A DNA stretch of 64,000 nt from Bacteroidetes bacterium HLUCCA01 (GTDB lineage: Bacteria; Bacteroidota; Rhodothermia; Balneolales; HLUCCA01): assembly GCA_001314545.1 (NCBI GenBank), contig LIHN01000019.1, positions 256,150-320,149 of the forward strand, given 5' to 3'. Position numbers and translations under genes: made by a program. This document shows positions 1 through 64,000 of the stretch, one piece after another. How positions within the stretch are numbered: position 1 is the first letter of the stretch; each line of letters opens with the position of its first letter. The notes beneath the pieces were generated by a model. That model searched no databases and was not told the origin of the DNA. It worked only from the letters and a program-made list of their open reading frames with translations.

Positions 1-137
1 AAATTATCGGGTACCAGCACTTTTTTGTGTGGGTTCTCATGGCCACCGCACCGGCCTTCATTATTGCTGCCTTTGTAGATATTGATCCCGAATTCGGTAA
101 GAAAAAAGACGAAGACACTACGGAAGAATCGGACTGA
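1..137 (+). CDS. C-terminal end of an AmpG-like MFS permease (partial)
   Basis: The window opens inside this gene; only about 44 codons remain, in the frame starting at base 3 and ending with TGA at 135-137. The visible part is one hydrophobic segment (YQHFFVWVLMATAPAFIIAA) followed by a short charged tail with DPEFGKKK. That ending resembles the last helix of AmpG-like muropeptide permeases of Bacteroidota, which import anhydro-muropeptides through the inner membrane. The NagZ-type gene further downstream supports a cell-wall recycling role. With so little sequence another MFS transporter cannot be excluded. Confidence 0.55.
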   Translation, partial: IIGYQHFFVWVLMATAPAFIIAAFVDIDPEFGKKKDEDTTEESD

Positions 138-286
138 TACTGCAAAAAATCGCCGGTTTTCGCTATCTTAACACCAAGACAATCTACAGGTGCTCCCGCC
201 GGAGTGAGCACCCTGCCGCCGCGGGCAACGCCTGCCGGAAGAAGGCCTCGCCAAAACACAACATTATCATCTAATATCGCGCCATC

Positions 287-1756
287 ATGTCAAAACCTAT
301 TACCGTATTTCTGCCCTATAACCACAACGATTTCACCCTGCAGACCATAGACGCTTTCAATGCAAGTGGTTTGGCTGACCGTATTTTCCTGATGAGCAAC
401 ACGCCAACCGGTGTAGACAAGCCCAACACGCAGGACCTCATAACTGATGCACCCCTGTCATCGCAGACCTTCCGGAAAATCGGGGAGGTCGCCCGGACGG
501 AGTACATCGCTCTGCTCACCAAAGATACGCTGATTGACCTCGGTCAATTTGCCCTGAACCGTTTCGTACAAATTGCCGCCGACACGGCTGCAGGACTGGT
601 ATACTCGGATTTCATTGAGATCAAAGGGGATCAGCGCGCCGGCCACCCCGTCAACGACTATCAGTTTGGCAGCGTGCGAGATGACTTCGATTTTGGTCCG
701 TTGCTGCTGTTCAGCACCCCGGCCTTCAAGAAAGCCACCGCTGCCTTCACTACCGACTACAAACACGCCGGCCTGTACGACCTGCGCCTGCGCGTATCGC
801 AAACCTCAGGGCTGGTTCGCGTCAGTGAGTTTCTGTACAGCACCGTAGAAACCGATCTGCGTAAGTCGGGAGAGAAAATGTTCGATTATGTGGATCCCAA
901 AAACCGGGAAGTACAAATCGAAATGGAACAAGCATTTACAGAGCATCTCAAGGCCATCGGGGCGTACCTGGAGCCCGTATTCAAACCGGTAGATGACTCC
1001 GGCGATGCATTCCCGGTAGAAGCAGCCGTTGTCATTCCTGTTCGCAACCGGATCCGCACCATCCGCGACGCCGTCAACTCCGTACTCACGCAGAAAACCG
1101 ACTTCGATTTCAACCTGATTGTGGTAGACAACTTCTCAACCGACGGCACCCTGGAAGCCCTCAACGAAATCGCTGCCGGTGACGCCCGGCTCAAAGTACT
1201 CATCCCCGAGCGCAAAGACCTGGGCATCGGCGGATGCTGGAATGTTGCCGTTCACAGCGAATATTGCGGCAAATATGCCATTCAGCTGGATAGTGACGAT
1301 GTCTACAAAGACGAAACGACCCTGCAGCGAATCGTGGATGTGTTTCGTGAAGAGCACTGTGCCATGGTTGTGGGCAGCTATGAAATGACCGATGTAAACC
1401 TGCAGCCCATTCCTCCGGGGCTGATCGACCACCGCGAGTGGACCCCTGAAAACGGCCGGAACAACGCCATCCGAATCAACGGCCTGGGTGCACCACGGGC
1501 ATTCTACACCCCGGTGCTGCGCGGCCTGAACGTACCGAACGTGAGCTACGGCGAAGACTACGCCCTGGGACTGGCTATTTCCCGAACCTATCAGATTGGC
1601 CGGATATACGACGCTGTGTACTGCGTGCGCCGATGGGATGACAACACCGACGCTTCCCTGGATATCAACAAAATGAATGCGCATAACGCCTACAAAGACA
1701 AAATCCGGACCTTTGAGCTCAAAGCCCGTCAGCAAAAAGTAGCCTCGGGACAATGA
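287..1756 (+). CDS. Two-module GT-A glycosyltransferase family 2 protein
   Basis: A 489-residue cytoplasmic protein without signal peptide. Residues about 245-470 form a clear GT2 domain: AAVVIPVRNR start, VVDNFSTDGT, and a DSDD metal/nucleotide-sugar motif at residues 335-338. Residues 1-230 look like a second, degenerate GT-A fold (PITVFLPYNHN start and YIALLTKDTL where the acidic motif would be expected), so this half may have lost catalysis. The gene follows the permease end by about 150 bases and its TGA overlaps the ATG of the next gene (ATGA at 1753-1756), which suggests translational coupling. Substrate is unknown; the context suggests a wall-derived or envelope sugar. Confidence 0.8.
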   Translation: MSKPITVFLPYNHNDFTLQTIDAFNASGLADRIFLMSNTPTGVDKPNTQDLITDAPLSSQTFRKIGEVARTEYIALLTKDTLIDLGQFALNRFVQIAADTAAGLVYSDFIEIKGDQRAGHPVNDYQFGSVRDDFDFGPLLLFSTPAFKKATAAFTTDYKHAGLYDLRLRVSQTSGLVRVSEFLYSTVETDLRKSGEKMFDYVDPKNREVQIEMEQAFTEHLKAIGAYLEPVFKPVDDSGDAFPVEAAVVIPVRNRIRTIRDAVNSVLTQKTDFDFNLIVVDNFSTDGTLEALNEIAAGDARLKVLIPERKDLGIGGCWNVAVHSEYCGKYAIQLDSDDVYKDETTLQRIVDVFREEHCAMVVGSYEMTDVNLQPIPPGLIDHREWTPENGRNNAIRINGLGAPRAFYTPVLRGLNVPNVSYGEDYALGLAISRTYQIGRIYDAVYCVRRWDDNTDASLDINKMNAHNAYKDKIRTFELKARQQKVASGQ

Positions 1757-2754
1757 ACCGGTACCTGAGCAAAAACGAACTACACGATTACGGAGCCGGG
1801 TCGGGCAATACCGCCGACCAGGCTCACGCCCTGCTGCTACAGCAGAAAGAAACCTGGCCTATGCTCCGGAACGGGGCCGCCACGCTGGACTCGGTCGTCA
1901 GCCGCGAGATTGATTTTGGTCACTTCTCCATGAAGGTCCAATTCAATCCGGGCCGCATCGTATCCAGTTCAGCCAAAGTTGATAAGAAATCGATTGCTGA
2001 ACGCCGATGTTTTCTGTGTGAAGAAAACCTCCCACCCGAGCAGAAGGGCCTGAAATCCGGAGATTACAGCATACTCTGCAACCCATTCCCCATCTTTCCG
2101 GAGCATTTCACCATTCCGCACACCGCCCACATTGACCAGCGCATCAGCGGGGCCTTTGCGGCCATGCTAGAATTGACCCGGGAGATGGGAACACGGTATT
2201 CCCTGTTTTATAACGGTCCGAAATGCGGAGCCTCTGCCCCGGATCACCTGCATTTTCAGGCAGGAACGTTCGGTTTCATGCAGATTGACACCACCTGGGA
2301 GCATCTGGTTGAACATTACGGCAGCTGGCTGGTCCATGAACCCGGCACCCGGATTGCGGCCGTTGACGACACGCTCCGACGCTTTTTGGTCATTGAATCC
2401 GATGATGCAGGTCGCTGTGAGAATGAATTTGCGCGGATATTTGAAGCCTTTGGCGCGTTCAATGAACACCCCGGAGAAGAGCCAATGGTCAATATTGTGA
2501 CCAGCTTCCGGGATGGTCGCTGGCGGGCCATGGTATTTCTGCGCCGCAAACATCGTCCCGAACAGTTTTTTGCCGAGGGTGAAGAGCAGATCCTTTTCTC
2601 ACCGGCTTCTGTGGACTTCGGCGGGGTGTGCATTACGCCCCTCGAGCGGGATTTCAATCGCATGAACCGGGAATTGCTGACCGATATGTTCAGCCAGCTG
2701 AGCGTTCAAAGGGACGTGCTGGATGCCGTTGCGCAAGCTGTACGCGCAACCTAG
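1753..2754 (+). CDS. DUF4922-type GalT/HIT-superfamily protein, probable nucleotidyl transferase or phosphorylase
   Basis: A 333-residue cytoplasmic protein with hallmarks of the galactose-1-phosphate uridylyltransferase / Ap4A phosphorylase branch of the HIT superfamily: FLCEENLP near residue 85, NPFPIFPEHF, then GPKCGASAPDHLHFQAG with an H-x-H-x-Q core (H165, H167, Q169), the second His matching the family's covalent nucleotidyl-His. I recognise it as DUF4922. Translation is coupled to the glycosyltransferase by ATGA. Enzymes of this fold move a nucleotide onto a sugar phosphate or phosphorolyse dinucleotides. A role in activating a recycled wall sugar is my inference from the permease and NagZ neighbours. 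Confidence 0.7.
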   Translation: MNRYLSKNELHDYGAGSGNTADQAHALLLQQKETWPMLRNGAATLDSVVSREIDFGHFSMKVQFNPGRIVSSSAKVDKKSIAERRCFLCEENLPPEQKGLKSGDYSILCNPFPIFPEHFTIPHTAHIDQRISGAFAAMLELTREMGTRYSLFYNGPKCGASAPDHLHFQAGTFGFMQIDTTWEHLVEHYGSWLVHEPGTRIAAVDDTLRRFLVIESDDAGRCENEFARIFEAFGAFNEHPGEEPMVNIVTSFRDGRWRAMVFLRRKHRPEQFFAEGEEQILFSPASVDFGGVCITPLERDFNRMNRELLTDMFSQLSVQRDVLDAVAQAVRAT

Positions 2755-2874
2755 CCCCGCACGGCAGGGACCCCGATCCGGAAACCGTCCCCCGCGGCAA
2801 TCCGGTCTGGTCTTCAATCCGGCAAAAAGCTCACGTACTACCGAACCGTACACAACATTCGCTTACCGATACCT

Positions 2875-3954
2875 ATGGACATCCCCGAACGCCCCCTCCC
2901 CCGTCTGGAAGACCTGAGTCTGGACCAGAAAATTGCCCAGATGCTGCTCATCGGATTCCGCGGAACGGAACTCACCGATGAGAACCCCATCATCCGGGAT
3001 CTGCGTGATTACCAGGTCGGCGGGGTCATCCTGTTCGATTACGACGTTGTTATGAAAACCTATGGTCGCAACGTGACCTCCCCGGATCAGCTCCGTAATC
3101 TGATGCAGCAGCTCTACAGCCACACAAAATTTCCTACCTTCTTCTCCATCGATCAGGAAGGTGGCACCGTTAACCGGCTCAGGCCCGAATATGGTTTTCC
3201 GGCAACCCGATCGCACAAAACGTTGGGACAACTCGACGATCTTGAGGAAACCCGTCGGGAAGGGGAACACATCGCCAGACTGCTGCAATCCTACGGTCTC
3301 AACCTGAATTTTGCCCCCTGTGTTGACCTGGGTATCAACAAGGATAACAAAGCTATTTACGGCCGGGACCGCACGTTTTCAGACGATGCAGACCAGGTTA
3401 CAGCCCATGCACGTGCTTACATCAAGGGGCATAAGGCCGGGGGCGTACTTACCGCACTCAAGCACTTCCCGGGTCATGGAAGCTCCCTGGCCGACACCCA
3501 CCTGGGGATGGCTGATGTCACGCAGACCTGGTCGCCACGGGAGGTAATTCCCTACGAACGGCTTATTGGCGAGGGATTGTGCGATATGGTTATGACTACC
3601 CACATCTTTAACGGTCAGCTGGATCCCAACGTACCGGCCACCTTGTCTGCCTCCGTCATGCAGGGCATGCTCCGCACCCAGATGGGATTCGATGGGGTCA
3701 TCATCAGCGATGACCTGCAAATGCAGGCCATCACCAATTATTTCGGCCTCGACAACGTCGTAGAGCTGGCCTTGCTTGCCGGCGTTGACATTCTCGCCTT
3801 TGGTAACAACCTGGCCTATGAACCGGATGTTGTTGAGCGTTCCATCCACATTGTGCGGAGACTGCTGGAAGACGGAACCATCGATGAGCTGCGTATCAAT
3901 GCATCCGTGCGGCGAATTCTCCGACTAAAAGAAAAGCTTGTATCCGGAGTCTGA
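2875..3954 (+). CDS. nagZ: NagZ-type beta-N-acetylhexosaminidase (GH3)
   Basis: A 359-residue single-domain GH3 enzyme, close to the length of NagZ (about 340). It has no signal peptide, so it should act in the cytoplasm. The KHFPGHG motif is at residues 196-202, with the loop Asp207-x-His209 acid/base pair typical of NagZ, and ISDDLQM at 277-283 holds the nucleophile Asp279. NagZ removes GlcNAc from anhydro-MurNAc peptides brought in by AmpG, which fits the permease end at the start of the window. It lies 120 bases after the DUF4922 gene, so it may share its transcript. A broader beta-hexosaminidase role is possible. Confidence 0.88.
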   Translation: MDIPERPLPRLEDLSLDQKIAQMLLIGFRGTELTDENPIIRDLRDYQVGGVILFDYDVVMKTYGRNVTSPDQLRNLMQQLYSHTKFPTFFSIDQEGGTVNRLRPEYGFPATRSHKTLGQLDDLEETRREGEHIARLLQSYGLNLNFAPCVDLGINKDNKAIYGRDRTFSDDADQVTAHARAYIKGHKAGGVLTALKHFPGHGSSLADTHLGMADVTQTWSPREVIPYERLIGEGLCDMVMTTHIFNGQLDPNVPATLSASVMQGMLRTQMGFDGVIISDDLQMQAITNYFGLDNVVELALLAGVDILAFGNNLAYEPDVVERSIHIVRRLLEDGTIDELRINASVRRILRLKEKLVSGV

Positions 3955-4032
3955 CAGGCACCGGCACCTCGCATCAACATGCAGGTGCATTATAATCAGG
4001 AACTTGTAACTTACCAGAAGAAATCCTGAACT

Positions 4033-4821
4033 ATGATACCGCACACCCGCAAAGCATTATTAATGGTTCTGCTGCTGCTTCTGGCGGCACAAAGCATCAC
4101 GGCCCAATCGCGTACCGAAGAGGCAAAAAAACGTCTGGAAGGCGAAAGCGATGATATCGGGGTAAGCGCCCTGATTACATTTCTGGAAATCGGTGCGGAG
4201 TTTATGCCTGAATTTTTTTATTTCCGGGCCATCCGACCCGACGAAGTACCCTTGCGCTACAACGCCATCCCGTATTATGGTCGGGGCCGATACAACGCCG
4301 GAATCCGGAATTTCAGCGGACTGGAAGACGATGGGAAAGCCTCGCTGGTTCAGCTCAGACTAAATACTTCCATGCCCCAGGGAAGTCTGGCTATGGAACA
4401 GTTCTCCGGTGAGCTGAAATGGCATATACGCTACTGGGCTGTGCATTCCCGCTATGAACAGCTTCGCGAAGCCACGGCGCCCTACCCTATCCGACAGTTC
4501 AATGTGGCGGCTGGTCGCAAGTTTCGCTTTCTTGAAAACAGTGACGGGGCACTGTACCTGGGTTTTCGAACCCTTGGTCTGGGTGCCGACCACTACACCG
4601 GTCCGGAATTGATGACCGATTTCAGCTGGTATTTCCGTGAGCCCTTCTCAGCCCACTATACCTATTCCAGCATGGCACAGACATACGGGTTCATCAACAA
4701 CCATGAATTCGGACTGCAGCTGCACCGGCAGAACATGAGTTTCGGTCTGAGCTACCGCTGGCTGGATATTCTTGGCGTTCATTTCAGGACACTCTCATTC
4801 GGGGCCGGAATCAATTTCTGA
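4033..4821 (+). CDS. Putative outer-membrane or envelope beta-barrel protein
   Basis: A 262-residue protein with a clear signal peptide (hydrophobic run in residues 9-19, likely cleavage after ITAQ at about 25). The mature part has many alternating aromatic and polar stretches and ends in GAGINF, a terminal aromatic residue as in outer-membrane barrels. I do not recognise the family. It starts 78 bases after nagZ on the same strand and could be the last gene of that transcript. Confidence 0.6.
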   Translation: MIPHTRKALLMVLLLLLAAQSITAQSRTEEAKKRLEGESDDIGVSALITFLEIGAEFMPEFFYFRAIRPDEVPLRYNAIPYYGRGRYNAGIRNFSGLEDDGKASLVQLRLNTSMPQGSLAMEQFSGELKWHIRYWAVHSRYEQLREATAPYPIRQFNVAAGRKFRFLENSDGALYLGFRTLGLGADHYTGPELMTDFSWYFREPFSAHYTYSSMAQTYGFINNHEFGLQLHRQNMSFGLSYRWLDILGVHFRTLSFGAGINF

Positions 4822-5129
4822 GCAGCGCTGCTGTTACCCGGTCCCTCCTGCCCAATCTGCTTTTCACGTGATTCACGAGCACTGTCGGTACCCAATGGAT
4901 AATTCATTGGGCGTCCCCCCCTTGCTATGCCATAAATGAAGGAAATGGTGCAAATGGGGATAACGCTGTTCATAGAGAAAAACTACGGTAAAAAAGAGGG
5001 ATACCTGACGAAAAACACCCTCATCTGCGTTTTCCTTCACAATAATTGACGAGAATACAACATCTCGTGCGAAGGCATTTCATCTTAAAAAAATTTGACA
5101 GACCTTGAAAGTGAGCCATCGAATGAGGG

Positions 5130-5271
5130 GTAACTACACGTTACAAATTTCAACCGGAGGCACATCAACACGTCGGCTGCAGGTCGCTTGCGACAGGGTT
5201 GGCGTGGTGGTAGGCATGTCTCTGGTTAACGGCAAAGGCCGACAGGTTTGACCGCTTGTCGGTCTTTTTTT
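5130..5271 (+). ncRNA. Candidate small RNA ending at an intrinsic terminator
   Basis: A stretch of about 140 bases lies between the possible TTGACA promoter (5095-5100) and the strong terminator at 5234-5271. It includes a short hairpin (GTCGC-TT-GCGAC, about 5183-5194). No coding frame explains the terminator, which is more than 400 bases after the nearest gene on that strand. I do not recognise a known RNA family (not tmRNA, SRP RNA or RNase P). A long 3' untranslated region of the upstream gene is the main alternative. Confidence 0.25.
5234..5271 (+). terminator. Intrinsic terminator
   Basis: A hairpin of about 13 pairs, with one or two G-T wobbles, built around CCGACA / TGTCGG and immediately followed by a run of seven T. 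It points rightward. Confidence 0.7.
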
Positions 5272-5523
5272 GCCGATTAACCACCTGTTTTGTCTTGCCG
5301 ATCAAAGCCGTATCCCTGCCTGGAGCACGTACGGCCCTTACCAATTTTGTACGTGCCACCATCGGCAGTTACACCATAGCGCTTCGTGATGGTGGAAAAA
5401 ATCAGGTTGAGCGGTATTGATGCGTTAGAAACGTATTAGTTTTTATTAAAAGTAAATGCAATAGCAGTTTTGGTGCAGTATATTGCCTGCGTAGTGCTTT
5501 CCCCCCCCTCCCTTCACAATACC

Positions 5524-7806
5524 ATGGCTCTGAAAAAACAGCATATTCATCTGTCTGATTTACAGCATATAAAAAGTGCGGTAGACAACTCGCCGTTTGG
5601 TATATACATACTGGACCGAGACGTGCGCTTTGTCTATGTGAGCGAGGGCTTTTGCAGGATGACCGACCTGACGGCCGATGAACTGTATGAAGATACCGCT
5701 GCCTTTTTCAACCTGATACACACCGATGATGTAGATGCTTTTTTCGCAGCCAATGAAGCAACCCTAAAGGGATTCCATGAATTTTCCCATGAACTCAGGC
5801 TGGTTACCGGAGGGCGCATTCGCTGGTTCTGGATCCGCTCGCTCCCCAAACAGGAAGAAGACGGCACCTGGTACTGGCATGGTACCATGCTGGATATCAC
5901 CAACCGCAAAGAAATTGAGCGCCCGAGTGATGAGGCACGAACACGGTATGAGACGTTTACGGCCATTTCCAATACCGGCGCCTGGGAATACGATATGCGC
6001 AACGACCGACTGTGGTTCAGCGAGGAATATCTGGCCATGATCGGGCTGGATGCCCGCCAATACCGACTGCAGTACGGTGGAAAAATGCAGAACTGGATTG
6101 ACCTGATGCATCCGGAAGACCGAAACGAGGCCAACCGGGTATTTCAGTCGTACCTGGCTGATGAGGCCGATACCGGTATCTACGAAACCTATTTTCGTCT
6201 GAAACATAGCAACGGCAGCTGGGTGTGGATATGGTCGAGAGGCCGGAAACTCTGTGATGAACAGGGTCGTTTTCAGGGAAAAGTGCTGGGAACACATATC
6301 AACGTCACGGAAACCAAAGAACGTGAACAGCGACTCAAGGAAAGCAATACCAAATATCGCATCGCCGCTGAATTTTCCCCGGACTGGGAGTACTGGGTCC
6401 GGCCGGATGGAACCTTTGAGTATATCTCTCCTTTTTGCGAGCAGATCAGTGGCTATACCGCTGATGAATTCATGAAGGACATATCCTTATTTGAAAAAAT
6501 CATTTATACCGAAGATAAACCCGAATGGGAACGGCATAAGCGATTGCATATCGGAGGTCAAAATCATCAAAGCGATGAATTTGAGACCGTTGAGTTTCGC
6601 ATCCAGCACAAGGATGGCAGCATTCACTGGATTGAGCATATCTGTCGTCCCATTTTTGATGATACGGGCGTCTATCTGGGGCAGCGGGGCACCAACCGGG
6701 ATGTCACCCAGCGGCATGCCACCGGCAGTGAAATGAAAAAACTGCTCAAAGCCGTTCAGAATAGCCCGGCCACGGTAGTCATAACCGATCGCGACGGGAA
6801 CATCGAATATGTAAATCCCAAGTTCACAGAGGTTACCGGGTACACCCCGGGTGAGGTGATCGGACTGAATCCGCGCATACTCAAGTCAGAATTTAAAAGC
6901 AGAGAAGAGTACGAAAATCTATGGAATACCATTCTGAGCGGCAAATCCTGGACCGGTGAATTCAAGAATATCAAAAAAAACGGGGAAGCCTACTGGGAAC
7001 ACGCCATGATCTCCCCTATTACCGATGAAACCGGTTTCATAACCCATTTTATCGCCATTAAGGAAGACATAACCCAGCTGAAAAAAAGGGAAGACGAACT
7101 CAAGGAAGTCATCGAAATTGTCAGTGATCAAAATAAGCGCCTGCAGGAATTCAATTATATTTTATCGCACAATATCCGCTCCTATGCTGCCAATATCGCC
7201 GCAATTTTAACAGAGTCAAAGGCAGCAGATGACGAGTCCACCCGGAGGGAACTCATGGGGATGCTGGATACCGTCTCGGAAGGACTGCTCAGCACGCTAT
7301 ACAATCTCAATGAAAATCTAAGCATTCAGCGGGAAGTCAACGTGGAGCGTACGGAGCTGGACCTGAAAGCCTACACCGATAAAATACTGGCCGACCATAA
7401 AATACAATTGGCTGAATCCGGCATTCAGGTATCAGTAGCTATTTCACCGGACTGCACGGTCAGTTACAACCCGGCCTACCTGCAAAGTGTGCTGCAAAAT
7501 CTGGTTACCAACGCCATCCGGTACCGCTCAGAAAAACGCACTCCCATTATTGAAATCAAAGCGCGTAGAAATGGTGAATTTGTGGAAATGACCGTGCGCG
7601 ACAATGGAATTGGGATCGACCTGAAACATCACGGTTCAAGGCTATTCGGACTCCGACAGGTCTTTACAGACAATCCGGAAGCCCGCGGCCTTGGTTTATA
7701 CATCGTCAGAAACCAGGTTAGCGTGATGGGCGGCAGGATCGATGTTGACAGCAGTCCTGGTCAGGGTACGACCTTTACGGTCTGGATGCCGGCCGGCGCA
7801 TACTAA
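5524..7806 (+). CDS. Cytoplasmic multi-PAS sensor histidine kinase
   Basis: The ATG at 5524 gives 760 residues beginning MALKKQHI; an in-frame TTG at 5470 adds 18 unlikely residues. Four PAS domains follow in tandem at about residues 17-140, 147-275, 278-400 and 405-530, several with PAC-like ends (RDVTQR, KEDITQ). The dimerisation box reads LSHNIRSYAAN with His549, the SHN form common in Bacteroidota PAS kinases rather than SHELRTP. The ATPase domain has N-box NLVTNAIRY, DNGIGID and GLGLYIV. There is no membrane segment and no receiver, so it should sense a cytoplasmic cue and phosphorylate a separate, unlinked regulator. Confidence 0.9.
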   Translation: MALKKQHIHLSDLQHIKSAVDNSPFGIYILDRDVRFVYVSEGFCRMTDLTADELYEDTAAFFNLIHTDDVDAFFAANEATLKGFHEFSHELRLVTGGRIRWFWIRSLPKQEEDGTWYWHGTMLDITNRKEIERPSDEARTRYETFTAISNTGAWEYDMRNDRLWFSEEYLAMIGLDARQYRLQYGGKMQNWIDLMHPEDRNEANRVFQSYLADEADTGIYETYFRLKHSNGSWVWIWSRGRKLCDEQGRFQGKVLGTHINVTETKEREQRLKESNTKYRIAAEFSPDWEYWVRPDGTFEYISPFCEQISGYTADEFMKDISLFEKIIYTEDKPEWERHKRLHIGGQNHQSDEFETVEFRIQHKDGSIHWIEHICRPIFDDTGVYLGQRGTNRDVTQRHATGSEMKKLLKAVQNSPATVVITDRDGNIEYVNPKFTEVTGYTPGEVIGLNPRILKSEFKSREEYENLWNTILSGKSWTGEFKNIKKNGEAYWEHAMISPITDETGFITHFIAIKEDITQLKKREDELKEVIEIVSDQNKRLQEFNYILSHNIRSYAANIAAILTESKAADDESTRRELMGMLDTVSEGLLSTLYNLNENLSIQREVNVERTELDLKAYTDKILADHKIQLAESGIQVSVAISPDCTVSYNPAYLQSVLQNLVTNAIRYRSEKRTPIIEIKARRNGEFVEMTVRDNGIGIDLKHHGSRLFGLRQVFTDNPEARGLGLYIVRNQVSVMGGRIDVDSSPGQGTTFTVWMPAGAY

Positions 7807-7987
7807 CCACACCGCCCCAATTCAGCGTGCATCAACAAGCTGCAGCATAATTTTTCAGGAACAATCCCTTGTTCAATTTTTATTGCATCAGCACTTAAGC
7901 TACGTGCAGTTAAGCCGATAATGATTACGAATTGATGTGTTCAAAATCATAAATGCGTGCATGGCCGGGCCATGCCAAGGAGGAAAA

Positions 7988-8317
7988 ATGGCTGATATCA
8001 GCAATGTAGGTCAAAGCGGTGCTGTGGTCAAAGCATTGGAATCGCAGACCACGCAACGGAAAACAGAAGAAAAGAACAGCGGTAACGAAACCCCGACCGG
8101 TGTTAACCTTACCAACGAGAAGGATGGCTACCGCGTTGACATCAGTGCCGGATCCCAGAATCTGGGTCGGGCAGATCAATCAGGAGCCTTGCAAAACAGC
8201 GATGATGCGCGTGAGATGGCATCCAGGTTGCGGGAACAGATATTTCAGCAAGCTGAGCAAAGTGCCATGGCACAAGCTAATATCGGTCCGCAAAGCGTGC
8301 TTACCTTCCTGAAATAG
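7988..8317 (+). CDS. Small protein with a flagellin-like C-terminal helix
   Basis: The start is set by a strong Shine-Dalgarno (AAGGAGG at 7978-7984) just before ATG 7988, giving 109 residues that begin MADISNVG. The first 90 residues are polar and probably disordered, with VDISAGSQN in the middle. The last 30 residues (REQIFQQAEQSAMAQAN, then PQSVLTFLK) closely resemble the terminal D0 helix of flagellins (QILQQA..S..AQAN..PQ.VL.LL). There is no flagellin N-terminus and no other flagellar gene in the window. The gene converges with the histidine kinase on the other strand, 8 bases away. Function unknown. Confidence 0.7.
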   Translation: MADISNVGQSGAVVKALESQTTQRKTEEKNSGNETPTGVNLTNEKDGYRVDISAGSQNLGRADQSGALQNSDDAREMASRLREQIFQQAEQSAMAQANIGPQSVLTFLK

Positions 8318-8325
8318 CGCTCACC

Positions 8326-11265
8326 CTAACTATCGGTTTCCGGCAGACTGTATGCTGAGGCGATGAGTCGTTTCAAGGTGCGATGATTGAACGGTTTGGC
8401 GACGTAGGCATTAAAGCCGTGCGGACCAATATGCTCTTCGAGGTAGTCCTTCGACTTGGCTGTAACAGCAACGATGAAGGGCTTGTCGCCGTCAGGTTGC
8501 TGTCTGATAGCCTGGCATACATCAATACCCGTCAACGGATTATTCAGGTTTATGTCGAGCAGGTAAACGTGGTGCAGCTCCGTTTCCAGTTTGTTGATTA
8601 CCTTCTGAGGACTACGCTCCATGGTAAACTGAAACTCGGGCAGACTTTTCTTCATCATCAGCTGGAGAACCGGATTATCTTCCAGATACAAAATTTTCAG
8701 ATCGTCTTCGGAGCTTACCGGGCTTTCAGTTTCGGGTACCAGCGCTACAGGAGCCTGCTCCAGCGGAATTTCAACAACAAAACGACAGCCTCCGAATTCA
8801 TTGTTTTCATGGTGGAGTTTACCACCCAGAAGTTCGGTTTGTTTGACCACAACAGGCAGCCCCATCCCGCTGCCTTCGTACAGACGGGCGTCGCCCTCAC
8901 TACCCTGACGGAAGGGTTCAAAGACCGCCAGATTCATATCTTCCGGAATACCGATGCCGGTGTCATTCACCTCGATGAGCAGTTTGGTTCCGATGGTGCG
9001 GATATTAAGCCGCACGCCCCCCTCGTGGGTGAATTTCACAGCATTGTCGAGCAATTTCTCCACAATAGAGTTCAGGATGCTCTCATCGGTGTGAACCAAC
9101 GTGTTCTTGGGCACAAACGACTGAAAATACAGTCCCTTGTCGGCGCATTTAATATTGTAATTCTCCAGAATGGAACGCAAAGAGTCTTCCAGTTCCATTT
9201 CACGCGGCCGGACCGTCAGGTTCTGGGAAATCATGTTGGAGTAGTTCAGAATGGACTCCAGCGTTTCATACAGCCTGTTGGTACTCTGCACGATCATATC
9301 GGCGTAGTCCACGGTATCCGAATCACCGCCGTTTTCCTGTATCAACCGCGCAAAGCCCATGATGCTGGTAACCGGTGTGCGGAATTCATGACTGATAGCC
9401 TCGATAATACCCATTCGAAGCTTGCTCAACGACTCGGCCTCCTTACGGGCTGCCTGTAAGGTATCCATCTTGACCTTCAGCTCGGTGATATCGGTCATGG
9501 ATCCGGCTGATGTGGGCATTTCGCTGCCGGGCGTTTCAATATAAACCAGTCGGACGTGCACCCATCGCTGTTCCCCGTCACGACGGATCAGTCTCCATTC
9601 CAGCTCCAGATCAACCTTATCGCGGTGATGTCGGGCGTGTTCATTCTTGACACGATGGCGGTCTTCGGGATGCACGAAATCCAGATATTTTTCCCCGTCG
9701 TTTTCGAAAAACTCTTCTTGCGTAATAGCAAACAGAGAAGCCAGAGCCTTGTTGACAAAGGTCAGTTCGAATTTCTCATTGCGCAGCCAAACCCCGATGG
9801 TCAGGGACTCAGCGTAGGCCAGAAACTTTTCGTATTGCACCGTCAGCTGTTTATTGAGCAGCAACGACTCGGTGACATCACGGAAGAGGGTAAACACCCG
9901 GAATGGTTTATCCCGATCAGGGTGAAACTCCGGTATAGCATTGATATTGAGCCATCGGTAGGATGCATCCTGCGGATTGTAAACACCCATGTTAACGTTT
10001 TGCACGACCTTACCGGTACGCAAGGCCACTATAGCCGGATGTTCATCTCCGGGGAAGTCGGATCCGTCTTCGCGGATGGCTTTCCATCGCGGGTCAAAGG
10101 ATTCACGGCCCAGCAGCTGATCCATGCTCAGACCCAGCAAGGTTGATGCGGCGGTATTGGCACGTATGATTTTCCCGTTTTCCTCCTGATAGACCACCCC
10201 ATCGGTCATTCGCTCATACAGATTGCGGAAAAGCTCTTCACTTTCCTTGAGCTGCTGGTTTTGTCGGAGCTCATCGGATATATCTTCGGCCAGAATCAGG
10301 TAACTGGTGACCTGGTCGAGCCGATTCTTTACAACCCGTATCCGCCAGCGCACCGGGATTATGCGGCCGTCTTTACGACGGGCTTCGCAGATGTTTACCA
10401 GGGTAAATCCCAGGTCGTTGGCAACATCGGGAGGTGAAGAAGGCTCTGCTTCCGCAGTCAGACGCGCTGTTTCCGCGTCGACCGGTTGTCCGTTAGGTTC
10501 ATCCGCAGGCTCGATCTGGTTACCCGTAAACAGATTTGAAAATTTATTCCGGACCAGCATGTCTTCCAGATTCATACCCAGCGCTTCATCCTCGGAATAG
10601 CCAAAAACCGAAGTTGCTGTGCTGTTCCAGGATACGATATGCCGGTCTGTTGCACACTGAATACTGGCCATGGGCATCATATCAACGAGCATCCGGAAGT
10701 GTTGTTCCTGTCGCTGACTGGTAATATCTACCATGTGGGCGGCGAGCATACGACCAAGAATAGCTGCGGCCTGCGATAAAAGCTCTGCGTTTTCATCGGT
10801 CCAGTTTCGTTCTCTGCGCGTATCGTCGAAGCCGATAAATCCTGCGAGTTCGGCCTCAGAGAAGACGGGAAGCACAAGAATGGACTTGATTCCCTGACTG
10901 GCCAGCACCTCCTGTTCAGGTTCCGGAAGTGTTGAAACATCACCGAAATAGGGTTTGTTTTCGCTGAAAGCGTTTATCCACGACTCGAAATAGGGAATCA
11001 TGGGAACGTTCTGGAGTTCGTGGTTGTCGATCTGAGGCTCAACCCCCGGAGCACAGACTTCAAAGAGATGGTTGGCCAGATACCCGTGTTCATCACTGGG
11101 CTGCAGTTCAAAATAATAGACCCGACACACATCGGAGTAGTCGAGCATAAGTTTCATGGCTTCCTGAATGGCATCAGGCCGTTTTTTAATCGATGAAAGA
11201 ATCGATACAATGCTGGAGACGAGCCCCTGTAGATGTGGCATAAAATAATTTACCAGACTATTCAC
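8326..11265 (-). CDS. GAF-PAS hybrid histidine kinase with receiver domain
   Basis: Up to 979 residues from a GTG at 11265; an ATG eight codons later (11241) is equally possible, as neither has a good ribosome site. Order: GAF-like domain (about 30-175), PAS domains at about 190-330 (interrupted by a Pro/Glu-rich loop at 250-275), 340-460 and 480-600, HisKA with SHEFRTP (His626), HATPase (DNTGIGIPEDM, GSGMGLPVV), and a C-terminal receiver with phosphoacceptor Asp904 in LLDINL and the conserved KPF. It has no membrane helix. The receiver has no attached output domain, so it probably feeds a phosphorelay or is autoregulatory. Confidence 0.92.
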   Translation of the reverse strand: MNSLVNYFMPHLQGLVSSIVSILSSIKKRPDAIQEAMKLMLDYSDVCRVYYFELQPSDEHGYLANHLFEVCAPGVEPQIDNHELQNVPMIPYFESWINAFSENKPYFGDVSTLPEPEQEVLASQGIKSILVLPVFSEAELAGFIGFDDTRRERNWTDENAELLSQAAAILGRMLAAHMVDITSQRQEQHFRMLVDMMPMASIQCATDRHIVSWNSTATSVFGYSEDEALGMNLEDMLVRNKFSNLFTGNQIEPADEPNGQPVDAETARLTAEAEPSSPPDVANDLGFTLVNICEARRKDGRIIPVRWRIRVVKNRLDQVTSYLILAEDISDELRQNQQLKESEELFRNLYERMTDGVVYQEENGKIIRANTAASTLLGLSMDQLLGRESFDPRWKAIREDGSDFPGDEHPAIVALRTGKVVQNVNMGVYNPQDASYRWLNINAIPEFHPDRDKPFRVFTLFRDVTESLLLNKQLTVQYEKFLAYAESLTIGVWLRNEKFELTFVNKALASLFAITQEEFFENDGEKYLDFVHPEDRHRVKNEHARHHRDKVDLELEWRLIRRDGEQRWVHVRLVYIETPGSEMPTSAGSMTDITELKVKMDTLQAARKEAESLSKLRMGIIEAISHEFRTPVTSIMGFARLIQENGGDSDTVDYADMIVQSTNRLYETLESILNYSNMISQNLTVRPREMELEDSLRSILENYNIKCADKGLYFQSFVPKNTLVHTDESILNSIVEKLLDNAVKFTHEGGVRLNIRTIGTKLLIEVNDTGIGIPEDMNLAVFEPFRQGSEGDARLYEGSGMGLPVVVKQTELLGGKLHHENNEFGGCRFVVEIPLEQAPVALVPETESPVSSEDDLKILYLEDNPVLQLMMKKSLPEFQFTMERSPQKVINKLETELHHVYLLDINLNNPLTGIDVCQAIRQQPDGDKPFIVAVTAKSKDYLEEHIGPHGFNAYVAKPFNHRTLKRLIASAYSLPETDS

Positions 11266-11858
11266 TAATTAATTTGAAGGTCACCGAAAGACCTGTCTAC
11301 ACGTAGCACAATGGTGACTCAATGTCTTTTTTTACAATTCCATTCCCCGCAGTGACAAAAATCTCTTTTGTTAAGGAATACTAATTCAATGACTTAGGGC
11401 ACCTGTGTGGAGTTAGAACTTCTTTATGGTCCCCCCTATTTTCACGCAATTGTAAAATGCGCAGTTTGCCCGTGTAAATATATTAATATTTCCTAATTAA
11501 TTGGGCTGTATTTTGGCAAGAAAAGCTATAGGAAAAAATCAGGGTCGCAACCCTTCCCTGTTGCGACCCGAACCATCAGTTTTCGGAACTTAGCAAATGA
11601 AAACGATACCAAGAGGATGGAAATCCTGATGTTTTAGATGATATGAACAGTAAGACATAAGTGGTGCAGCCATGTCACTGACTGCACCATCGTAGCTTGT
11701 GTAGCCTAGCTTGTGTGCTTCATTTGGGGTAGAAATGCTTCACTTGCAGTATATGAAGGAGATCAACTGATCGATATTTTTATTAAAATTTTTTAATGTA
11801 CTGAATAAACGCTCATTACCGCTAGAGAAGGCTGCTCACAGCACGCACGTTACACGCA
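11266..11858. other. AT-rich intergenic stretch without a gene
   Basis: About 590 bases between the hybrid kinase and the tRNA-Leu terminator. No frame looks coding. It contains one perfect 10-pair inverted repeat (listed separately) and several AT-rich tracts that could hold the kinase promoter; a TATATTTA box on the minus strand lacks a matching -33 TTTG. Confidence 0.6.
11531..11569 (-). terminator. Perfect inverted repeat, terminator-like on the minus strand
   Basis: GGGTCGCAAC (11542-11551) and GTTGCGACCC (11560-11569) form a perfect 10-pair stem with an 8-base loop. Read leftward it is followed by TGATTTTTTCC, so it may end transcripts entering from the tRNA side. It could also be part of a small RNA. 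Confidence 0.5.
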
Positions 11859-11892
11859 TAAAAAAAGCCCCGCAGGAAAAACCTGAGGGGCT
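11859..11892 (-). terminator. Intrinsic terminator of the tRNA-Leu gene
   Basis: An 11-position stem with one mismatch (AGCCCC..AGG against CCTG.GGGGCT), a 5-base loop and a run of at least seven T on the minus strand. It begins only 6 bases after the tRNA 3' end. Confidence 0.85.
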
Positions 11893-11898
11893 GCAGTG

Positions 11899-11985
11899 TA
11901 CCGCCGACCGGACTCGAACCGGTACGAGCTTTTAAGGCTCAATGGATTTTAAGTCCATCGTGTCTACCAATTCCACCACGGCGGC
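11899..11985 (-). tRNA. tRNA-Leu (anticodon UAA)
   Basis: An 87-base tRNA read on the minus strand. The acceptor stem GCCGCCG pairs with CGGCGGU (one G-U), with discriminator A. The anticodon arm ATGGA-CTTAAAA-TCCAT gives anticodon TAA. A long variable arm (GAGCCTTAAAAGCTC) identifies a class II tRNA, and the T arm carries GGTTCGAGTCC. CCA is not encoded. Confidence 0.95.
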
Positions 11986-12028
11986 ACGTCGTAAGTTCTA
12001 TACTATCAATGGGTTGTGCTATCTTTTC

Positions 12029-12060
12029 GTACGCAATGGCTGCCTTACACTGTTGCGTAC
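12029..12060. repeat. Short inverted repeat upstream of tRNA-Leu
   Basis: GTACGCAA at 12029-12036 and TTGCGTAC at 12053-12060, an 8-pair perfect inverted repeat with a 16-base spacer just upstream of the tRNA on the minus strand. No T run follows. It could be an operator or chance. Confidence 0.3.
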
Positions 12061-12132
12061 ATCTGCACGCTGTGTATGCTGTTTCAACAAGCATCTTTAA
12101 TAGTTCAATAGCAACGCAAAATACACATAATT

Positions 12133-12420
12133 CTAAATCGGATACAACGAAAAGATCAGCCCCGACTTGAAATATGAAATGGGCAGTAGATCAAATGCCT
12201 GCCTTTTTCCCTTCCATCCCAGATTCCGAAATGCATCAGTACGTTCCACTTCATCGGGATCTCCAAGTACACCCCCACCTTCAAGATAACCCGCATAACG
12301 GATTAGTTTACTGTTCCAGAACCTGATTGACTCCCCGGTTTGTGGATTTTGTGGTGCAAAAACACAGATAGCAGGTTTGGTTGTGCCAAAACACGCAGAA
12401 TAAGCTATCCGTGCTGATCT
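12133..12420 (-). pseudogene. Remnant of a bacterial nitric oxide synthase oxygenase
   Basis: About 80 codons on the minus strand match an internal part of bacterial NOS oxygenase: KPAICVFAPQ, then IRFWNSKLIRYAGY, GDPDEVE, NLGWKGKRQAFDLLP. In B. subtilis NOS, as I remember it, the matching part (KIRPTITIF, WNHQLIRYAGY, LGW.GERTDFDLLP) is about residues 98-175. The haem-ligand region before it and the substrate and dimer regions after it are absent; the frame runs into unrelated sequence and stops at 12133. The surviving segment is therefore a fragment that cannot make a working enzyme. Confidence 0.7.
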
Positions 12421-12484
12421 CACAGACCCGTGATGCGCACGTACTGACGCTGATGTTTCCCCCGACGCGCCGGACGAAGGCAAT

Positions 12485-12521
12485 AAAAAAAGTCCCGGCC
12501 GGGGTTAACCGACAGGGACTT
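12485..12521 (-). terminator. Intrinsic terminator of the 85-residue gene
   Basis: AAGTCCC and GGGACTT pair, with additional inner pairing (TCGG/CCGG), followed on the minus strand by a run of T. It lies 20 bases after the stop codon at 12541. Confidence 0.8.
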
Positions 12522-12540
12522 AAAACCGGAATAAGAAAAG

Positions 12541-12798
12541 TTACTTTTTCTTGTCTTTGTAGAAATAAATCTTACTGTTCACAGCGTCTTTGCCACTTTT
12601 AATTTTGGCATTGTTTTCACGATTGTAGGTGTAGACAATATTACGCATGGAGTTGAGTTCTTTGTCGCTGGTATAGGCTACTTCTAAAGCTTCTCCACCG
12701 GGTACAAGCTGATTGAGTGCCTCAATTAGTGGTCTGAACTTGGATGTAGACTTTTTGGTAACTTTGACGTCGTTACGCGATACGAATTTTATTTTCAT
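12541..12798 (-). CDS. Small basic protein of unknown function
   Basis: An 85-residue Lys-rich protein (MKIKFVSRNDV start, FYKDKKK end) with no signal peptide, membrane segment or cysteine. The central VPGGEALEVAY and the regular charge pattern suggest a small folded domain rather than a chance frame, and a clean terminator follows. The gene and its upstream region are AT-richer than the surroundings. I do not recognise the family. Confidence 0.6.
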   Translation of the reverse strand: MKIKFVSRNDVKVTKKSTSKFRPLIEALNQLVPGGEALEVAYTSDKELNSMRNIVYTYNRENNAKIKSGKDAVNSKIYFYKDKKK

Positions 12799-12987
12799 AT
12801 TGTGTAGAAGATTGGTGATAATTCAGTAAAGTGACTGTTTTTTTCTTTCCTCGGCTAACTAAACTATTACTAATATACATAAATGTATACTAAAATAAAC
12901 ATCGTTTTATCACATTTAAAAAACTTCCTTTTTAATCGTCAATTATTTTTTTCCGACAGGTAACAGTTTCATTAGTCTTACTATAAA

Positions 12988-13821
12988 ATGTATTATCAAC
13001 GCATCCAGCCTTACATTGCTTTCATACGCAAATACTTCCCTCAGCATCCAAATTTACAGGATATGGGCCTGTTTGCAGATGAAAATCCCGACACAATCCG
13101 TGCAGATTTCAGGTCTTGGTGCAGACGTGATATCAAGGAGTTTATTCAACATTTAACATTCATCCTGGCACGTGTACACCGAAGAACCCCATCTGATACC
13201 TATAGTTTTCCGGACTACCAGCCCGCAATTTTTCTGCACTCAACGCCTGTCATAACGCATCTTCACATTTTGTGGACGGACACCGTGTTTGGTCGCATGC
13301 TGCTGGCCGCTACCGACCATGGACTTGCTGCTGTTCTATTCGATAACGAGGATGACACCCCTATTACTACACCCGAAAAACATGCACAACATTTACTCAA
13401 AACACGCTTCCCCAAAGCGAAATGCAGCATGATTTTAAATCAGCACATTTCAGATGCCCTGGCCTTTTTTTCCGGCGATGCCACCGTTAATCTCCATTTA
13501 CATGTAAACACTACGGCGTTCCGACTGCAGGTCTACGAGGCTTTGATAAAAATTCCGCCTGCCCAGCTGCGCACGTATACTGAGACAGCACGCTTCATCG
13601 GACGACCTCGTGCTGTTCGGGCTGTAGGGAATGCCGTAGCGTCGAACCCGATTTCCCTGATTATACCCTGCCACCGTATTGTACCCGCCTCGGGCGGATT
13701 CGGGAACTACTTCTGGGGCTCAGAACGCAAAATGGCCCTGCTTGGTTGGGAAGCCATTGCCGAAAACCGTTATATTGCAACTGCGATTCAGGAAACCACC
13801 ACCAAAAACACACCTCTATGA
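12988..13821 (+). CDS. Ada/Ogt-type methylated-DNA-protein cysteine methyltransferase with reduced AraC-like N-terminus
   Basis: 277 residues. The C-terminal half (about 165-260) is a 6-O-methylguanine-DNA methyltransferase domain: RLQVYEALIKIPPAQLRTYT, GRPRAVRAVGNAVASNP, and the acceptor Cys228 in IPCHRI. The N-terminal 65 residues (YYQRIQPYIAFIRKYFPQHP to FIQHLTFILAR) resemble the AraC helix-turn-helix part of Ada, but as a shortened, weakly conserved version. It lacks Ada's methylphosphotriester zinc domain. The protein repairs alkylated guanine; whether it still regulates transcription is unclear. Its TGA overlaps the next gene's ATG (ATGA at 13818). Confidence 0.85.
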   Translation: MYYQRIQPYIAFIRKYFPQHPNLQDMGLFADENPDTIRADFRSWCRRDIKEFIQHLTFILARVHRRTPSDTYSFPDYQPAIFLHSTPVITHLHILWTDTVFGRMLLAATDHGLAAVLFDNEDDTPITTPEKHAQHLLKTRFPKAKCSMILNQHISDALAFFSGDATVNLHLHVNTTAFRLQVYEALIKIPPAQLRTYTETARFIGRPRAVRAVGNAVASNPISLIIPCHRIVPASGGFGNYFWGSERKMALLGWEAIAENRYIATAIQETTTKNTPL

Positions 13822-14366
13822 AAAAAATATTCGGAATTATACTGTTGATCGGGCTGGTTACAGCCACCGATGCCCTGGCCCAGACCGCATTGGGATTGTC
13901 GTACGAACGGCGTAACGAAGCGCCAACCAACGGCTTCGGGATTCAGCTGGAACGCGGTATCCTGGGCAGTATCCCTGTAGTGGATGTGCGTGCTCGTATC
14001 CATGGCAGCTTCTTCACCGAAGCCGCTGAGCTCAATCAGGATGCCATCCAGAACTCACTGACCGGACTGGTTGACGGAACGGCGCAGTCCTATGATTTTG
14101 GCGCCGCTGTAATTGGTGGTGTTGGTCTGGGACTCTTTCGCCCTTACGCCGGACTGGGCGTGGGTATGGAAAACTGGGAGTTCGAAGACTATGAAAACAG
14201 CACGCATTACTATTATGGACTGGCCGGAATTGCCATAACCCCCATTCCTTTTGTCAAACCGTATCTGGAGTTCCGCTTCTCCTCTTATGATGACCTGAGT
14301 GAAGCCCGGCAGGAAATCGGTGAAGGCAATGCCCGTGTTCACCTGGGCGTAACCATAGGGTTCTGA
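13818..14366 (+). CDS. Putative outer-membrane beta-barrel protein
   Basis: The ATG at 13818 overlaps the methyltransferase stop and begins a textbook signal peptide (MKKIFGIILLIGLVTATDAL, cleavage near residue 22); the mature part is about 160 residues. Glycine- and aromatic-rich strands such as YAGLGVGMENWEF and YGLAGIAI, ending HLGVTIGF, indicate a small 8-strand-type barrel (outer-membrane protein beta-barrel superfamily). Partner or ligand unknown. A terminator follows. Confidence 0.7.
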   Translation: MKKIFGIILLIGLVTATDALAQTALGLSYERRNEAPTNGFGIQLERGILGSIPVVDVRARIHGSFFTEAAELNQDAIQNSLTGLVDGTAQSYDFGAAVIGGVGLGLFRPYAGLGVGMENWEFEDYENSTHYYYGLAGIAITPIPFVKPYLEFRFSSYDDLSEARQEIGEGNARVHLGVTIGF

Positions 14367-14395
14367 TACCCGCCGTCACATTCCCGGTACCGCAT

Positions 14396-14436
14396 AAAAA
14401 AAGGCATCCCTGCACGACGGCGGGGATGCCTTTTTT
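14396..14436 (+). terminator. Bidirectional intrinsic terminator between convergent genes
   Basis: GGCATCCC (14403-14410) pairs with GGGATGCC (14423-14430). Seven A precede the stem and six T follow, so it can serve both the barrel gene and the leftward VKOR gene. Confidence 0.85.
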
Positions 14437-14554
14437 GTATTTAATTCTGAGTCAGCACGCGCTACACCTGCATAGTGCGCACCAGACCATGCATTCCAGA
14501 GCAGTACTACGGGTTCCGCGGATAAGCCTGAGCTGCAGCCAATCCACGTCCCAT

Positions 14555-14980
14555 TCAGTCTTCCAGACTGTATTTGCGAAGTCCGAGGGTCAACAAAACC
14601 GCCATCAGTGTGGTGAGCAGGGCTGATATCAGACAGAACTGACAGAACGCATTAATGACAACAGCCTGCAGATAAATAAGCCATAGGGTAAAAATAAATC
14701 CGCCGCCGACTATAAGCGTTGATGCCTTCAGAAAAAGGCGGTTATCAGTCTGATAGTACAGCACAGCGCTGAACAAAACGCTCAGATAATATAAAACGCC
14801 CAGGTACGCCAGAGGAATGCCCAGCAAATAGGCATATTCACTGCTGAGAACCGCATCGCAACCCGTTATGACCGAGCAACCAACGTCGCTGCCCTGATAG
14901 TGCATCAACGACAGATAGAAGGCATCGGCGAAGCCCAGCAATGCCAGAAGGCCCACCAAAGGCAACCAAAATCCGGACAT
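14555..14980 (-). CDS. Vitamin K epoxide reductase (VKOR) family membrane protein
   Basis: 141 residues with four to five predicted membrane helices. The cysteine set of bacterial VKOR is present: a loop pair Cys35 and Cys41 (GCSVITGCDAV) and the active-site pair Cys113-x-x-Cys116 (FCQFC) facing the quinone. VKOR reoxidises DsbA-type proteins and passes electrons to quinone, replacing DsbB. It starts 5 bases after the DsbA-like gene, so the two form one transcription unit that makes disulfides in the periplasm. Confidence 0.9.
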   Translation of the reverse strand: MSGFWLPLVGLLALLGFADAFYLSLMHYQGSDVGCSVITGCDAVLSSEYAYLLGIPLAYLGVLYYLSVLFSAVLYYQTDNRLFLKASTLIVGGGFIFTLWLIYLQAVVINAFCQFCLISALLTTLMAVLLTLGLRKYSLED

Positions 14981-14985
14981 GCAGT

Positions 14986-15675
14986 TTACTCCAGTTCAGC
15001 CAGTTTCTGTTCGATCAATGCCTTGAAACCCGCAGCATTAGAGGGAGTTTCCGTGTACTCGCCGTTGAAAAAGAAGGAAGGGACGGCGCGGATATTAAGT
15101 TCAATCCCCAGATTGTACTGCTGTTCAATGCGGGCGAGGATGGCCTCATCACGAACATCACGCATAAACTGTTCATCGTCCAGTCCCAATTCCCGGGCGT
15201 AGGTCAGAAAAGCGGAGCTGGCCATACCGCGCGACCATGCCTGCTGATTACGCATAATCAAATCGTGCATTTCCCAGAACTTACCCTGTCGACCAGCTGC
15301 CTCGGAAGCACTCGCAGCCATTACGGCAAACTGGTGGGTATTGACCAGCGGGAAATGGTGCCACACAAAGTAGACATCGTCTTCATACTCCTCCATGACT
15401 TCTTTGATAATGGGATGATAAAATCCGCAGGCACCGCACTGATAATCGCCGAATTCAACAATCCTGAGTTTAGCGTCCGGATTACCGATACCCCATTCAT
15501 CGGGTATGGAGGTGTCTGCCGTTAGCGTTCCGGTAGATGCCGTATTTTCGGTTGCATTACCGGTTACATACCAGATACTTCCGGCAATGACAACCAGCAC
15601 GGCCAGCAGTCCGGCCCAGATTAATCCCCCCGCTTTCTTTGTTGCTTCAGCCTGGCGTTGTTTTTTACTTGCCAT
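14986..15675 (-). CDS. DsbA-family membrane-anchored thiol oxidoreductase
   Basis: 229 residues with a basic cytoplasmic N-terminus (SKKQRQAEATKK), one membrane anchor (about 17-37) and a periplasmic thioredoxin fold with DsbA-type insertion. The active site is Cys80-Gly-Ala-Cys83 in GDYQCGACGFYHP, and the cis-proline loop is AVPSFFF. It is the likely electron donor to the adjacent VKOR protein. The family includes both DsbA oxidases and related isomerases; the VKOR partner favours oxidase. Confidence 0.9.
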   Translation of the reverse strand: MASKKQRQAEATKKAGGLIWAGLLAVLVVIAGSIWYVTGNATENTASTGTLTADTSIPDEWGIGNPDAKLRIVEFGDYQCGACGFYHPIIKEVMEEYEDDVYFVWHHFPLVNTHQFAVMAASASEAAGRQGKFWEMHDLIMRNQQAWSRGMASSAFLTYARELGLDDEQFMRDVRDEAILARIEQQYNLGIELNIRAVPSFFFNGEYTETPSNAAGFKALIEQKLAELE

Positions 15676-15769
15676 AAAATTGAATGTAGTGTAAGTGAAA
15701 AAGTGAATTGACAGTGTGGCAAATTACCACCATTAACCCACTTTTTCTGTAATATTTCGTTAGCTGAGC

Positions 15770-18403
15770 TTATTTTGCCCAGCTGCTTACATCATTATAC
15801 ACTTCCACAAATTCCAGCGACTCCCCCCCGCGGGCCAGGGCGACCTCGTACTGTGCGGGGGCATCGCTGTTGCGGCCAATGAGCAACGAAGCCAGCTTAT
15901 TGACCAATTGCGTTTGAATAAGTCGTTTGAGCGGCCGGGCCCCGAAGCTGGGATCATACCCGCGTTCAGCCAGCCAGTCTTTGACCAGCTGGGGTACATG
16001 CAGGGTTATATGCTGACGGGCAAGCATGGCATAAACGCGTTCCAGCTGGATATCCACCACATGACGAAGATGCTCCCTTCCCAGCGGATGGAACACTATT
16101 ACATCATCAATCCGGTTGAGAAACTCCGGTCGTATCGCCTGCTTGAGCTGCTCATAAAGCGCTGACTGCAATCGGTCATAGGCTGCATCGTTCATCTGAC
16201 CGCCGGTCTCCTCGATTTTCTGCTGAATCAGGTGAGAACCGATGTTGGAGGTCATAATGATGATGGTATTCTTGAAATTCACCGTCACACCTTTGTTATC
16301 GGTGAGGCGACCATCGTCAAGTACCTGCAACAAGACATTAAACACGTCCGGGTGCGCTTTTTCGATTTCATCGAGGAGGACTACCGAGTAGGGACGACGG
16401 CGAACCGCCTCCGTGAGCTGACCTCCTTCGTCGTACCCTACGTAACCCGGAGGGGCACCAACGAGACGACTCACGCTGTGGCGTTCCATGTACTCACTCA
16501 TGTCGATGCGGACCATCGCGTTTTCATCATTGAACAAGAAACTGGCCAGGGTCCGGGCAAGTTCGGTCTTTCCCACACCGGTTGAGCCCATAAAAATAAA
16601 CGAGCCGATGGGTCGGTCTTCATCCTGCAGTCCGGCGCGTGAACGTCGTACGGCATTGGATACCGCCTCAATGGCCTTATCCTGCCCGACCACCCGTTTA
16701 TGGAGTTCTTCTTCGAGCAGGAGGAGTTTCTGACGTTCACCCTGAAGCATTTTTTTGACGGGTATGCCGGTCCAGCGCGATACAATATCAGCGATTTCAT
16801 CGGCATATACTTCCTCTTTGAGCATGGCATCATTGCCCTGCATTTCAATGAGTTTCCGCTGGGTTTCGGCCAGATCTTTTTCCAGTTTGTTGATGGTACC
16901 GTAACGCAGTTCGGCTACTTTTTCATAGTTCCCCTGGCGCTCAGCCTTATCGGCCTGGTTTCGGGCCGTTTCGATGGCCTGTTTCATGCCCTGAATATCC
17001 TGTATGAGCTCCTTCTCGCGCGACCATCGTGTGGACAGTGTGGTATACTGCTCCTGCAGGTCGGCCAGGTCACGGTTAATCTGGTCGGTCTTGCCCGTAT
17101 CTTTTTCCCGCTTGAGCGCCTCACGCTCGATTTCAAGCTGGCGTATCTGCCGGTCAATCTGATCGAGTTCTTCAGGCATGGAATCGATTTGAATCCGCAA
17201 CCGGGAGGCGGCCTCGTCAATCAGGTCGATGGCTTTATCGGGCAGGAAGCGGTCGCTGATGTAGCGGTGCGAGAGCTCGGCGGCGGCGATGATAGCCTCA
17301 TCGGCTATACGGACCCCGTGATGCAGTTCATAGCGTTCCTTGAGTCCGCGAAGGATGGAAACCGTGTCTTCCATGGTAGGTTCGCCAACCACAACGGTCT
17401 GCAACCTGCGCTCCAGTGCCTTGTCTTTTTCTATGAATTTCCGGTATTCACTCAGGGTGGTTGCCCCGATGGCATGAAGCTCACCACGGGCCAGGGCGGG
17501 CTTGAGAATATTGGCAGCGTCCATGGCCCCCTCTGCCGCACCGGCACCAACAAGGGTGTGAATTTCGTCGATAAACAGAATCAGTTCTCCGTCTGAGTCG
17601 GTTACTTCTTTAATGACGGCTTTCAGACGATCTTCGAATTCGCCCCGGTACTTGGCACCGGCCACCAGCGCACCCATATCCAAAGCAACGATCCGTTTGG
17701 TTTTGAGCCCTTCCGGAACATCGCCTTTGACGATACGCAGGGCGAGGCCTTCGGCGATGGCGGTCTTGCCTACGCCGGGTTCTCCGATGAGGACCGGGTT
17801 GTTTTTACTGCGGCGCGACAGGATCTGCATGACACGGCGTATCTCCTGATCACGACCGATGACCGGATCCAGTTTGTTTTTCTCAGCGAGTTCGTTGAGG
17901 TCGCGGGCATAACGTTTGAGTGACTGATAACGGCCTTCAGCATTGGGATCGTCCACCGTCTGATTCCCTCGTACATCCTTAACTACCCGCGCAATGCTGT
18001 CTGCAGTCACGCCAAATTCTTTGAGTAGTCGGGATGCTTCACCGGCAGTTTCATAAATTGCCATGAGCAGATGCTCGGAGCTCACATACTCATCGCCCAT
18101 CTCGCCCGCCTTTTTCAGGGCCGCATCCATAACCGCTTTCATGGAGTTCGACAGATACTGCCCGCTTACGGCAGCACCCTGAACAACGGGAAGCTTCTTG
18201 ATAACACCGTCCAGTTCATCGCGCAGGCGACTAACCGACACCTCCGATTTTTTCAGGATGGTTTCTGTGATACCACCCGTGTCCGAGATCATAACATAGA
18301 GCAGATGAACTGCTTCCAGGGCCTGATGATTTCGTGATGCGGCCAGCTCAAGGGCTTGCTGAACCGCTTCTTGTGCTTTTAGGGTAAATTTATTCAGATT
18401 CAT
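15770..18403 (-). CDS. clpB: ATP-dependent disaggregase ClpB
   Basis: 877 residues, normal for ClpB. Order: Clp N-domain ([18 protein letters not shown]), AAA+ module 1 with Walker [10 protein letters not shown] (Lys213), a long coiled-coil M-domain (about 400-520) that separates ClpB from ClpA/ClpC, and AAA+ module 2 with GSTGVGKTE (Lys612) and the sensor region near the C-terminus. No ClpP-binding loop motif was seen. It acts in the cytoplasm with DnaK to dissolve aggregates. It stands alone, with over 400 bases upstream. Confidence 0.97.
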
Positions 18404-18831
18404 GGCACGTATTGCTAATATTCCATTTTTTGGGGCCGTGGCAGTGAAGGTCGGCCTGTTGTTTCACTAGGGTACGTGGCACAAACTGTACCAATTACGG
18501 TTAACCGACAATCTGTCATAGGAGGCGCCATGCATACCGGCTTTTTGGCAGATTCGACTCCCGATATGGCACCCTTGTCTGGTGCTTATGAAGGATTAAT
18601 TCAAGTTGTAAATACAAGTTAAGCCTGATCGTGTGTTTCAGGGGAATGTCGTACATTTGTATCTGAAAATTGAGCGCTTTTTCTGCGCTTGACAGCCGGG
18701 CAGTCTGTTCGTTTATCGCAACATCAAAACTGCCGACTGAGATTTATTTTATCCGATATAAACGCAGGCTGCGATGCCTGCAGATACAGAAAGTTGCCGA
18801 TTTCAAGTAATTCATATTTAGCAAACGTCCT
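18404..18831. other. Divergent intergenic region between clpB and the thioredoxin lipoprotein gene
   Basis: About 430 bases that must carry promoters for both directions. A TACATTTG box at 18652-18659 resembles the -7 element of Bacteroidota promoters but has no TTTG at the expected distance. A small inverted repeat AGCGC-TTTTTCT-GCGCT lies near 18674. No recognisable heat-shock operator was seen. Confidence 0.4.
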
Positions 18832-19425
18832 ATGAAGCTTTTTTTTGTAATTCTGAGTGTTTTTATTGTGGTAGCCTGCGGATCAGATCCGGCTGAGCGC
18901 GACGAGGGCACCCCTATTCAGTCGCGTGCCATTGAAACCATGAATGCCCGGGAGGCCCAGCTCCTGGGACTTGACAAGACCACAACCGGTGATGAGCGGG
19001 CCTGGGCGGGTCCGCGTGTGTATACCATGGATGAGGCCCAGTCTCTGGCCGCATCGGACGGGAAGAAAATCCTGCTGGATGTATATACCGTCTGGTGTGG
19101 GTACTGCCGAAAAATGGCCGCAGAAACCTATCCTAATCAGGCTGTACGCTCCGAAGTCGACGCTCACTTTTATACGGTCCGACTCGATGCCGAGAGTGAT
19201 GAACGCATTGTCTTCAACGGAGAATCGGTTGCCATGAAAGACCTTGCAACCGAGCTTGGGGTTTCTTCCTTCCCGACAACCGTATTCATCAGTGCAGAAG
19301 GGCAGCCTATTGGGCTGCAACCCGGATTTATGGATGCCACCATGTTTTCCAGCCTTCTCGGCTTCGTAGGTTCAGATGCCTATCGAAATCAAACGTTTGA
19401 AGCCTACGTGCAGAATCGAAACTAA
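18832..19425 (+). CDS. Thioredoxin-fold lipoprotein
   Basis: 197 residues. The N-terminus is a lipoprotein signal with lipobox VVAC (Cys16). After a polar linker there is a thioredoxin-like domain with Cys89-Gly-Tyr-Cys92 (VWCGYCRKM) and a cis-Pro loop SSFPTTVFI. It resembles the thioredoxin_7/SoxW-like periplasmic reductases. It sits directly before the DsbD-type gene, which probably supplies its electrons. Confidence 0.85.
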   Translation: MKLFFVILSVFIVVACGSDPAERDEGTPIQSRAIETMNAREAQLLGLDKTTTGDERAWAGPRVYTMDEAQSLAASDGKKILLDVYTVWCGYCRKMAAETYPNQAVRSEVDAHFYTVRLDAESDERIVFNGESVAMKDLATELGVSSFPTTVFISAEGQPIGLQPGFMDATMFSSLLGFVGSDAYRNQTFEAYVQNRN

Positions 19426-19470
19426 ATTTCGATGCACTCATCCAGGCTATTCCACCTCCAACTCGTCTCC

Positions 19471-21294
19471 ATGCAACATTTAAACGCTTTAATTCTGACC
19501 GTTCTGTTGAGCTTTGTCGCTTTTCAGGCAACGGCGCAGCCGGTAACCAGTGCCTCTAAAGTAGCGGTCAGTCAGCAGGTAGAACGACAGACCACCCTGG
19601 CCGGAGAGCAGCTTCAGGCCGTGGTTACCATGTCTATTGAAGATTCCTGGCACATCAATTCAAATCGGCCTACACTGGAATGGCTGATTGGTACCGTGTT
19701 GACAATAGACCTTCCGGACTACATCCAGCTTGCCGATATTCAATACCCGGCTTACAAGGAGTACGAATTTTCATTTGCAGCAGGAGAACCGCTTCATGTG
19801 TATGAAGGAGTGGCCCCTATTTACATGACTTTCGATATCCTGGAGGATGCCCCTGAGGGACTTACCGAGCTGAGCGGAACGCTGCGGGTGCAGGCCTGCG
19901 ATGATATGACCTGTCTGGCGCCATCCAACATCCCTGTGGAGCTTGCCTTTGAGATCACCTATGATGAAACCCGGGTGTCAGCGGCTAATGAAAACCTGTT
20001 CAGCGACTACAAACAGGGCTCAGGCGGTGACTTTGTAACCTTCGATCAGGCTGGTGAAGCCAATCAGATTGCCTCGCTCATTGATGACAGCGGACTATTG
20101 TGGACGTTCGTCGTCATATTCTTTATTGGTCTGGCACTGAATCTGACCCCCTGTGTATATCCGATGATATCGGTTACGGTCTCGATATTTGGTGGTCAGG
20201 ACGACTCCAATATGACCCGTGTGTTTTTTAAAGCACTGACCTATGTGCTGGGAATTGCTACCATGTACAGTATTTTGGGCGTCATGGCTGCGCTGAGCGG
20301 CGGACTTTTTGGCGGGGTGCTCCAAAGTCCGTTTGTACTGGCCGGCATCGGTATCCTGCTGCTGGGACTTGCCCTGAGCATGTTCGGCCTCTATGAAATT
20401 CAAATGCCCTACTGGCTGACCAGTAAACTCGGCGGTCAAAACGCCTCCGGTTTTATCGGCGTTTACGTGTCAGGGCTTGTGGTAGGTGTGTTTGCAGCAC
20501 CGTGCATCGGTCCGCCGATTATTGCCCTTCTCGCTTTTGTAGGTTCACAAGGCGACCCAGTATTTGGGTTCTGGTCGTTTTTCATTTTGTCTATGGGACT
20601 GGGCTTTCCCTACCTCATCCTGGGAACCTTCTCGGGACTGCTGCAGAAACTGCCGAAATCCGGTATCTGGATGATTTGGGTAAAAAAAGTATTCGGAATC
20701 ATCCTTGTTGGTGTTGGCGTGTTCTACCTGGGACTGGCTTTCTTCCCGAAATTCACCCCCTGGGTTATTGCCATAACCTTGCTTGCCGGCGGTCTCTACC
20801 TGGGCTTTCTTGAGCGTACGGGCAAAGACAAACCCGCTTTTCGATTCACGAAATACGCAGTTGGTACAGCCGGGCTCATTGCCGGTATACTCATGGTTAT
20901 GAATCTTCAGAAAGAAGGGGTACGTTGGGAAATGTATTCAGCCGAGAGGTTCGATGCGGCCATTACAGAAGGCAAACCGGTGGTCATGGACTTCTATGCC
21001 GACTGGTGTATACCGTGTCTTGAGCTCGAAAGGGTGACCTTTGTAGACTCACAGGTTATCTCAGAACTAGATGATTTTGTACGACTGAAAGTTGATTTGA
21101 CAAATTTTGACAGTCCGGAGTCCGAACTGCTTCGCCAGCAATTCAATATAGTCGGTGTGCCAACTATTGTATTCATCGGAAGTTCCGGTCAGGAAGTCGG
21201 TTCTGCCCGGGTTACAGGTTTTCTGAATCCGGCAGATTTTTTGGAAAAAGTTGACCTTGTAGACCGGGAAGTGGTTCAGGCTGACTCAGACTAA
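19471..21294 (+). CDS. dsbD: DsbD-type thiol:disulfide interchange protein
   Basis: ATG 19471 is chosen because it starts a clean signal peptide (MQHLNALILTVLLSF, cleavage after ATAQ), giving 607 residues; an in-frame ATG at 19432 would prepend 13 polar residues. Order: N-terminal periplasmic alpha domain with CDDMTC, eight membrane helices with the two transfer cysteines in LTPCVYP and AAPCIGPP, and a C-terminal thioredoxin domain with WCIPC. It carries reducing power from cytoplasmic thioredoxin to periplasmic proteins such as the lipoprotein upstream, 45 bases away. Confidence 0.93.
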   Translation: MQHLNALILTVLLSFVAFQATAQPVTSASKVAVSQQVERQTTLAGEQLQAVVTMSIEDSWHINSNRPTLEWLIGTVLTIDLPDYIQLADIQYPAYKEYEFSFAAGEPLHVYEGVAPIYMTFDILEDAPEGLTELSGTLRVQACDDMTCLAPSNIPVELAFEITYDETRVSAANENLFSDYKQGSGGDFVTFDQAGEANQIASLIDDSGLLWTFVVIFFIGLALNLTPCVYPMISVTVSIFGGQDDSNMTRVFFKALTYVLGIATMYSILGVMAALSGGLFGGVLQSPFVLAGIGILLLGLALSMFGLYEIQMPYWLTSKLGGQNASGFIGVYVSGLVVGVFAAPCIGPPIIALLAFVGSQGDPVFGFWSFFILSMGLGFPYLILGTFSGLLQKLPKSGIWMIWVKKVFGIILVGVGVFYLGLAFFPKFTPWVIAITLLAGGLYLGFLERTGKDKPAFRFTKYAVGTAGLIAGILMVMNLQKEGVRWEMYSAERFDAAITEGKPVVMDFYADWCIPCLELERVTFVDSQVISELDDFVRLKVDLTNFDSPESELLRQQFNIVGVPTIVFIGSSGQEVGSARVTGFLNPADFLEKVDLVDREVVQADSD

Positions 21295-21367
21295 CTCATG
21301 CCCCTGCTGCAAGCACCTGCCTGAAATCACCGCATCATAGATAATCAAAGAATACCCTGCACTGTCG

Positions 21368-22057
21368 TTACAGGAAAATCCAGGGTTCCTTATGCGGCAA
21401 CTCCAGTGAAAACTCCATGGGCTCTTTTTTTACCGGGTGCTGAAAGTGCAATACCGTAGCATGCAGCGCAATTTGTTGTCCCGGTACAGCTTTATCAGGA
21501 TTATACCGCTGATCTCCCCACAACGGCATCCCTGAGGCTGCAAACTGCACACGAATCTGGTGGGCCCGTCCCGTATGAAGGTGTATTTTCATAAGGGCCC
21601 GTTGCCTGCCGGGATCAAATGAAAGCATCTGATAGTCCAATACAGCTTTTTTTGCCGTATCGTGGGGATGATCGAACGCCCGGACCGTATTGGTTGCCGT
21701 GTTTTTCTGCAGCCAATGCACCAGAGTTCCCCGACCGGGTGGCCGTTTAGCACCCGTACAAACCACCGCATGATATGTTTTTCCTACCTCATTACGGCGG
21801 AAGAACTTCGCCATACGGGAAGCAGCTTTAGACGTGCGGGCAAAGATCATCACGCCTCCCACCGGACGGTCAAGACGATGAACCAGTCCGAGGTAAACAT
21901 TGCCCTGCTTATTGTACTTCTCCCCGATGTACGCCTTCAATAGCGTCAGCATATCCGGATCGCCGGATGAATCCGCCTGAACCGGTACATTGACCGGTTT
22001 TTCTACCACCAGAAGATGATTGTCTTCGTAAATGACCGGAACAGAGACGGATTTCAT
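21368..22057 (-). CDS. RluA-family RNA pseudouridine synthase
   Basis: 229 residues. The catalytic motif reads HRLDRPVGG, with the family's invariant Asp in HRLD; most RluA members have HRLDxxTSG, so the last positions are variant. Other family blocks are YEDNHLLVVEKP at the start, FRRNEVGKTYHAVV, and HLHTGRAHQIRVQFA with the substrate-binding Arg. There is no N-terminal S4 domain, so it resembles the short RluA/TruC-like forms. The exact rRNA or tRNA target cannot be told. It converges with dsbD. Confidence 0.88.
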   Translation of the reverse strand: MKSVSVPVIYEDNHLLVVEKPVNVPVQADSSGDPDMLTLLKAYIGEKYNKQGNVYLGLVHRLDRPVGGVMIFARTSKAASRMAKFFRRNEVGKTYHAVVCTGAKRPPGRGTLVHWLQKNTATNTVRAFDHPHDTAKKAVLDYQMLSFDPGRQRALMKIHLHTGRAHQIRVQFAASGMPLWGDQRYNPDKAVPGQQIALHATVLHFQHPVKKEPMEFSLELPHKEPWIFL

Positions 22058-22103
22058 GTGAAAATACGTTTACAAGGAATAGCGAATATACGCAGTTTAG
22101 GGC

Positions 22104-22298
22104 TTAACCCTGTTTGTTGCGTAACCTTTTCCATGCGTAAGCCCCCCCGGCTGCTGCAAGCAGACCCAGTCCGCCGTCAATCGGAGCCTGATCGGGCGAT
22201 GCCGGTAAACCAGGAGGCGGAACCTGCGCCACGCTCACAACAGCCGTTAAAATCAAGATTAATGCACATAGAACAACTGATTTCATCATTGTATACAT
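22104..22298 (-). CDS. Small PID-CTERM-like sorting-domain protein
   Basis: The start at 22298 has a Shine-Dalgarno-like AAGGA five bases upstream and gives 64 residues. They comprise a signal peptide (to VSVAQ at 25), a proline-rich spacer (VPPPGLPASPDQ) and a C-terminal tripartite signal: PIDGG (39-43), hydrophobic LGLLAAAGGAYAW, and basic KRLRNK. This is the layout of the PID-CTERM domain seen in Bacteroidota small proteins, thought to be recognised by a sorting enzyme. The mature product is tiny. It begins 8 bases after the stop of the large T9SS protein, in the same operon. Confidence 0.7.
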   Translation of the reverse strand: MYTMMKSVVLCALILILTAVVSVAQVPPPGLPASPDQAPIDGGLGLLAAAGGAYAWKRLRNKQG

Positions 22299-22306
22299 AG
22301 GGATCC

Positions 22307-25060
22307 TTATTTGATTAATGTCATTTTTCGGGTGAATATTTGGTTTTCGGTTCGTAATCGAACCAGGTAGGTACCACTGCTGTAATTGCGGGCATCCCAC
22401 TGAATCTGATGTACACCCGGCGGCATCGCTCCCTGAGCCAGCACGTCTACCGGTCGACCAAGCATGTCAAATATTTCCAGTTTCACCGGTGTATGGGTTG
22501 CCAGATCAAAACGAATGGTAGTGACCGGATTGAATGGATTGGGATAGGCAGCAGCCAGCCTGGTTTCCCGGGGTACATCTGCCGAAAAGGCTGAAGTTGT
22601 TGACAGTTTACTGTGCACACGCAGATACCAGTTATCTGCTGTACCAAGCTCCGCACGATCAACTTGATGTAAATCCACAGTTTCACCTGTCACATCGTTT
22701 TTTAGAAACATTTCGGCGTAGCCGGTAAGGTCTGCCGGCAGCTGCCAGCTCATAGCCATGTGGGTGACCGTTGAGTCGACGCCGGTTACATGCAGTGGTA
22801 TATCCTGTACGGTTGACCTGACCGAAATCACCTTTTGTGCCAGATAGCGTACTGTATCACGGTGCTCATGAAGGAACATAGCCTGGGGACTCCCTGAAAC
22901 CGATGGTAATTTATCGATCATCCAGCCCTCCATATCGGCTGTCTCATCTTCTGAGAAAACGAGTTGAAGTGCCTTGTCACCCTGCCTGACACCACCCGCT
23001 GTCTCCGTATGTAATGTAAACTGCACCAACGGGTCCGGCTGCTGGATGGGCTGACGAAATCGCTGCGAGGTTTCGCCCAGGGTGCCGCTGCGTGGAAATG
23101 TAAGCGTTCCGGAAGGGTTTGTCGCATCATTCTGCCACATAAATCCCTGTCCCGCAGGTATGCGGTGATTAATTTCAGGACTGTTACTCAGCACCCAGCT
23201 GCCTGCTGAAACCCCGCCGGGGGAGTCGCCCCCAGGACTGTCCTGCCATATCTGAGCTACCGGCACCCCACCGGCGTCAAACAGCATCTCTCTGATATCA
23301 AAATCTTCGGGAAAAGGATTACCGAGCAGATTCCAGCGATTGCCATCGCTGTGTACCGGCACTTGAACATCTGAGAATGGTCGTATCCCTGTCATTGACA
23401 GCGTACGACCGGCACCAACCGGAACCGACTCATTCAGGTTATTGTCAAAAACATACACCAGATAGCCCTTCCCCGGCTGCAGTACTTTCTCGGTAATTCC
23501 GGTTTCATCCATGCCCAGCGGGATCCACGCGGATCCGTCGTAACCTGTGTATACATTGGGCGGAAAGCCCTGCCCCGGAAACCCCTGAACCGGACTAATA
23601 TCCTGAATGAAACCGGTAGAACCATACCATAAGGGCGAGGAATACATTCGCCAGCCCGCATCCCCGTGCATCGCCAGTTCCACCGTTGACGGCACAGCTA
23701 CTACTACATCAGACAAACCAATATGGCGATGAAGTCCGGAGCCCGGAACTACGCCGGTAGTCCATCGGATACGGAATTCCTGACCATTTTCAATCGACAG
23801 GTTCTGTACATGGTACTGTATACCAAACACATCATTTCCAGATTCGGTGCTGTATGCAAGATCCGGAATAACTGTACCGTTGACTTCGACCTCCCAGGCC
23901 GGACTGCGCTCCACAACGGTGCGTTCTACGCGTCCATGGTAACCAATCATAAGTTCACTGAGTGTAGAACCGGTGGTATTCACCAGTTCCAGCTCGGCTG
24001 TAAACACATCCTGCGTTCCGGTTAACTGATAGCCAAGTAATCCGCTCCCCGACCGAAGTCCTCCATTGGTTCCGCTTCCGAATTCCCCTGCCGGGTCGGT
24101 ATCGCTGAACGTCCATTCAGGACCGGCAAGAAAACCTGTACTTCCATCGCTCAGCGACCAGCTGTAGGTTTGCCCGTCGAAACCCCGTTTCGTGGAAAAA
24201 CGGATAACATCACTGAGTGCTGTGCCACTTGCATTCCGGGCCATCAACCGGGCGCCATAACGAAGCCCCCCCTGCAGCATATCAACCGTGAGCGTATCAA
24301 TCGTTGCGCCCTCAGTGAACGGCACTACCCGAATGTGTTCATTCCCGGGAACCAGTTCTTCGTCAGGAACATCACCTACAAGCAACGCTGCTTCACTCAG
24401 CGGCTGTCCGCCATTATAGAGTACTTGTCCGGCGATGACCGCTGTATCTATGCCTCGATTAATGCTGACCGGGTTGGCAAGCAGTGGTACGGTTGGGGTG
24501 GTATCGATGGGTCTGACCACACCTTCTATAATCAGGTCATCCATTCGAAACTGTCCGTTTCCGGAACTGGCTCTGCTTCCGTCGAGCCAACCGTGTACAG
24601 CAATGCGAATTTCGGAGACCCCGGTCAGACTGGTTATCGTTCCTGAATTCAGACTCACGGTCTGTCCTGCCGGAAGTGATTCCGCTTGCAGCTCAAGACT
24701 TCCAATCTGCAATCCGGCTTTTTCCGGACCGGAAGCCGTGGCGTGTACCAACACCGAAACACCGGTCACATCCAGCAGGAACCCCTCGCGGGCTGTAATG
24801 TCAATAAAGAAATTGCGGGCATCTTCCCGGCTGGTTGCTGTCCAGCCATTCCCGGCCACGTAGTTTCCGCTAAAATCCGGAACATTCACCGACCCGGTGA
24901 ACAGATTCCCTGAGGAAATCTGCAGTGGACTCACCTGCAATAATCCGTCAAATTGAGCGGGTTCTGTTCCCTGCTCGAAAGTAAACCGTGCTACCTGGGC
25001 CTGCAGGTCACCGACGATAAAAAGTACGATTCCCGCAAGCATCCCGAATAAACGTTTCAT
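22307..25060 (-). CDS. Large secreted protein with T9SS C-terminal sorting domain
   Basis: ATG 25060 gives 917 residues; an upstream TTG would add two. Signal peptide 1-22 (cleavage after DLQAQ). The N-terminal 170 residues form a beta-rich PEP-CTERM/lectin-like domain (FTFEQG start, FRMDDLIIEG end). The rest is Ig-like and beta-sandwich material with no catalytic motif I recognise. The last 85 residues are a standard type IX secretion domain (AYPNPFNPVTTIRFDL, YSSGTYLVRLRT, MTLIK end). It should cross the outer membrane and be released or anchored on the surface. The PID-CTERM gene follows in the same operon. Confidence 0.8.
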   Translation of the reverse strand: MKRLFGMLAGIVLFIVGDLQAQVARFTFEQGTEPAQFDGLLQVSPLQISSGNLFTGSVNVPDFSGNYVAGNGWTATSREDARNFFIDITAREGFLLDVTGVSVLVHATASGPEKAGLQIGSLELQAESLPAGQTVSLNSGTITSLTGVSEIRIAVHGWLDGSRASSGNGQFRMDDLIIEGVVRPIDTTPTVPLLANPVSINRGIDTAVIAGQVLYNGGQPLSEAALLVGDVPDEELVPGNEHIRVVPFTEGATIDTLTVDMLQGGLRYGARLMARNASGTALSDVIRFSTKRGFDGQTYSWSLSDGSTGFLAGPEWTFSDTDPAGEFGSGTNGGLRSGSGLLGYQLTGTQDVFTAELELVNTTGSTLSELMIGYHGRVERTVVERSPAWEVEVNGTVIPDLAYSTESGNDVFGIQYHVQNLSIENGQEFRIRWTTGVVPGSGLHRHIGLSDVVVAVPSTVELAMHGDAGWRMYSSPLWYGSTGFIQDISPVQGFPGQGFPPNVYTGYDGSAWIPLGMDETGITEKVLQPGKGYLVYVFDNNLNESVPVGAGRTLSMTGIRPFSDVQVPVHSDGNRWNLLGNPFPEDFDIREMLFDAGGVPVAQIWQDSPGGDSPGGVSAGSWVLSNSPEINHRIPAGQGFMWQNDATNPSGTLTFPRSGTLGETSQRFRQPIQQPDPLVQFTLHTETAGGVRQGDKALQLVFSEDETADMEGWMIDKLPSVSGSPQAMFLHEHRDTVRYLAQKVISVRSTVQDIPLHVTGVDSTVTHMAMSWQLPADLTGYAEMFLKNDVTGETVDLHQVDRAELGTADNWYLRVHSKLSTTSAFSADVPRETRLAAAYPNPFNPVTTIRFDLATHTPVKLEIFDMLGRPVDVLAQGAMPPGVHQIQWDARNYSSGTYLVRLRTENQIFTRKMTLIK

Positions 25061-25212
25061 AACCAACTCTATAGTTTAAAGTGCAAATTTCAGCTTTTGC
25101 CAGTGTCACGTATCCGCGACGCTGTAACTATATAGAGTAGGTTCGGGGCGAAATCTTACACGGGTTGCACAACTTCCACAACGAAAGCAGGCAACCCGTG
25201 GCCAAGAACGGT

Positions 25213-26718
25213 TTAATTCATTTCGAAGGCTACAAAAACGGTGTTTCTACCTCGTAGAACCCGCAGCAGAACCACCTGTCCGGCTTCAACAGATCCGGCA
25301 AGGGTATTGAATTCCTCCACGGATCGAACCGGCTGACGGTTTACACCCACAATAATATCGTTGGATCTGAGGTTTCTGCGGTAGGCACGCGAATTTTCAT
25401 CGATTTCGGTAACAACCACACCGCGCACCGTGGTGCGCAGATTCAACTGACGGAGTCTTTCCTCCGTTAACTCTTCTACCACAAAACCGGTTCGCTCAAA
25501 GAGTCCGCGCGAGCCGGACTGCGCCAGCCTACGCTCCTCGGTCAGTTCCCCGACCGTTACAGTCAGGGTTTCTTCCCTGCCTTCACGCTGAACCCGAAGC
25601 CTGATTTCATCACCGGGCAACTTGGAAGCCACATAAGCTGCCATAAGATTCCGGTTTGTAACCCGCCGGTTATCCGCCTCCAGTATCACATCGCCTTCCT
25701 GCAATCCGGCCCGTTCAGCAGGGCTGTCTTCAACTACTTCGGCAATAAGCACACCTTCCGGGGTATCCAGGTCGAACGCACGAGCAATGGAATCGTCAAT
25801 ATCCTGCATCAGAATACCTACAAATCCACGGGTGACTTCGCCGGTCTCGATGATAGAGCGCATGATATTGCGAACCATGTTTATCGGTATGGCAAATCCA
25901 ATACCTTGAAAACCACCGGAACGTGAGGCGATGGCGGTGTTGATACCCACCAGTTCGCCATCCAGGTTAATCAGTGCGCCACCGGAATTTCCCGGATTGA
26001 TGGCTGCATCCGTCTGAATGAAATCTTCAAAATTCAGCAGCCCTACCCCCGACCGGCCTTTGGCACTGACAATACCGCTGGTAACGGTATGGGCCAGATT
26101 TTCTGCCAACGGACTACCAATCGCCATAATCCATTCCCCGACACGAAGGGCATCGGAATCGCCAAGCGGAATGGCTGGAAACGCTTCGTCTCCCCGGATT
26201 CTTAGAATGGCGATGTCGGTATTCGGGTCTGACCCCACCACTTCTGCAGGATACACCCGGTTGTTGATCAGCCGCACATTCACCGTATCAGCTTGTTGGA
26301 TTACATGGGCATTGGTTACGATGAAACCCTCCGCAGACACGATGACCCCGGATCCTTGCCCCGCCTGGCGGAACTCCTGTTCACGGGGCTGAGACCCGGG
26401 CGACCTGAAACCAAAGAAGTCGGCGAACGGGTCGAACTGTCGCTGGCGGACTGTGCGCTCGGTAAATACCGTAACAACGGTAGGATTGGCCATTTCAGCG
26501 ATGTCGACCATGGCATTACTGAAATCCCGGATGGTACGCAGGGAGCGGTCGGCCGGACCGTCCTGCTGCGCTGGTGGATCCAGAAAAGCAAGCTGTGCCG
26601 GAGTTTCGGAAGCGGCGGAAGATGATTGCAATGGTACGGGGACATCCCAGAATCGTAATGCCAGAATGAGTATAAGCAGGAACGTCACAGCGCTGTAAGC
26701 CTGAGCAGGTCGTTTCAT
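25213..26718 (-). CDS. HtrA/DegP-family serine protease with two PDZ domains
   Basis: ATG 26718 begins an N-terminal anchor or uncleaved signal (RPAQAYSAVTFLLILILAL) and gives 501 residues; an in-frame start at 26790 adds unlikely sequence. The trypsin-like domain has His138 (TNAHV), Asp168 (NTDIAI) and Ser245 (NPGNSGGAL). PDZ1 (about 295-390) and PDZ2 (about 405-500) follow. It degrades or refolds damaged periplasmic proteins, as DegP/DegQ do. It is divergent from arsR. Confidence 0.95.
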   Translation of the reverse strand: MKRPAQAYSAVTFLLILILALRFWDVPVPLQSSSAASETPAQLAFLDPPAQQDGPADRSLRTIRDFSNAMVDIAEMANPTVVTVFTERTVRQRQFDPFADFFGFRSPGSQPREQEFRQAGQGSGVIVSAEGFIVTNAHVIQQADTVNVRLINNRVYPAEVVGSDPNTDIAILRIRGDEAFPAIPLGDSDALRVGEWIMAIGSPLAENLAHTVTSGIVSAKGRSGVGLLNFEDFIQTDAAINPGNSGGALINLDGELVGINTAIASRSGGFQGIGFAIPINMVRNIMRSIIETGEVTRGFVGILMQDIDDSIARAFDLDTPEGVLIAEVVEDSPAERAGLQEGDVILEADNRRVTNRNLMAAYVASKLPGDEIRLRVQREGREETLTVTVGELTEERRLAQSGSRGLFERTGFVVEELTEERLRQLNLRTTVRGVVVTEIDENSRAYRRNLRSNDIIVGVNRQPVRSVEEFNTLAGSVEAGQVVLLRVLRGRNTVFVAFEMN

Positions 26719-26877
26719 AGTGATATCAAAAGTTAGTTGGTATGGGATTGCGGAGAAACGAATGATGCGGTCATTATCTTCTGAAAGCACCCGCTTCGTT
26801 TCAGCACAGGGTTTTAAATCATGGTCTTAACTGATGATTTCATCGATTTATTGTGCCAGGCACAGGAATAAACTGAA

Positions 26878-26909
26878 TTTGAATAGAAGATCGCAGCATA
26901 GTATATTTG
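26878..26909 (+). promoter_or_regulatory. Predicted Bacteroidota-type promoter of arsR
   Basis: TTTG at 26878-26881, a 20-base spacer and TATATTTG at 26902-26909 match the -33/-7 consensus of the primary Bacteroidota sigma factor exactly. Transcription would start about 30 bases before the arsR ATG. Confidence 0.7.
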
Positions 26910-26946
26910 TTAAAACGGATATTCGAATAACTACATAAATAGCTTT

Positions 26947-27348
26947 ATGACTTCCCTGGTTCAGATTTTTGAAGCCCTCGCCGACGAAAATCGTCTCCGC
27001 ATCATCAATCTGCTGGTTTTGGTACCTGATTTGACGGTGGCCGATCTTGTTTTTGTACTGGATATGCCCCAGACGCGGGTTTCCAGACACCTCGGCTATC
27101 TGAAAGCAAGAGGACTGACACAAAGCGAGCGGAGAGGAACATGGATGCACTACCGAACGGCCCCGCTGCTTGAATCGGGAACCGCGTTGCGCACTTCACT
27201 TCAGCAACTTTTCACAGGTAACACAACCCTGCTGGGTGATGTTGAAAGACTGCTCGAGGGGCTCGATGAGGGAAAAATTGCTGCATTAAAAGACGCCCCT
27301 GCACATGAAATTGAGCAGGTTATACAGAAGTGTTGTCGTCTTAATTGA
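26947..27348 (+). CDS. arsR: ArsR-family transcriptional repressor
   Basis: 133 residues with a winged helix-turn-helix (FEALADENRLRIINLLV, then TVADLVFVLDMPQTRVSRHLGYL). The alpha-3 metal motif ELCVCDL of classical ArsR is replaced by LTVADLVFVL without cysteine. The only cysteines are the pair near the C-terminus (QKCCRLN), which may form a relocated arsenite site. The linked arsenate reductase and own promoter suggest arsenic-responsive control of both genes. Confidence 0.85.
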   Translation: MTSLVQIFEALADENRLRIINLLVLVPDLTVADLVFVLDMPQTRVSRHLGYLKARGLTQSERRGTWMHYRTAPLLESGTALRTSLQQLFTGNTTLLGDVERLLEGLDEGKIAALKDAPAHEIEQVIQKCCRLN

Positions 27349-27486
27349 CTCTGTAGGCCGGCAAAGTTATATTGGTTCAAGGGTAACAGGGTTTTAGCGC
27401 ATCGCCGCGCATCGCTTTTCTGTTATATTTTTGTTACGGAAGTTGTGCCTTCAGCAACTTTCTCCACTGTATGACTATATTGAACC

Positions 27487-28110
27487 ATGAAATCACAACT
27501 ATATCCGGCACTTGCAGGAACTATCGGGTACATTCTGGACACGCTGCCTGCTCCTGCTGCATCCAGACAGAAACCCCTGCAGGAACTGGCAGCCTACATC
27601 CGGGAGAACCCGTCATCCGTCAATCTGCTCTTTGTCTGCACCCACAACTCCCGCAGAAGCCATCTGGCCCAGTACTGGGCGGCCGCAGCTGCGGCGTATT
27701 ACGACGTACCCAATGTGCAAACCTACTCAGGTGGCACCGAAGCAACGGCCCTGCACCTGCATACGATTGACGCCCTGCTGGAATCCTCCTTCGAGGTCCG
27801 CCTGGAAGAAAAACATCCGGACAATCCCCGGTACGATATCCTGCTGGGCGGACATATCCCTGCTATCCCCGGCTTTTCAAAGACCATGGATTCCCCACCC
27901 AATCCATCATCCGGTTTCTGCGCAGTAATGGTTTGCAGCGATGCCGATGAGCACTGTCCTTTCGTTCCGGGTGCGCAGCAAAGAATATCGTTGCCGTTTG
28001 ATGACCCTAAAATTTCAGATGGAAAACCGGAGCGAAAAAAAGTGTATCACGAACGGTCTCTTCAGATAGGAAGGGAACTGCTCTGGGCATTCGAGCAGGC
28101 TGCATCCTGA
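27487..28110 (+). CDS. arsC: Thioredoxin-coupled arsenate reductase
   Basis: 207 residues of the low-molecular-weight phosphatase fold. The P-loop is CTHNSRRS with nucleophile Cys51. Cys149 and Cys156 in VCSDADEHCP match the second and third redox cysteines of the pI258/B. subtilis ArsC type, and FDDP follows as in that family. It is longer than classical ArsC (about 135), with a 45-residue N-terminal helical extension. It reduces arsenate to arsenite using thioredoxin. It lies 138 bases after arsR; no arsenite efflux gene is seen here. Confidence 0.85.
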   Translation: MKSQLYPALAGTIGYILDTLPAPAASRQKPLQELAAYIRENPSSVNLLFVCTHNSRRSHLAQYWAAAAAAYYDVPNVQTYSGGTEATALHLHTIDALLESSFEVRLEEKHPDNPRYDILLGGHIPAIPGFSKTMDSPPNPSSGFCAVMVCSDADEHCPFVPGAQQRISLPFDDPKISDGKPERKKVYHERSLQIGRELLWAFEQAAS

Positions 28111-28232
28111 TTCGCCCGGCCCGCTTCAATTTCAGAAAAGCGGCAGCTACGGTGACTGTGGTTCAGCCATGATTGAAAGTTTGTTCGGTGACGTTAACCC
28201 CGAAAAACCGAAGATTGGAAAAGCTCAGGGGC

Positions 28233-28270
28233 ATAAAAGACGAAAGGCGTGATATCATCACGCCTTTCGT
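28233..28270 (-). terminator. Intrinsic terminator of hsp20
   Basis: A perfect 14-pair stem (ACGAAAGGCGTGAT against ATCACGCCTTTCGT) with a 3-base loop, followed on the minus strand by CTTTTATG. It is 35 bases after the hsp20 stop. Confidence 0.8.
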
Positions 28271-28304
28271 TGCACCTATTAATCTTCAAGATAACGGAGA
28301 ACCG

Positions 28305-28751
28305 TCACTTGATCTGTATGTTTCGGGCGACAGCTTTCTCATCTTTGTTGATAATGACTGTCAGAATTCCATCTTCAAAACTGGCGCTTACACTTTCCCG
28401 GTCAACATTCTCAGGCAAGGTCAGCGATCTGCTGAAACTGCCGTACGAGGATTCAACCAAATGGTAGCGAACGCCATCTTTGTGTTCTTCCATTTTACGC
28501 TCACCACTTATGGTAAGATTCCGGTTTTCCATGTCAATCCGGATATCTTCTTTTTTCAAGCCCGGGAGCGTAACACGAATTTCAAACAACGTTTCGTTTT
28601 CTATAATGTCCATCTTGGGGTTAAAAGTTCCCTCGAATGAACGTCTGTTTTGTAAAGCTTCGTCAAAGAACGAATCCATCAGCTCAGTAAATGTTCTTGG
28701 AACAGCATTTCGTTCAAAATCGCGTAATGGGTTATATCGTACGAGTGTCAT
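28305..28751 (-). CDS. hsp20: Hsp20 small heat-shock protein
   Basis: 148 residues, typical size. The alpha-crystallin domain covers about 45-140: FNPKMDIIENETLFEIRV, PGLKKEDIRIDMENR, and GSFSRSLTLPENVD with SFEDGILTVII at its end. A strong Shine-Dalgarno (GGAGGAA) lies just before the start, unusual in this genome and consistent with high expression. It acts as an ATP-independent holdase. Confidence 0.95.
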   Translation of the reverse strand: MTLVRYNPLRDFERNAVPRTFTELMDSFFDEALQNRRSFEGTFNPKMDIIENETLFEIRVTLPGLKKEDIRIDMENRNLTISGERKMEEHKDGVRYHLVESSYGSFSRSLTLPENVDRESVSASFEDGILTVIINKDEKAVARNIQIK

Positions 28752-29030
28752 AAATATTCCTCCAAAGTATGGATAGGTTATCGTTTGTTTTTACCCATAC
28801 ATTGGCAACACCCGTGCCAAACCGATTTTTATGCCATTTTTTCGCTGGTCGACTGCAATTGCGGCATACGCAGTCGTTCAGATTGTCACGATTGTGCCAA
28901 TGTGGCAAACCGGACGCCCCCGCGCAGCATCCGGTTCGGTACCCGTTGCTGCGTACGCAGCCACTCGGTTAGAATTAAAACCGCTTTATGCGCCGCTGAG
29001 ACCACAAGCCAGCGAAACGCATCCCCGTTT

Positions 29031-30410
29031 CTACAGCAAATCCTTGCGGCGGGATAGTTTCCATTCACGGGCTATAAGAAAAGCCATTTCCAATGCCTGT
29101 TCATAATTCAGTCGCGGATCACAGTAACTGAGGTAGTTCTCCCCGAGGCCGGCCTCGTTGAGACCGTTCGCCCCGCCTACACACTCGGTTACGTCACCGC
29201 CGGTCATCTCCAGGTGCACCCCTCCAAGAATGGTATTTTCACTGCGATGTACCTCGAAGGTCTGCTTGATATCACATAGAATATCGTTGAATGCCCGTGT
29301 TTTAATACCGGAGTTGGTTGCATAGGTGTTCCCGTGCATGGGATCACAACTCCAAAGTACATGAAATCCAGCCCGGTTTACCGCGCGGATGAGGCCCGGC
29401 AGGTGCTCCGGCACTTTGTCTTTTCCAAAACGGGTAATCAGGGTTATGCGTCCCTGTTCCTGATCGGGATTCAGCAACTCAATCAACCGCAGAATTTCAT
29501 CGGTTTCGTATGGAGGACCCACCTTGATACCAATAGGATTGCGAATACCCCGCATATATTCCACATGGGCACCATCCAGCTGACGGGTCCGGTTGCCGAT
29601 CCACGGCATGTGCGTACTCAGGTTATAGTAGCCCGGCTTATGGGGAACTTCACGGGTCTGAGCCGAATCATAGTACAGATTCAGGGCCTCATGGGAGGTG
29701 TAAAAATCAACATTTTTCAGCGTATGAACGCGGTTAGGCGAAATGGCTTCCACAAAATGGATGGCATGATGAATAGACTCCACCATTTGTTTATACTCTG
29801 CGTAGTACTGGTTTTTCTTCATGAAATTCAGTTCCCAGTACTCGGGATGGTGCATATCGGCGAAGCCTCCCCCATCGGTAAGTGATCGCACGAAATTCAG
29901 GGTCATGGCCGACTTCTGATAGGCTTCAACGAGGCGGGCAGGGTCAACACGCCGGGCCTGCTCATTGGGTTCAAAGCTATTGAACAAATCGCCACGGTAG
30001 GATGGGATAAGTTTGTCGCCTACTTTTTCGAAATCACTGGAGCGGGGCTTGGCATACTGTCCGGCAATTCGACCAATACGCGTTACCGGGGTGTTCATTT
30101 CATGGATGAGAATAAAACTCATCTGAAGCAACACCTTCAGCAGCTTAACAATGGTATCCGAATTGCAGGTATCAAAAGACTCGGCACAGTCGCCCCCCTG
30201 CATGATAAACCCCTGACCGTTAGACGCTTCTGCAATACGCTTACGCAGTTTTTCAATTTCCCAGGAAGTTACCAGGGGCGGATAATGCTTGAGTTCGTTA
30301 TACCGCTCCCGCAGCTCTTCGGGCGAATCGTATTCCGGCATTTGCCAGATTTTCCTGGCTTGCCATGAGTCGGGCGACCACTTATCCTGTTTTTCGTCTG
30401 CAGCAATCAT
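29031..30410 (-). CDS. Class II 3-deoxy-7-phosphoheptulonate (DAHP) synthase
   Basis: ATG 30410 gives 459 residues; an in-frame TTG at 30428 adds six. Class II hallmarks are present: WSPDSWQARKIWQMP near the start, GFIMQGGDCAESF, RIGRIAGQYAKPRSS, PSYRGDLFN, LWSCDPMHGNT and GGVHLEMTGGDVTECVGG. It condenses phosphoenolpyruvate and erythrose 4-phosphate, the first step of the shikimate pathway. It stands alone, divergent from uvrA. Confidence 0.95.
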   Translation of the reverse strand: MIAADEKQDKWSPDSWQARKIWQMPEYDSPEELRERYNELKHYPPLVTSWEIEKLRKRIAEASNGQGFIMQGGDCAESFDTCNSDTIVKLLKVLLQMSFILIHEMNTPVTRIGRIAGQYAKPRSSDFEKVGDKLIPSYRGDLFNSFEPNEQARRVDPARLVEAYQKSAMTLNFVRSLTDGGGFADMHHPEYWELNFMKKNQYYAEYKQMVESIHHAIHFVEAISPNRVHTLKNVDFYTSHEALNLYYDSAQTREVPHKPGYYNLSTHMPWIGNRTRQLDGAHVEYMRGIRNPIGIKVGPPYETDEILRLIELLNPDQEQGRITLITRFGKDKVPEHLPGLIRAVNRAGFHVLWSCDPMHGNTYATNSGIKTRAFNDILCDIKQTFEVHRSENTILGGVHLEMTGGDVTECVGGANGLNEAGLGENYLSYCDPRLNYEQALEMAFLIAREWKLSRRKDLL

Positions 30411-30603
30411 GAGTAAATCAGCTATCAATTAATAATTCCCCTAACGGTAAACGTTCAAAGTACGCCATATTTGCCACAAGATTCAACACGAATAATCACC
30501 CTGCCCTCAGACCGCATCCCAGGAGGAAATGAATTATATTTACAGATTGTCCGTTTCTCCATGCGGCACTCCAACCATTTCCTTTTGATATCCGCACTAC
30601 TTC

Positions 30604-33492
30604 ATGTATAACTCCATCATTGTACGCGGTGCACGCGAGCACAACCTGAAAAACATTGATATTGATATCCCCCGCGACAAGCTGGTGGTTATCACAGGGT
30701 TGTCGGGTTCAGGGAAGTCATCCCTGGCATTCGATACCATTTATGCGGAGGGTCAACGCCGGTTCATGGAGTCGCTCTCGGCCTACGCCCGACAGTTTCT
30801 GGGGATGATGGAACGACCGGATATCGATTTCATTGACGGACTCTCGCCGGTTATTTCCATCGACCAGAAAACTACCAACCGAAATCCGCGTTCTACGGTG
30901 GGTACCGTCACGGAAATCTACGACTTCCTGCGTCTGCTTTATGCGCGGGCCGGCACGCCCTATTCCTACGCCAGCGGTCGAAAAATGGAGAAACAAACCG
31001 CAGAGCAGGTGATTGCCTCTGTCATGCAGCTGCCACAGGGTACCCGGGCCTACTGTCTTGCACCGGTTGTACGCGGTCGGAAAGGCCATTATCGTGAACT
31101 CTTCGAGCAAACCCTCAAGCAAGGTTTTATCCGCGTGCGCGTGAACGGTGAATATCTTGAACTTGAAAAAGGGCTTCAGGTAGATCGCTATAAAACGCAC
31201 AATATTGAGGTCGTAGTGGATCGCTTCGTGGTATCGGAAAACTCCAGAAGCCGCATTGAAAAAAGTGTCTACACCGCCCTGGACATGGCAGACGGTACGG
31301 TCATCATGCATATTCCGGACGGGCTGACGGATTACGACGGGGCCCAGCAGACAGCCGGCGGCAGCGGCCATGATGTACTGTTTTCACAGAAACTGTTCGA
31401 CCCGGTATCCGGTATTGCCTATGATGATCCCGCACCTAACCTGTTTTCCTTCAACTCCCCGTACGGTGCGTGTAAAGCCTGCGGCGGACTGGGATATTCC
31501 TACGATGCCGACCCGAACCTGATTTTTCCAAACCATCGGCAAAGTATCAATGACGGGGCTATTCGCTTTTTAGGGAAACCTCGCGGCATTTTTATGTTCA
31601 AGCAAATTGAAGCCATTTGCAACGAGTTCGGTGTAGATTTTGACACTCCGGTCAAAGACTTCCCAGACGAACTCATGCAAACCCTGCTTCAGGGCAGTGG
31701 TGATCGCAAGTTTGACATCCATTATGATCTGAAAAGCAGTACCGTAACCTACAAACAGACCTTTGACGGACTCATTGCGGCCATCCGGAGTCAGTATGAA
31801 GATTCCAAATCTGCCGGCCAGCGTGACAAGGCCAAGGCATTTATGGGAAAAACGGTTTGTCCTTCCTGCCGTGGAGGGCGTCTTAACCGGGAGGCGCTGT
31901 CGTATAAGGTCGGCGAATATACCATAGCCGATCTGGTTCAGCTGGATATTATTTCCCTGCGCAATGCACTGAATCAGCTTGAACTTAGTGAGCGTCAGCG
32001 AAAGATCGGTGGACAGGTTCTCAAGGAAATCCGGGACCGCCTCGATTTTCTGATCAATGTTGGTCTGAGCTATCTGAGTCTGGACCGTGAAGCCCAGACG
32101 CTCAGTGGCGGAGAGGCCCAGCGTATCCGTCTGGCAACGCAGATTGGAACCCAGCTTGTTGGCGTTTTATACATTCTGGATGAACCCAGTATCGGGCTGC
32201 ACCAGCGCGATAACGTAAAGCTGATCCGGTCACTGAAAACATTACGCGACCTTGGCAACAGTGTCATCGTGGTTGAACACGATCGCGAGACCATTGAGGC
32301 GGCGGATTTTGTGGTAGACATGGGTCCCGGAGCCGGGGTCAACGGCGGACGTATCGTGAGCAGCGGCCAGCCGGCTGAACTTGACCCTGAAGCGCTGACA
32401 ACGCGATTTCTGCGCTACGATCTGGCTGTACCACTTCCCGATCAACGCCGGGATGGCAACGGGAAAACACTCGTTGTACGCGGGGCACGCGGTCACAACC
32501 TTAAGCATGCAGACCTGACCTTACCACTGGGCACCTTTATTTGCGTAACAGGCGTTAGCGGAAGCGGGAAAAGTTCGCTGATCAATCACACGCTGACCCC
32601 CATCCTGAGCTCGCATTTTTATAAGTCGAAGGACGTCCCTCTGCCCTACGATGAAGTTGAGGGACTGGAGCATATCAATAAAGTAATTTCCATCGACCAG
32701 AGTCCCATCGGGCGTACGCCGAGGTCCAACCCCGGAACCTACACCAAGGTGTTCGACTACATCCGTGCGCTGTTTGCCGAGATGCCCGAAGCAAAAATTC
32801 GTGGTTACGACCAGGGACGATTCAGTTTTAATGTAAAGGGCGGACGTTGTGAAACCTGCAAAGGGGACGGGATGCGCAAGATAGAAATGAACTTCCTGCC
32901 CGATGTCTATGTGAATTGCGAAACCTGCAACGGCCAGCGCTATAACCGCGAAACCCTGGAGATTTATTACCACGGCAAGAATATTGCCGATGTGCTGAAC
33001 ATGCCGGTGAGCAAAGCCGTTGCCTTCTTTGAGAAGGTGCCACGGATCCGTCGTGTGCTGGAGACCCTTGATTCTGTGGGGCTCGGATATCTGACCATCG
33101 GGCAGTCCAGTACCACCCTGAGCGGCGGTGAAGCCCAGCGCATCAAACTGGCTCGTGAACTCTCCAAGATCGGAACCGGTGATACGATGTATATCATGGA
33201 TGAACCGACCACCGGTTTGCATTTTCAGGATGTGAGTATGCTCGTTGATGTTATCCAGAAGCTCGTAAACAAAGGCAATACCGTGGTGGTTATTGAACAT
33301 AATATGGATTTGATCAAGGCCGCCGACTGGATTATTGATGTTGGTCCGGAAGGGGGCGCCGCCGGAGGACGAATTATTGCCGAGGGAACACCTGAGTATC
33401 TCGCGGATGTTGCGGAATCGGAGACCGGACGTTTTCTCAGGGAAGAGCTGAATCGTTCAGCCCGGGCGTCAACCTTGAGGCAGGCAGACTGA
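30604..33492 (+). CDS. uvrA: Excinuclease ABC subunit A
   Basis: 962 residues, normal length. Two ABC ATPase modules: Walker [10 protein letters not shown] near residue 32 and GVSGSGKSS near 645, signatures [12 protein letters not shown] and [12 protein letters not shown]. Zinc modules CKACGGLGY...CPSCRGG and CETCKGDGM...CETCNGQRY are present. It recognises bulky DNA damage together with UvrB. Single-gene unit, with about 190 bases to the divergent DAHP synthase gene. Confidence 0.98.
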
Positions 33493-33621
33493 AACCGGTA
33501 CGGGCTGCAGGTATGTCACGGTTTGCGGCTGGCTCCGGTCAGATTGAACACCTTCTGATTTGGCAGCACTTCAGCAATAACAACGTTTTTATTTGGCTGT
33601 CGACCTGCCTATATTTCCCAG

Positions 33622-34170
33622 ATGAAAACATTTCGCTCCAACATATGGGTTTTATTCGCCTCGGTGCTGCTGCTCACAGGGCTGACGGCACAGGGTGTGG
33701 GCTCTTATGAACAGCGCGATGCCGGAGATGAACTCACCCGTTGGCTGAGCGACTTTGCCTATGAGTCGTACAGCGATGACGCCTATGAAAAATTACGGTC
33801 CATTGCCGCACAGACAGCCTCCGAAAAGGAGTTCATCGAGCGCGCATCCGACCTGATGCTGGCCCACCCGGATTTGTTCAATATCCCGCAGAACAGCGAA
33901 AAGGCACCGGATTCCCTGAACCAGACCTTGTACCTGCAGTGGACCAATCAACAGGCTCCCTCAGGAATGAACTCCAGTGCGCAGGTTGAGCGAACCCGAA
34001 ATCTCACAGGTCTGAATCAGGATGCACCCTCCCGCTACACCAGCACCCCGCTTCAAGCAGTTTTGCGAAGGGCGGCGGATGTCATTAAAAGCGCCTTACC
34101 GGAGCCGGCAGACCTGCTTAAGCGACTTTTAGAGCCCCTCTCTGACGGTCTGGCCATCAACGCTCCCTAG
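33622..34170 (+). CDS. Secreted protein of unknown function
   Basis: 182 residues with a signal peptide (SNIWVLFASVLLLTG, cleavage near TAQG at 24). The mature part is acidic to neutral and helix-rich, has no cysteine, and carries LQAVLRRAADVIKSALPEP near its end. I do not recognise it. It precedes secD by 138 bases. Its stop codon sits inside a perfect inverted repeat. Confidence 0.6.
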   Translation: MKTFRSNIWVLFASVLLLTGLTAQGVGSYEQRDAGDELTRWLSDFAYESYSDDAYEKLRSIAAQTASEKEFIERASDLMLAHPDLFNIPQNSEKAPDSLNQTLYLQWTNQQAPSGMNSSAQVERTRNLTGLNQDAPSRYTSTPLQAVLRRAADVIKSALPEPADLLKRLLEPLSDGLAINAP

Positions 34171-34178
34171 CGTTGATG
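34155..34178 (+). terminator. Perfect hairpin spanning a stop codon
   Basis: CATCAACGCT (34155-34164) pairs fully with AGCGTTGATG (34169-34178) across a CCCT loop, and the TAG stop is at 34168-34170. Only three T follow, so termination would be weak; it may instead stabilise the mRNA end. Confidence 0.5.
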
Positions 34179-34308
34179 TTTACCTGCTTTATGGCTGCAA
34201 TCAGCTCTTCTGTGCAGCTTTTTCTTTTTGCATGCATCGCACTGCGTGTGCATCTGTGCCCGAATTTCGCAAGAAAACCAATCCTAAATCACTTCACAAT
34301 TCACAGCT

Positions 34309-36120
34309 ATGAATAACAACAGCAACGGAACCAAGATTGCATTTATCGCAGCCTTCGTGCTTCTTTGCGGCTACTACCTGTCGTTCAGCGTCCGGTATTG
34401 GCTGGAGATGAGGCATGTTGACAACCTCGATGAAGAAACCAGAACCACCTATGTGGCAGAAAACAATGCCAAAATCCAGGATCTCCGCGAGCGGATTCTT
34501 ACCCTCGGTCTGGATCTTCAGGGTGGTATGCACGTCACCCTGGAACTGGCAACGCCACAGCTTCTGCGCGAACTGGCGCGCGACTTTGTTGACGATCAGT
34601 TCAATGAAGTCCTCGTTGAAGCCGTTCGTATATCCAATGAAAACAACTCGGATGTCATTGATGAGTTTGTAAGTGAATTTGAGCGGGTCGACAGTGAAGC
34701 CCGGCTCAGTCGTTATTTCCGTTCTGACGCCGATAACATCACCCGGCGTTCCAGTAACCCGGAAGTTGTTGAGTATCTGAAAAATCAGCGTAATGCTGCT
34801 GTTGACCGTGCCATCGAAATCGTGCGGAACCGGATTGACCGCTTCGGGGTAACCGAGCCGTCGATCGTTCGCCAGGGTGCAAACCGAATCATTGTTGAAC
34901 TTCCGGGCGTTGACGATGAAGAGCGGGTACGTAACCTGCTGCGCGGTACGGCGCGCCTGGAGTTCCGCCTGACTGCGGATCCTCAGGAACTGCTTACCTC
35001 CCTTGAACGGGTCATCGACTTCTACAATACCGAAGAGGTGGTCAACGACTCGGTAACAACCCAGTCCAACCCCCTGCTGGAGGTATTTATGCCTCAGGGG
35101 CAAAGTATTGTGTTCGGTACGGCGGCCTCAACCGATACCGCTTCGGTCAATCAGTTCCTTGACCGTGATGAAATTCGGCGAATGCTTCCCCGCGATGTGG
35201 AACTGATGTGGACGCACCGACCTGAGTTTGTCAGTGAAGACCGCATTGAGTTCTACTCCCTGCTGGGTGTACGAAGTAACGTAGAACTCACCGGCGAGGT
35301 CATCACCGAGGCACGTCCTGCCTTTGACCCCATGACCAACGAGCCTCAGGTTTCCATGACCATGAACAACGAAGGTGCCCGCACCTGGGCCCGGATTACC
35401 GGCGCCAATGTGGGTCGTCCGGTAGCGATTGTGCTTGACGGACTGGTCTACACCTACCCAAATGTAATTACCCGTATCAACGACGGTCGTTCATCCATCA
35501 CCGGTCTGGGCGGTGTAACGGAGGCAGAAGACCTTGTGAACATTCTGCTCTCCGGTGCCCTTCCTGCACCCCTGGATATTGTTGAGGAACGAACGGTTGG
35601 CCCGACATTGGGTCAGGCTTCGATTGACGCAGGATTAAACGCGATTGTATTTGGTCTGATTGTGGTCGGAATCTTCATGATTTTCTATTACCGTGCCGGC
35701 GGTTTTGTGGCCGACATCGCCCTGGTCACCAGTATTTTCTTCATTATGGGTATCCTGGCTGCCTTCGGGGCAACACTCACCCTGCCCGGTATGGCGGGAA
35801 TTGTACTGACTATCGGTATGGCTGTGGATGCCAACGTACTCATATTTGACCGTATCCGCGAAGAACAGCGGGCCGGCAAAAGTTTACTAGCCGCCATTGA
35901 CGGAGGCTATGGCAATGCGATGAGCGCTATTGTGGATGCCAACGTGACCACCTTCCTGGTGGCAATTATTCTGTACAGCTTTGGTGTAGGTCCGATCAAA
36001 GGCTTTGCAGTGACGCTGATGGCCGGTATTGTGGCCTCGTTGTTCAGCGCCATTATCATCACCCGGGTAATCATTGACTACATGACCCGCGATAAAACAC
36101 GCAAAGTAAACTTCGGTTGA
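34309..36120 (+). CDS. secD: Protein translocase subunit SecD
   Basis: 603 residues. One N-terminal membrane helix, a large periplasmic P1 region starting GLDLQGGMHVTLEL, and five C-terminal helices with the conserved AGLNAIVFGL, GIVLTIGMAVDANVLIFDRIREE and FAVTLMAGIVASLFSAI. It works with SecF, using the proton gradient to complete protein export. Directly followed by secF (30 bases). Confidence 0.96.
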   Translation: MNNNSNGTKIAFIAAFVLLCGYYLSFSVRYWLEMRHVDNLDEETRTTYVAENNAKIQDLRERILTLGLDLQGGMHVTLELATPQLLRELARDFVDDQFNEVLVEAVRISNENNSDVIDEFVSEFERVDSEARLSRYFRSDADNITRRSSNPEVVEYLKNQRNAAVDRAIEIVRNRIDRFGVTEPSIVRQGANRIIVELPGVDDEERVRNLLRGTARLEFRLTADPQELLTSLERVIDFYNTEEVVNDSVTTQSNPLLEVFMPQGQSIVFGTAASTDTASVNQFLDRDEIRRMLPRDVELMWTHRPEFVSEDRIEFYSLLGVRSNVELTGEVITEARPAFDPMTNEPQVSMTMNNEGARTWARITGANVGRPVAIVLDGLVYTYPNVITRINDGRSSITGLGGVTEAEDLVNILLSGALPAPLDIVEERTVGPTLGQASIDAGLNAIVFGLIVVGIFMIFYYRAGGFVADIALVTSIFFIMGILAAFGATLTLPGMAGIVLTIGMAVDANVLIFDRIREEQRAGKSLLAAIDGGYGNAMSAIVDANVTTFLVAIILYSFGVGPIKGFAVTLMAGIVASLFSAIIITRVIIDYMTRDKTRKVNFG

Positions 36121-36150
36121 TCACCATAAATCCTTTTTTATAAAATCATT

Positions 36151-37068
36151 ATGAGACTATTTGAAGATCCAAAAATTGAGTTTATCAAAAACCGGAAGAT
36201 TGGTTATACCATATCAACCGTGCTTTTGGTTTTATCCATAGGGGCCATCCTGTTTAAGGGGCTCTCCTACGGTATTGATTTCAACGGCGGTACGGAAATC
36301 GTGGTTGAGTTTGACCGCGAAGAATCCGTATCGGAAGTCCGTGCCCTGCTCACCAACACGCTGGGGTCCCAGCCGGAAGTCAAGCAATTCGGTCTTAGCC
36401 GTGATCTGCTGATCCGGACCGATGTAGAAATGGAAATCAGCGAACTGCAGCGAACCATACTGGGAGCACTGAACGAAACTTTCGCCGACAACCCTTCGGT
36501 AATTATAAAATCCGATGTGGTAGGGCCACGCTTCGCCGAAGACCTGAAACGAGGGGCCCTGATGGCGGTCATTTTCTCTCTGGTTGTCATCTTTTTGTAT
36601 ATCCTGGTCCGTTTCCGGAATTTCGGATATTCCATCGGAGCCGTGGGTGCACTGGCACACGATGTGATTATCATTCTGGGCATGTTTACCATTTTGAATG
36701 AGTTCATCACCTTCTCACTGGATATCGACCAGACCATCATTGCGGCCTTCCTGACCATCGTAGGATACTCGCTCAATGATACGGTAGTGGTATTCGACCG
36801 GATCCGCGAAAACAGTCTTATTTATAAGACGATCAGTTTTGAAGATATGGTAGACAAAAGCATCAATAATACGTTGAGTCGTACGGTGATTACTTCACTT
36901 ACAACCTTGTTTGTTGTGGTGGTGCTGTTTATTTTCGGAGGTGAAATACTCAAGGGTTTTGCTTTCGCTTTAATGATTGGTATCATCCTTGGAACCTATA
37001 GTTCCCTTTATATCGCTTGTCCGTTGCTGGTGGATTTGCGCAAAAAAGGGGTTAAGGTTAAGAAATAA
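36151..37068 (+). CDS. secF: Protein translocase subunit SecF
   Basis: 305 residues with six membrane helices and a short periplasmic domain. Conserved blocks: GIDFNGGTEIVVEF, VGPRFAEDLKRGAL, AFLTIVGYSLNDTVVVFDRIREN and NNTLSRTVITSLTTL. Partner of the preceding secD. A separate secF differs from the fused SecDF of many Bacteroidia. Confidence 0.96.
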   Translation: MRLFEDPKIEFIKNRKIGYTISTVLLVLSIGAILFKGLSYGIDFNGGTEIVVEFDREESVSEVRALLTNTLGSQPEVKQFGLSRDLLIRTDVEMEISELQRTILGALNETFADNPSVIIKSDVVGPRFAEDLKRGALMAVIFSLVVIFLYILVRFRNFGYSIGAVGALAHDVIIILGMFTILNEFITFSLDIDQTIIAAFLTIVGYSLNDTVVVFDRIRENSLIYKTISFEDMVDKSINNTLSRTVITSLTTLFVVVVLFIFGGEILKGFAFALMIGIILGTYSSLYIACPLLVDLRKKGVKVKK

Positions 37069-37104
37069 CGCACTACACCCATTTAATGAACCGGAGACAG
37101 AATT

Positions 37105-37449
37105 ATGAGTTTCAACACTGAAGAGCGATACAACTGTGTGATTATTGAATTCAAGGGCAACGTCATGGGTGGTCCTGACGCCATTGAACTCAACACCACC
37201 TTGCATGAACTCATCGACAGCGGAAAGAAAAACGTTGTCGTGGATCTGGCCAGGGTCAAGTTTATGAACTCTTCCGGGCTTGGCATGCTCATCGGCGGTC
37301 TTACCACCATGCGTAATGCCGGCGGCGACCTTCGTATTGCCAATGCGGCAGACAAGATTGAAAGCCTGTTGATCATAACCAAACTCATCACCGTTTTCGA
37401 ACACTTCAGAAGCCTTGACGAAGCGGTAGCATCGTTCGAAAAACAATAG
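37105..37449 (+). CDS. STAS-domain anti-sigma-factor antagonist-like protein
   Basis: 114 residues, one complete STAS domain. The regulatory motif reads VKFMNSSGLGML, in which a serine is phosphorylated in the SpoIIAA/RsbV family. GGAG lies about 9 bases before the ATG. No partner kinase or phosphatase is adjacent; the gene sits alone after secF, 36 bases away, possibly in the same transcript. Confidence 0.88.
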   Translation: MSFNTEERYNCVIIEFKGNVMGGPDAIELNTTLHELIDSGKKNVVVDLARVKFMNSSGLGMLIGGLTTMRNAGGDLRIANAADKIESLLIITKLITVFEHFRSLDEAVASFEKQ

Positions 37450-37476
37450 CAGTTTCCGGTTTTATGCGTAGTTTGG

Positions 37477-37510
37477 AAATCCGGCTGCTCTGTCAGGGCA
37501 GCCGGATTTT
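37477..37510 (+). terminator. Intrinsic terminator after the STAS gene
   Basis: AAATCCGGCTGC and GCAGCCGGATTT form a perfect 12-pair stem with a 9-base loop and four T at the end. Confidence 0.8.
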
Positions 37511-37561
37511 CTATGTTTATGACCCTCGAATTTCTCAGATTCTATTAACCAATTGAAGTGA

Positions 37562-38845
<1,284 letters not shown>

Positions 38846-38856
38846 TTTCACCATTC

Positions 38857-39984
38857 ATGGCTAACGAGCGTTTTACCATTACCTATCGCATTAGCCTGTA
38901 TCACGACGAGGATATCAACTCAAAAATTGAAAGTATTTGTCGGGAACAGAGTGTGGAACTGCCGCGGTCGGTACTGAACCCGTACATCGAGCAAACCATT
39001 GTCGGGTCACTGACCCGTCTGGACCGTAATCCGGATGCCAGCTACTTCGCGCAGATTGCGTATCCGTTGGGTAATGTAGGACTAGAAATTGCACAATTTC
39101 TGAATATTCTTTTCGGCAACATTTCCCTCATCCCCGGAATTCAGGTTAAAGCTGTAGACTGGAGTGCCCTGCCCTCAGGCCTGCTGCCCGGTCCACGTTT
39201 CGGCATTGACGGAGTCCGCAAGCTCATGGGGGTTGAACATCGCGCCCTGAGCAGCACCGCCCTGAAACCCATGGGATCTACGGCCAGTGAACTGGCTGCT
39301 ATGGCTTACGAATTTGCCGCCGGTGGCATCGACCTGATAAAAGATGACCATGGACTCACCAATCAGGTTTACGCTCCGTTTGAGCAACGACTGGAAGCCG
39401 TGAGTGCATCTGTCAATAAGGCTAACGCACAAACCGGCAACACCTCCTGGTACATCCCTCACATTACCGCCGACGGCGATGAGCTTTTCCGCAGGTATGA
39501 GCTGGCCCGGGAATACGGCGTGGGCGCTGTTATGATATGCCCACAGCTATGCAGTCCCGGAGCATTAAGTGAACTGGCATCCCGTGAAAACGGTCTTCCC
39601 ATCATGGTACACCCTTCGTTTTCCGGCACCTTTGTACTGGATAACCGCCACGGATTTGACAAGGCTTTCCTGTATGGCGGATTATGGCGTGCAATGGGCG
39701 CAGATATGACCATTTTCCCCAACCATGCGGGCCGCTTTAGTTTCACCCTGAAAGAATGTCTTGACATCGTGCATACCGCACGGGATACTTCCCTGCCATA
39801 CAAGCCCATCTTCCCCACTCCGGGCGGTGGTTTGCAGCGAAAAAGCATCCCGTATTGGATCGAAAAATACGGCAGGGACAGCATATTTCTGATTGGTGGC
39901 AGCCTCTATCAGCATCCCGAAGGGATACGGGCTGCGGCCATTGAAATCAGGTCTTTGCTGGAAGAGGCGGTATATGAAGACTAA
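38857..39984 (+). CDS. RuBisCO-like protein (form IV)
   Basis: 375 residues of the RuBisCO large-subunit fold. The catalytic Lys region reads ALKPMGST (Lys137, with Met139 where form I has a second Lys). The carbamate/metal motif is KDDH at residues 162-165 instead of KDDE, so the Glu ligand is replaced by His. Other family blocks are PGPRFGIDGVR, IMVHPSFSG and PTPGGGLQRK. These changes rule out carboxylase activity. It overlaps the cupin gene by 11 bases and follows purA by 11. In R. rubrum a RuBisCO-like protein and a cupin convert 5-methylthioribulose 1-phosphate towards deoxyxylulose 5-phosphate; that is the leading hypothesis here, others being enolase or acid-sugar isomerase roles. Confidence 0.88.
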   Translation: MANERFTITYRISLYHDEDINSKIESICREQSVELPRSVLNPYIEQTIVGSLTRLDRNPDASYFAQIAYPLGNVGLEIAQFLNILFGNISLIPGIQVKAVDWSALPSGLLPGPRFGIDGVRKLMGVEHRALSSTALKPMGSTASELAAMAYEFAAGGIDLIKDDHGLTNQVYAPFEQRLEAVSASVNKANAQTGNTSWYIPHITADGDELFRRYELAREYGVGAVMICPQLCSPGALSELASRENGLPIMVHPSFSGTFVLDNRHGFDKAFLYGGLWRAMGADMTIFPNHAGRFSFTLKECLDIVHTARDTSLPYKPIFPTPGGGLQRKSIPYWIEKYGRDSIFLIGGSLYQHPEGIRAAAIEIRSLLEEAVYED

Positions 39985-40435
39985 CTCCCGCGTTATCAAA
40001 AGCTCCGGGTACACTTGGCAGGGTGTTACCCGTAAGGATTACAAAACCGACACCACCAATTTCAAAGATATTTGCCGGTTCTCCCTGTTGGGTGAAGGTC
40101 CTGACGACCATGAACTTAACATGCAGACCCGCTATTTTGAAATCCAGCCCGGCGGATATTCCAGTCTTGAGTTTCACCGGCACCCGCATTCGGTCGTTAT
40201 CATCCGGGGGATGGGATCGGTTATCCTGAACGATTCCGTGACCGATGTTGCCGCCCATGATGTAATTTACATCGCTCCGGAGACCGTTCATCAGTTTCAT
40301 GCCGATAAGGGCGACCACCTGGGGTTCATCTGCGTGGTAGACCGATATCGCGATAAGCCCGTAATTCCCGATAGCCAGACCATTGAGCGACTGGTTGGTA
40401 CGCACGGTACAGCCCGCACCAAGATCAGGCTTTAA
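39974..40435 (+). CDS. Cupin-domain protein coupled to the RuBisCO-like gene
   Basis: ATG 39974 lies inside the end of the RuBisCO-like gene and gives 153 residues. It is a single cupin: motif 1 GGYSSLEFHRHPHSVVIIRG (His-rich metal site), motif 2 DVIYIAPETVHQFHA. The overlap implies coupled translation. By comparison with the R. rubrum pathway it could be the 1-methylthioxylulose 5-phosphate sulfo-lyase that releases methanethiol. A simple sugar isomerase or sensor role is possible. Confidence 0.8.
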   Translation: MKTNSRVIKSSGYTWQGVTRKDYKTDTTNFKDICRFSLLGEGPDDHELNMQTRYFEIQPGGYSSLEFHRHPHSVVIIRGMGSVILNDSVTDVAAHDVIYIAPETVHQFHADKGDHLGFICVVDRYRDKPVIPDSQTIERLVGTHGTARTKIRL

Positions 40436-40628
40436 TGTTCAGGAGCCCGTTCGGCAGTCGATTTTTATCTGGTTGGCCGACGCCCTCAAATACTACGTTT
40501 GTATAGCTCTTCACCGAACTGCTGTGTGGCCGATTACCGCAATAGTGCGAGTCAACATTTGAAACAGATTCAGCAGCCTTAATTCGTTTCGTTTTTTCAC
40601 AGGTTCACTTGAAAATCCGTTTTCATCA

Positions 40629-40661
40629 TAAAAAAGGCTGACCGGATTGCTCCGGTCAGCC
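40629..40661 (-). terminator. Intrinsic terminator of the acyl-CoA synthetase gene
   Basis: GGCTGACCGGA and TCCGGTCAGCC pair perfectly over a 4-base loop, with a run of six T on the minus strand, 29 bases after the stop at 40691. Confidence 0.88.
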
Positions 40662-40690
40662 ATAAACACCGTGCCTGTACTCCTGCGATG

Positions 40691-42574
40691 TCAGTTCACA
40701 TCATCAGCAAAGATTTCATCGAGAAGGTGCTGGTACTTGTCATACACCACTCGTCGCTTAATTTTGAGCGTAGGCGTCAATTCGCCGCCCTCAATCGTAA
40801 ACGGCTCATGAATCAGACGGAACCGGCGAATTTTCTCGTGTGAAGCCAATTTTTTGTTAAACTGCTTGACATCTTTGTCTACCGCTTCAACAATCTGCTT
40901 CACGTTAATCAGATCTTCATCACTGGTGTATTTAATGCCGTTTTGACGGCAGTAGGATTTCGCAACCTCCAGGTCCGGCACGATGAGGGCAGCCATGAAA
41001 TTCTGGTGTTCTCCCACCACAACCACCTGGTCAATCCATATGGAGCTCTTCAGCATATCTTCGATCGGGCCGGGGTAAATGTTCTTGCCACCGGCATTGA
41101 CCAGCATGTGCTTGAGACGATCGGTGATTTGCAGATATCCGTCTACAAAGCGACCGATATCGCCCGTATGAAACCATCCGTCTTTGTCAATCACCTCGGC
41201 GGTCTCCTTCTTCTTACCCCAGTACCCCTGCATCACGTTGTGTCCTTTACACAGGATTTCGCCTTCCTCAGACGAGAGGTTACTCGGGTAGTCGTTTCCT
41301 GACAGCTCGGCAATGATTTTGGTGTCTTCCACGCGCTGGATGGCAACAGTGACTCCCGGAATAACATGACCAACCGTTCCATAACGCTCTTTACCCCATG
41401 GAGATACCGTCATAACCGGCGAGGTTTCGGTCAGCCCGTATCCTTCCGTAATGCGCATTCCAGCGGCTGCAAAAAAGTTGCCTACTTCTGCGGGAAGTGC
41501 GGCTCCACCAGATACAAACAGATTTACACGACCGCCAAAACGTTCCCTCAACTTGGAAAACACGAGTTTGTCAGCCAGTTTATGCTGCAGCGAAACCAGT
41601 CCGCGCTGCCCTTTGGCATACCGGTCGCCCACGGAGGTTGCCCAGTTGAAGATGGCTTTCTTGGCTCCACCCGCGTCTTCCACACTTTTTTTGACCAGAT
41701 TCAAAATCTTTTCAAACAAACGGGGTACCGAAATTACAATGGTAGGACGGGCTTCCAGCAGGTTCTTACTTACCGTGTCAATACTTTCAGCATAGAAGAT
41801 TTCTCCTCCTCCTGCCAGTACTGCGTAGTAGCCGCCGGTACGTTCAAAGGAGTGGCACAGCGGCAGGAAGGACAATGAGCGGTCTTTGTCACTGATATCC
41901 AGGACCATGTGACCGGATTTCACATTACTGCAGATGTTATCATGGGTAAGCATTACACCCTTGGGTTGACCGGTTGTTCCGGATGTATAAATCAGGGTGG
42001 CCAGATCGGCAGGCTTGATCGACTTGGTGCGCTTTTTGATTTCCGGAATATGCTTGTCAACCAGTCCTGCACCCTCAGCAAGCACACTTTCCCACTTGCG
42101 AACGTAATCATTTTCAAGTAAGCGGGCATTTTGAGGCGTATCAAATGCAACAACCTGCTTGAGATCTTTACATTCATCGAAGATTTCAACGGCTTTTTTC
42201 AGCTGAATACCTGTGGAGACGAAAAACAGCTTAGAACCGGAATCGTTCAGGATATAACTGCATTGTCCGGGAGGCAGGGTTGCGTAAAGGGAAACATTGA
42301 CTGCGGCAACGATTTGTAAGGCCATGTCCATAACCGCCCATTCATAGCGGTTTTCACTGAGAATAGCGATGCGGTCACCCGGCTTGATCCCGAACTCCAC
42401 GTAGTATGCAGCCAGGCTCAGGGTGTCATCATAGAACTGATCCCAGGTAATCTCCTTGTACGGATCGTTCGGACCGGGCTTATAGGCCAGGGCCGTCTTG
42501 TTTTTACCTTTGTACGTATGCGCTAAGTTATTGAACAACTCCGCAATGGTGTCGAACTGTACGGCTAAAGACAT
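40691..42574 (-). CDS. Long-chain acyl-CoA synthetase (AMP-binding family)
   Basis: 627 residues. Adenylation motifs: TLIYTSGTTGQPKGVMLTH, EGYGLTETSPV, DGWFHTGDIGR and DRLKHMLVNAGGKNI, with a conserved late Lys region (GGELTPTLKIKRR). Length and spacing match eukaryote-like/Bacteroidota FadD15-type synthetases that activate long-chain fatty acids. It lies 35 bases downstream of fur on the same strand, so it may be in the fur transcript. Confidence 0.93.
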   Translation of the reverse strand: MSLAVQFDTIAELFNNLAHTYKGKNKTALAYKPGPNDPYKEITWDQFYDDTLSLAAYYVEFGIKPGDRIAILSENRYEWAVMDMALQIVAAVNVSLYATLPPGQCSYILNDSGSKLFFVSTGIQLKKAVEIFDECKDLKQVVAFDTPQNARLLENDYVRKWESVLAEGAGLVDKHIPEIKKRTKSIKPADLATLIYTSGTTGQPKGVMLTHDNICSNVKSGHMVLDISDKDRSLSFLPLCHSFERTGGYYAVLAGGGEIFYAESIDTVSKNLLEARPTIVISVPRLFEKILNLVKKSVEDAGGAKKAIFNWATSVGDRYAKGQRGLVSLQHKLADKLVFSKLRERFGGRVNLFVSGGAALPAEVGNFFAAAGMRITEGYGLTETSPVMTVSPWGKERYGTVGHVIPGVTVAIQRVEDTKIIAELSGNDYPSNLSSEEGEILCKGHNVMQGYWGKKKETAEVIDKDGWFHTGDIGRFVDGYLQITDRLKHMLVNAGGKNIYPGPIEDMLKSSIWIDQVVVVGEHQNFMAALIVPDLEVAKSYCRQNGIKYTSDEDLINVKQIVEAVDKDVKQFNKKLASHEKIRRFRLIHEPFTIEGGELTPTLKIKRRVVYDKYQHLLDEIFADDVN

Positions 42575-42609
42575 TGGTTTTTTTCTTAAGTGGAAGGTTG
42601 CCGGGTCAA

Positions 42610-43110
42610 TCAGGACTCCGGATGCTCTTTTTTGACGATATCAGGCTGTCGCTTACAATTTTCCGGATCAGCACAACTGCCGTAGAATTGCAGATTGTGA
42701 CCGTCGATGGAAAATTGATGGATTTTTTCCATGAGAACTTTGATTTCATGGATACGGGGATCGCAGAATTCGATGACCGCCCCGCAGGTATTGCATATGA
42801 TATGATCGTGCTGGCGATAGGAATAGGCACGTTCGTAGTGAGACTGGTTCTTGCCGAACTGATGCCGCTGGACCAGTCCGCATTCTACCAGCAGATCCAG
42901 GGTATTATAAACCGTGGCACGTGAAACCCGGTAGCCGGTGTCTTTCATTTTAAAGTACATATCGTCGGCATCGAAGTGCCCATCGGCCTTGTAAATCTCT
43001 TCAAGCACCATAAATCGCTCCGGAGTCTGGCGATGGCCTTTCTCCTTGAGGTAACTCCGGAAGATTTCCTTGACTTCGGCTATAACATCAGAACTGGCGG
43101 GTGTTGCCAT
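42610..43110 (-). CDS. fur: Fur-family metal-responsive repressor
   Basis: 166 residues. N-terminal winged helix (GHRQTPERFMVLEEIY, SRATVYNTLDLLVE), then the metal domain with HDHIICNTCGAVIEFCD and C-terminal CADPENC, giving the two CxxC-type structural zinc pairs. Family members sense iron, zinc or peroxide; the sequence does not decide which. No clear Fur box was seen upstream. Confidence 0.92.
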   Translation of the reverse strand: MATPASSDVIAEVKEIFRSYLKEKGHRQTPERFMVLEEIYKADGHFDADDMYFKMKDTGYRVSRATVYNTLDLLVECGLVQRHQFGKNQSHYERAYSYRQHDHIICNTCGAVIEFCDPRIHEIKVLMEKIHQFSIDGHNLQFYGSCADPENCKRQPDIVKKEHPES

Positions 43111-43200
43111 AAACGTGAATTAAATGTATAGGATTGGAAGTACAATATACGCAAAAGCCTAAATACTCCCTTTTCAAAGGAGTAAAACAACGTAACCGTC

Positions 43201-44082
43201 TCAGCTTAGCGTGGCATCTTTAATGAATTTGCGCGCCGCCCAACGACTTCCCAGCAGCCCCATGACTACAGAAAGCCCCATGAGGGCTCCGGCCAGAAAA
43301 TACCAGCGACCAAAAGGCCATGGGATGACTCCGAACTGGGGGATGAAATACGGTAAAATGCGTGTGAAAAAGAGCAGTACCAGTCCATTGGCTAAAATAC
43401 CGGCAATGATGCCCTGCAGAATACCCTCCATCACAAAGGGTCTGCGTATAAAACCGTTGGTGGCGCCTACCAGTTTCATGGCACGAATAATAGACTGTTT
43501 GGCATAAATGGTCAGGCGGATGGTATTGAATACCAGGATCATAGCCGTGAACAGAATTAGCAGCCCGAGTCCGCCGCCTACCAGCAAAACCGTTTGCAGG
43601 CGCTCATCGATGAGCCGGAGCAGTTCAATATTGAAACTGACCTCATCAACACCCCGGATGTCCCTGACCACACTCAGATACCGGACCAGCGTATCTGCGG
43701 GAACATCGGCCACAGGCCGAACACGGTAGGAGGCCGGCAGAAAGCTCAAGTCAGACAATGGGGTTCCCTCGGCACCGAATAACTCCCTGAAAACCGCAGC
43801 AGCGCTGTCTTTGCTGATGTAGGTGAGTTCATCCACGATGGGAAGGGCCTGAAGCTCACCGCGGATTACACGTCGGCGGTCTTCGGGTACATCCTGCAAA
43901 AAGACTTCTATTTCAATATCGTTGCGGATGGTAGTGCCAATTTCGTAGGCAGAATAGTAAAAACGAGCCAGGATTCCGATGAGAATCAGGGAAACCATAA
44001 GGGCAATAACCGCCGTGAGCGAGGCCAGAGGCGTTCGCCTGAAACCGGATATACCTTCTTTTATGACATAGGACATACTCAT
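43201..44082 (-). CDS. ftsX: Cell-division protein FtsX
   Basis: 293 residues: a short cytoplasmic start (YVIKEGISGFRRTPLAS), TM1 at about 20-43, an extracellular domain, then three helices (about 165-190, 210-235, 255-280). With FtsE it forms an ABC-like complex controlling septal wall hydrolases. FtsE is not adjacent, as in many Bacteroidota. Confidence 0.9.
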   Translation of the reverse strand: MSMSYVIKEGISGFRRTPLASLTAVIALMVSLILIGILARFYYSAYEIGTTIRNDIEIEVFLQDVPEDRRRVIRGELQALPIVDELTYISKDSAAAVFRELFGAEGTPLSDLSFLPASYRVRPVADVPADTLVRYLSVVRDIRGVDEVSFNIELLRLIDERLQTVLLVGGGLGLLILFTAMILVFNTIRLTIYAKQSIIRAMKLVGATNGFIRRPFVMEGILQGIIAGILANGLVLLFFTRILPYFIPQFGVIPWPFGRWYFLAGALMGLSVVMGLLGSRWAARKFIKDATLS

Positions 44083-44119
44083 GGCTCAGAAATTACAAAA
44101 GTACGGGGTCATGCCGAAA

Positions 44120-46204
44120 TTAATTGGTGAAATAAACACGCAGCCCGAAACGAATACGGCGGGAAGGCATCGGGAAAGGGGATGCCTCGTAATAACCGGC
44201 TTGTCCGAGTCCCTGGGCGATGTTTTCCCAGCGAAACAGGACCATCAGGGTCCGGACACGGGCGGTAAGGTCGAAGTCGAGTCGGGCGTAGGCGGGTACC
44301 TCGTCTGTCTGCCGGGCCGGCTCCCAGTAGTCGGCCTGCGGAATCCACGCGGCAGCGCGGTAAAAGTTGGGCGACAAAACCCCGTAAAATCCCGTTTTTA
44401 CATAGGCTGCGTTATCCAGAACATACCCTTTCCAATAGACCGATGCCTGGTTTCGGATCCGCAGCCCGCTGCCGTCAAGCAGTTGCGCCTCCAGCGAGAG
44501 ATTCTCACTGCGGTATTGCTGAAAAGTTGCCGATGCGTGTACCTCCCAGGATGGATGATTCCAGTTGAACTCAACCACCCCGCCCCACTGATTCACGTCC
44601 GGAACGCCGGCAAACATTGAATCTGCCCGAAGCACTACCATCCTTTCATGCTGATGAACATACCCGCGGGCTTGCAGCGTGACCGGGCCATCACCCGGCT
44701 GCACCGTAACTCCGGCTTCCAGTCGCTGCTGCCTGTACGAATCCAGCTGAGGGTTTCCGTTTATCGTACCTGTCCAGTAACGCTGCTGAATGGTTGGCGC
44801 CACCAGCCCTGTAAAGACCTGTCCGAAGATACGCAAGCCCCCAAAGGGCATGATCTCCGCGCCGAGACCGGCCTGTCCGGAGGCTGCCCCGTCACCACGG
44901 TACGCCGCCTGAAGGGTTACCGGAAGATGCAGCCGTGACGGGTCAATACCGGGAAGCCGGATCTGCCCGCGCAGATCGGTAAAAAAATGCGACCAGCCGC
45001 CCACGTTCAACGAGGGATTCTGCGAGGGTATCAAATGGTAATAACTGCCGCGTACCTCCCCGCGCAGCGGCAAAAACCGAAATGGTACCTTGTGTTGTAC
45101 AGCGGCATGGATTCCCTGATAACGGAATGAAGAAAACACGCCGGTACGCGCATAACTCCTGCGGTAACGGTCGTAGTACAGCAGCAGTCGGGTATCAGCC
45201 CGGCGCGACTGCACCGAATCAGTCCGGGCGGCCTCCCGACGCATCAGGGCTACCTGAATCTGGGTGTGCCGAACCGAGGAGCTGCCCGATGGATCGATGG
45301 CTGAGGTAAAGAACCGGCTGAAATTAAACGATGCCAGATCCGGTATCACATACCCGCCCGATTCATTGGCCTGAACTCCGTTGTACAAAATCATCGTCTG
45401 GGCCATGTACCGTTCGCTTAGATGAAACCAGGCCCGGGCCGACATCTGCCGGCTTTCGGTGAGGGCGCGCGGGTACTCCCCGGCAAAATTTTTCCCGTGG
45501 TACATCAGTTCCAGTCCCAGCCGATGCGTTGCCATTTGGGAAAGCTGCACCTCGGTACTGCGCAAATCGAACGAACTCTGTTCATATCGCACCCGGGTAC
45601 GCGGACGGCGAAGGTATATCCGATGCCATTCAATATCGGTCCGATGGGAAAGACCGGAGGTTGATTGACGCGCTGATATCAATCGCTCCAGGGAGAGATG
45701 GGCATACATTGGATTTTCCGTGACCGCGTTATGGGTACGCATCCCCTCCACGTACAGCTCCTGACGGTTCAGCGGCAGTCCGTCAATCAGGAAGAAGTCG
45801 GTCCGGTTGAACCCGCCCTGACGGTAGGGAAGTACACCGGGCTGGCGGGCCAGTTTATCCGACCATTCCAGCCACTGCGACCACCGGAGGGTGCTGTCGG
45901 TTTCGGTTTCCGTGGCGCCCGGAAAACTTGCCATGGTGAGCGGAAAGACGTTAAATCGCGTTTCCGTGGTATCCGATTGTATGGAAGCTGCATCGGAGGA
46001 AACTCCGGTGGTATCCGGGGCAGGGCGTAGCGTGTCTGAGGGTATGGTCGTCGCCTGCGGGTTTGAGCCATAGCTGAAATCGGCATGAATGCCGGTTGTA
46101 CCGTAGGTGAGCTGCGATCCTGCCGGAAGCGCGGCCGATGCCGCAATGGCCGGCAATATTGCCGGGAACAGCAAAATAGCCCGTATCCAGCAGGTGGGTT
46201 TCAT
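44120..46204 (-). CDS. TonB-dependent-receptor-like outer-membrane protein
   Basis: 694 residues with an N-terminal signal (residues 9-25). Residues 130-185 (FFLIDGLPLNRQEL...HLSLERLISARQST) resemble a reduced plug; the rest is a barrel rich in alternating aromatic residues and ends RIRFGLRVYFTN, a terminal segment of an outer-membrane strand. There is no TonB box or carboxypeptidase-like domain that I can see, so it may be a porin-like relative. Its ATG overlaps the cinA stop (ATGA read on the minus strand at 46204-46201), indicating coupled translation. Confidence 0.7.
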   Translation of the reverse strand: MKPTCWIRAILLFPAILPAIAASAALPAGSQLTYGTTGIHADFSYGSNPQATTIPSDTLRPAPDTTGVSSDAASIQSDTTETRFNVFPLTMASFPGATETETDSTLRWSQWLEWSDKLARQPGVLPYRQGGFNRTDFFLIDGLPLNRQELYVEGMRTHNAVTENPMYAHLSLERLISARQSTSGLSHRTDIEWHRIYLRRPRTRVRYEQSSFDLRSTEVQLSQMATHRLGLELMYHGKNFAGEYPRALTESRQMSARAWFHLSERYMAQTMILYNGVQANESGGYVIPDLASFNFSRFFTSAIDPSGSSSVRHTQIQVALMRREAARTDSVQSRRADTRLLLYYDRYRRSYARTGVFSSFRYQGIHAAVQHKVPFRFLPLRGEVRGSYYHLIPSQNPSLNVGGWSHFFTDLRGQIRLPGIDPSRLHLPVTLQAAYRGDGAASGQAGLGAEIMPFGGLRIFGQVFTGLVAPTIQQRYWTGTINGNPQLDSYRQQRLEAGVTVQPGDGPVTLQARGYVHQHERMVVLRADSMFAGVPDVNQWGGVVEFNWNHPSWEVHASATFQQYRSENLSLEAQLLDGSGLRIRNQASVYWKGYVLDNAAYVKTGFYGVLSPNFYRAAAWIPQADYWEPARQTDEVPAYARLDFDLTARVRTLMVLFRWENIAQGLGQAGYYEASPFPMPSRRIRFGLRVYFTN

Positions 46205-47493
46205 GTTTTCGCGTCCGAAAAAGTGAGACCGTACGGCAAGGTTTTGATGCCGCTGAGGTGACGGCGAAGTACATCCATCGCAATAACAGCAGATCGTTCT
46301 TTATTGACCAGCCGGTCGGGATACAGGGTGGCTTTCAGGGCCAGGTGGTGGTCCCGGCTCCAGAAGCCAATCCATACCGTACCTACAGGCTTCTCCGGTG
46401 TTCCCCCGCCCGGACCGGCCACTCCGGTGGTTGACAGACCAAAATCAGCACCGGTCTGCTGTGCAACACTGCGGGCCATATGCAGGGCTACGGGTTGGCT
46501 GACCGCACCATGTTCGTTGAGCATTGCCTCGGGCACACCCAGAACCCCGGTTTTCAGGGAGTTGGCGTAGGTTACCATTCCCCCCAAAAAAACAGCGCTG
46601 CTGCCGGGCACGTTGGTAATCAGGTGGGCGAGTTGTCCCCCGGTGCAGCTCTCGGCCACGGCCAGGGTTTTACCGGCTCCGGCCAGCTGACGCACCAGGG
46701 CGTGCTGTAATTCCTCACCCGGTTCCTGTGAAAAAATAAATTCATTGGCACGCGAGCGGATATGTTCCAGCAGTGGCCGGGCATTCTCGCGGGCCTGTGT
46801 GGTATCCGGGGCGTAGCTGGAGATTCGCAGTGTGATTCCGTGCGTATGGGGCAGATACGCCAGCGTGAGCGCTTCCCCGGTAAGGTGGGAGGTATCGCCG
46901 ATGATGATATCACTGAGATTACTCTCACCGATGCCGGTCAGCTGCAGGTAGTAGGCCGCATACGAAGCCCCCTCCCCGTTGATACGCTTGACCCGGGGCA
47001 TCACTTTATGGGTCATCAGGTATTTCATTTCACGCGGTACACCGGGAAGCACAGCCAGAAACCGGTTATTCCGCTCCAGCCACATCCCCGGAGCTGTTCC
47101 GGTTTTGTTAAACAGGACATCGGCTTTGGACAGCACATCGGCCTGGGCGTGGTTGGATACCGAAAAGGGCATCCCCCGCCGTTCAAATATGCCTTTCACG
47201 TGGTCAAATGTGGGCTGATGGCGAACCAGTACATCGTCATAGTAGCGCAGCAGCGTAGCTTTGGTGATATCATCGTGGGTCGGACCCAGTCCGCCGGTCA
47301 TAATAACCAGGTCGTTGCCGGCAAACAGCCGGTCCAGCGAACCGATAATCTGCCCGGCGTCATCGCCTATAGTCACCACTTCGGTGCAGCGAATGCCGTG
47401 TTCACTGAGCAATTGCCCGATCCAGGACGCGTTGGTGTTGATGGTGTCGCCCAGGAGGAGTTCCTGTCCGACCGATAGTATACTGGCTTTCAT
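46201..47493 (-). CDS. cinA: CinA family protein with C-terminal NMN amidohydrolase domain
   Basis: ATG 47493 (MKASILSVGQELLLGD) gives 430 residues; an upstream ATG at 47538 adds a poor N-terminus. Residues 1-170 are the MoCF-like ADP-ribose pyrophosphatase domain (TGGLGPTHDDITK). Residues about 265-425 are the PncC amidase (VAESCTGGQLAHLI, TGVAGPGGGTPEKPVGTVWIG). It recycles nicotinamide mononucleotide and pyridine by-products. Divergent from pgsA by 59 bases. Confidence 0.94.
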   Translation of the reverse strand: MKASILSVGQELLLGDTINTNASWIGQLLSEHGIRCTEVVTIGDDAGQIIGSLDRLFAGNDLVIMTGGLGPTHDDITKATLLRYYDDVLVRHQPTFDHVKGIFERRGMPFSVSNHAQADVLSKADVLFNKTGTAPGMWLERNNRFLAVLPGVPREMKYLMTHKVMPRVKRINGEGASYAAYYLQLTGIGESNLSDIIIGDTSHLTGEALTLAYLPHTHGITLRISSYAPDTTQARENARPLLEHIRSRANEFIFSQEPGEELQHALVRQLAGAGKTLAVAESCTGGQLAHLITNVPGSSAVFLGGMVTYANSLKTGVLGVPEAMLNEHGAVSQPVALHMARSVAQQTGADFGLSTTGVAGPGGGTPEKPVGTVWIGFWSRDHHLALKATLYPDRLVNKERSAVIAMDVLRRHLSGIKTLPYGLTFSDAKT

Positions 47494-47552
47494 CCGCTTA
47501 AGATAATGAGTTACGGGTTGCTGTGCATCGGAATGCATCCTATCTTTAATGC

Positions 47553-48149
47553 ATGAAAAACGTGCCCAATATCCTGAGCATGCTCCGCATTCTGCTCACC
47601 CCTTTGTTTGTCGTACTCTATGTACAAGACGAACCCCTCTACCGTTCATTGGGCATCGGGGTTTTCGGGATAGCAGCGGTAACCGATTACTTCGATGGAT
47701 ACATCGCCCGGGAATTCAACGCGGGATCGAAATTGGGCCGGTTTCTGGATCCTCTCGCCGATAAAGTACTCACATTCGCCGGGTTTGCCGTTCTTCCCTA
47801 TCTGAGTCAGGATGTTTTCCCCATCCTTCCGGTCGTTTTTATTGTACTCCGGGATATCTGGGTGACCATAATGCGAATGATTGCCAACCGTCAAAACCAC
47901 AGTATGCAGACCAGCTATTCGGCCAAGTTCAAAACCGCGGTACAGATGATTTATCTGCCGATAGCTCTGCTGGCCGGACTTTTCGTACAGGCCCAGGTGG
48001 CCCCTGTTGCGCTTTCGGAATGGCTTTTTTACTCGGGTATACTCACCTGGGGTTTGTACGCCGTAGCTGCTTTTACGGTCTATACCGCCCTTGAATACAT
48101 GGTTGCCAACAAAGCTATGTTTGCACGTGATGGCAGTGGTTCCAATTAA
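47553..48149 (+). CDS. pgsA: CDP-diacylglycerol-glycerol-3-phosphate 3-phosphatidyltransferase
   Basis: 198 residues with about five membrane helices. The CDP-alcohol phosphotransferase motif is complete: DYFDGYIAREFNAG, then KLGRFLDPLADK. It makes phosphatidylglycerol phosphate. The following pgpA overlaps it by 20 bases, so the two successive enzymes are translated together. Confidence 0.94.
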   Translation: MKNVPNILSMLRILLTPLFVVLYVQDEPLYRSLGIGVFGIAAVTDYFDGYIAREFNAGSKLGRFLDPLADKVLTFAGFAVLPYLSQDVFPILPVVFIVLRDIWVTIMRMIANRQNHSMQTSYSAKFKTAVQMIYLPIALLAGLFVQAQVAPVALSEWLFYSGILTWGLYAVAAFTVYTALEYMVANKAMFARDGSGSN

Positions 48150-48609
48150 AAAATGGGTGGGAACCGGTCTGGGATCGGGTTTACTGCCTGGTGCACCGGG
48201 AACCTGGGGCAGCCTGGCAGCACTGGTTCCGGCTGCGCTGTGCTGGTACTGGGCCGGGGTCTGGGGACTGGTCGGTGCCCTGATTGTTTTTTTGCTGCTG
48301 GGATTCTGGAGTGCACCCTGGTTTGAAACCCGCTACGGAGAAGATCCACCGCAATTTGTCATGGATGAGTGGGCCGGACAAATGATTCCCTTGTTTGCGG
48401 CTGCCAGTTTTACCCAGATTGAATGGCCTTATATCTGGATGGCAGCCTTTTTCACCTTCCGGCTATTTGATATCCTCAAACCCCTGGGAATCCGGCGTGC
48501 AGAGCAATACCGCGGTGCGTCAGGCATCATGCTGGATGATTTGCTGGCCGGCCTGTATGCATATTGCACAATTTTTTTCGTTATATTTATCTATTACACT
48601 TTTTTTTAA
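48130..48609 (+). CDS. pgpA: Phosphatidylglycerophosphatase A
   Basis: ATG 48130 (MAVVPIKKW) gives 159 residues; an in-frame ATG at 48091 is less likely. PgpA blocks: GSGLLPGAPGTWGSLAAL, FETRYGEDPPQFVMDEWAGQ and RRAEQYRGASGIMLDDLLAG. It dephosphorylates the PgsA product to phosphatidylglycerol at the inner membrane. Confidence 0.93.
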   Translation: MAVVPIKKWVGTGLGSGLLPGAPGTWGSLAALVPAALCWYWAGVWGLVGALIVFLLLGFWSAPWFETRYGEDPPQFVMDEWAGQMIPLFAAASFTQIEWPYIWMAAFFTFRLFDILKPLGIRRAEQYRGASGIMLDDLLAGLYAYCTIFFVIFIYYTFF

Positions 48610-48729
48610 AAAACAGGGTCCCGCGTCGTATAAACGCAACACTACAACGTTACTCACCGCGTTATGCTGTATTGACCTCCCTACCAAACGCAATCCGGCG
48701 GGTCCTGTTTCCTACTCACTGTTTTACCT

Positions 48730-49389
48730 ATGATTATCAACACTGAATTTTCGCGGGAACTGGCCCGTGAACTGCTCCGTATTAACGCGGTTGTGCTTCG
48801 ACCGAACGATCCTTTTGTATGGTCATCCGGATGGAATTCCCCCATCTATTGTGATAACCGGCTTACCCTGCTGTATCCTGAACTCCGCCGAAAAATGGCC
48901 GGTGAATTTGCCGCAAAAATCCGCGCCGATTTTCCGGAATCCAGTGTTATCACCGGTACCGCTACTGCGGGTATTCCCCATGCGGCATGGGTGGCCGACC
49001 AGCTCGATCTTCCCATGGCTTATGTCCGTGCAAAGGCGAAGGCCTACGGCATGGGCAACCAAATTGAGGGAGGTGTGCGCAAAGGCCAGCCTACGGTAGT
49101 CATTGAAGACCTCATATCAACCGGCGGTTCGGTAGTTTCCGTAATCGAAGCCCTTCAGTTTGTTGGAGCCAATGTACAGGCTGTATGTACCATATTTACG
49201 TATAATTTCGATACGGCCTCGTCCAGACTGCAGGAAGTCGGTGTACCGGTCTATGCCCTTACCGATTACACCACACTCATCGATGTCGCCCTGCAGGAAG
49301 GCTACATTAAAAACGAAGATCTGCAGTTACTTGCCGACTGGCGGTCCCACCCTGATACCTGGCCCAAGAAGTTAGCCGTTCACCCGTAA
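48730..49389 (+). CDS. pyrE: Orotate phosphoribosyltransferase
   Basis: 219 residues. The PRPP motif VVIEDLISTGGSV lies near residue 125; the N-terminal block FVWSSGWNSPIYCDNRL and YVRAKAKAYGMGNQIEG loop match PyrE. It adds ribose phosphate to orotate in pyrimidine synthesis. About 120 bases separate it from pgpA; miaB starts 13 bases after its stop. Confidence 0.95.
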   Translation: MIINTEFSRELARELLRINAVVLRPNDPFVWSSGWNSPIYCDNRLTLLYPELRRKMAGEFAAKIRADFPESSVITGTATAGIPHAAWVADQLDLPMAYVRAKAKAYGMGNQIEGGVRKGQPTVVIEDLISTGGSVVSVIEALQFVGANVQAVCTIFTYNFDTASSRLQEVGVPVYALTDYTTLIDVALQEGYIKNEDLQLLADWRSHPDTWPKKLAVHP

Positions 49390-49402
49390 ACAACCGAGTA
49401 AC

Positions 49403-50761
49403 GTGTCCAACAAAGCATTTTACATTGAATCGTACGGATGTGCGATGAACTTCGCAGATTCCGAAATCGTCAACTCCATTCTTATGGAGCATGGCAACCA
49501 TCCCGTAGACACCCCTGAGCAGGCCGACATCATCCTGGTGAATACCTGCTCCATCCGCGACAATGCGGAGGCCAAAATCTGGAACCGCCTGAAATTTTTC
49601 AGAAGCGTGAAACGCCAGAACCGCGATCTTACCGTTGGGGTACTGGGCTGTATGGCCGAACGGGTACGCGAGCGTTTTCTGGAAAAGGAAAAGCTGGTAG
49701 ACCTGGTGGTAGGACCGGACGCCTACCGCGAAATCCCGAACCTGCTGGCCGAGGTAGAAGATGGTCGTAAAGCGGTGAATGTAATTCTCTCGCTGGAGGA
49801 AACCTACGCCGATATCACACCCGTACGACGCGGCGGCAACGGGGTAACAGCCTTTATCTCCATTATGCGCGGCTGCGATAACATGTGCTCTTTCTGTGTA
49901 GTACCCTTCACCCGCGGGCGGGAACGCAGCCGGGCCATGCACTCCATTGTTGACGAGCTGCGCATGCTCAGTGATCAGGGCTACCGCGAAGTCACCCTGC
50001 TGGGCCAGAATGTCAATTCCTACAACGACGAGGGTACCCGCTTCGCAGAGCTCATGTACCAGGCAAGTTTGGTTGACCCCGAAATGCGCATCCGGTTTTC
50101 AACCTCCCATCCCAAGGACTTCCCCGATGAGCTGCTGCACGTCATCCGGGAGCAAAAAAATCTGTGCAATTACATCCATATTCCGGCGCAATCCGGCAAT
50201 AACGAAGTGCTTCGGCGTATGCGCCGACCCTACACGCGCGAGCAGTATCTGACGCTGCTGGATCGTATGCGGGAAATCATCCCCGGTGTGACGCTTTCCA
50301 CCGACATTATCACGGGTTTCTGCGGGGAAACCGAGCAGGAGCATCAGGATACCCTGTCTCTGATGGAAACCGTTCGCTATGAAATGGCCTACCTGTTTGC
50401 CTACTCTGAGCGGGAACGCACCCTGGCGCACCGTAAATTTGAGGACGATGTGCCCCAACACCTGAAACAACAACGGTTGCAGGAAATCATTGACGTACAA
50501 CGGGCCGGCGCTTTGGAGCGAAACCGTGATGAAATTGGTCGGCGGCATCTGGTTTTGGCTGAAAATCAAAGCAAACGCTCGGCCGACAAACTATCCGGTC
50601 GGACAGACACCAACAAAGTTGTTATATTTGACAGGAAGGATTTCAAACCCGGTGACTATGTAGAAGTAGTCATCCAGGATGCCACATCCGCTACCCTCTT
50701 CGGTGAGGGAATACAGGTCAGCAGCATCCGGGAGTTTGAACCGGAGTGGTTGCAGGTATGA
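49403..50761 (+). CDS. miaB: tRNA-2-methylthio-N6-dimethylallyladenosine synthase
   Basis: 452 residues from a GTG start. N-terminal MTTase domain ligates one cluster through Cys13, Cys49 and Cys83 (SYGCAMN, VNTCSIRD, LGCMAER). The radical-SAM cluster is Cys158-x3-Cys162-x2-Cys165 (GCDNMCSFC). A TRAM domain ends the protein. It thiomethylates A37 in tRNA. The sigma-54 activator and lptE follow, an order I recall as common in Bacteroidota. Confidence 0.96.
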   Translation: MSNKAFYIESYGCAMNFADSEIVNSILMEHGNHPVDTPEQADIILVNTCSIRDNAEAKIWNRLKFFRSVKRQNRDLTVGVLGCMAERVRERFLEKEKLVDLVVGPDAYREIPNLLAEVEDGRKAVNVILSLEETYADITPVRRGGNGVTAFISIMRGCDNMCSFCVVPFTRGRERSRAMHSIVDELRMLSDQGYREVTLLGQNVNSYNDEGTRFAELMYQASLVDPEMRIRFSTSHPKDFPDELLHVIREQKNLCNYIHIPAQSGNNEVLRRMRRPYTREQYLTLLDRMREIIPGVTLSTDIITGFCGETEQEHQDTLSLMETVRYEMAYLFAYSERERTLAHRKFEDDVPQHLKQQRLQEIIDVQRAGALERNRDEIGRRHLVLAENQSKRSADKLSGRTDTNKVVIFDRKDFKPGDYVEVVIQDATSATLFGEGIQVSSIREFEPEWLQV

Positions 50762-50781
50762 ACCGTTAATACGAGGTAGTT

Positions 50782-52065
50782 TTGGACGCAAAGGCCATTG
50801 GTGAAAAATACGGACTGATAGCCGCTTCAGAAGTGATGCAGTCTGTGATCAGCCAGGCCCGGCAGGTTGCCCCCACAGACATCACGGTATTGCTTCAGGG
50901 TGAAAGCGGGGTAGGCAAAGACGTACTGGCAAGAACCCTGCACGCTATGAGTAAACGTGCCGGTCAAAACATGGTGATTGTCAACTGCGGTGCCATCCCC
51001 GAAGGTATCATCGAAAGTGAACTTTTCGGTCATGAAAAAGGATCGTTCACCGGGGCCCATGAAGCGCGCGAGGGTTATTTTGAAAAAGCCGATGGAGGAA
51101 CCATATTCCTCGATGAAATCGGTGATACGCCCAAAAATGTACAGGTTAAACTGCTCCGCATTCTGGAAAACGGGGAGTTTTTCCGGGTTGGATCGGCCAA
51201 ACTGCGCAAAACCAACGCACGGATTATCACCGCTACCAATCGTGACCTGTGGAGCGATGTTCAGCGGGGGTCTTTCCGGGAAGACCTGTTCTACCGCCTC
51301 AATACCGTAACCATCCGCATACCTGCCTTACGGGAACGCCCCGAAGACGTGATTCCTATTTTCCGAAAATTTGTGGTCGACTTTTCACGACAGTATGACA
51401 GCGTTTTTCAGGGTTTTTCCGATGAAGCCCGGCAGCTGCTCACCTCCTATCGCTGGCCCGGGAACATCCGCGAACTTCGTAATGTTGCCGAACAGCTGGT
51501 AGTGCTGGAGAAATCCCGTTTCATTACCGCTGAAATTCTGCAAAAATACCTGAAAGGTCGCCAAAGTGTAGGTTCCACGGATAACCTGCCTATGGTATAC
51601 GCCACCAGCCACAACACTTCCTACGGACCGGAGGCATACCCTGCCGGCGGCGAGTCGGGAAGTCTGGGAAGCGGTGAACGTGAACTTATTTACCGGGCAC
51701 TGGTTGAAATGCGCGGGGAGATTGCAGAACTTAAAAAAATGCTTGGCGGATTTCTGTACAGGCAATATCAATCGGAATCGGGTGCACCCCGGCTATTGGG
51801 CTCAGCCGATCCCCTGCAATCGGTAGCATACCCGGATCAGCACCGTAACACAGCCTACCAGCCTGTGGATATCGGCGATGAGGACGCTGATGAAGATACA
51901 CTGAATCTTGGCGACGGAGACATCCCTTCACTGGAGCAGGCAGAGCGGTATCTGATCAGCAAGGCACTGGAACGCTATGAAGGCAATCGCCGCAAAGCCA
52001 GCGACGCCCTGGGTGTGAGTGAACGCACTTTATACCGTAAGATAGATCAATATAATTTATCGTAA
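50782..52065 (+). CDS. Sigma-54-dependent Fis-family activator lacking a sensor domain
   Basis: 427 residues from a TTG at 50782, supported by a GAGG ribosome site 6-9 bases upstream. Only about 15 residues precede the AAA+ domain, so no receiver or PAS/GAF input is present. The AAA+ domain has Walker A GESGVGKD, the sigma-54 contact loop as GSFTGA (common variant of GAFTGA), Walker B GGTIFLDEIGD and ALRERPEDV. After a disordered linker (about 265-380) comes a Fis-type helix-turn-helix (NRRKASDALGVSERTLYRKI). Activity may be controlled by level or by a partner. Confidence 0.9.
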   Translation: MDAKAIGEKYGLIAASEVMQSVISQARQVAPTDITVLLQGESGVGKDVLARTLHAMSKRAGQNMVIVNCGAIPEGIIESELFGHEKGSFTGAHEAREGYFEKADGGTIFLDEIGDTPKNVQVKLLRILENGEFFRVGSAKLRKTNARIITATNRDLWSDVQRGSFREDLFYRLNTVTIRIPALRERPEDVIPIFRKFVVDFSRQYDSVFQGFSDEARQLLTSYRWPGNIRELRNVAEQLVVLEKSRFITAEILQKYLKGRQSVGSTDNLPMVYATSHNTSYGPEAYPAGGESGSLGSGERELIYRALVEMRGEIAELKKMLGGFLYRQYQSESGAPRLLGSADPLQSVAYPDQHRNTAYQPVDIGDEDADEDTLNLGDGDIPSLEQAERYLISKALERYEGNRRKASDALGVSERTLYRKIDQYNLS

Positions 52066-52076
52066 CTTACGGCCGT

Positions 52077-52613
52077 ATGACTACTGTGAAATCCACCTAT
52101 CCCGGCCCCCTTCCCCTGATAAGTCTTTTGATGGCACTGATGCTGCTGCAATCAGGCTGCCTTCGGTACAGTTTCACCGGCGTTACCATCCCGGCCAATG
52201 TATCTACCATTTACATCCCCTTCTTTCAGGACAACTCCGGCAGCGGACTTTCCAACCTGAGCGACCAGCTCAATAATGCCCTTGTGAACCGGTTCGTGAA
52301 TCAGACCCGGCTGCGGCTGGTATCGGATCCCGCACAGGCCGACATCCTCATGGAGGGTGTTATCAACGCCTACAGTAATCGCCCCTTCAGCGTAGCCGGC
52401 GACCAAACCGCATCGCTGAACCGCGTTCAGGTATCGGTGCGGGCCAGCTATCAATATGCCGACGAGAACGATCCTCGCTGGTCGAAGGCCTTTACCGGCC
52501 AGGCCGAGTATGACCCGGCCGTCAATCCGCTGGACGGAGAGCTTGCAGCAGCCTCCGATGCTATGCAGCAAATCGCACAAAACATGTTCAACGACTCCGT
52601 TGGGAGGTGGTAA
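52077..52613 (+). CDS. lptE: LptE-family LPS-assembly lipoprotein
   Basis: 178 residues with lipobox LQSGC (Cys28). The mature part has the short LptE-like profile: TIYIPFFQDNSG, then QLNNALVNRFVNQTRLRLVSDPAQADILMEGVI. It should plug the LptD barrel and help insert lipopolysaccharide. It starts 11 bases after the sigma-54 activator and ends 4 bases before the TPR gene, so the genes form one operon. Confidence 0.88.
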   Translation: MTTVKSTYPGPLPLISLLMALMLLQSGCLRYSFTGVTIPANVSTIYIPFFQDNSGSGLSNLSDQLNNALVNRFVNQTRLRLVSDPAQADILMEGVINAYSNRPFSVAGDQTASLNRVQVSVRASYQYADENDPRWSKAFTGQAEYDPAVNPLDGELAAASDAMQQIAQNMFNDSVGRW

Positions 52614-52617
52614 CTTT

Positions 52618-53226
52618 ATGCCTGAAATTCCCTTTGAAATACCCGATTCGCTCAACAGCTACGTGAAAACCTTCGAGGAGTCGCCGGAAAAAGGCATAGC
52701 CAACCTGGAGGCCTACCTCGCCCGCCGCAGAAACGATGCCGTGGGTTATTTTCTGTTGGCCGTACTGTATGCATCCGATCAACAGGGTGATGCGGCCCGG
52801 AAAGCTGCTTCGCGGGCAAGGGCACTGGCACCGGGAAGTCACCTGCTGGAACACCTGCACTATTTTCTCAGCCACCCGGACGGGTTCAAAGCCTGGGTAC
52901 CCCAACAGCCGGATGTGGCACGTGCATCAGTTCGCTCCCACCCATCGGCCTCTACCCTTTCCGTTGATCTGGACGTACTCATATCACGACTCACACGGGC
53001 AGGCAGCAAGCGAATTGAAGTGAGTACTGAGCGTAAATCAGTGAGCCGGGGCGAGGATGACAAGGTCTTGAGCGATCTGGCCACGCCTACCCTGGCCGGC
53101 ATCTATGAAGCCCAGCTTAAATTTGAGGAGGCCATTGCTGTGTATGAACGACTCATCGCCATGCGCCCATCACAAAAAGGTATCTACGAGAACGAAATTG
53201 AGCGTATCCGCGAGCTGCTGTCCTGA
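52618..53226 (+). CDS. TPR-like repeat protein
   Basis: ATG 52618 with GGGAGG about 11 bases upstream gives 202 residues; longer in-frame readings overlap lptE. It has no signal peptide. Helical repeat segments at about 22-60 (GIANLEAYLARRRNDAVGYF) and 160-200 (LAGIYEAQLKFEEAIAVYER) are TPR-like; the middle is polar. Likely a scaffold. In the Bacteroidota order I remember, a protein of this kind follows lptE and precedes secG, which is not found here. Confidence 0.75.
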   Translation: MPEIPFEIPDSLNSYVKTFEESPEKGIANLEAYLARRRNDAVGYFLLAVLYASDQQGDAARKAASRARALAPGSHLLEHLHYFLSHPDGFKAWVPQQPDVARASVRSHPSASTLSVDLDVLISRLTRAGSKRIEVSTERKSVSRGEDDKVLSDLATPTLAGIYEAQLKFEEAIAVYERLIAMRPSQKGIYENEIERIRELLS

Positions 53227-53249
53227 CGGGCAGCACCCAGACCGTCGCA

Positions 53250-53375
53250 AAATCCTGAATGGCAACCTGGACGGACAACCCGACGGGTAAGCCTGACCGG
53301 CACAACCCTTGACCGGCAACCCCACACCGGCAACCCTGATCAGACAACCCCTGTCTGGCAACCCAGACCGGGGTA
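53250..53375. repeat. Degenerate short direct repeats
   Basis: Seven or eight imperfect copies of a unit around GGCAACCC (variants GGACAACCC, GGCACAACCC, AGACAACCC), spaced about 14-17 bases with GAC/ACC between them. The stretch fills the gap after the TPR gene and before the stop of the MBL gene. Spacers are too short and copies too uneven for CRISPR. It looks like an expanded simple repeat. Confidence 0.6.
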
Positions 53376-53382
53376 GTCCGGC

Positions 53383-54018
53383 TCAGTAACGTACGAACGG
53401 ATTGTGCTTTTTTTCGTGTCCGATGGTTGTAGCCGGGCCATGTCCGGGATAAACAACAGTACCTTCCGGTAAGGTATACAAGTTCGTTTTGATGGACGCC
53501 TCCAGCTGTTCAAAATTGCCCATGGGTAAATCGGTACGACCAATAGATTCACGGAAGAGTGCATCACCGGAGAGGAGCTGCCCGCTTTCAGGGTGATAGT
53601 ACGCCAGATGACCAGGTGCATGACCGGGTGTAAGGAGTGCTTTCAATCCAATACCTGCAAATTCCACCTCTCCTCCGTCAATCCAGTCCGGCTGAAAACC
53701 GAAGGGTTTCACCTCAAAACCAAATCGCGCTGCTGAGAGCATGTAATTGTCCCAGAACCAGGCGTCATCCCGATGCAGATAGACCGGAATCTCGCCATAA
53801 TGGTTCCTGACGCGCTCAACACCGAATACATGGTCGAGGTGGGCGTGGGTCAAAACTATGGCCTCGAGCCTAACGCCGAGCTCACTGACTTTCCGGTTAA
53901 AAAGGTCGATTTCCGTGGCAGAAAAAAATCCGGGGTCGACAACAAATCCGCGGTTGTCCCGGCTGACCAGATAGGTGTTTTCCTGAAGCGGATTTACGGT
54001 AAACGTGTGGATGTTCAT
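53383..54018 (-). CDS. Metallo-beta-lactamase-fold hydrolase (glyoxalase II-like)
   Basis: 211 residues. The zinc motif THAHLDH is at about residues 57-63, followed by the His of PGHAPGH and Asp in LLSGDALF, with PGHGPAT near the end. The size and layout match short glyoxalase II-like hydrolases (YcbL group), which split thioesters such as lactoylglutathione or related thiols. Its substrate is unknown. Confidence 0.9.
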   Translation of the reverse strand: MNIHTFTVNPLQENTYLVSRDNRGFVVDPGFFSATEIDLFNRKVSELGVRLEAIVLTHAHLDHVFGVERVRNHYGEIPVYLHRDDAWFWDNYMLSAARFGFEVKPFGFQPDWIDGGEVEFAGIGLKALLTPGHAPGHLAYYHPESGQLLSGDALFRESIGRTDLPMGNFEQLEASIKTNLYTLPEGTVVYPGHGPATTIGHEKKHNPFVRY

Positions 54019-54163
54019 GGATATAAAGAGTTGTGGGTGCCGAAATCCTGCTGCAGGTTAAACGTTGGTCATCTACTGCCCAGAATGCAAGTGGGTGTTT
54101 CCAGGTGCCGGCGGTCGCGTGGCGCAGGCAGCTGGCCGGCTACATAATCTGAAATTTCAGGCA

Positions 54164-54196
54164 TAAAAAAAGGATACCGGAAAAAATCCGGTACCC
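54164..54196 (-). terminator. Intrinsic terminator of the L31 gene
   Basis: GGGTACCGGA against TCCGGTATCC (one wobble) with a 6-base loop, and seven T on the minus strand; 25 bases after the stop codon. Confidence 0.85.
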
Positions 54197-54221
54197 CTGG
54201 GAAGTTGTAAACGCTGCAGCG

Positions 54222-54434
54222 TTACTTGCGACCGTATTTCTTGTTGAACTTGTCAACACGACCGGCGGCGTTAATCATCTTGTCACTACCGATATAAAAC
54301 GGATGGTTCTTCGAATCAACCTCCGTTTTGTAGATACCTTCACGGGTATTGATAGTGCTGCGGGTCACAAATTCAGAACCATCGCTCATCTGAACAGTGA
54401 TTTCTTTGTAATCCGGATGTATACCTTGTTTCAT
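54222..54434 (-). CDS. rpmE: Ribosomal protein L31, zinc-free form
   Basis: 70 residues: MKQGIHPDYKEITVQMSDGS, FVTRSTIN, NHPFYIGSDKMINAAGRVDKF. The four zinc cysteines of classical L31 are absent (MSDG in place of CxCG, DSKN in place of CxxC), so this is a C-minus form that needs no zinc. A promoter matching the Bacteroidota pattern lies upstream. Confidence 0.93.
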   Translation of the reverse strand: MKQGIHPDYKEITVQMSDGSEFVTRSTINTREGIYKTEVDSKNHPFYIGSDKMINAAGRVDKFNKKYGRK

Positions 54435-54470
54435 AATGTACCTTAAACGTTAAATTCTTGATCAAGACTT

Positions 54471-54502
54471 TAAATATACGGGTATTCGCCAGCTGCTGCA
54501 AT
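54471..54502 (-). promoter_or_regulatory. Predicted promoter of rpmE
   Basis: On the minus strand ATTG, a 20-base spacer and TATATTTA resemble the TTTG-N20-TAnnTTTG pattern of Bacteroidota primary-sigma promoters with one mismatch in each element. It lies about 37 bases before the rpmE start. Confidence 0.5.
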
Positions 54503-54539
54503 ACGAAAAATAATCCCCGACCCGCATTGTACCGTACCG

Positions 54540-56042
54540 CTACTGAAATTCTTCATCGTCAAACCCGCCAAGGGATCCCAGCATACTGCCTACCAGATCC
54601 GTGTAGGTCCGATTTTCATCCAGATCGTCTTTGCTGAGCATACTGTGCTGGTGGAGCCCTTCCAATACCAGGTCCATCATAGCAAGTCTGGCATGCTCAT
54701 CGTCGGTTGGAGCGTGCTTGTTAACCAGGTCGGTCAGGCCGTCCACTTCCATCAGGCGTTTTTTATACCCTTCAGAGCTGAGATTGTCTGGCAATGAAAC
54801 ACCGTTTCCGGCGGAAAACCAGTCGAGTACGGTTTTGTATGTGACATCCGCCTCTTTGCCGGGGCGCGATTTACGCTGCGGATCCGGAAAGTATTTCTTA
54901 AATATTTTGGACACTGCCTTACCGATGAGGTGTTGGGCTACACTTACGGCGCCTTCCTGTTCACCTTCGTACACCAGCTCCAGTTTGCCGGTCAAGGCCG
55001 GGACGGCGTAATAAATATCCGAGACACGAACCACCGTTTCAGCTTCATCATTGGAATAGGCTCTGCGCTCCGCCGCGGAAACTACATTTTCCATAGCCGT
55101 GATGGTCATACGCGTTGAAACCCCACTTTTCTGGTCGATGTACTCTGATTCACGCGCCTCAAAGGCAACCTGCTCCACAATTTCGCGGACGTAGTGCGGT
55201 ATAACCACCCGGGGTGCATCTTTGCGTTCGACCCGTGCTTCCTGACTGGTAATCTGGATACCAATATCGATGGACTTCGGATAATGGGTAATGATTTGGG
55301 AGTCGATGCGGTCTTTTAGCGGGGTGATAATGTTACCGCGATTGGTATAGTCCTCGGGATTGGCGGAGAAAACCATACATACGTCTACGGGCACACGCAC
55401 ATTAAAGCCACGGATCTGTATGTCGCGTTCCTGCATGATATTCAGCAGGGCAACCTGTATGCGTGGCTGCAGGTCCGGCAGTTCATTAATGGCAAAAATT
55501 CCGCGGTGCGTACGTGGAATCAATCCGAAATTGATGACTTCTTCATCGGATAGTGCCAGTTTGCGGGTTGCGGCTTTAATCGGATCGATATCGCCCACAA
55601 GATCGGCGACCGTTGTATCGGGTGTTGCCAGTTTTTCAGCGTAACGCTCATGGGCAGGCACCCAGCTTACGCGGGTGTCTCCATCGTACCTGGCCACAAT
55701 TTCACGGGCATACCGGGATATCGGATGGTAGGGATCGTCGTTGATTTCAGAACCTTCCACAATCGGCATCCATGGATCCAGGAAATCTACCAGCATACGC
55801 AGCATACGGGTTTTCCCCTGGCCCCGTAGCCCCAGCAAGATGATATCGTGGCCGGATAATATGGCATTTTGCAACTGGGGGATGACCGTTTTTTCGTAAC
55901 CAACCATGCCCTGAAATACCGGCTGACCAGCCTGCATTTTGCGGATGAGGTTTCGCCTCATTTCCTCTTTGACCGAAACCGATTTCCATCCGGACTTCCG
56001 TAAATCTGCCAGTGTTTTAATCGATTCAATGTCAGGTATCAT
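54540..56042 (-). CDS. MoxR/magnesium-chelatase-type AAA+ ATPase
   Basis: ATG 56042 (MIPDIESIKTLADLRKSGWK) gives 500 residues; an in-frame ATG at 56132 adds an unlikely tail. Walker A reads GLRGQGKTR, Walker B GIFAINELPDL, sensor 1 MVFSANPEDYTN. The C-terminal 200 residues include a helical lid and an acidic end (GGFDDEEFQ). Relatives work with VWA-domain proteins in metal-chelatase or chaperone roles. No VWA gene is adjacent, so a partner must lie elsewhere. Confidence 0.88.
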   Translation of the reverse strand: MIPDIESIKTLADLRKSGWKSVSVKEEMRRNLIRKMQAGQPVFQGMVGYEKTVIPQLQNAILSGHDIILLGLRGQGKTRMLRMLVDFLDPWMPIVEGSEINDDPYHPISRYAREIVARYDGDTRVSWVPAHERYAEKLATPDTTVADLVGDIDPIKAATRKLALSDEEVINFGLIPRTHRGIFAINELPDLQPRIQVALLNIMQERDIQIRGFNVRVPVDVCMVFSANPEDYTNRGNIITPLKDRIDSQIITHYPKSIDIGIQITSQEARVERKDAPRVVIPHYVREIVEQVAFEARESEYIDQKSGVSTRMTITAMENVVSAAERRAYSNDEAETVVRVSDIYYAVPALTGKLELVYEGEQEGAVSVAQHLIGKAVSKIFKKYFPDPQRKSRPGKEADVTYKTVLDWFSAGNGVSLPDNLSSEGYKKRLMEVDGLTDLVNKHAPTDDEHARLAMMDLVLEGLHQHSMLSKDDLDENRTYTDLVGSMLGSLGGFDDEEFQ

Positions 56043-56195
56043 GTATTTGACTGCTATAGTGTAGGAATAAGGGGATTCGCAACCGGTATTACACACGGGA
56101 TTTATATGTTGCAGAGCGACTGCAAAAGACATCTTTTACCTCGCCGGAACCGGATTGCTTTACACCCTTGCAAACCCGGCCAGGTACTATTTCAT

Positions 56196-57602
56196 TCAGA
56201 CTGGCTGGAAAATATTTATCCCGGTGCCCAGTGCCCTGGATTTGACCAGGGTCTCTTCCCATTCCGCAGCCGGGTCGGAATCAGCCGTAATGGCACCCCC
56301 AACCGCATAGTATAACATTCCCTGCCGGATAATGGCCGTTCGGATAACCACATTGAAACTGAAATCGCCCTCCGGGGTAATCACGCCAATAGCCCCGCTG
56401 TACAACCCCCGCCGGTACGACTCCAGCTCTTCAATAATTTCCATGGCGCGGATTTTGGGAGCTCCGGTCATGGAACCCATCGGAAAGCAGGCAGCGATGA
56501 TTTCTTCTACCGGGATGTCGCTTTCAAGCCTGCCTTCAACCCTGGATACCATCTGATGAACCGTGGCAAAAGACTGTATATCAAACAGACGGTCGACCCG
56601 CACGGAGCCGGCCTGGCATACCCTGCTGAAATCGTTTCGTACCAGATCCACAATCATGAGGTTCTCGGCGCGTTCTTTCTCAGAATCAAGCAATTCCCGG
56701 AGTATAGCCTGGTCTTCGGCGACTGTGTTTCCGCGTGGACGGGTACCTTTGATCGGGTCAGACTGAAGCTGGCTCCCGTGGCGGGTCAGAAATCGCTCAG
56801 GGGAAGCACAACACACACTGGTATCACCGAGCTGCAGGTAGGCGGCAAACGGAACCGGTCCGCGTTGATACATCGCGGTAAACAACCCCAGCGGACTACC
56901 CTCAAATTCGGCCTGCAGCTGGTGGGAAAGGTTTACCTCGTAGCAGTCGCCCTCGCGGATGTATTGCTGTGCCCTGCGGACGTGCTCCATGTACTGCTGC
57001 GGGGTAACACGGGTACGAAGATTGCGGACGTGGCAGGGGCTGGTTTGATACGGTTCACCTGAAATGGATACACTATCGTTTTCACAAACACCGGCCGTTG
57101 CCGTGACGTCCTTCGGTTCGTTGAGGATGTACATGCGTGTTGGTCGACCCATCCAGATATCGGGCAAATCGGTTTCATCGGGATTGGATGAATGAAGTCG
57201 TTCCCGGGCATTTTTCAGGTCGTACCCCAGATATCCGCAGCAGTAGCCGGGAAACTTTTCTCGAAACCGTGCCAGAGCCTTCCATGGGTCACCGGTGGAG
57301 TCCTGTGAATCATCGGGCTGATGCCTGTCTGCGGACGGTTGCGCAGGCGCGGATTGCTGTGAATCACCGGGTTGTTGTGGATCACCGACCTGACGGGCAT
57401 TTCCGGTGTGCTGCATGTCCCCGGAGTGCTGCTTCCAGCGAAAAATGGCATCAAAACCGGCAAATAGTATGGACTTCCCGGAAGATGGATGCGATTGCAG
57501 CTGGGAATCAAGCAAAACAACATCTCCGTTGCGGGTTTCCCGCTCAAGAATGGCGTAAAAATCGGCGCGCGAAGCGGTTTCGTATGTTTGCGGTTGCAGC
57601 AT
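56196..57602 (-). CDS. pabB: Aminodeoxychorismate synthase component I
   Basis: 468 residues of the chorismate-binding family. Conserved C-terminal blocks: DPIKGTRPRGNT, VDLVRNDFSRVC, SRVEGRL, FPMGSMTGAPKIRAMEII and YSGAIGVI. Residues about 79-125 are a Gln/Asp/Ser-rich low-complexity insertion not found in typical PabB. It converts chorismate and ammonia to aminodeoxychorismate for folate; the glutamine amidotransferase partner PabA is not in the window. It begins 3 bases after the pabC stop. Confidence 0.92.
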   Translation of the reverse strand: MLQPQTYETASRADFYAILERETRNGDVVLLDSQLQSHPSSGKSILFAGFDAIFRWKQHSGDMQHTGNARQVGDPQQPGDSQQSAPAQPSADRHQPDDSQDSTGDPWKALARFREKFPGYCCGYLGYDLKNARERLHSSNPDETDLPDIWMGRPTRMYILNEPKDVTATAGVCENDSVSISGEPYQTSPCHVRNLRTRVTPQQYMEHVRRAQQYIREGDCYEVNLSHQLQAEFEGSPLGLFTAMYQRGPVPFAAYLQLGDTSVCCASPERFLTRHGSQLQSDPIKGTRPRGNTVAEDQAILRELLDSEKERAENLMIVDLVRNDFSRVCQAGSVRVDRLFDIQSFATVHQMVSRVEGRLESDIPVEEIIAACFPMGSMTGAPKIRAMEIIEELESYRRGLYSGAIGVITPEGDFSFNVVIRTAIIRQGMLYYAVGGAITADSDPAAEWEETLVKSRALGTGINIFQPV

Positions 57603-57605
57603 AGG

Positions 57606-58466
57606 TTAAAACGGGAATATCGCTTGTAATTTTCGGGTCAGCCCGGGATTCTCGCGCATTGTCAGTTCGGTGTCGTGGGTCCTGATGGTACGTACCGGTA
57701 CAATCCCGCGAAGTGCATTGATAATCCAGACTCCATCGGAAGCACATAACGCACGGGCAGTTAACAAGACTGGTTCAGGGTTCGTTTCCCTGGTGGTATG
57801 GGCAGCCAGCCAGCGGAGACCTACTCCCTGCAGCGGATTGGTGGAGGGATCCGGGGTGCAAAGTATCCCGCCACGAAGCATCAGGAGATTTGCGATGCAG
57901 GTTTCACTGACATAGCCCCTGTCATCGTACAGAATCCCATCATCAAAGCCCTGCTCGCGGGCGTAGTTGAAGCATGTATCGTAATAAGCACGATTATTGG
58001 ATTTTACGGAGCTGTGCGAGGCTTCCGTGAAGGGGTGCGGTTCGGTGGCGGTTAAAAGTCGTACACTGTGCCGGGTTTCGGGCAAGGGATGAATACTCAG
58101 CACGGTGAGGCCGGCAGTCTCTATGCCCGGGTAATGACGACGGGTGTCGGCGGGTAACAGCGACAAAGCCTGAGCCGTTGCCGGAAGTACGGTCAGCCGG
58201 ATGCGGCAGGGCTGTCCGGCGAAGCTGCGACGGATAACCCCGGCCGGATCCGCGGGTTCAGGTAGAATCAATCCCTGTTGCGCAAGGCCCCGTTCAAGTC
58301 GTTCCCGATGCATGGACCAAAGCGGCAGTGCATGGCCTGTCCACCGCATGGTTTCGAAAACACCCCGGTTCCAGGCCCGGGTTTGCTGCAAGCCGATAAA
58401 AACATCGGTTTTAACGGCAAGTCCATCCAGATAGCATGCGAGGGGCTCTGTGGGGGGGGTGCTCAT
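57606..58466 (-). CDS. pabC: Aminodeoxychorismate lyase-like class IV aminotransferase
   Basis: 286 residues. PLP fold-type IV features: GVFETMRW near 35, the lysine block SVKSNNRAYYD (PLP-binding Lys), GFDDGILYDDRGYVSETCIANLL, and a C-terminal ALRGIVPV. With pabB it should release p-aminobenzoate. The start lies at an eight-base G/C homopolymer (58451-58458). Branched-chain aminotransferases share the fold, but the pabB neighbour favours PabC. Confidence 0.88.
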   Translation of the reverse strand: MSTPPTEPLACYLDGLAVKTDVFIGLQQTRAWNRGVFETMRWTGHALPLWSMHRERLERGLAQQGLILPEPADPAGVIRRSFAGQPCRIRLTVLPATAQALSLLPADTRRHYPGIETAGLTVLSIHPLPETRHSVRLLTATEPHPFTEASHSSVKSNNRAYYDTCFNYAREQGFDDGILYDDRGYVSETCIANLLMLRGGILCTPDPSTNPLQGVGLRWLAAHTTRETNPEPVLLTARALCASDGVWIINALRGIVPVRTIRTHDTELTMRENPGLTRKLQAIFPF

Positions 58467-58490
58467 GGTCAGCTGGTTACGCCCCCCCTG

Positions 58491-59180
58491 CTATTTATCC
58501 GCTGCGGCAACAGCCGTGTCGTGCTGAATTGTACGTCGGGTTTCATACGCGTCGTCATCGCCGTCATCGCCATGGGCGGGTGCAAGCGACGTCTGTAAAG
58601 CCCCCGAAGTATCCTCCCGGAGGGTGTCTGATTGCAGCACGTACAGCGCCCGAAGGGTATCCAGGAGTGCGGTGTAATTGTCGGCGCCTCTGAAGCCGGT
58701 ACGCACGTCATAAACGCTTCCGTCCGGACCAAAGGTTACCTGCGAGGGAACCCCGGGAGCAAGCAGTTCCTGAAACGCGTCACTCCCGTCAACAAACTCA
58801 AACCCGTACGAGTGCTCACGGATGTACTCGGCGGTGAGTTCAGCATTATCTTTAACCCCGGCGGCAAACACTACAACATGCCCGGGAAACTGTCGGGTTA
58901 CGCTCCACAGCTTGTCGTGTGACCCCAGTGATGGGCTCGACCAGGTTGCCCAGAAGTCGATCACCACAAATTTGCCACGGTAGTCGGAGGCACGGAGGGT
59001 GTCAAGGCCATTACGATGTGGAAATGCGTGTGTGTACAACCCGGCACCGTCGCCAAGGTTTTCCAGAAATCCGATATGCTGGTTAGCCGAGTAACGGATG
59101 GTGAAGTAAAAGATGGCGGCGATGCCGGCGATGCCGATGGTTACGGCAAACAGGTTAAAATATTTGGGATCAATTTTCAT
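58491..59180 (-). CDS. Thioredoxin-fold (TlpA-like) protein without cysteines
   Basis: 229 residues: an N-terminal membrane anchor (about 9-30), then a TlpA-like domain with GKFVVIDFWATW at 69-80. The usual WCxxC is WSSPS (Ser81 and Ser84 replace both cysteines), and the whole protein contains no cysteine. The cis-proline loop GVPSQVTF is kept. A 45-residue acidic tail follows. It cannot do thiol chemistry and may bind rather than reduce. It lies 24 bases upstream of pabC on the same strand. Confidence 0.85.
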   Translation of the reverse strand: MKIDPKYFNLFAVTIGIAGIAAIFYFTIRYSANQHIGFLENLGDGAGLYTHAFPHRNGLDTLRASDYRGKFVVIDFWATWSSPSLGSHDKLWSVTRQFPGHVVVFAAGVKDNAELTAEYIREHSYGFEFVDGSDAFQELLAPGVPSQVTFGPDGSVYDVRTGFRGADNYTALLDTLRALYVLQSDTLREDTSGALQTSLAPAHGDDGDDDAYETRRTIQHDTAVAAADK

Positions 59181-59195
59181 AGAGCCAAAAGATAC

Positions 59196-59235
59196 ACAAA
59201 AAATAAGGCCCGTATGCGCGATGACATACGGGCCT
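59196..59235 (-). terminator. Intrinsic terminator of the GH13 gene
   Basis: AGGCCCGTATG and CATACGGGCCT pair over an 8-base loop; the minus strand continues TATTTTTTG. It separates the GH13 gene from the thioredoxin-like gene. Confidence 0.82.
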
Positions 59236-59308
59236 GTATCACCTGAACATCGAAAAAACCTGAAACAGGGAAAAAACGATGTTAGAGAGTTAAATTCTTA
59301 CGGGTGAA

Positions 59309-62197
59309 TTATTTAATCAGCATCATGGTACGGGTTTGCATGTGCGAACCGGTCTGTAAACGAATCAGATACGTTCCGGAGCTGTATTGCTGAGCGTCAA
59401 AGTTTACACTGTGCGTACCGGCGGGCAGGGTATCGTCTACCAGAACAGCTACCTGCCTGCCCAGCACGTCGTACACGGATAGCGATACTGAGGCCGTTGC
59501 CGGCAGATCAAACCGAACGGTTGTTGACGGATTAAACGGATTCGGGAAGTTCTGGTAGAGTTGAACCTGGGACGGTAGTTGAATCGCATCGCCCGACTCA
59601 ACAGAGGTTGCCCGGATGATATCCGGTACCGGCAGCGGCTCGGTGGTATAAATGTTGAATTGTCCGGGAGCCATTTCAACCGACATGGTGGTAGAGGTTA
59701 CCTCAAAAGGCTCACCGCTCATGTAGTCGTACCAGGTGCCCGTGGATGGGAATAGTACGGAGGCAGTCCGGGGGGTTACACCGAAGTTACCGGCTATCGT
59801 GGCGCTCATGGTATCGTGAATCAACTGAACCTGGCGGTAGTTGGATGGATTCAGGGTAGTGATAACCTGCGTGTTCACGTCATGAAATACCGGATGTTCA
59901 CGACGAAGGTTGATCAGGGCCGACCATACTTGATACAACTCATAGCGGTCCGGATCAGCATAATAGTCCCACCGGATGGGTTTTTCGGCGGTTCGGCCGG
60001 GATCGGTGGCAGAACAGTCGCCATCTCCGCCACCAGGTTTCAGACATTCTCCGGGACCTCCGCCGTAACCGAGTTCACCAAACTGCCACATCATACGCGG
60101 ACCGGGGATCATGTAGAAAAATGCACCGGCCAGTTGCTGGCGTTCCAGGGCTGTTGGCAGCTGGCGGATGTCGTAATCGCCGGAGCGATTGCCGAAACGC
60201 AGGTTTTTGAGCATCATCCATTGTTCATCGTGGCTTTCCATATAGGAGATGGCATTGGGTACACTCCACCCGCGATTCTCATACCAGATTCCGGATAGGT
60301 TGGCGCCGGGATTTACATACCCCATAGCTGCTTCCTGAAACGGTGTGGTCATATTCTGCCAGAACATCATCCCATTGATTTCGGGTTCGTCGGTTCGGTA
60401 ATGCGCCAGTTCGCGCTCCTCACTATCGGCCGCGAAATGCTCTAAAATGACATACGCATCCGGTTCGTACGACCAAATTGCATCGGCCATACGTTTGAGA
60501 TTACCAATTCGCTGGGAATTATAGCCGTTGTAATTGGTGCTGTTAAAATTGGTGGCGAACCCCTTGGTCAGGTCAAAACGGTACCCATCAATACGAAAAT
60601 TCTCAATCCAGTGACGGTTGGTCCGGTCCATCCAGTACCGCACATAGCTGTCGTTATGATTGAGGTGGCGGAAGACATTGAACTCATGACCCGGACCAAG
60701 AAATCGGTTGGTGGCGGGGTCGGTACCGTACAAGGCCACCAGAGGTGATGCCTCCTGGGTATGGTTGTAGACTACATCCAGAATAACCGCAATCCCGCGG
60801 GAATGTGCCTCGTCTATAAATCGCTTGAACGACTCCCTGGTACCATAGCTTTTATCCAGCGCCCCGTGAAAATTGGGATTATAGCCCCAGCTCAGATTTC
60901 CATCGAAATTAGATACGGGCATGAGTTCGATGGCATTGATACCGAGGCGGTCCAGGTAATCCAGCGTGTCCTTAAGCACTTCGAAGGTGCTCTCCTCCAC
61001 AAAATCGCGAAGAAGCAGCTCGTAAATGATTAACTCGTCCTGGGGTGGTCGCTGATAATCGTTGGACTGCCAGTTGAAAGGCTCCCGACCGATTTCAAAG
61101 ACGGAAACCATTCCCGTGGTCTGTCCGGCCGGATATTGGGGCATATCAGGATATACAGCCTCGGTGATAAAGCGGTCGTTATTGGGATCCAGAACCAGTT
61201 CACTGAACAGGTCAGCTATGCGGATGTCACCGTCAACCAGATACTGAAAGCGATATTCACCATCGGCAAGCCCGTCGAGTGTAATCCAGAAGTGAACACT
61301 ATCTGCGTTGACTTCATGCATATTCAACAGATAGGCGTCATCCACCTCCCAGTTACTGTGATCGCCGATGAGGTGTACAAAGCGTTTACCGGGCGCAAAC
61401 ATGGAAAAGCTGACTGAGCCGGGATTCTGCGGATCTACGGTAATCCCGTCGTGTAATCCGTCTGGTCGTGCAGCGCGAACGGGTTCGGGTGCTTCAATAA
61501 AATTGAAGGTAATGGTTTGTTCACGGGTCTGACCGGACGTAGTTACCACGTCGAGTCGAATAGTATTGGCGCCGGATGTAACTTCAGCACCCAGATCCGA
61601 CAGACTCGGAACCAGCAGGAGCTGACGTTCGTCTTCATAGAAATCCCCGAATGGCACCGGATCCTGCCCGTTCACCGTGATGGTTGACGAGGATGTGTTC
61701 ACGGGATCCGAATCAATGGAGGCAATGTTGGCTATCAGCGCCGGGGGGTCGATCTGATGCACCGAATTTTGGGCCGGAAACACCTGAAATATCAGCGGAC
61801 TGGTAACTTCCAGGAATGAATCGCTGTTTGCACCCACAGTGAGCGGATTCAGCGGATCCGTGAACCAGGCCCAAGGTGGATTACCGATTGAGTACTGCTC
61901 ATGAAATTTATAGGCGTATCCGTTGACTCCGCTGCGGGAAACTGCACCGCCGCCAACGCGCAACCGAATTACCTGATACGAAAACCCATTTTCAGTGTCC
62001 TCTGTGAGCAGGGATTCATCGGTAGTCGATATTGCACCGCTGGAGTTATTGCCCCAGTTATTGAAAGACCCGGGCACAAAAGAGCGCAGGGCATTTTCAT
62101 TGGGGGTATAGCGGAAGGTTACATTCAGGGAATCCTGGGCCGTGACCGGTAATGCAAGGGCAACGAGGAGTAAAATTGCTAGGGTAAGTCTGTACAT
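59309..62197 (-). CDS. Secreted GH13 alpha-amylase-family protein with T9SS domain
   Basis: 962 residues with a signal peptide (MYRLTLAILLLVALALPVTA). Two N-terminal E-set/CBM48-like domains (about 22-150 and 245-345), a GH13 barrel (about 375-800) with nucleophile Asp542 in YRFDLTKGF, acid/base Glu586 in VILEHFA and Asp657 in ESHDEQ, a small beta domain, and a C-terminal T9SS domain (NPFNPSTTVRFDL, SGTYLIRLQT). It should hydrolyse starch-like glucans outside the cell. The adjacent LacI gene may regulate it. Confidence 0.92.
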   Translation of the reverse strand: MYRLTLAILLLVALALPVTAQDSLNVTFRYTPNENALRSFVPGSFNNWGNNSSGAISTTDESLLTEDTENGFSYQVIRLRVGGGAVSRSGVNGYAYKFHEQYSIGNPPWAWFTDPLNPLTVGANSDSFLEVTSPLIFQVFPAQNSVHQIDPPALIANIASIDSDPVNTSSSTITVNGQDPVPFGDFYEDERQLLLVPSLSDLGAEVTSGANTIRLDVVTTSGQTREQTITFNFIEAPEPVRAARPDGLHDGITVDPQNPGSVSFSMFAPGKRFVHLIGDHSNWEVDDAYLLNMHEVNADSVHFWITLDGLADGEYRFQYLVDGDIRIADLFSELVLDPNNDRFITEAVYPDMPQYPAGQTTGMVSVFEIGREPFNWQSNDYQRPPQDELIIYELLLRDFVEESTFEVLKDTLDYLDRLGINAIELMPVSNFDGNLSWGYNPNFHGALDKSYGTRESFKRFIDEAHSRGIAVILDVVYNHTQEASPLVALYGTDPATNRFLGPGHEFNVFRHLNHNDSYVRYWMDRTNRHWIENFRIDGYRFDLTKGFATNFNSTNYNGYNSQRIGNLKRMADAIWSYEPDAYVILEHFAADSEERELAHYRTDEPEINGMMFWQNMTTPFQEAAMGYVNPGANLSGIWYENRGWSVPNAISYMESHDEQWMMLKNLRFGNRSGDYDIRQLPTALERQQLAGAFFYMIPGPRMMWQFGELGYGGGPGECLKPGGGDGDCSATDPGRTAEKPIRWDYYADPDRYELYQVWSALINLRREHPVFHDVNTQVITTLNPSNYRQVQLIHDTMSATIAGNFGVTPRTASVLFPSTGTWYDYMSGEPFEVTSTTMSVEMAPGQFNIYTTEPLPVPDIIRATSVESGDAIQLPSQVQLYQNFPNPFNPSTTVRFDLPATASVSLSVYDVLGRQVAVLVDDTLPAGTHSVNFDAQQYSSGTYLIRLQTGSHMQTRTMMLIK

Positions 62198-62346
62198 TGT
62201 GCAAGAAATTAAGGCTGTTTACTCAGGGATGAATCGGGCGAATCAGTCCCTGCCGGGTTAGTTGCCAACGCGGAGTTCAGTAACCACGCATGGTCAGTTA
62301 AGGGGTGTGTACTTCGGTAGATGGCAGCGCTGAAAACACGATCGGG

Positions 62347-63351
62347 CTAGGCCGTCACGCGCGACTCCGAAGAGCTTCGAATTACCAGCTCCGGCGAGAA
62401 AATGGTGTGGGAGACGGCGTTTTCAGGATGCTCCATCTTATCAAGAAGTTTCTCAAGGGCGAGCCATCCCATTTCATACATGGGCTGTTTCATACTGGTA
62501 AGCCCTAAAAACTCGGAGAAACGAAGGTCGTCGAAACCCATAATTGGGATGGTTACTCCACGGTCTATCATGGCCTTCAGTGCACCCATCGCCTGAATAT
62601 CCGAGCTGCAGAAACAAGCGTCAGGAACATCGGCCATATCCAAAACCTGACACATGGCTTCATAGCCGTTGCGTTCGGTAAAACCGTCCCGGCTGTAGTG
62701 GTCGCCGGAGACGATAAGCTGGTTATCAACAATACGACCTGCATCCTGCAGCGCCCTGCTGTAACCCCGGATGCGGTCCTGAGCAGGTTTGGAGTTTACA
62801 AGGGCGGTAATCATGGCTATACGTTCATAACCCTGATCAATAAGGTGTTTGGTAGCCAGATAGGCTCCTTCTACGCTGTCTACACTGACTGAGTCAAATT
62901 CGTGATGATATTCATCAATCAGGATGATATTTTCGTGCAGTTTTTTGATACACGACCACTGCTGGTCGTTAAGGTGGATTGAAATAAGCAGGTATCCGTC
63001 GGCAACACCCCGTTTTATCAGGTATTCAATCTGTTTGTCGATATCATCACTGATGCGCACATTATAGATGTTCAGGTCATAGTCATGATCGGCGATTTTG
63101 TCCTGAATACCTGCAAGCACTTCCATGAAGAAGTGATTGGAGATCACCGGGACAATAACCGTTATCAATTTCGACTTTTTCCGGGCCAGACCCTGCGCCA
63201 TGGCGTACGGATGGTAACCGGCTTCCTGAGCTATTGCCAGTACTTTGTCGCGGGTTTTCGGCGAAACGTTGTTCGCGTTATTGAATACCCGGGATACGGT
63301 GGCAATACTAACACCTGCCTGTCGTGCAATATCGTATATGGTAGCAGACAA
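62347..63351 (-). CDS. LacI-family transcriptional regulator
   Basis: 334 residues. The DNA-binding head is standard (TIYDIARQAGVSIATVSRVFNN) with the hinge at about 45-60 (AMAQGLARKKS), followed by a periplasmic-binding-like sugar domain (VIVPVISNHFF start; MGFDDLRFSEFLGLTSMKQP). The sugar ligand is unknown. It lies 149 bases upstream of the GH13 gene on the same strand. A maltodextrin response is plausible. Confidence 0.93.
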   Translation of the reverse strand: MSATIYDIARQAGVSIATVSRVFNNANNVSPKTRDKVLAIAQEAGYHPYAMAQGLARKKSKLITVIVPVISNHFFMEVLAGIQDKIADHDYDLNIYNVRISDDIDKQIEYLIKRGVADGYLLISIHLNDQQWSCIKKLHENIILIDEYHHEFDSVSVDSVEGAYLATKHLIDQGYERIAMITALVNSKPAQDRIRGYSRALQDAGRIVDNQLIVSGDHYSRDGFTERNGYEAMCQVLDMADVPDACFCSSDIQAMGALKAMIDRGVTIPIMGFDDLRFSEFLGLTSMKQPMYEMGWLALEKLLDKMEHPENAVSHTIFSPELVIRSSSESRVTA

Positions 63352-63370
63352 TGGTTTGAACTAAACGGAT

Positions 63371-63408
63371 TGGAATAAAGTGGAGGCAGGCCTGTTCAGC
63401 CTGCCTCC
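63371..63408 (-). terminator. Terminator-like hairpin after the T9SS protein gene
   Basis: GGAGGCAGGC and GCCTGCCTCC form a perfect 10-pair stem with a 7-base loop, followed on the minus strand by CTTTATTCC, a weak T run. Confidence 0.65.
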
Positions 63409-63430
63409 ATCGATTTCATCAGATGACTGG

Positions 63431-64000
63431 TTATTTAACCAGCATCATAGTGCGGCTTTGGCTGAAGCTGCCGGCGCGGATTTGGTACAGATAAACACCT
63501 GAAGCCAGATCAGCGGCATTGAAATTAACCGTATGGGTGCCGGCTGACATAACACCGTCAACCAGGGTTGCTACACGCTGTCCCAGAACGTTATAAACAC
63601 TCAACTGAACATTTTCAGCCATCGGCAAGGTGAAGCTGATGTTTGTGGTTGGGTTGAATGGATTCGGGAAGTTATTGTGCAGTGCATACGCGTTAGGCTG
63701 CTCAAGCGACTCTTCTACACTGGTTTCGGTCAGACCGTAGGTAGGTGCAGGCTGCACATCCAGATCTCTCCAGGTCCAGGTTACAGGAAGAAGCTCGTCT
63801 TCATTTGGCCAGATGATATCATCCGGATCGGAAGCATCAAGCGGCTCGATGTAGCGGTAGTAACGACGTCCCATGGCGAAACCATCACCGTTTTGAACAC
63901 GGGTACCATCGTCTTTCACATAGGCAACTGTGAAACCGATGTGGTTTTCGGTAGGCAGCTGAATTTCCTGAACAAGCTCAAAGATATTGGTTTCACCAAC
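63431..64000 (-). CDS. T9SS-sorted secreted protein (start truncated by window)
   Basis: The frame is open from the window edge to the stop at 63431, 189 codons. The first 110 residues are a beta-rich segment with charged and aromatic residues (GFAMGRRYYRYIEP), possibly a carbohydrate-binding or DOMON-like domain. The last 80 residues are a T9SS domain (NFPNPFNPTTNISFTL, LASGVYLYQIRAG, MMLVK). The rest of the gene lies beyond base 64000. Confidence 0.85.
   Translation of the reverse strand, partial: VGETNIFELVQEIQLPTENHIGFTVAYVKDDGTRVQNGDGFAMGRRYYRYIEPLDASDPDDIIWPNEDELLPVTWTWRDLDVQPAPTYGLTETSVEESLEQPNAYALHNNFPNPFNPTTNISFTLPMAENVQLSVYNVLGQRVATLVDGVMSAGTHTVNFNAADLASGVYLYQIRAGSFSQSRTMMLVK

Follow-up and report, generated by a model that had tools for sequence, protein, structure and literature searches.

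What is the role of a RuBisCO-like protein (RLP) whose gene overlaps that of a cupin directly downstream of purA in Bacteroidetes bacterium HLUCCA01? The window analyzed here, a stretch of 64,000 nucleotides, contains the three genes in a row on the plus strand, all within positions 37568–40435 according to the ORF calls (Table 1). The initial annotation likened the locus to the methylthio-sugar shunt of Rhodospirillum rubrum. We propose that the RLP and the cupin very probably represent the distinguishing steps of the methylthioadenosine (MTA)-isoprenoid shunt, which would yield methanethiol and an isoprenoid precursor from SAM-derived MTA.

The RLP gene starts 11 bases after the end of purA (38845). 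The 11-base overlap between RLP and cupin straight after purA, as first described, was recovered with both frames and coordinates. The gene calls are not due to chance, since the RLP has a PDB match with E=1e-64 and the cupin profile matches Rru_A2000 with E=1e-43. However, the description of the pair as fused was wrong: the reading frames differ in the overlap, and thus the RLP and the cupin are two separate proteins, which are probably translationally coupled. Terminator-like hairpins are located before purA and after the cupin gene, suggesting from the sequence that the three genes probably form one transcription unit. No riboswitch was found in the window with Rfam. Among 30 RLP loci sampled from Balneolales (L087–L116), purA lies directly 5' of the RLP gene in 25. 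Overlaps of about 4–11 nt between RLP and cupin genes are seen in many of the sampled RLP loci of the order, and the identical 11-base overlap is found in L006, L007 and L010.

Table 1. Coordinates of the features discussed in the text (window positions unless a locus is named).
Feature	Position	Strand	Remarks
Terminator-like hairpin 5' of purA	37475..37511	+	17-pair stem; consensus scan only; likely start boundary
purA, adenylosuccinate synthase	37568..38845	+	TIGR00184, 557 bits (cut-off 396); gene 1 of probable three-gene unit
RLP gene, 375 aa	38857..39984	+	ATG to TAA; DeepYkr clade; predicted 5-methylthioribulose-1-phosphate 1,3-isomerase
KDDH active-site motif, K162-D163-D164-H165	39340..39351	+	His replaces RuBisCO Glu204
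RLP end/cupin start overlap	39974..39984	+	11 bases, different frames
Cupin gene, 153 aa	39974..40435	+	ATG at 39974; predicted 1-methylthioxylulose-5-phosphate methylsulfurylase
Cupin metal-site histidines H68-x-H70-x-H72 (with H106)	40175..40189	+	invariant in aligned family including 3jzv
Cupin Cys120, candidate catalytic thiol	40331..40333	+	conserved in aligned family
Terminator-like hairpin of convergent gene	40636..40661	-	11-pair stem, tail TTTTTT; consensus scan only; downstream boundary
RLP-cupin loci in a single frame	L050:1647-3248, L053:7986-9605, L059:7974-9587, L065:7986-9605		
Sister-clade loci with split transketolase before cupin-less RLP	L045:2544-9107, L061, L066, L067, L078, L043, L013, L019 and others		

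The RLP matches the RuBisCO large-chain family (PF00016, 93.5 bits versus a cut-off of 30.1) and has the corresponding fold; family searches found no second RuBisCO-family gene in the home genome. Both its best sequence match in the PDB and the closest fold to its AlphaFold2 model (pLDDT 94; TM 0.88/0.94) are 3qfw, annotated as 'Rubisco-like protein from Rhodopseudomonas palustris', and the identity to the R. palustris RLP is 36%. We take 3qfw as R. palustris RLP1 by elimination, because this organism has two RLPs and 2qyg is rlp2. RLP1 is a 5-methylthioribulose-1-phosphate (MTRu-1P) 1,3-isomerase, proven in vivo and in vitro (PMC5893883). In a phylogeny of 71 proteins, anchored by R. palustris 3qfw and built without the R. 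rubrum RLP sequence, the window RLP, 3qfw and the cupin-linked RLPs form one clade (UFBoot 95, SH-aLRT 87) that is separate from another RLP clade; MtnW falls outside both. The KDDH motif is identical in all 108 aligned rows of the two RLP clades and in 3qfw, whereas the alignment shows KDDE in MtnW and RuBisCO, with glutamate where the RLP clades have histidine. The initial annotation would have been refuted by placement in a clade with a different known function; the RLP instead groups with that of R. palustris in the DeepYkr clade, a position that does not refute the shunt reading. Its assignment as a DeepYkr-clade member and predicted MTRu-1P 1,3-isomerase is well supported.

The cupin is an ortholog of Rru_A2000, the 1-methylthioxylulose-5-phosphate (MTXu-5P) methylsulfurylase of R. 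rubrum (PMC4958253, PMC4334135). Searched against the PDB, a profile built from 21 cupins gave E=1e-43 or better for 3ibm, 3kgz and 3jzv, other cupins falling to 1e-15. The same three structures head the fold ranking, in the order 3kgz (R. palustris), 3jzv (R. rubrum, Rru_A2000, rank 2) and 3ibm (Halorhodospira halophila). Identity to Rru_A2000 is 38%. The cupin fold suggests that H68, H70, H72 and H106 bind a metal. Cys120, which may be catalytic, is conserved in 51 of the 52 rows of the alignment, including 3jzv, 3kgz and 3ibm, the remaining row being a gap.

Across Balneolales, the RLP is found in 73 of 129 genomes, the cupin in 70 and mtnA in 95. Sixty-nine genomes have both RLP and cupin, four have the RLP only, one the cupin only and 55 neither (p=2e-30). 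mtnA is present in 72 of the 73 genomes with the RLP versus 23 of the 56 without it (p=1.4e-14). Both p-values are inflated by kinship and overstate independence because the genomes are related; the co-occurrence pattern of RLP, cupin and mtnA spans several families. In a few relatives the RLP and cupin genes are 6–12 kb apart. In four Scalindua/Brocadiaceae (anammox) loci the two are a single protein of 533–539 aa (Table 1), so the RLP and cupin steps are independently linked. A 546-aa ORF in L076 was rejected as such a fusion since it lies in another frame.

Several variants were observed in the order. In G015 (L101, G015:C3:351793-352902) the cupin is encoded in the RLP frame beyond one TGA, so that a single stop codon separates the pair from a fusion, and the RLP match of G030 (L091, G030:C3:84837-85946) has an in-frame TAG inside. 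RLPs of family f5 (G110:C1:414130-415305, G116, G117, G119, G125, G126, G128) have longer frames of 397–436 aa, and in most of them the match is split in two near residue 261, suggesting an insertion. Finally, some genomes, a number of them incomplete, carry mtnA without RLP, cupin or a convincing acireductone dioxygenase (G009, G012, G014, G019–G023, G025, G027–G029, G031, G066, G068, G069, G072, G075, G103, G114, G120 and G122).

The remainder of the pathway was sought by family searches in the home genome, which is 98% complete. The initial annotation had named mtnA and an MTA phosphorylase or nucleosidase as the genes to look for. Of these, mtnA is present at 95.5–96.5 kb of contig C3 of G000 (TIGR00512, 458 bits versus a cut-off of 279). 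Genes for Dxs (811 bits, cut-off 466), O-acetylhomoserine sulfhydrylase (L135; TIGR01326, 688 bits, cut-off 495) and the bacillithiol enzyme BshC (438 bits, cut-off 266) were also found. MtnD, which serves as acireductone dioxygenase in the usual salvage route, was not found in the home genome, and convincing examples are essentially absent across the order, where the matches are short and weak and probably correspond to other cupins. No canonical MTA-cleaving enzyme was found in the home genome either: the best match to the MTA phosphorylase model TIGR01694 is 74.5 bits versus a cut-off of 274.85, and the three members of the PNP/MTAP/MTAN superfamily are two PNPs and an AMP nucleosidase, with no MTA nucleosidase in the superfamily search. 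None of the 129 genomes has an MTA phosphorylase over the curated cut-off, and MTA is therefore presumably cleaved by a different enzyme. Third PNP-like genes of some relatives (L121, L123, L124) score best to MTA phosphorylase, but at 105 bits or less versus a cut-off of 275, and were not accepted.

Sequence features point to two candidates for this entry step, a PNP with MTAP-like residues (L003) and a YfiH/LACC1-type protein (L086). At the positions of Asn243 and His257 in 6-oxopurine PNPs (human PNP numbering), MTA phosphorylases carry Asp and a hydrophobic residue, respectively. The L003 PNP (L003:1483-2316, minus strand) has Asp and Met at these positions. The same Asp-plus-hydrophobic signature is found in all 20 relatives sampled (L142–L161), including 10 without mtnA; it is thus independent of the presence of mtnA, and the L003 PNP is only a candidate. 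Such PNPs may be adenosine or MTA phosphorylases annotated as 6-oxopurine PNPs. L086 is of the YfiH type and carries the NCBIfam name peptidoglycan-editing factor; the DUF152 enzymes YlmD and YfiH have been shown in vitro to produce adenine from MTA (PMC6978800). The suggestion that purA salvages the purine found no support, since cleavage of MTA gives adenine and PurA acts on IMP. PurA would be relevant to the purine of MTA only if adenine were deaminated first.

Other functions for the RLP have to be weighed against the MTRu-1P isomerase. MtnW, the 2,3-diketo-5-methylthiopentyl-1-phosphate enolase of the Bacillus-type salvage pathway, shares the RuBisCO fold and acts after MtnA in methylthio-sugar salvage, and the best NCBIfam models for the window RLP are of the MtnW type. 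However, the scores of 180 and 148 bits are far under the respective cut-offs of 409 and 514, the motif has histidine in place of the glutamate of KDDE, MtnW branches outside the whole RLP clade and the home genome yielded no MtnD. On cut-offs, motif and clade we reject this assignment, giving it next to no credence. Form IV RLPs are functionally diverse, and the enzyme might act on an unrelated sugar or sugar acid phosphate, as do OiaX-type and four-carbon-acid RLPs, with the cupin being an unrelated sugar isomerase. A match to the OiaX model does exist but is weak (106 bits, cut-off 700), and the clade, the orthology of the partner cupin with Rru_A2000 and the near-obligate co-occurrence with mtnA make this very unlikely. 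It is also unlikely that the true substrate is 5-deoxyribulose-1-phosphate from 5'-deoxyadenosine, a waste product of radical-SAM enzymes, which the RLP would convert directly to 1-deoxyxylulose-5-phosphate (DXP). Entry via MtnA would be possible and, in principle, 1,3-isomerization would give DXP. However, such a route would leave no role for the cupin, although 69 of the 73 genomes with the RLP have retained it and the two are fused elsewhere.

A further reading keeps the chemistry of the shunt, and is compatible with it, but sees its purpose in MTA detoxification and sulfur recovery, DXP being a by-product without a real isoprenoid role. We consider its chances somewhat better than even. 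It is in line with the presence of dxs, whereby DXP is made anyway, with that of O-acetylhomoserine sulfhydrylase and with the description of the R. palustris pathway as housekeeping MTA removal (PMC5893883). By contrast, MTA feeding of R. rubrum represses dxs, and there the shunt contributes to isoprenoids (PMC4334135). Any contribution to isoprenoid supply would be no more than a secondary gain, since the presence of dxs makes this branch dispensable, and sulfur recovery together with MTA removal is the likelier gain.

Under the MTA-isoprenoid shunt, the reactions in HLUCCA01, and the flux through them, would run as follows. A non-canonical entry enzyme would split MTA to give 5-methylthioribose-1-phosphate, which MtnA would convert to MTRu-1P and the RLP would isomerize to MTXu-5P. 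The metal-binding cupin, with a low-molecular-weight thiol, would then release DXP and a methanethiol-thiol disulfide. DXP would join that made by Dxs in the MEP pathway, and O-acetylhomoserine sulfhydrylase would return the sulfur of methanethiol to methionine. The thiol is glutathione in R. rubrum (PMC4334135), and a role of bacillithiol in other bacteria has been proposed (PMC6302742). In the home genome, bshC points to bacillithiol in place of glutathione as the probable thiol. What stands of the R. rubrum-type shunt is its RLP/cupin core, for which we observe the genes, their families and folds, the clade, the active-site residues, the co-occurrence with mtnA and, in other lineages, fusions of the two genes. 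Since there is no canonical MtnP, membership is claimed for these two enzymes and not for an identical whole pathway.

The sister RLP clade has a different gene neighborhood. It includes Chromatiaceae, Anaerolineales, Lachnospiraceae and others, with 54 loci. Like the home RLP, its members carry KDDH, and mtnA, sometimes with mtnK, lies in the same cluster; in some clusters a sugar ABC transporter is encoded along with MtnA and MtnK (343 bits, cut-off 275). A split transketolase has its two halves encoded upstream of the RLP gene in 31 of the 54 loci, usually immediately before it, versus none of 26 loci in the cupin-linked clade (Table 1). No RDKP-type cupin stands beside the RLP in the sister clade. 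Cupins at L016 and L042, in loci of the transketolase clade, were not counted as partners, being on the opposite strand or about 6.7 kb off and devoid of the RDKP motif. In this clade the split transketolase seems to offer another outlet for what would be the same product of the isomerase. A text search of the available papers found none joining RubisCO-like protein, transketolase and methylthioribose. The sister clade thus presents a possible undescribed fate of MTXu-5P, or of DXP from 5-deoxyribose.

Taking these observations together, we tentatively put forward a two-part scenario, which we hold to be less likely than not. The Balneolales variant would be entered without a known MTA phosphorylase, through an MTAP-like PNP or a YfiH/LACC1-type enzyme, and would discharge onto bacillithiol in place of glutathione; in addition, an ancestral MTRu-1P isomerase RLP would have two alternative partners, the cupin and a split transketolase providing an undescribed outlet for MTXu-5P.

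The pathway type is already known from purple bacteria. As in R. rubrum (RLP Rru_A1998, cupin Rru_A2000) and R. palustris (RPA2169/RPA2170), a DeepYkr RLP is followed by a methylsulfurylase-type cupin (PMC4958253, PMC5893883), and mtnA, O-acetylhomoserine sulfhydrylase and dxs are found elsewhere in the home genome. Unlike in these organisms, no recognizable MtnP is present in the home genome or the order, the pair is in a probable operon with purA, and a bacillithiol gene is present in the home genome. The two enzymes are only 36–38% identical to those of R. palustris and R. rubrum. A 2018 survey reported at least 25 shunt carriers, naming Proteobacteria, Firmicutes and Deinococcus, with a cupin identity limit of 45% (PMC5893883); Balneolota are not named among them, and the home cupin, at its identity to Rru_A2000, is under that limit. 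KEGG-based surveys already track the RLP and cupin enzymes (PMC10663253). A Bacteroidetes RLP with histidine for Glu204 was noted earlier, for the form IV RuBisCO of Bacteroidetes sp. HLUCCA01, where its resemblance to the RLPs of R. rubrum and R. palustris was pointed out (PMC5468372). This is an earlier notice in the same broad group, the relevant passages of which do not mention the cupin, the isomerase function or the distribution.

The present results extend the predicted MTA-isoprenoid shunt, which does not depend on oxygen, to 73 of the 129 Balneolales species, more than half of the order. Balneolales, which are largely salt-loving heterotrophs, are thus likely biological sources of methanethiol.
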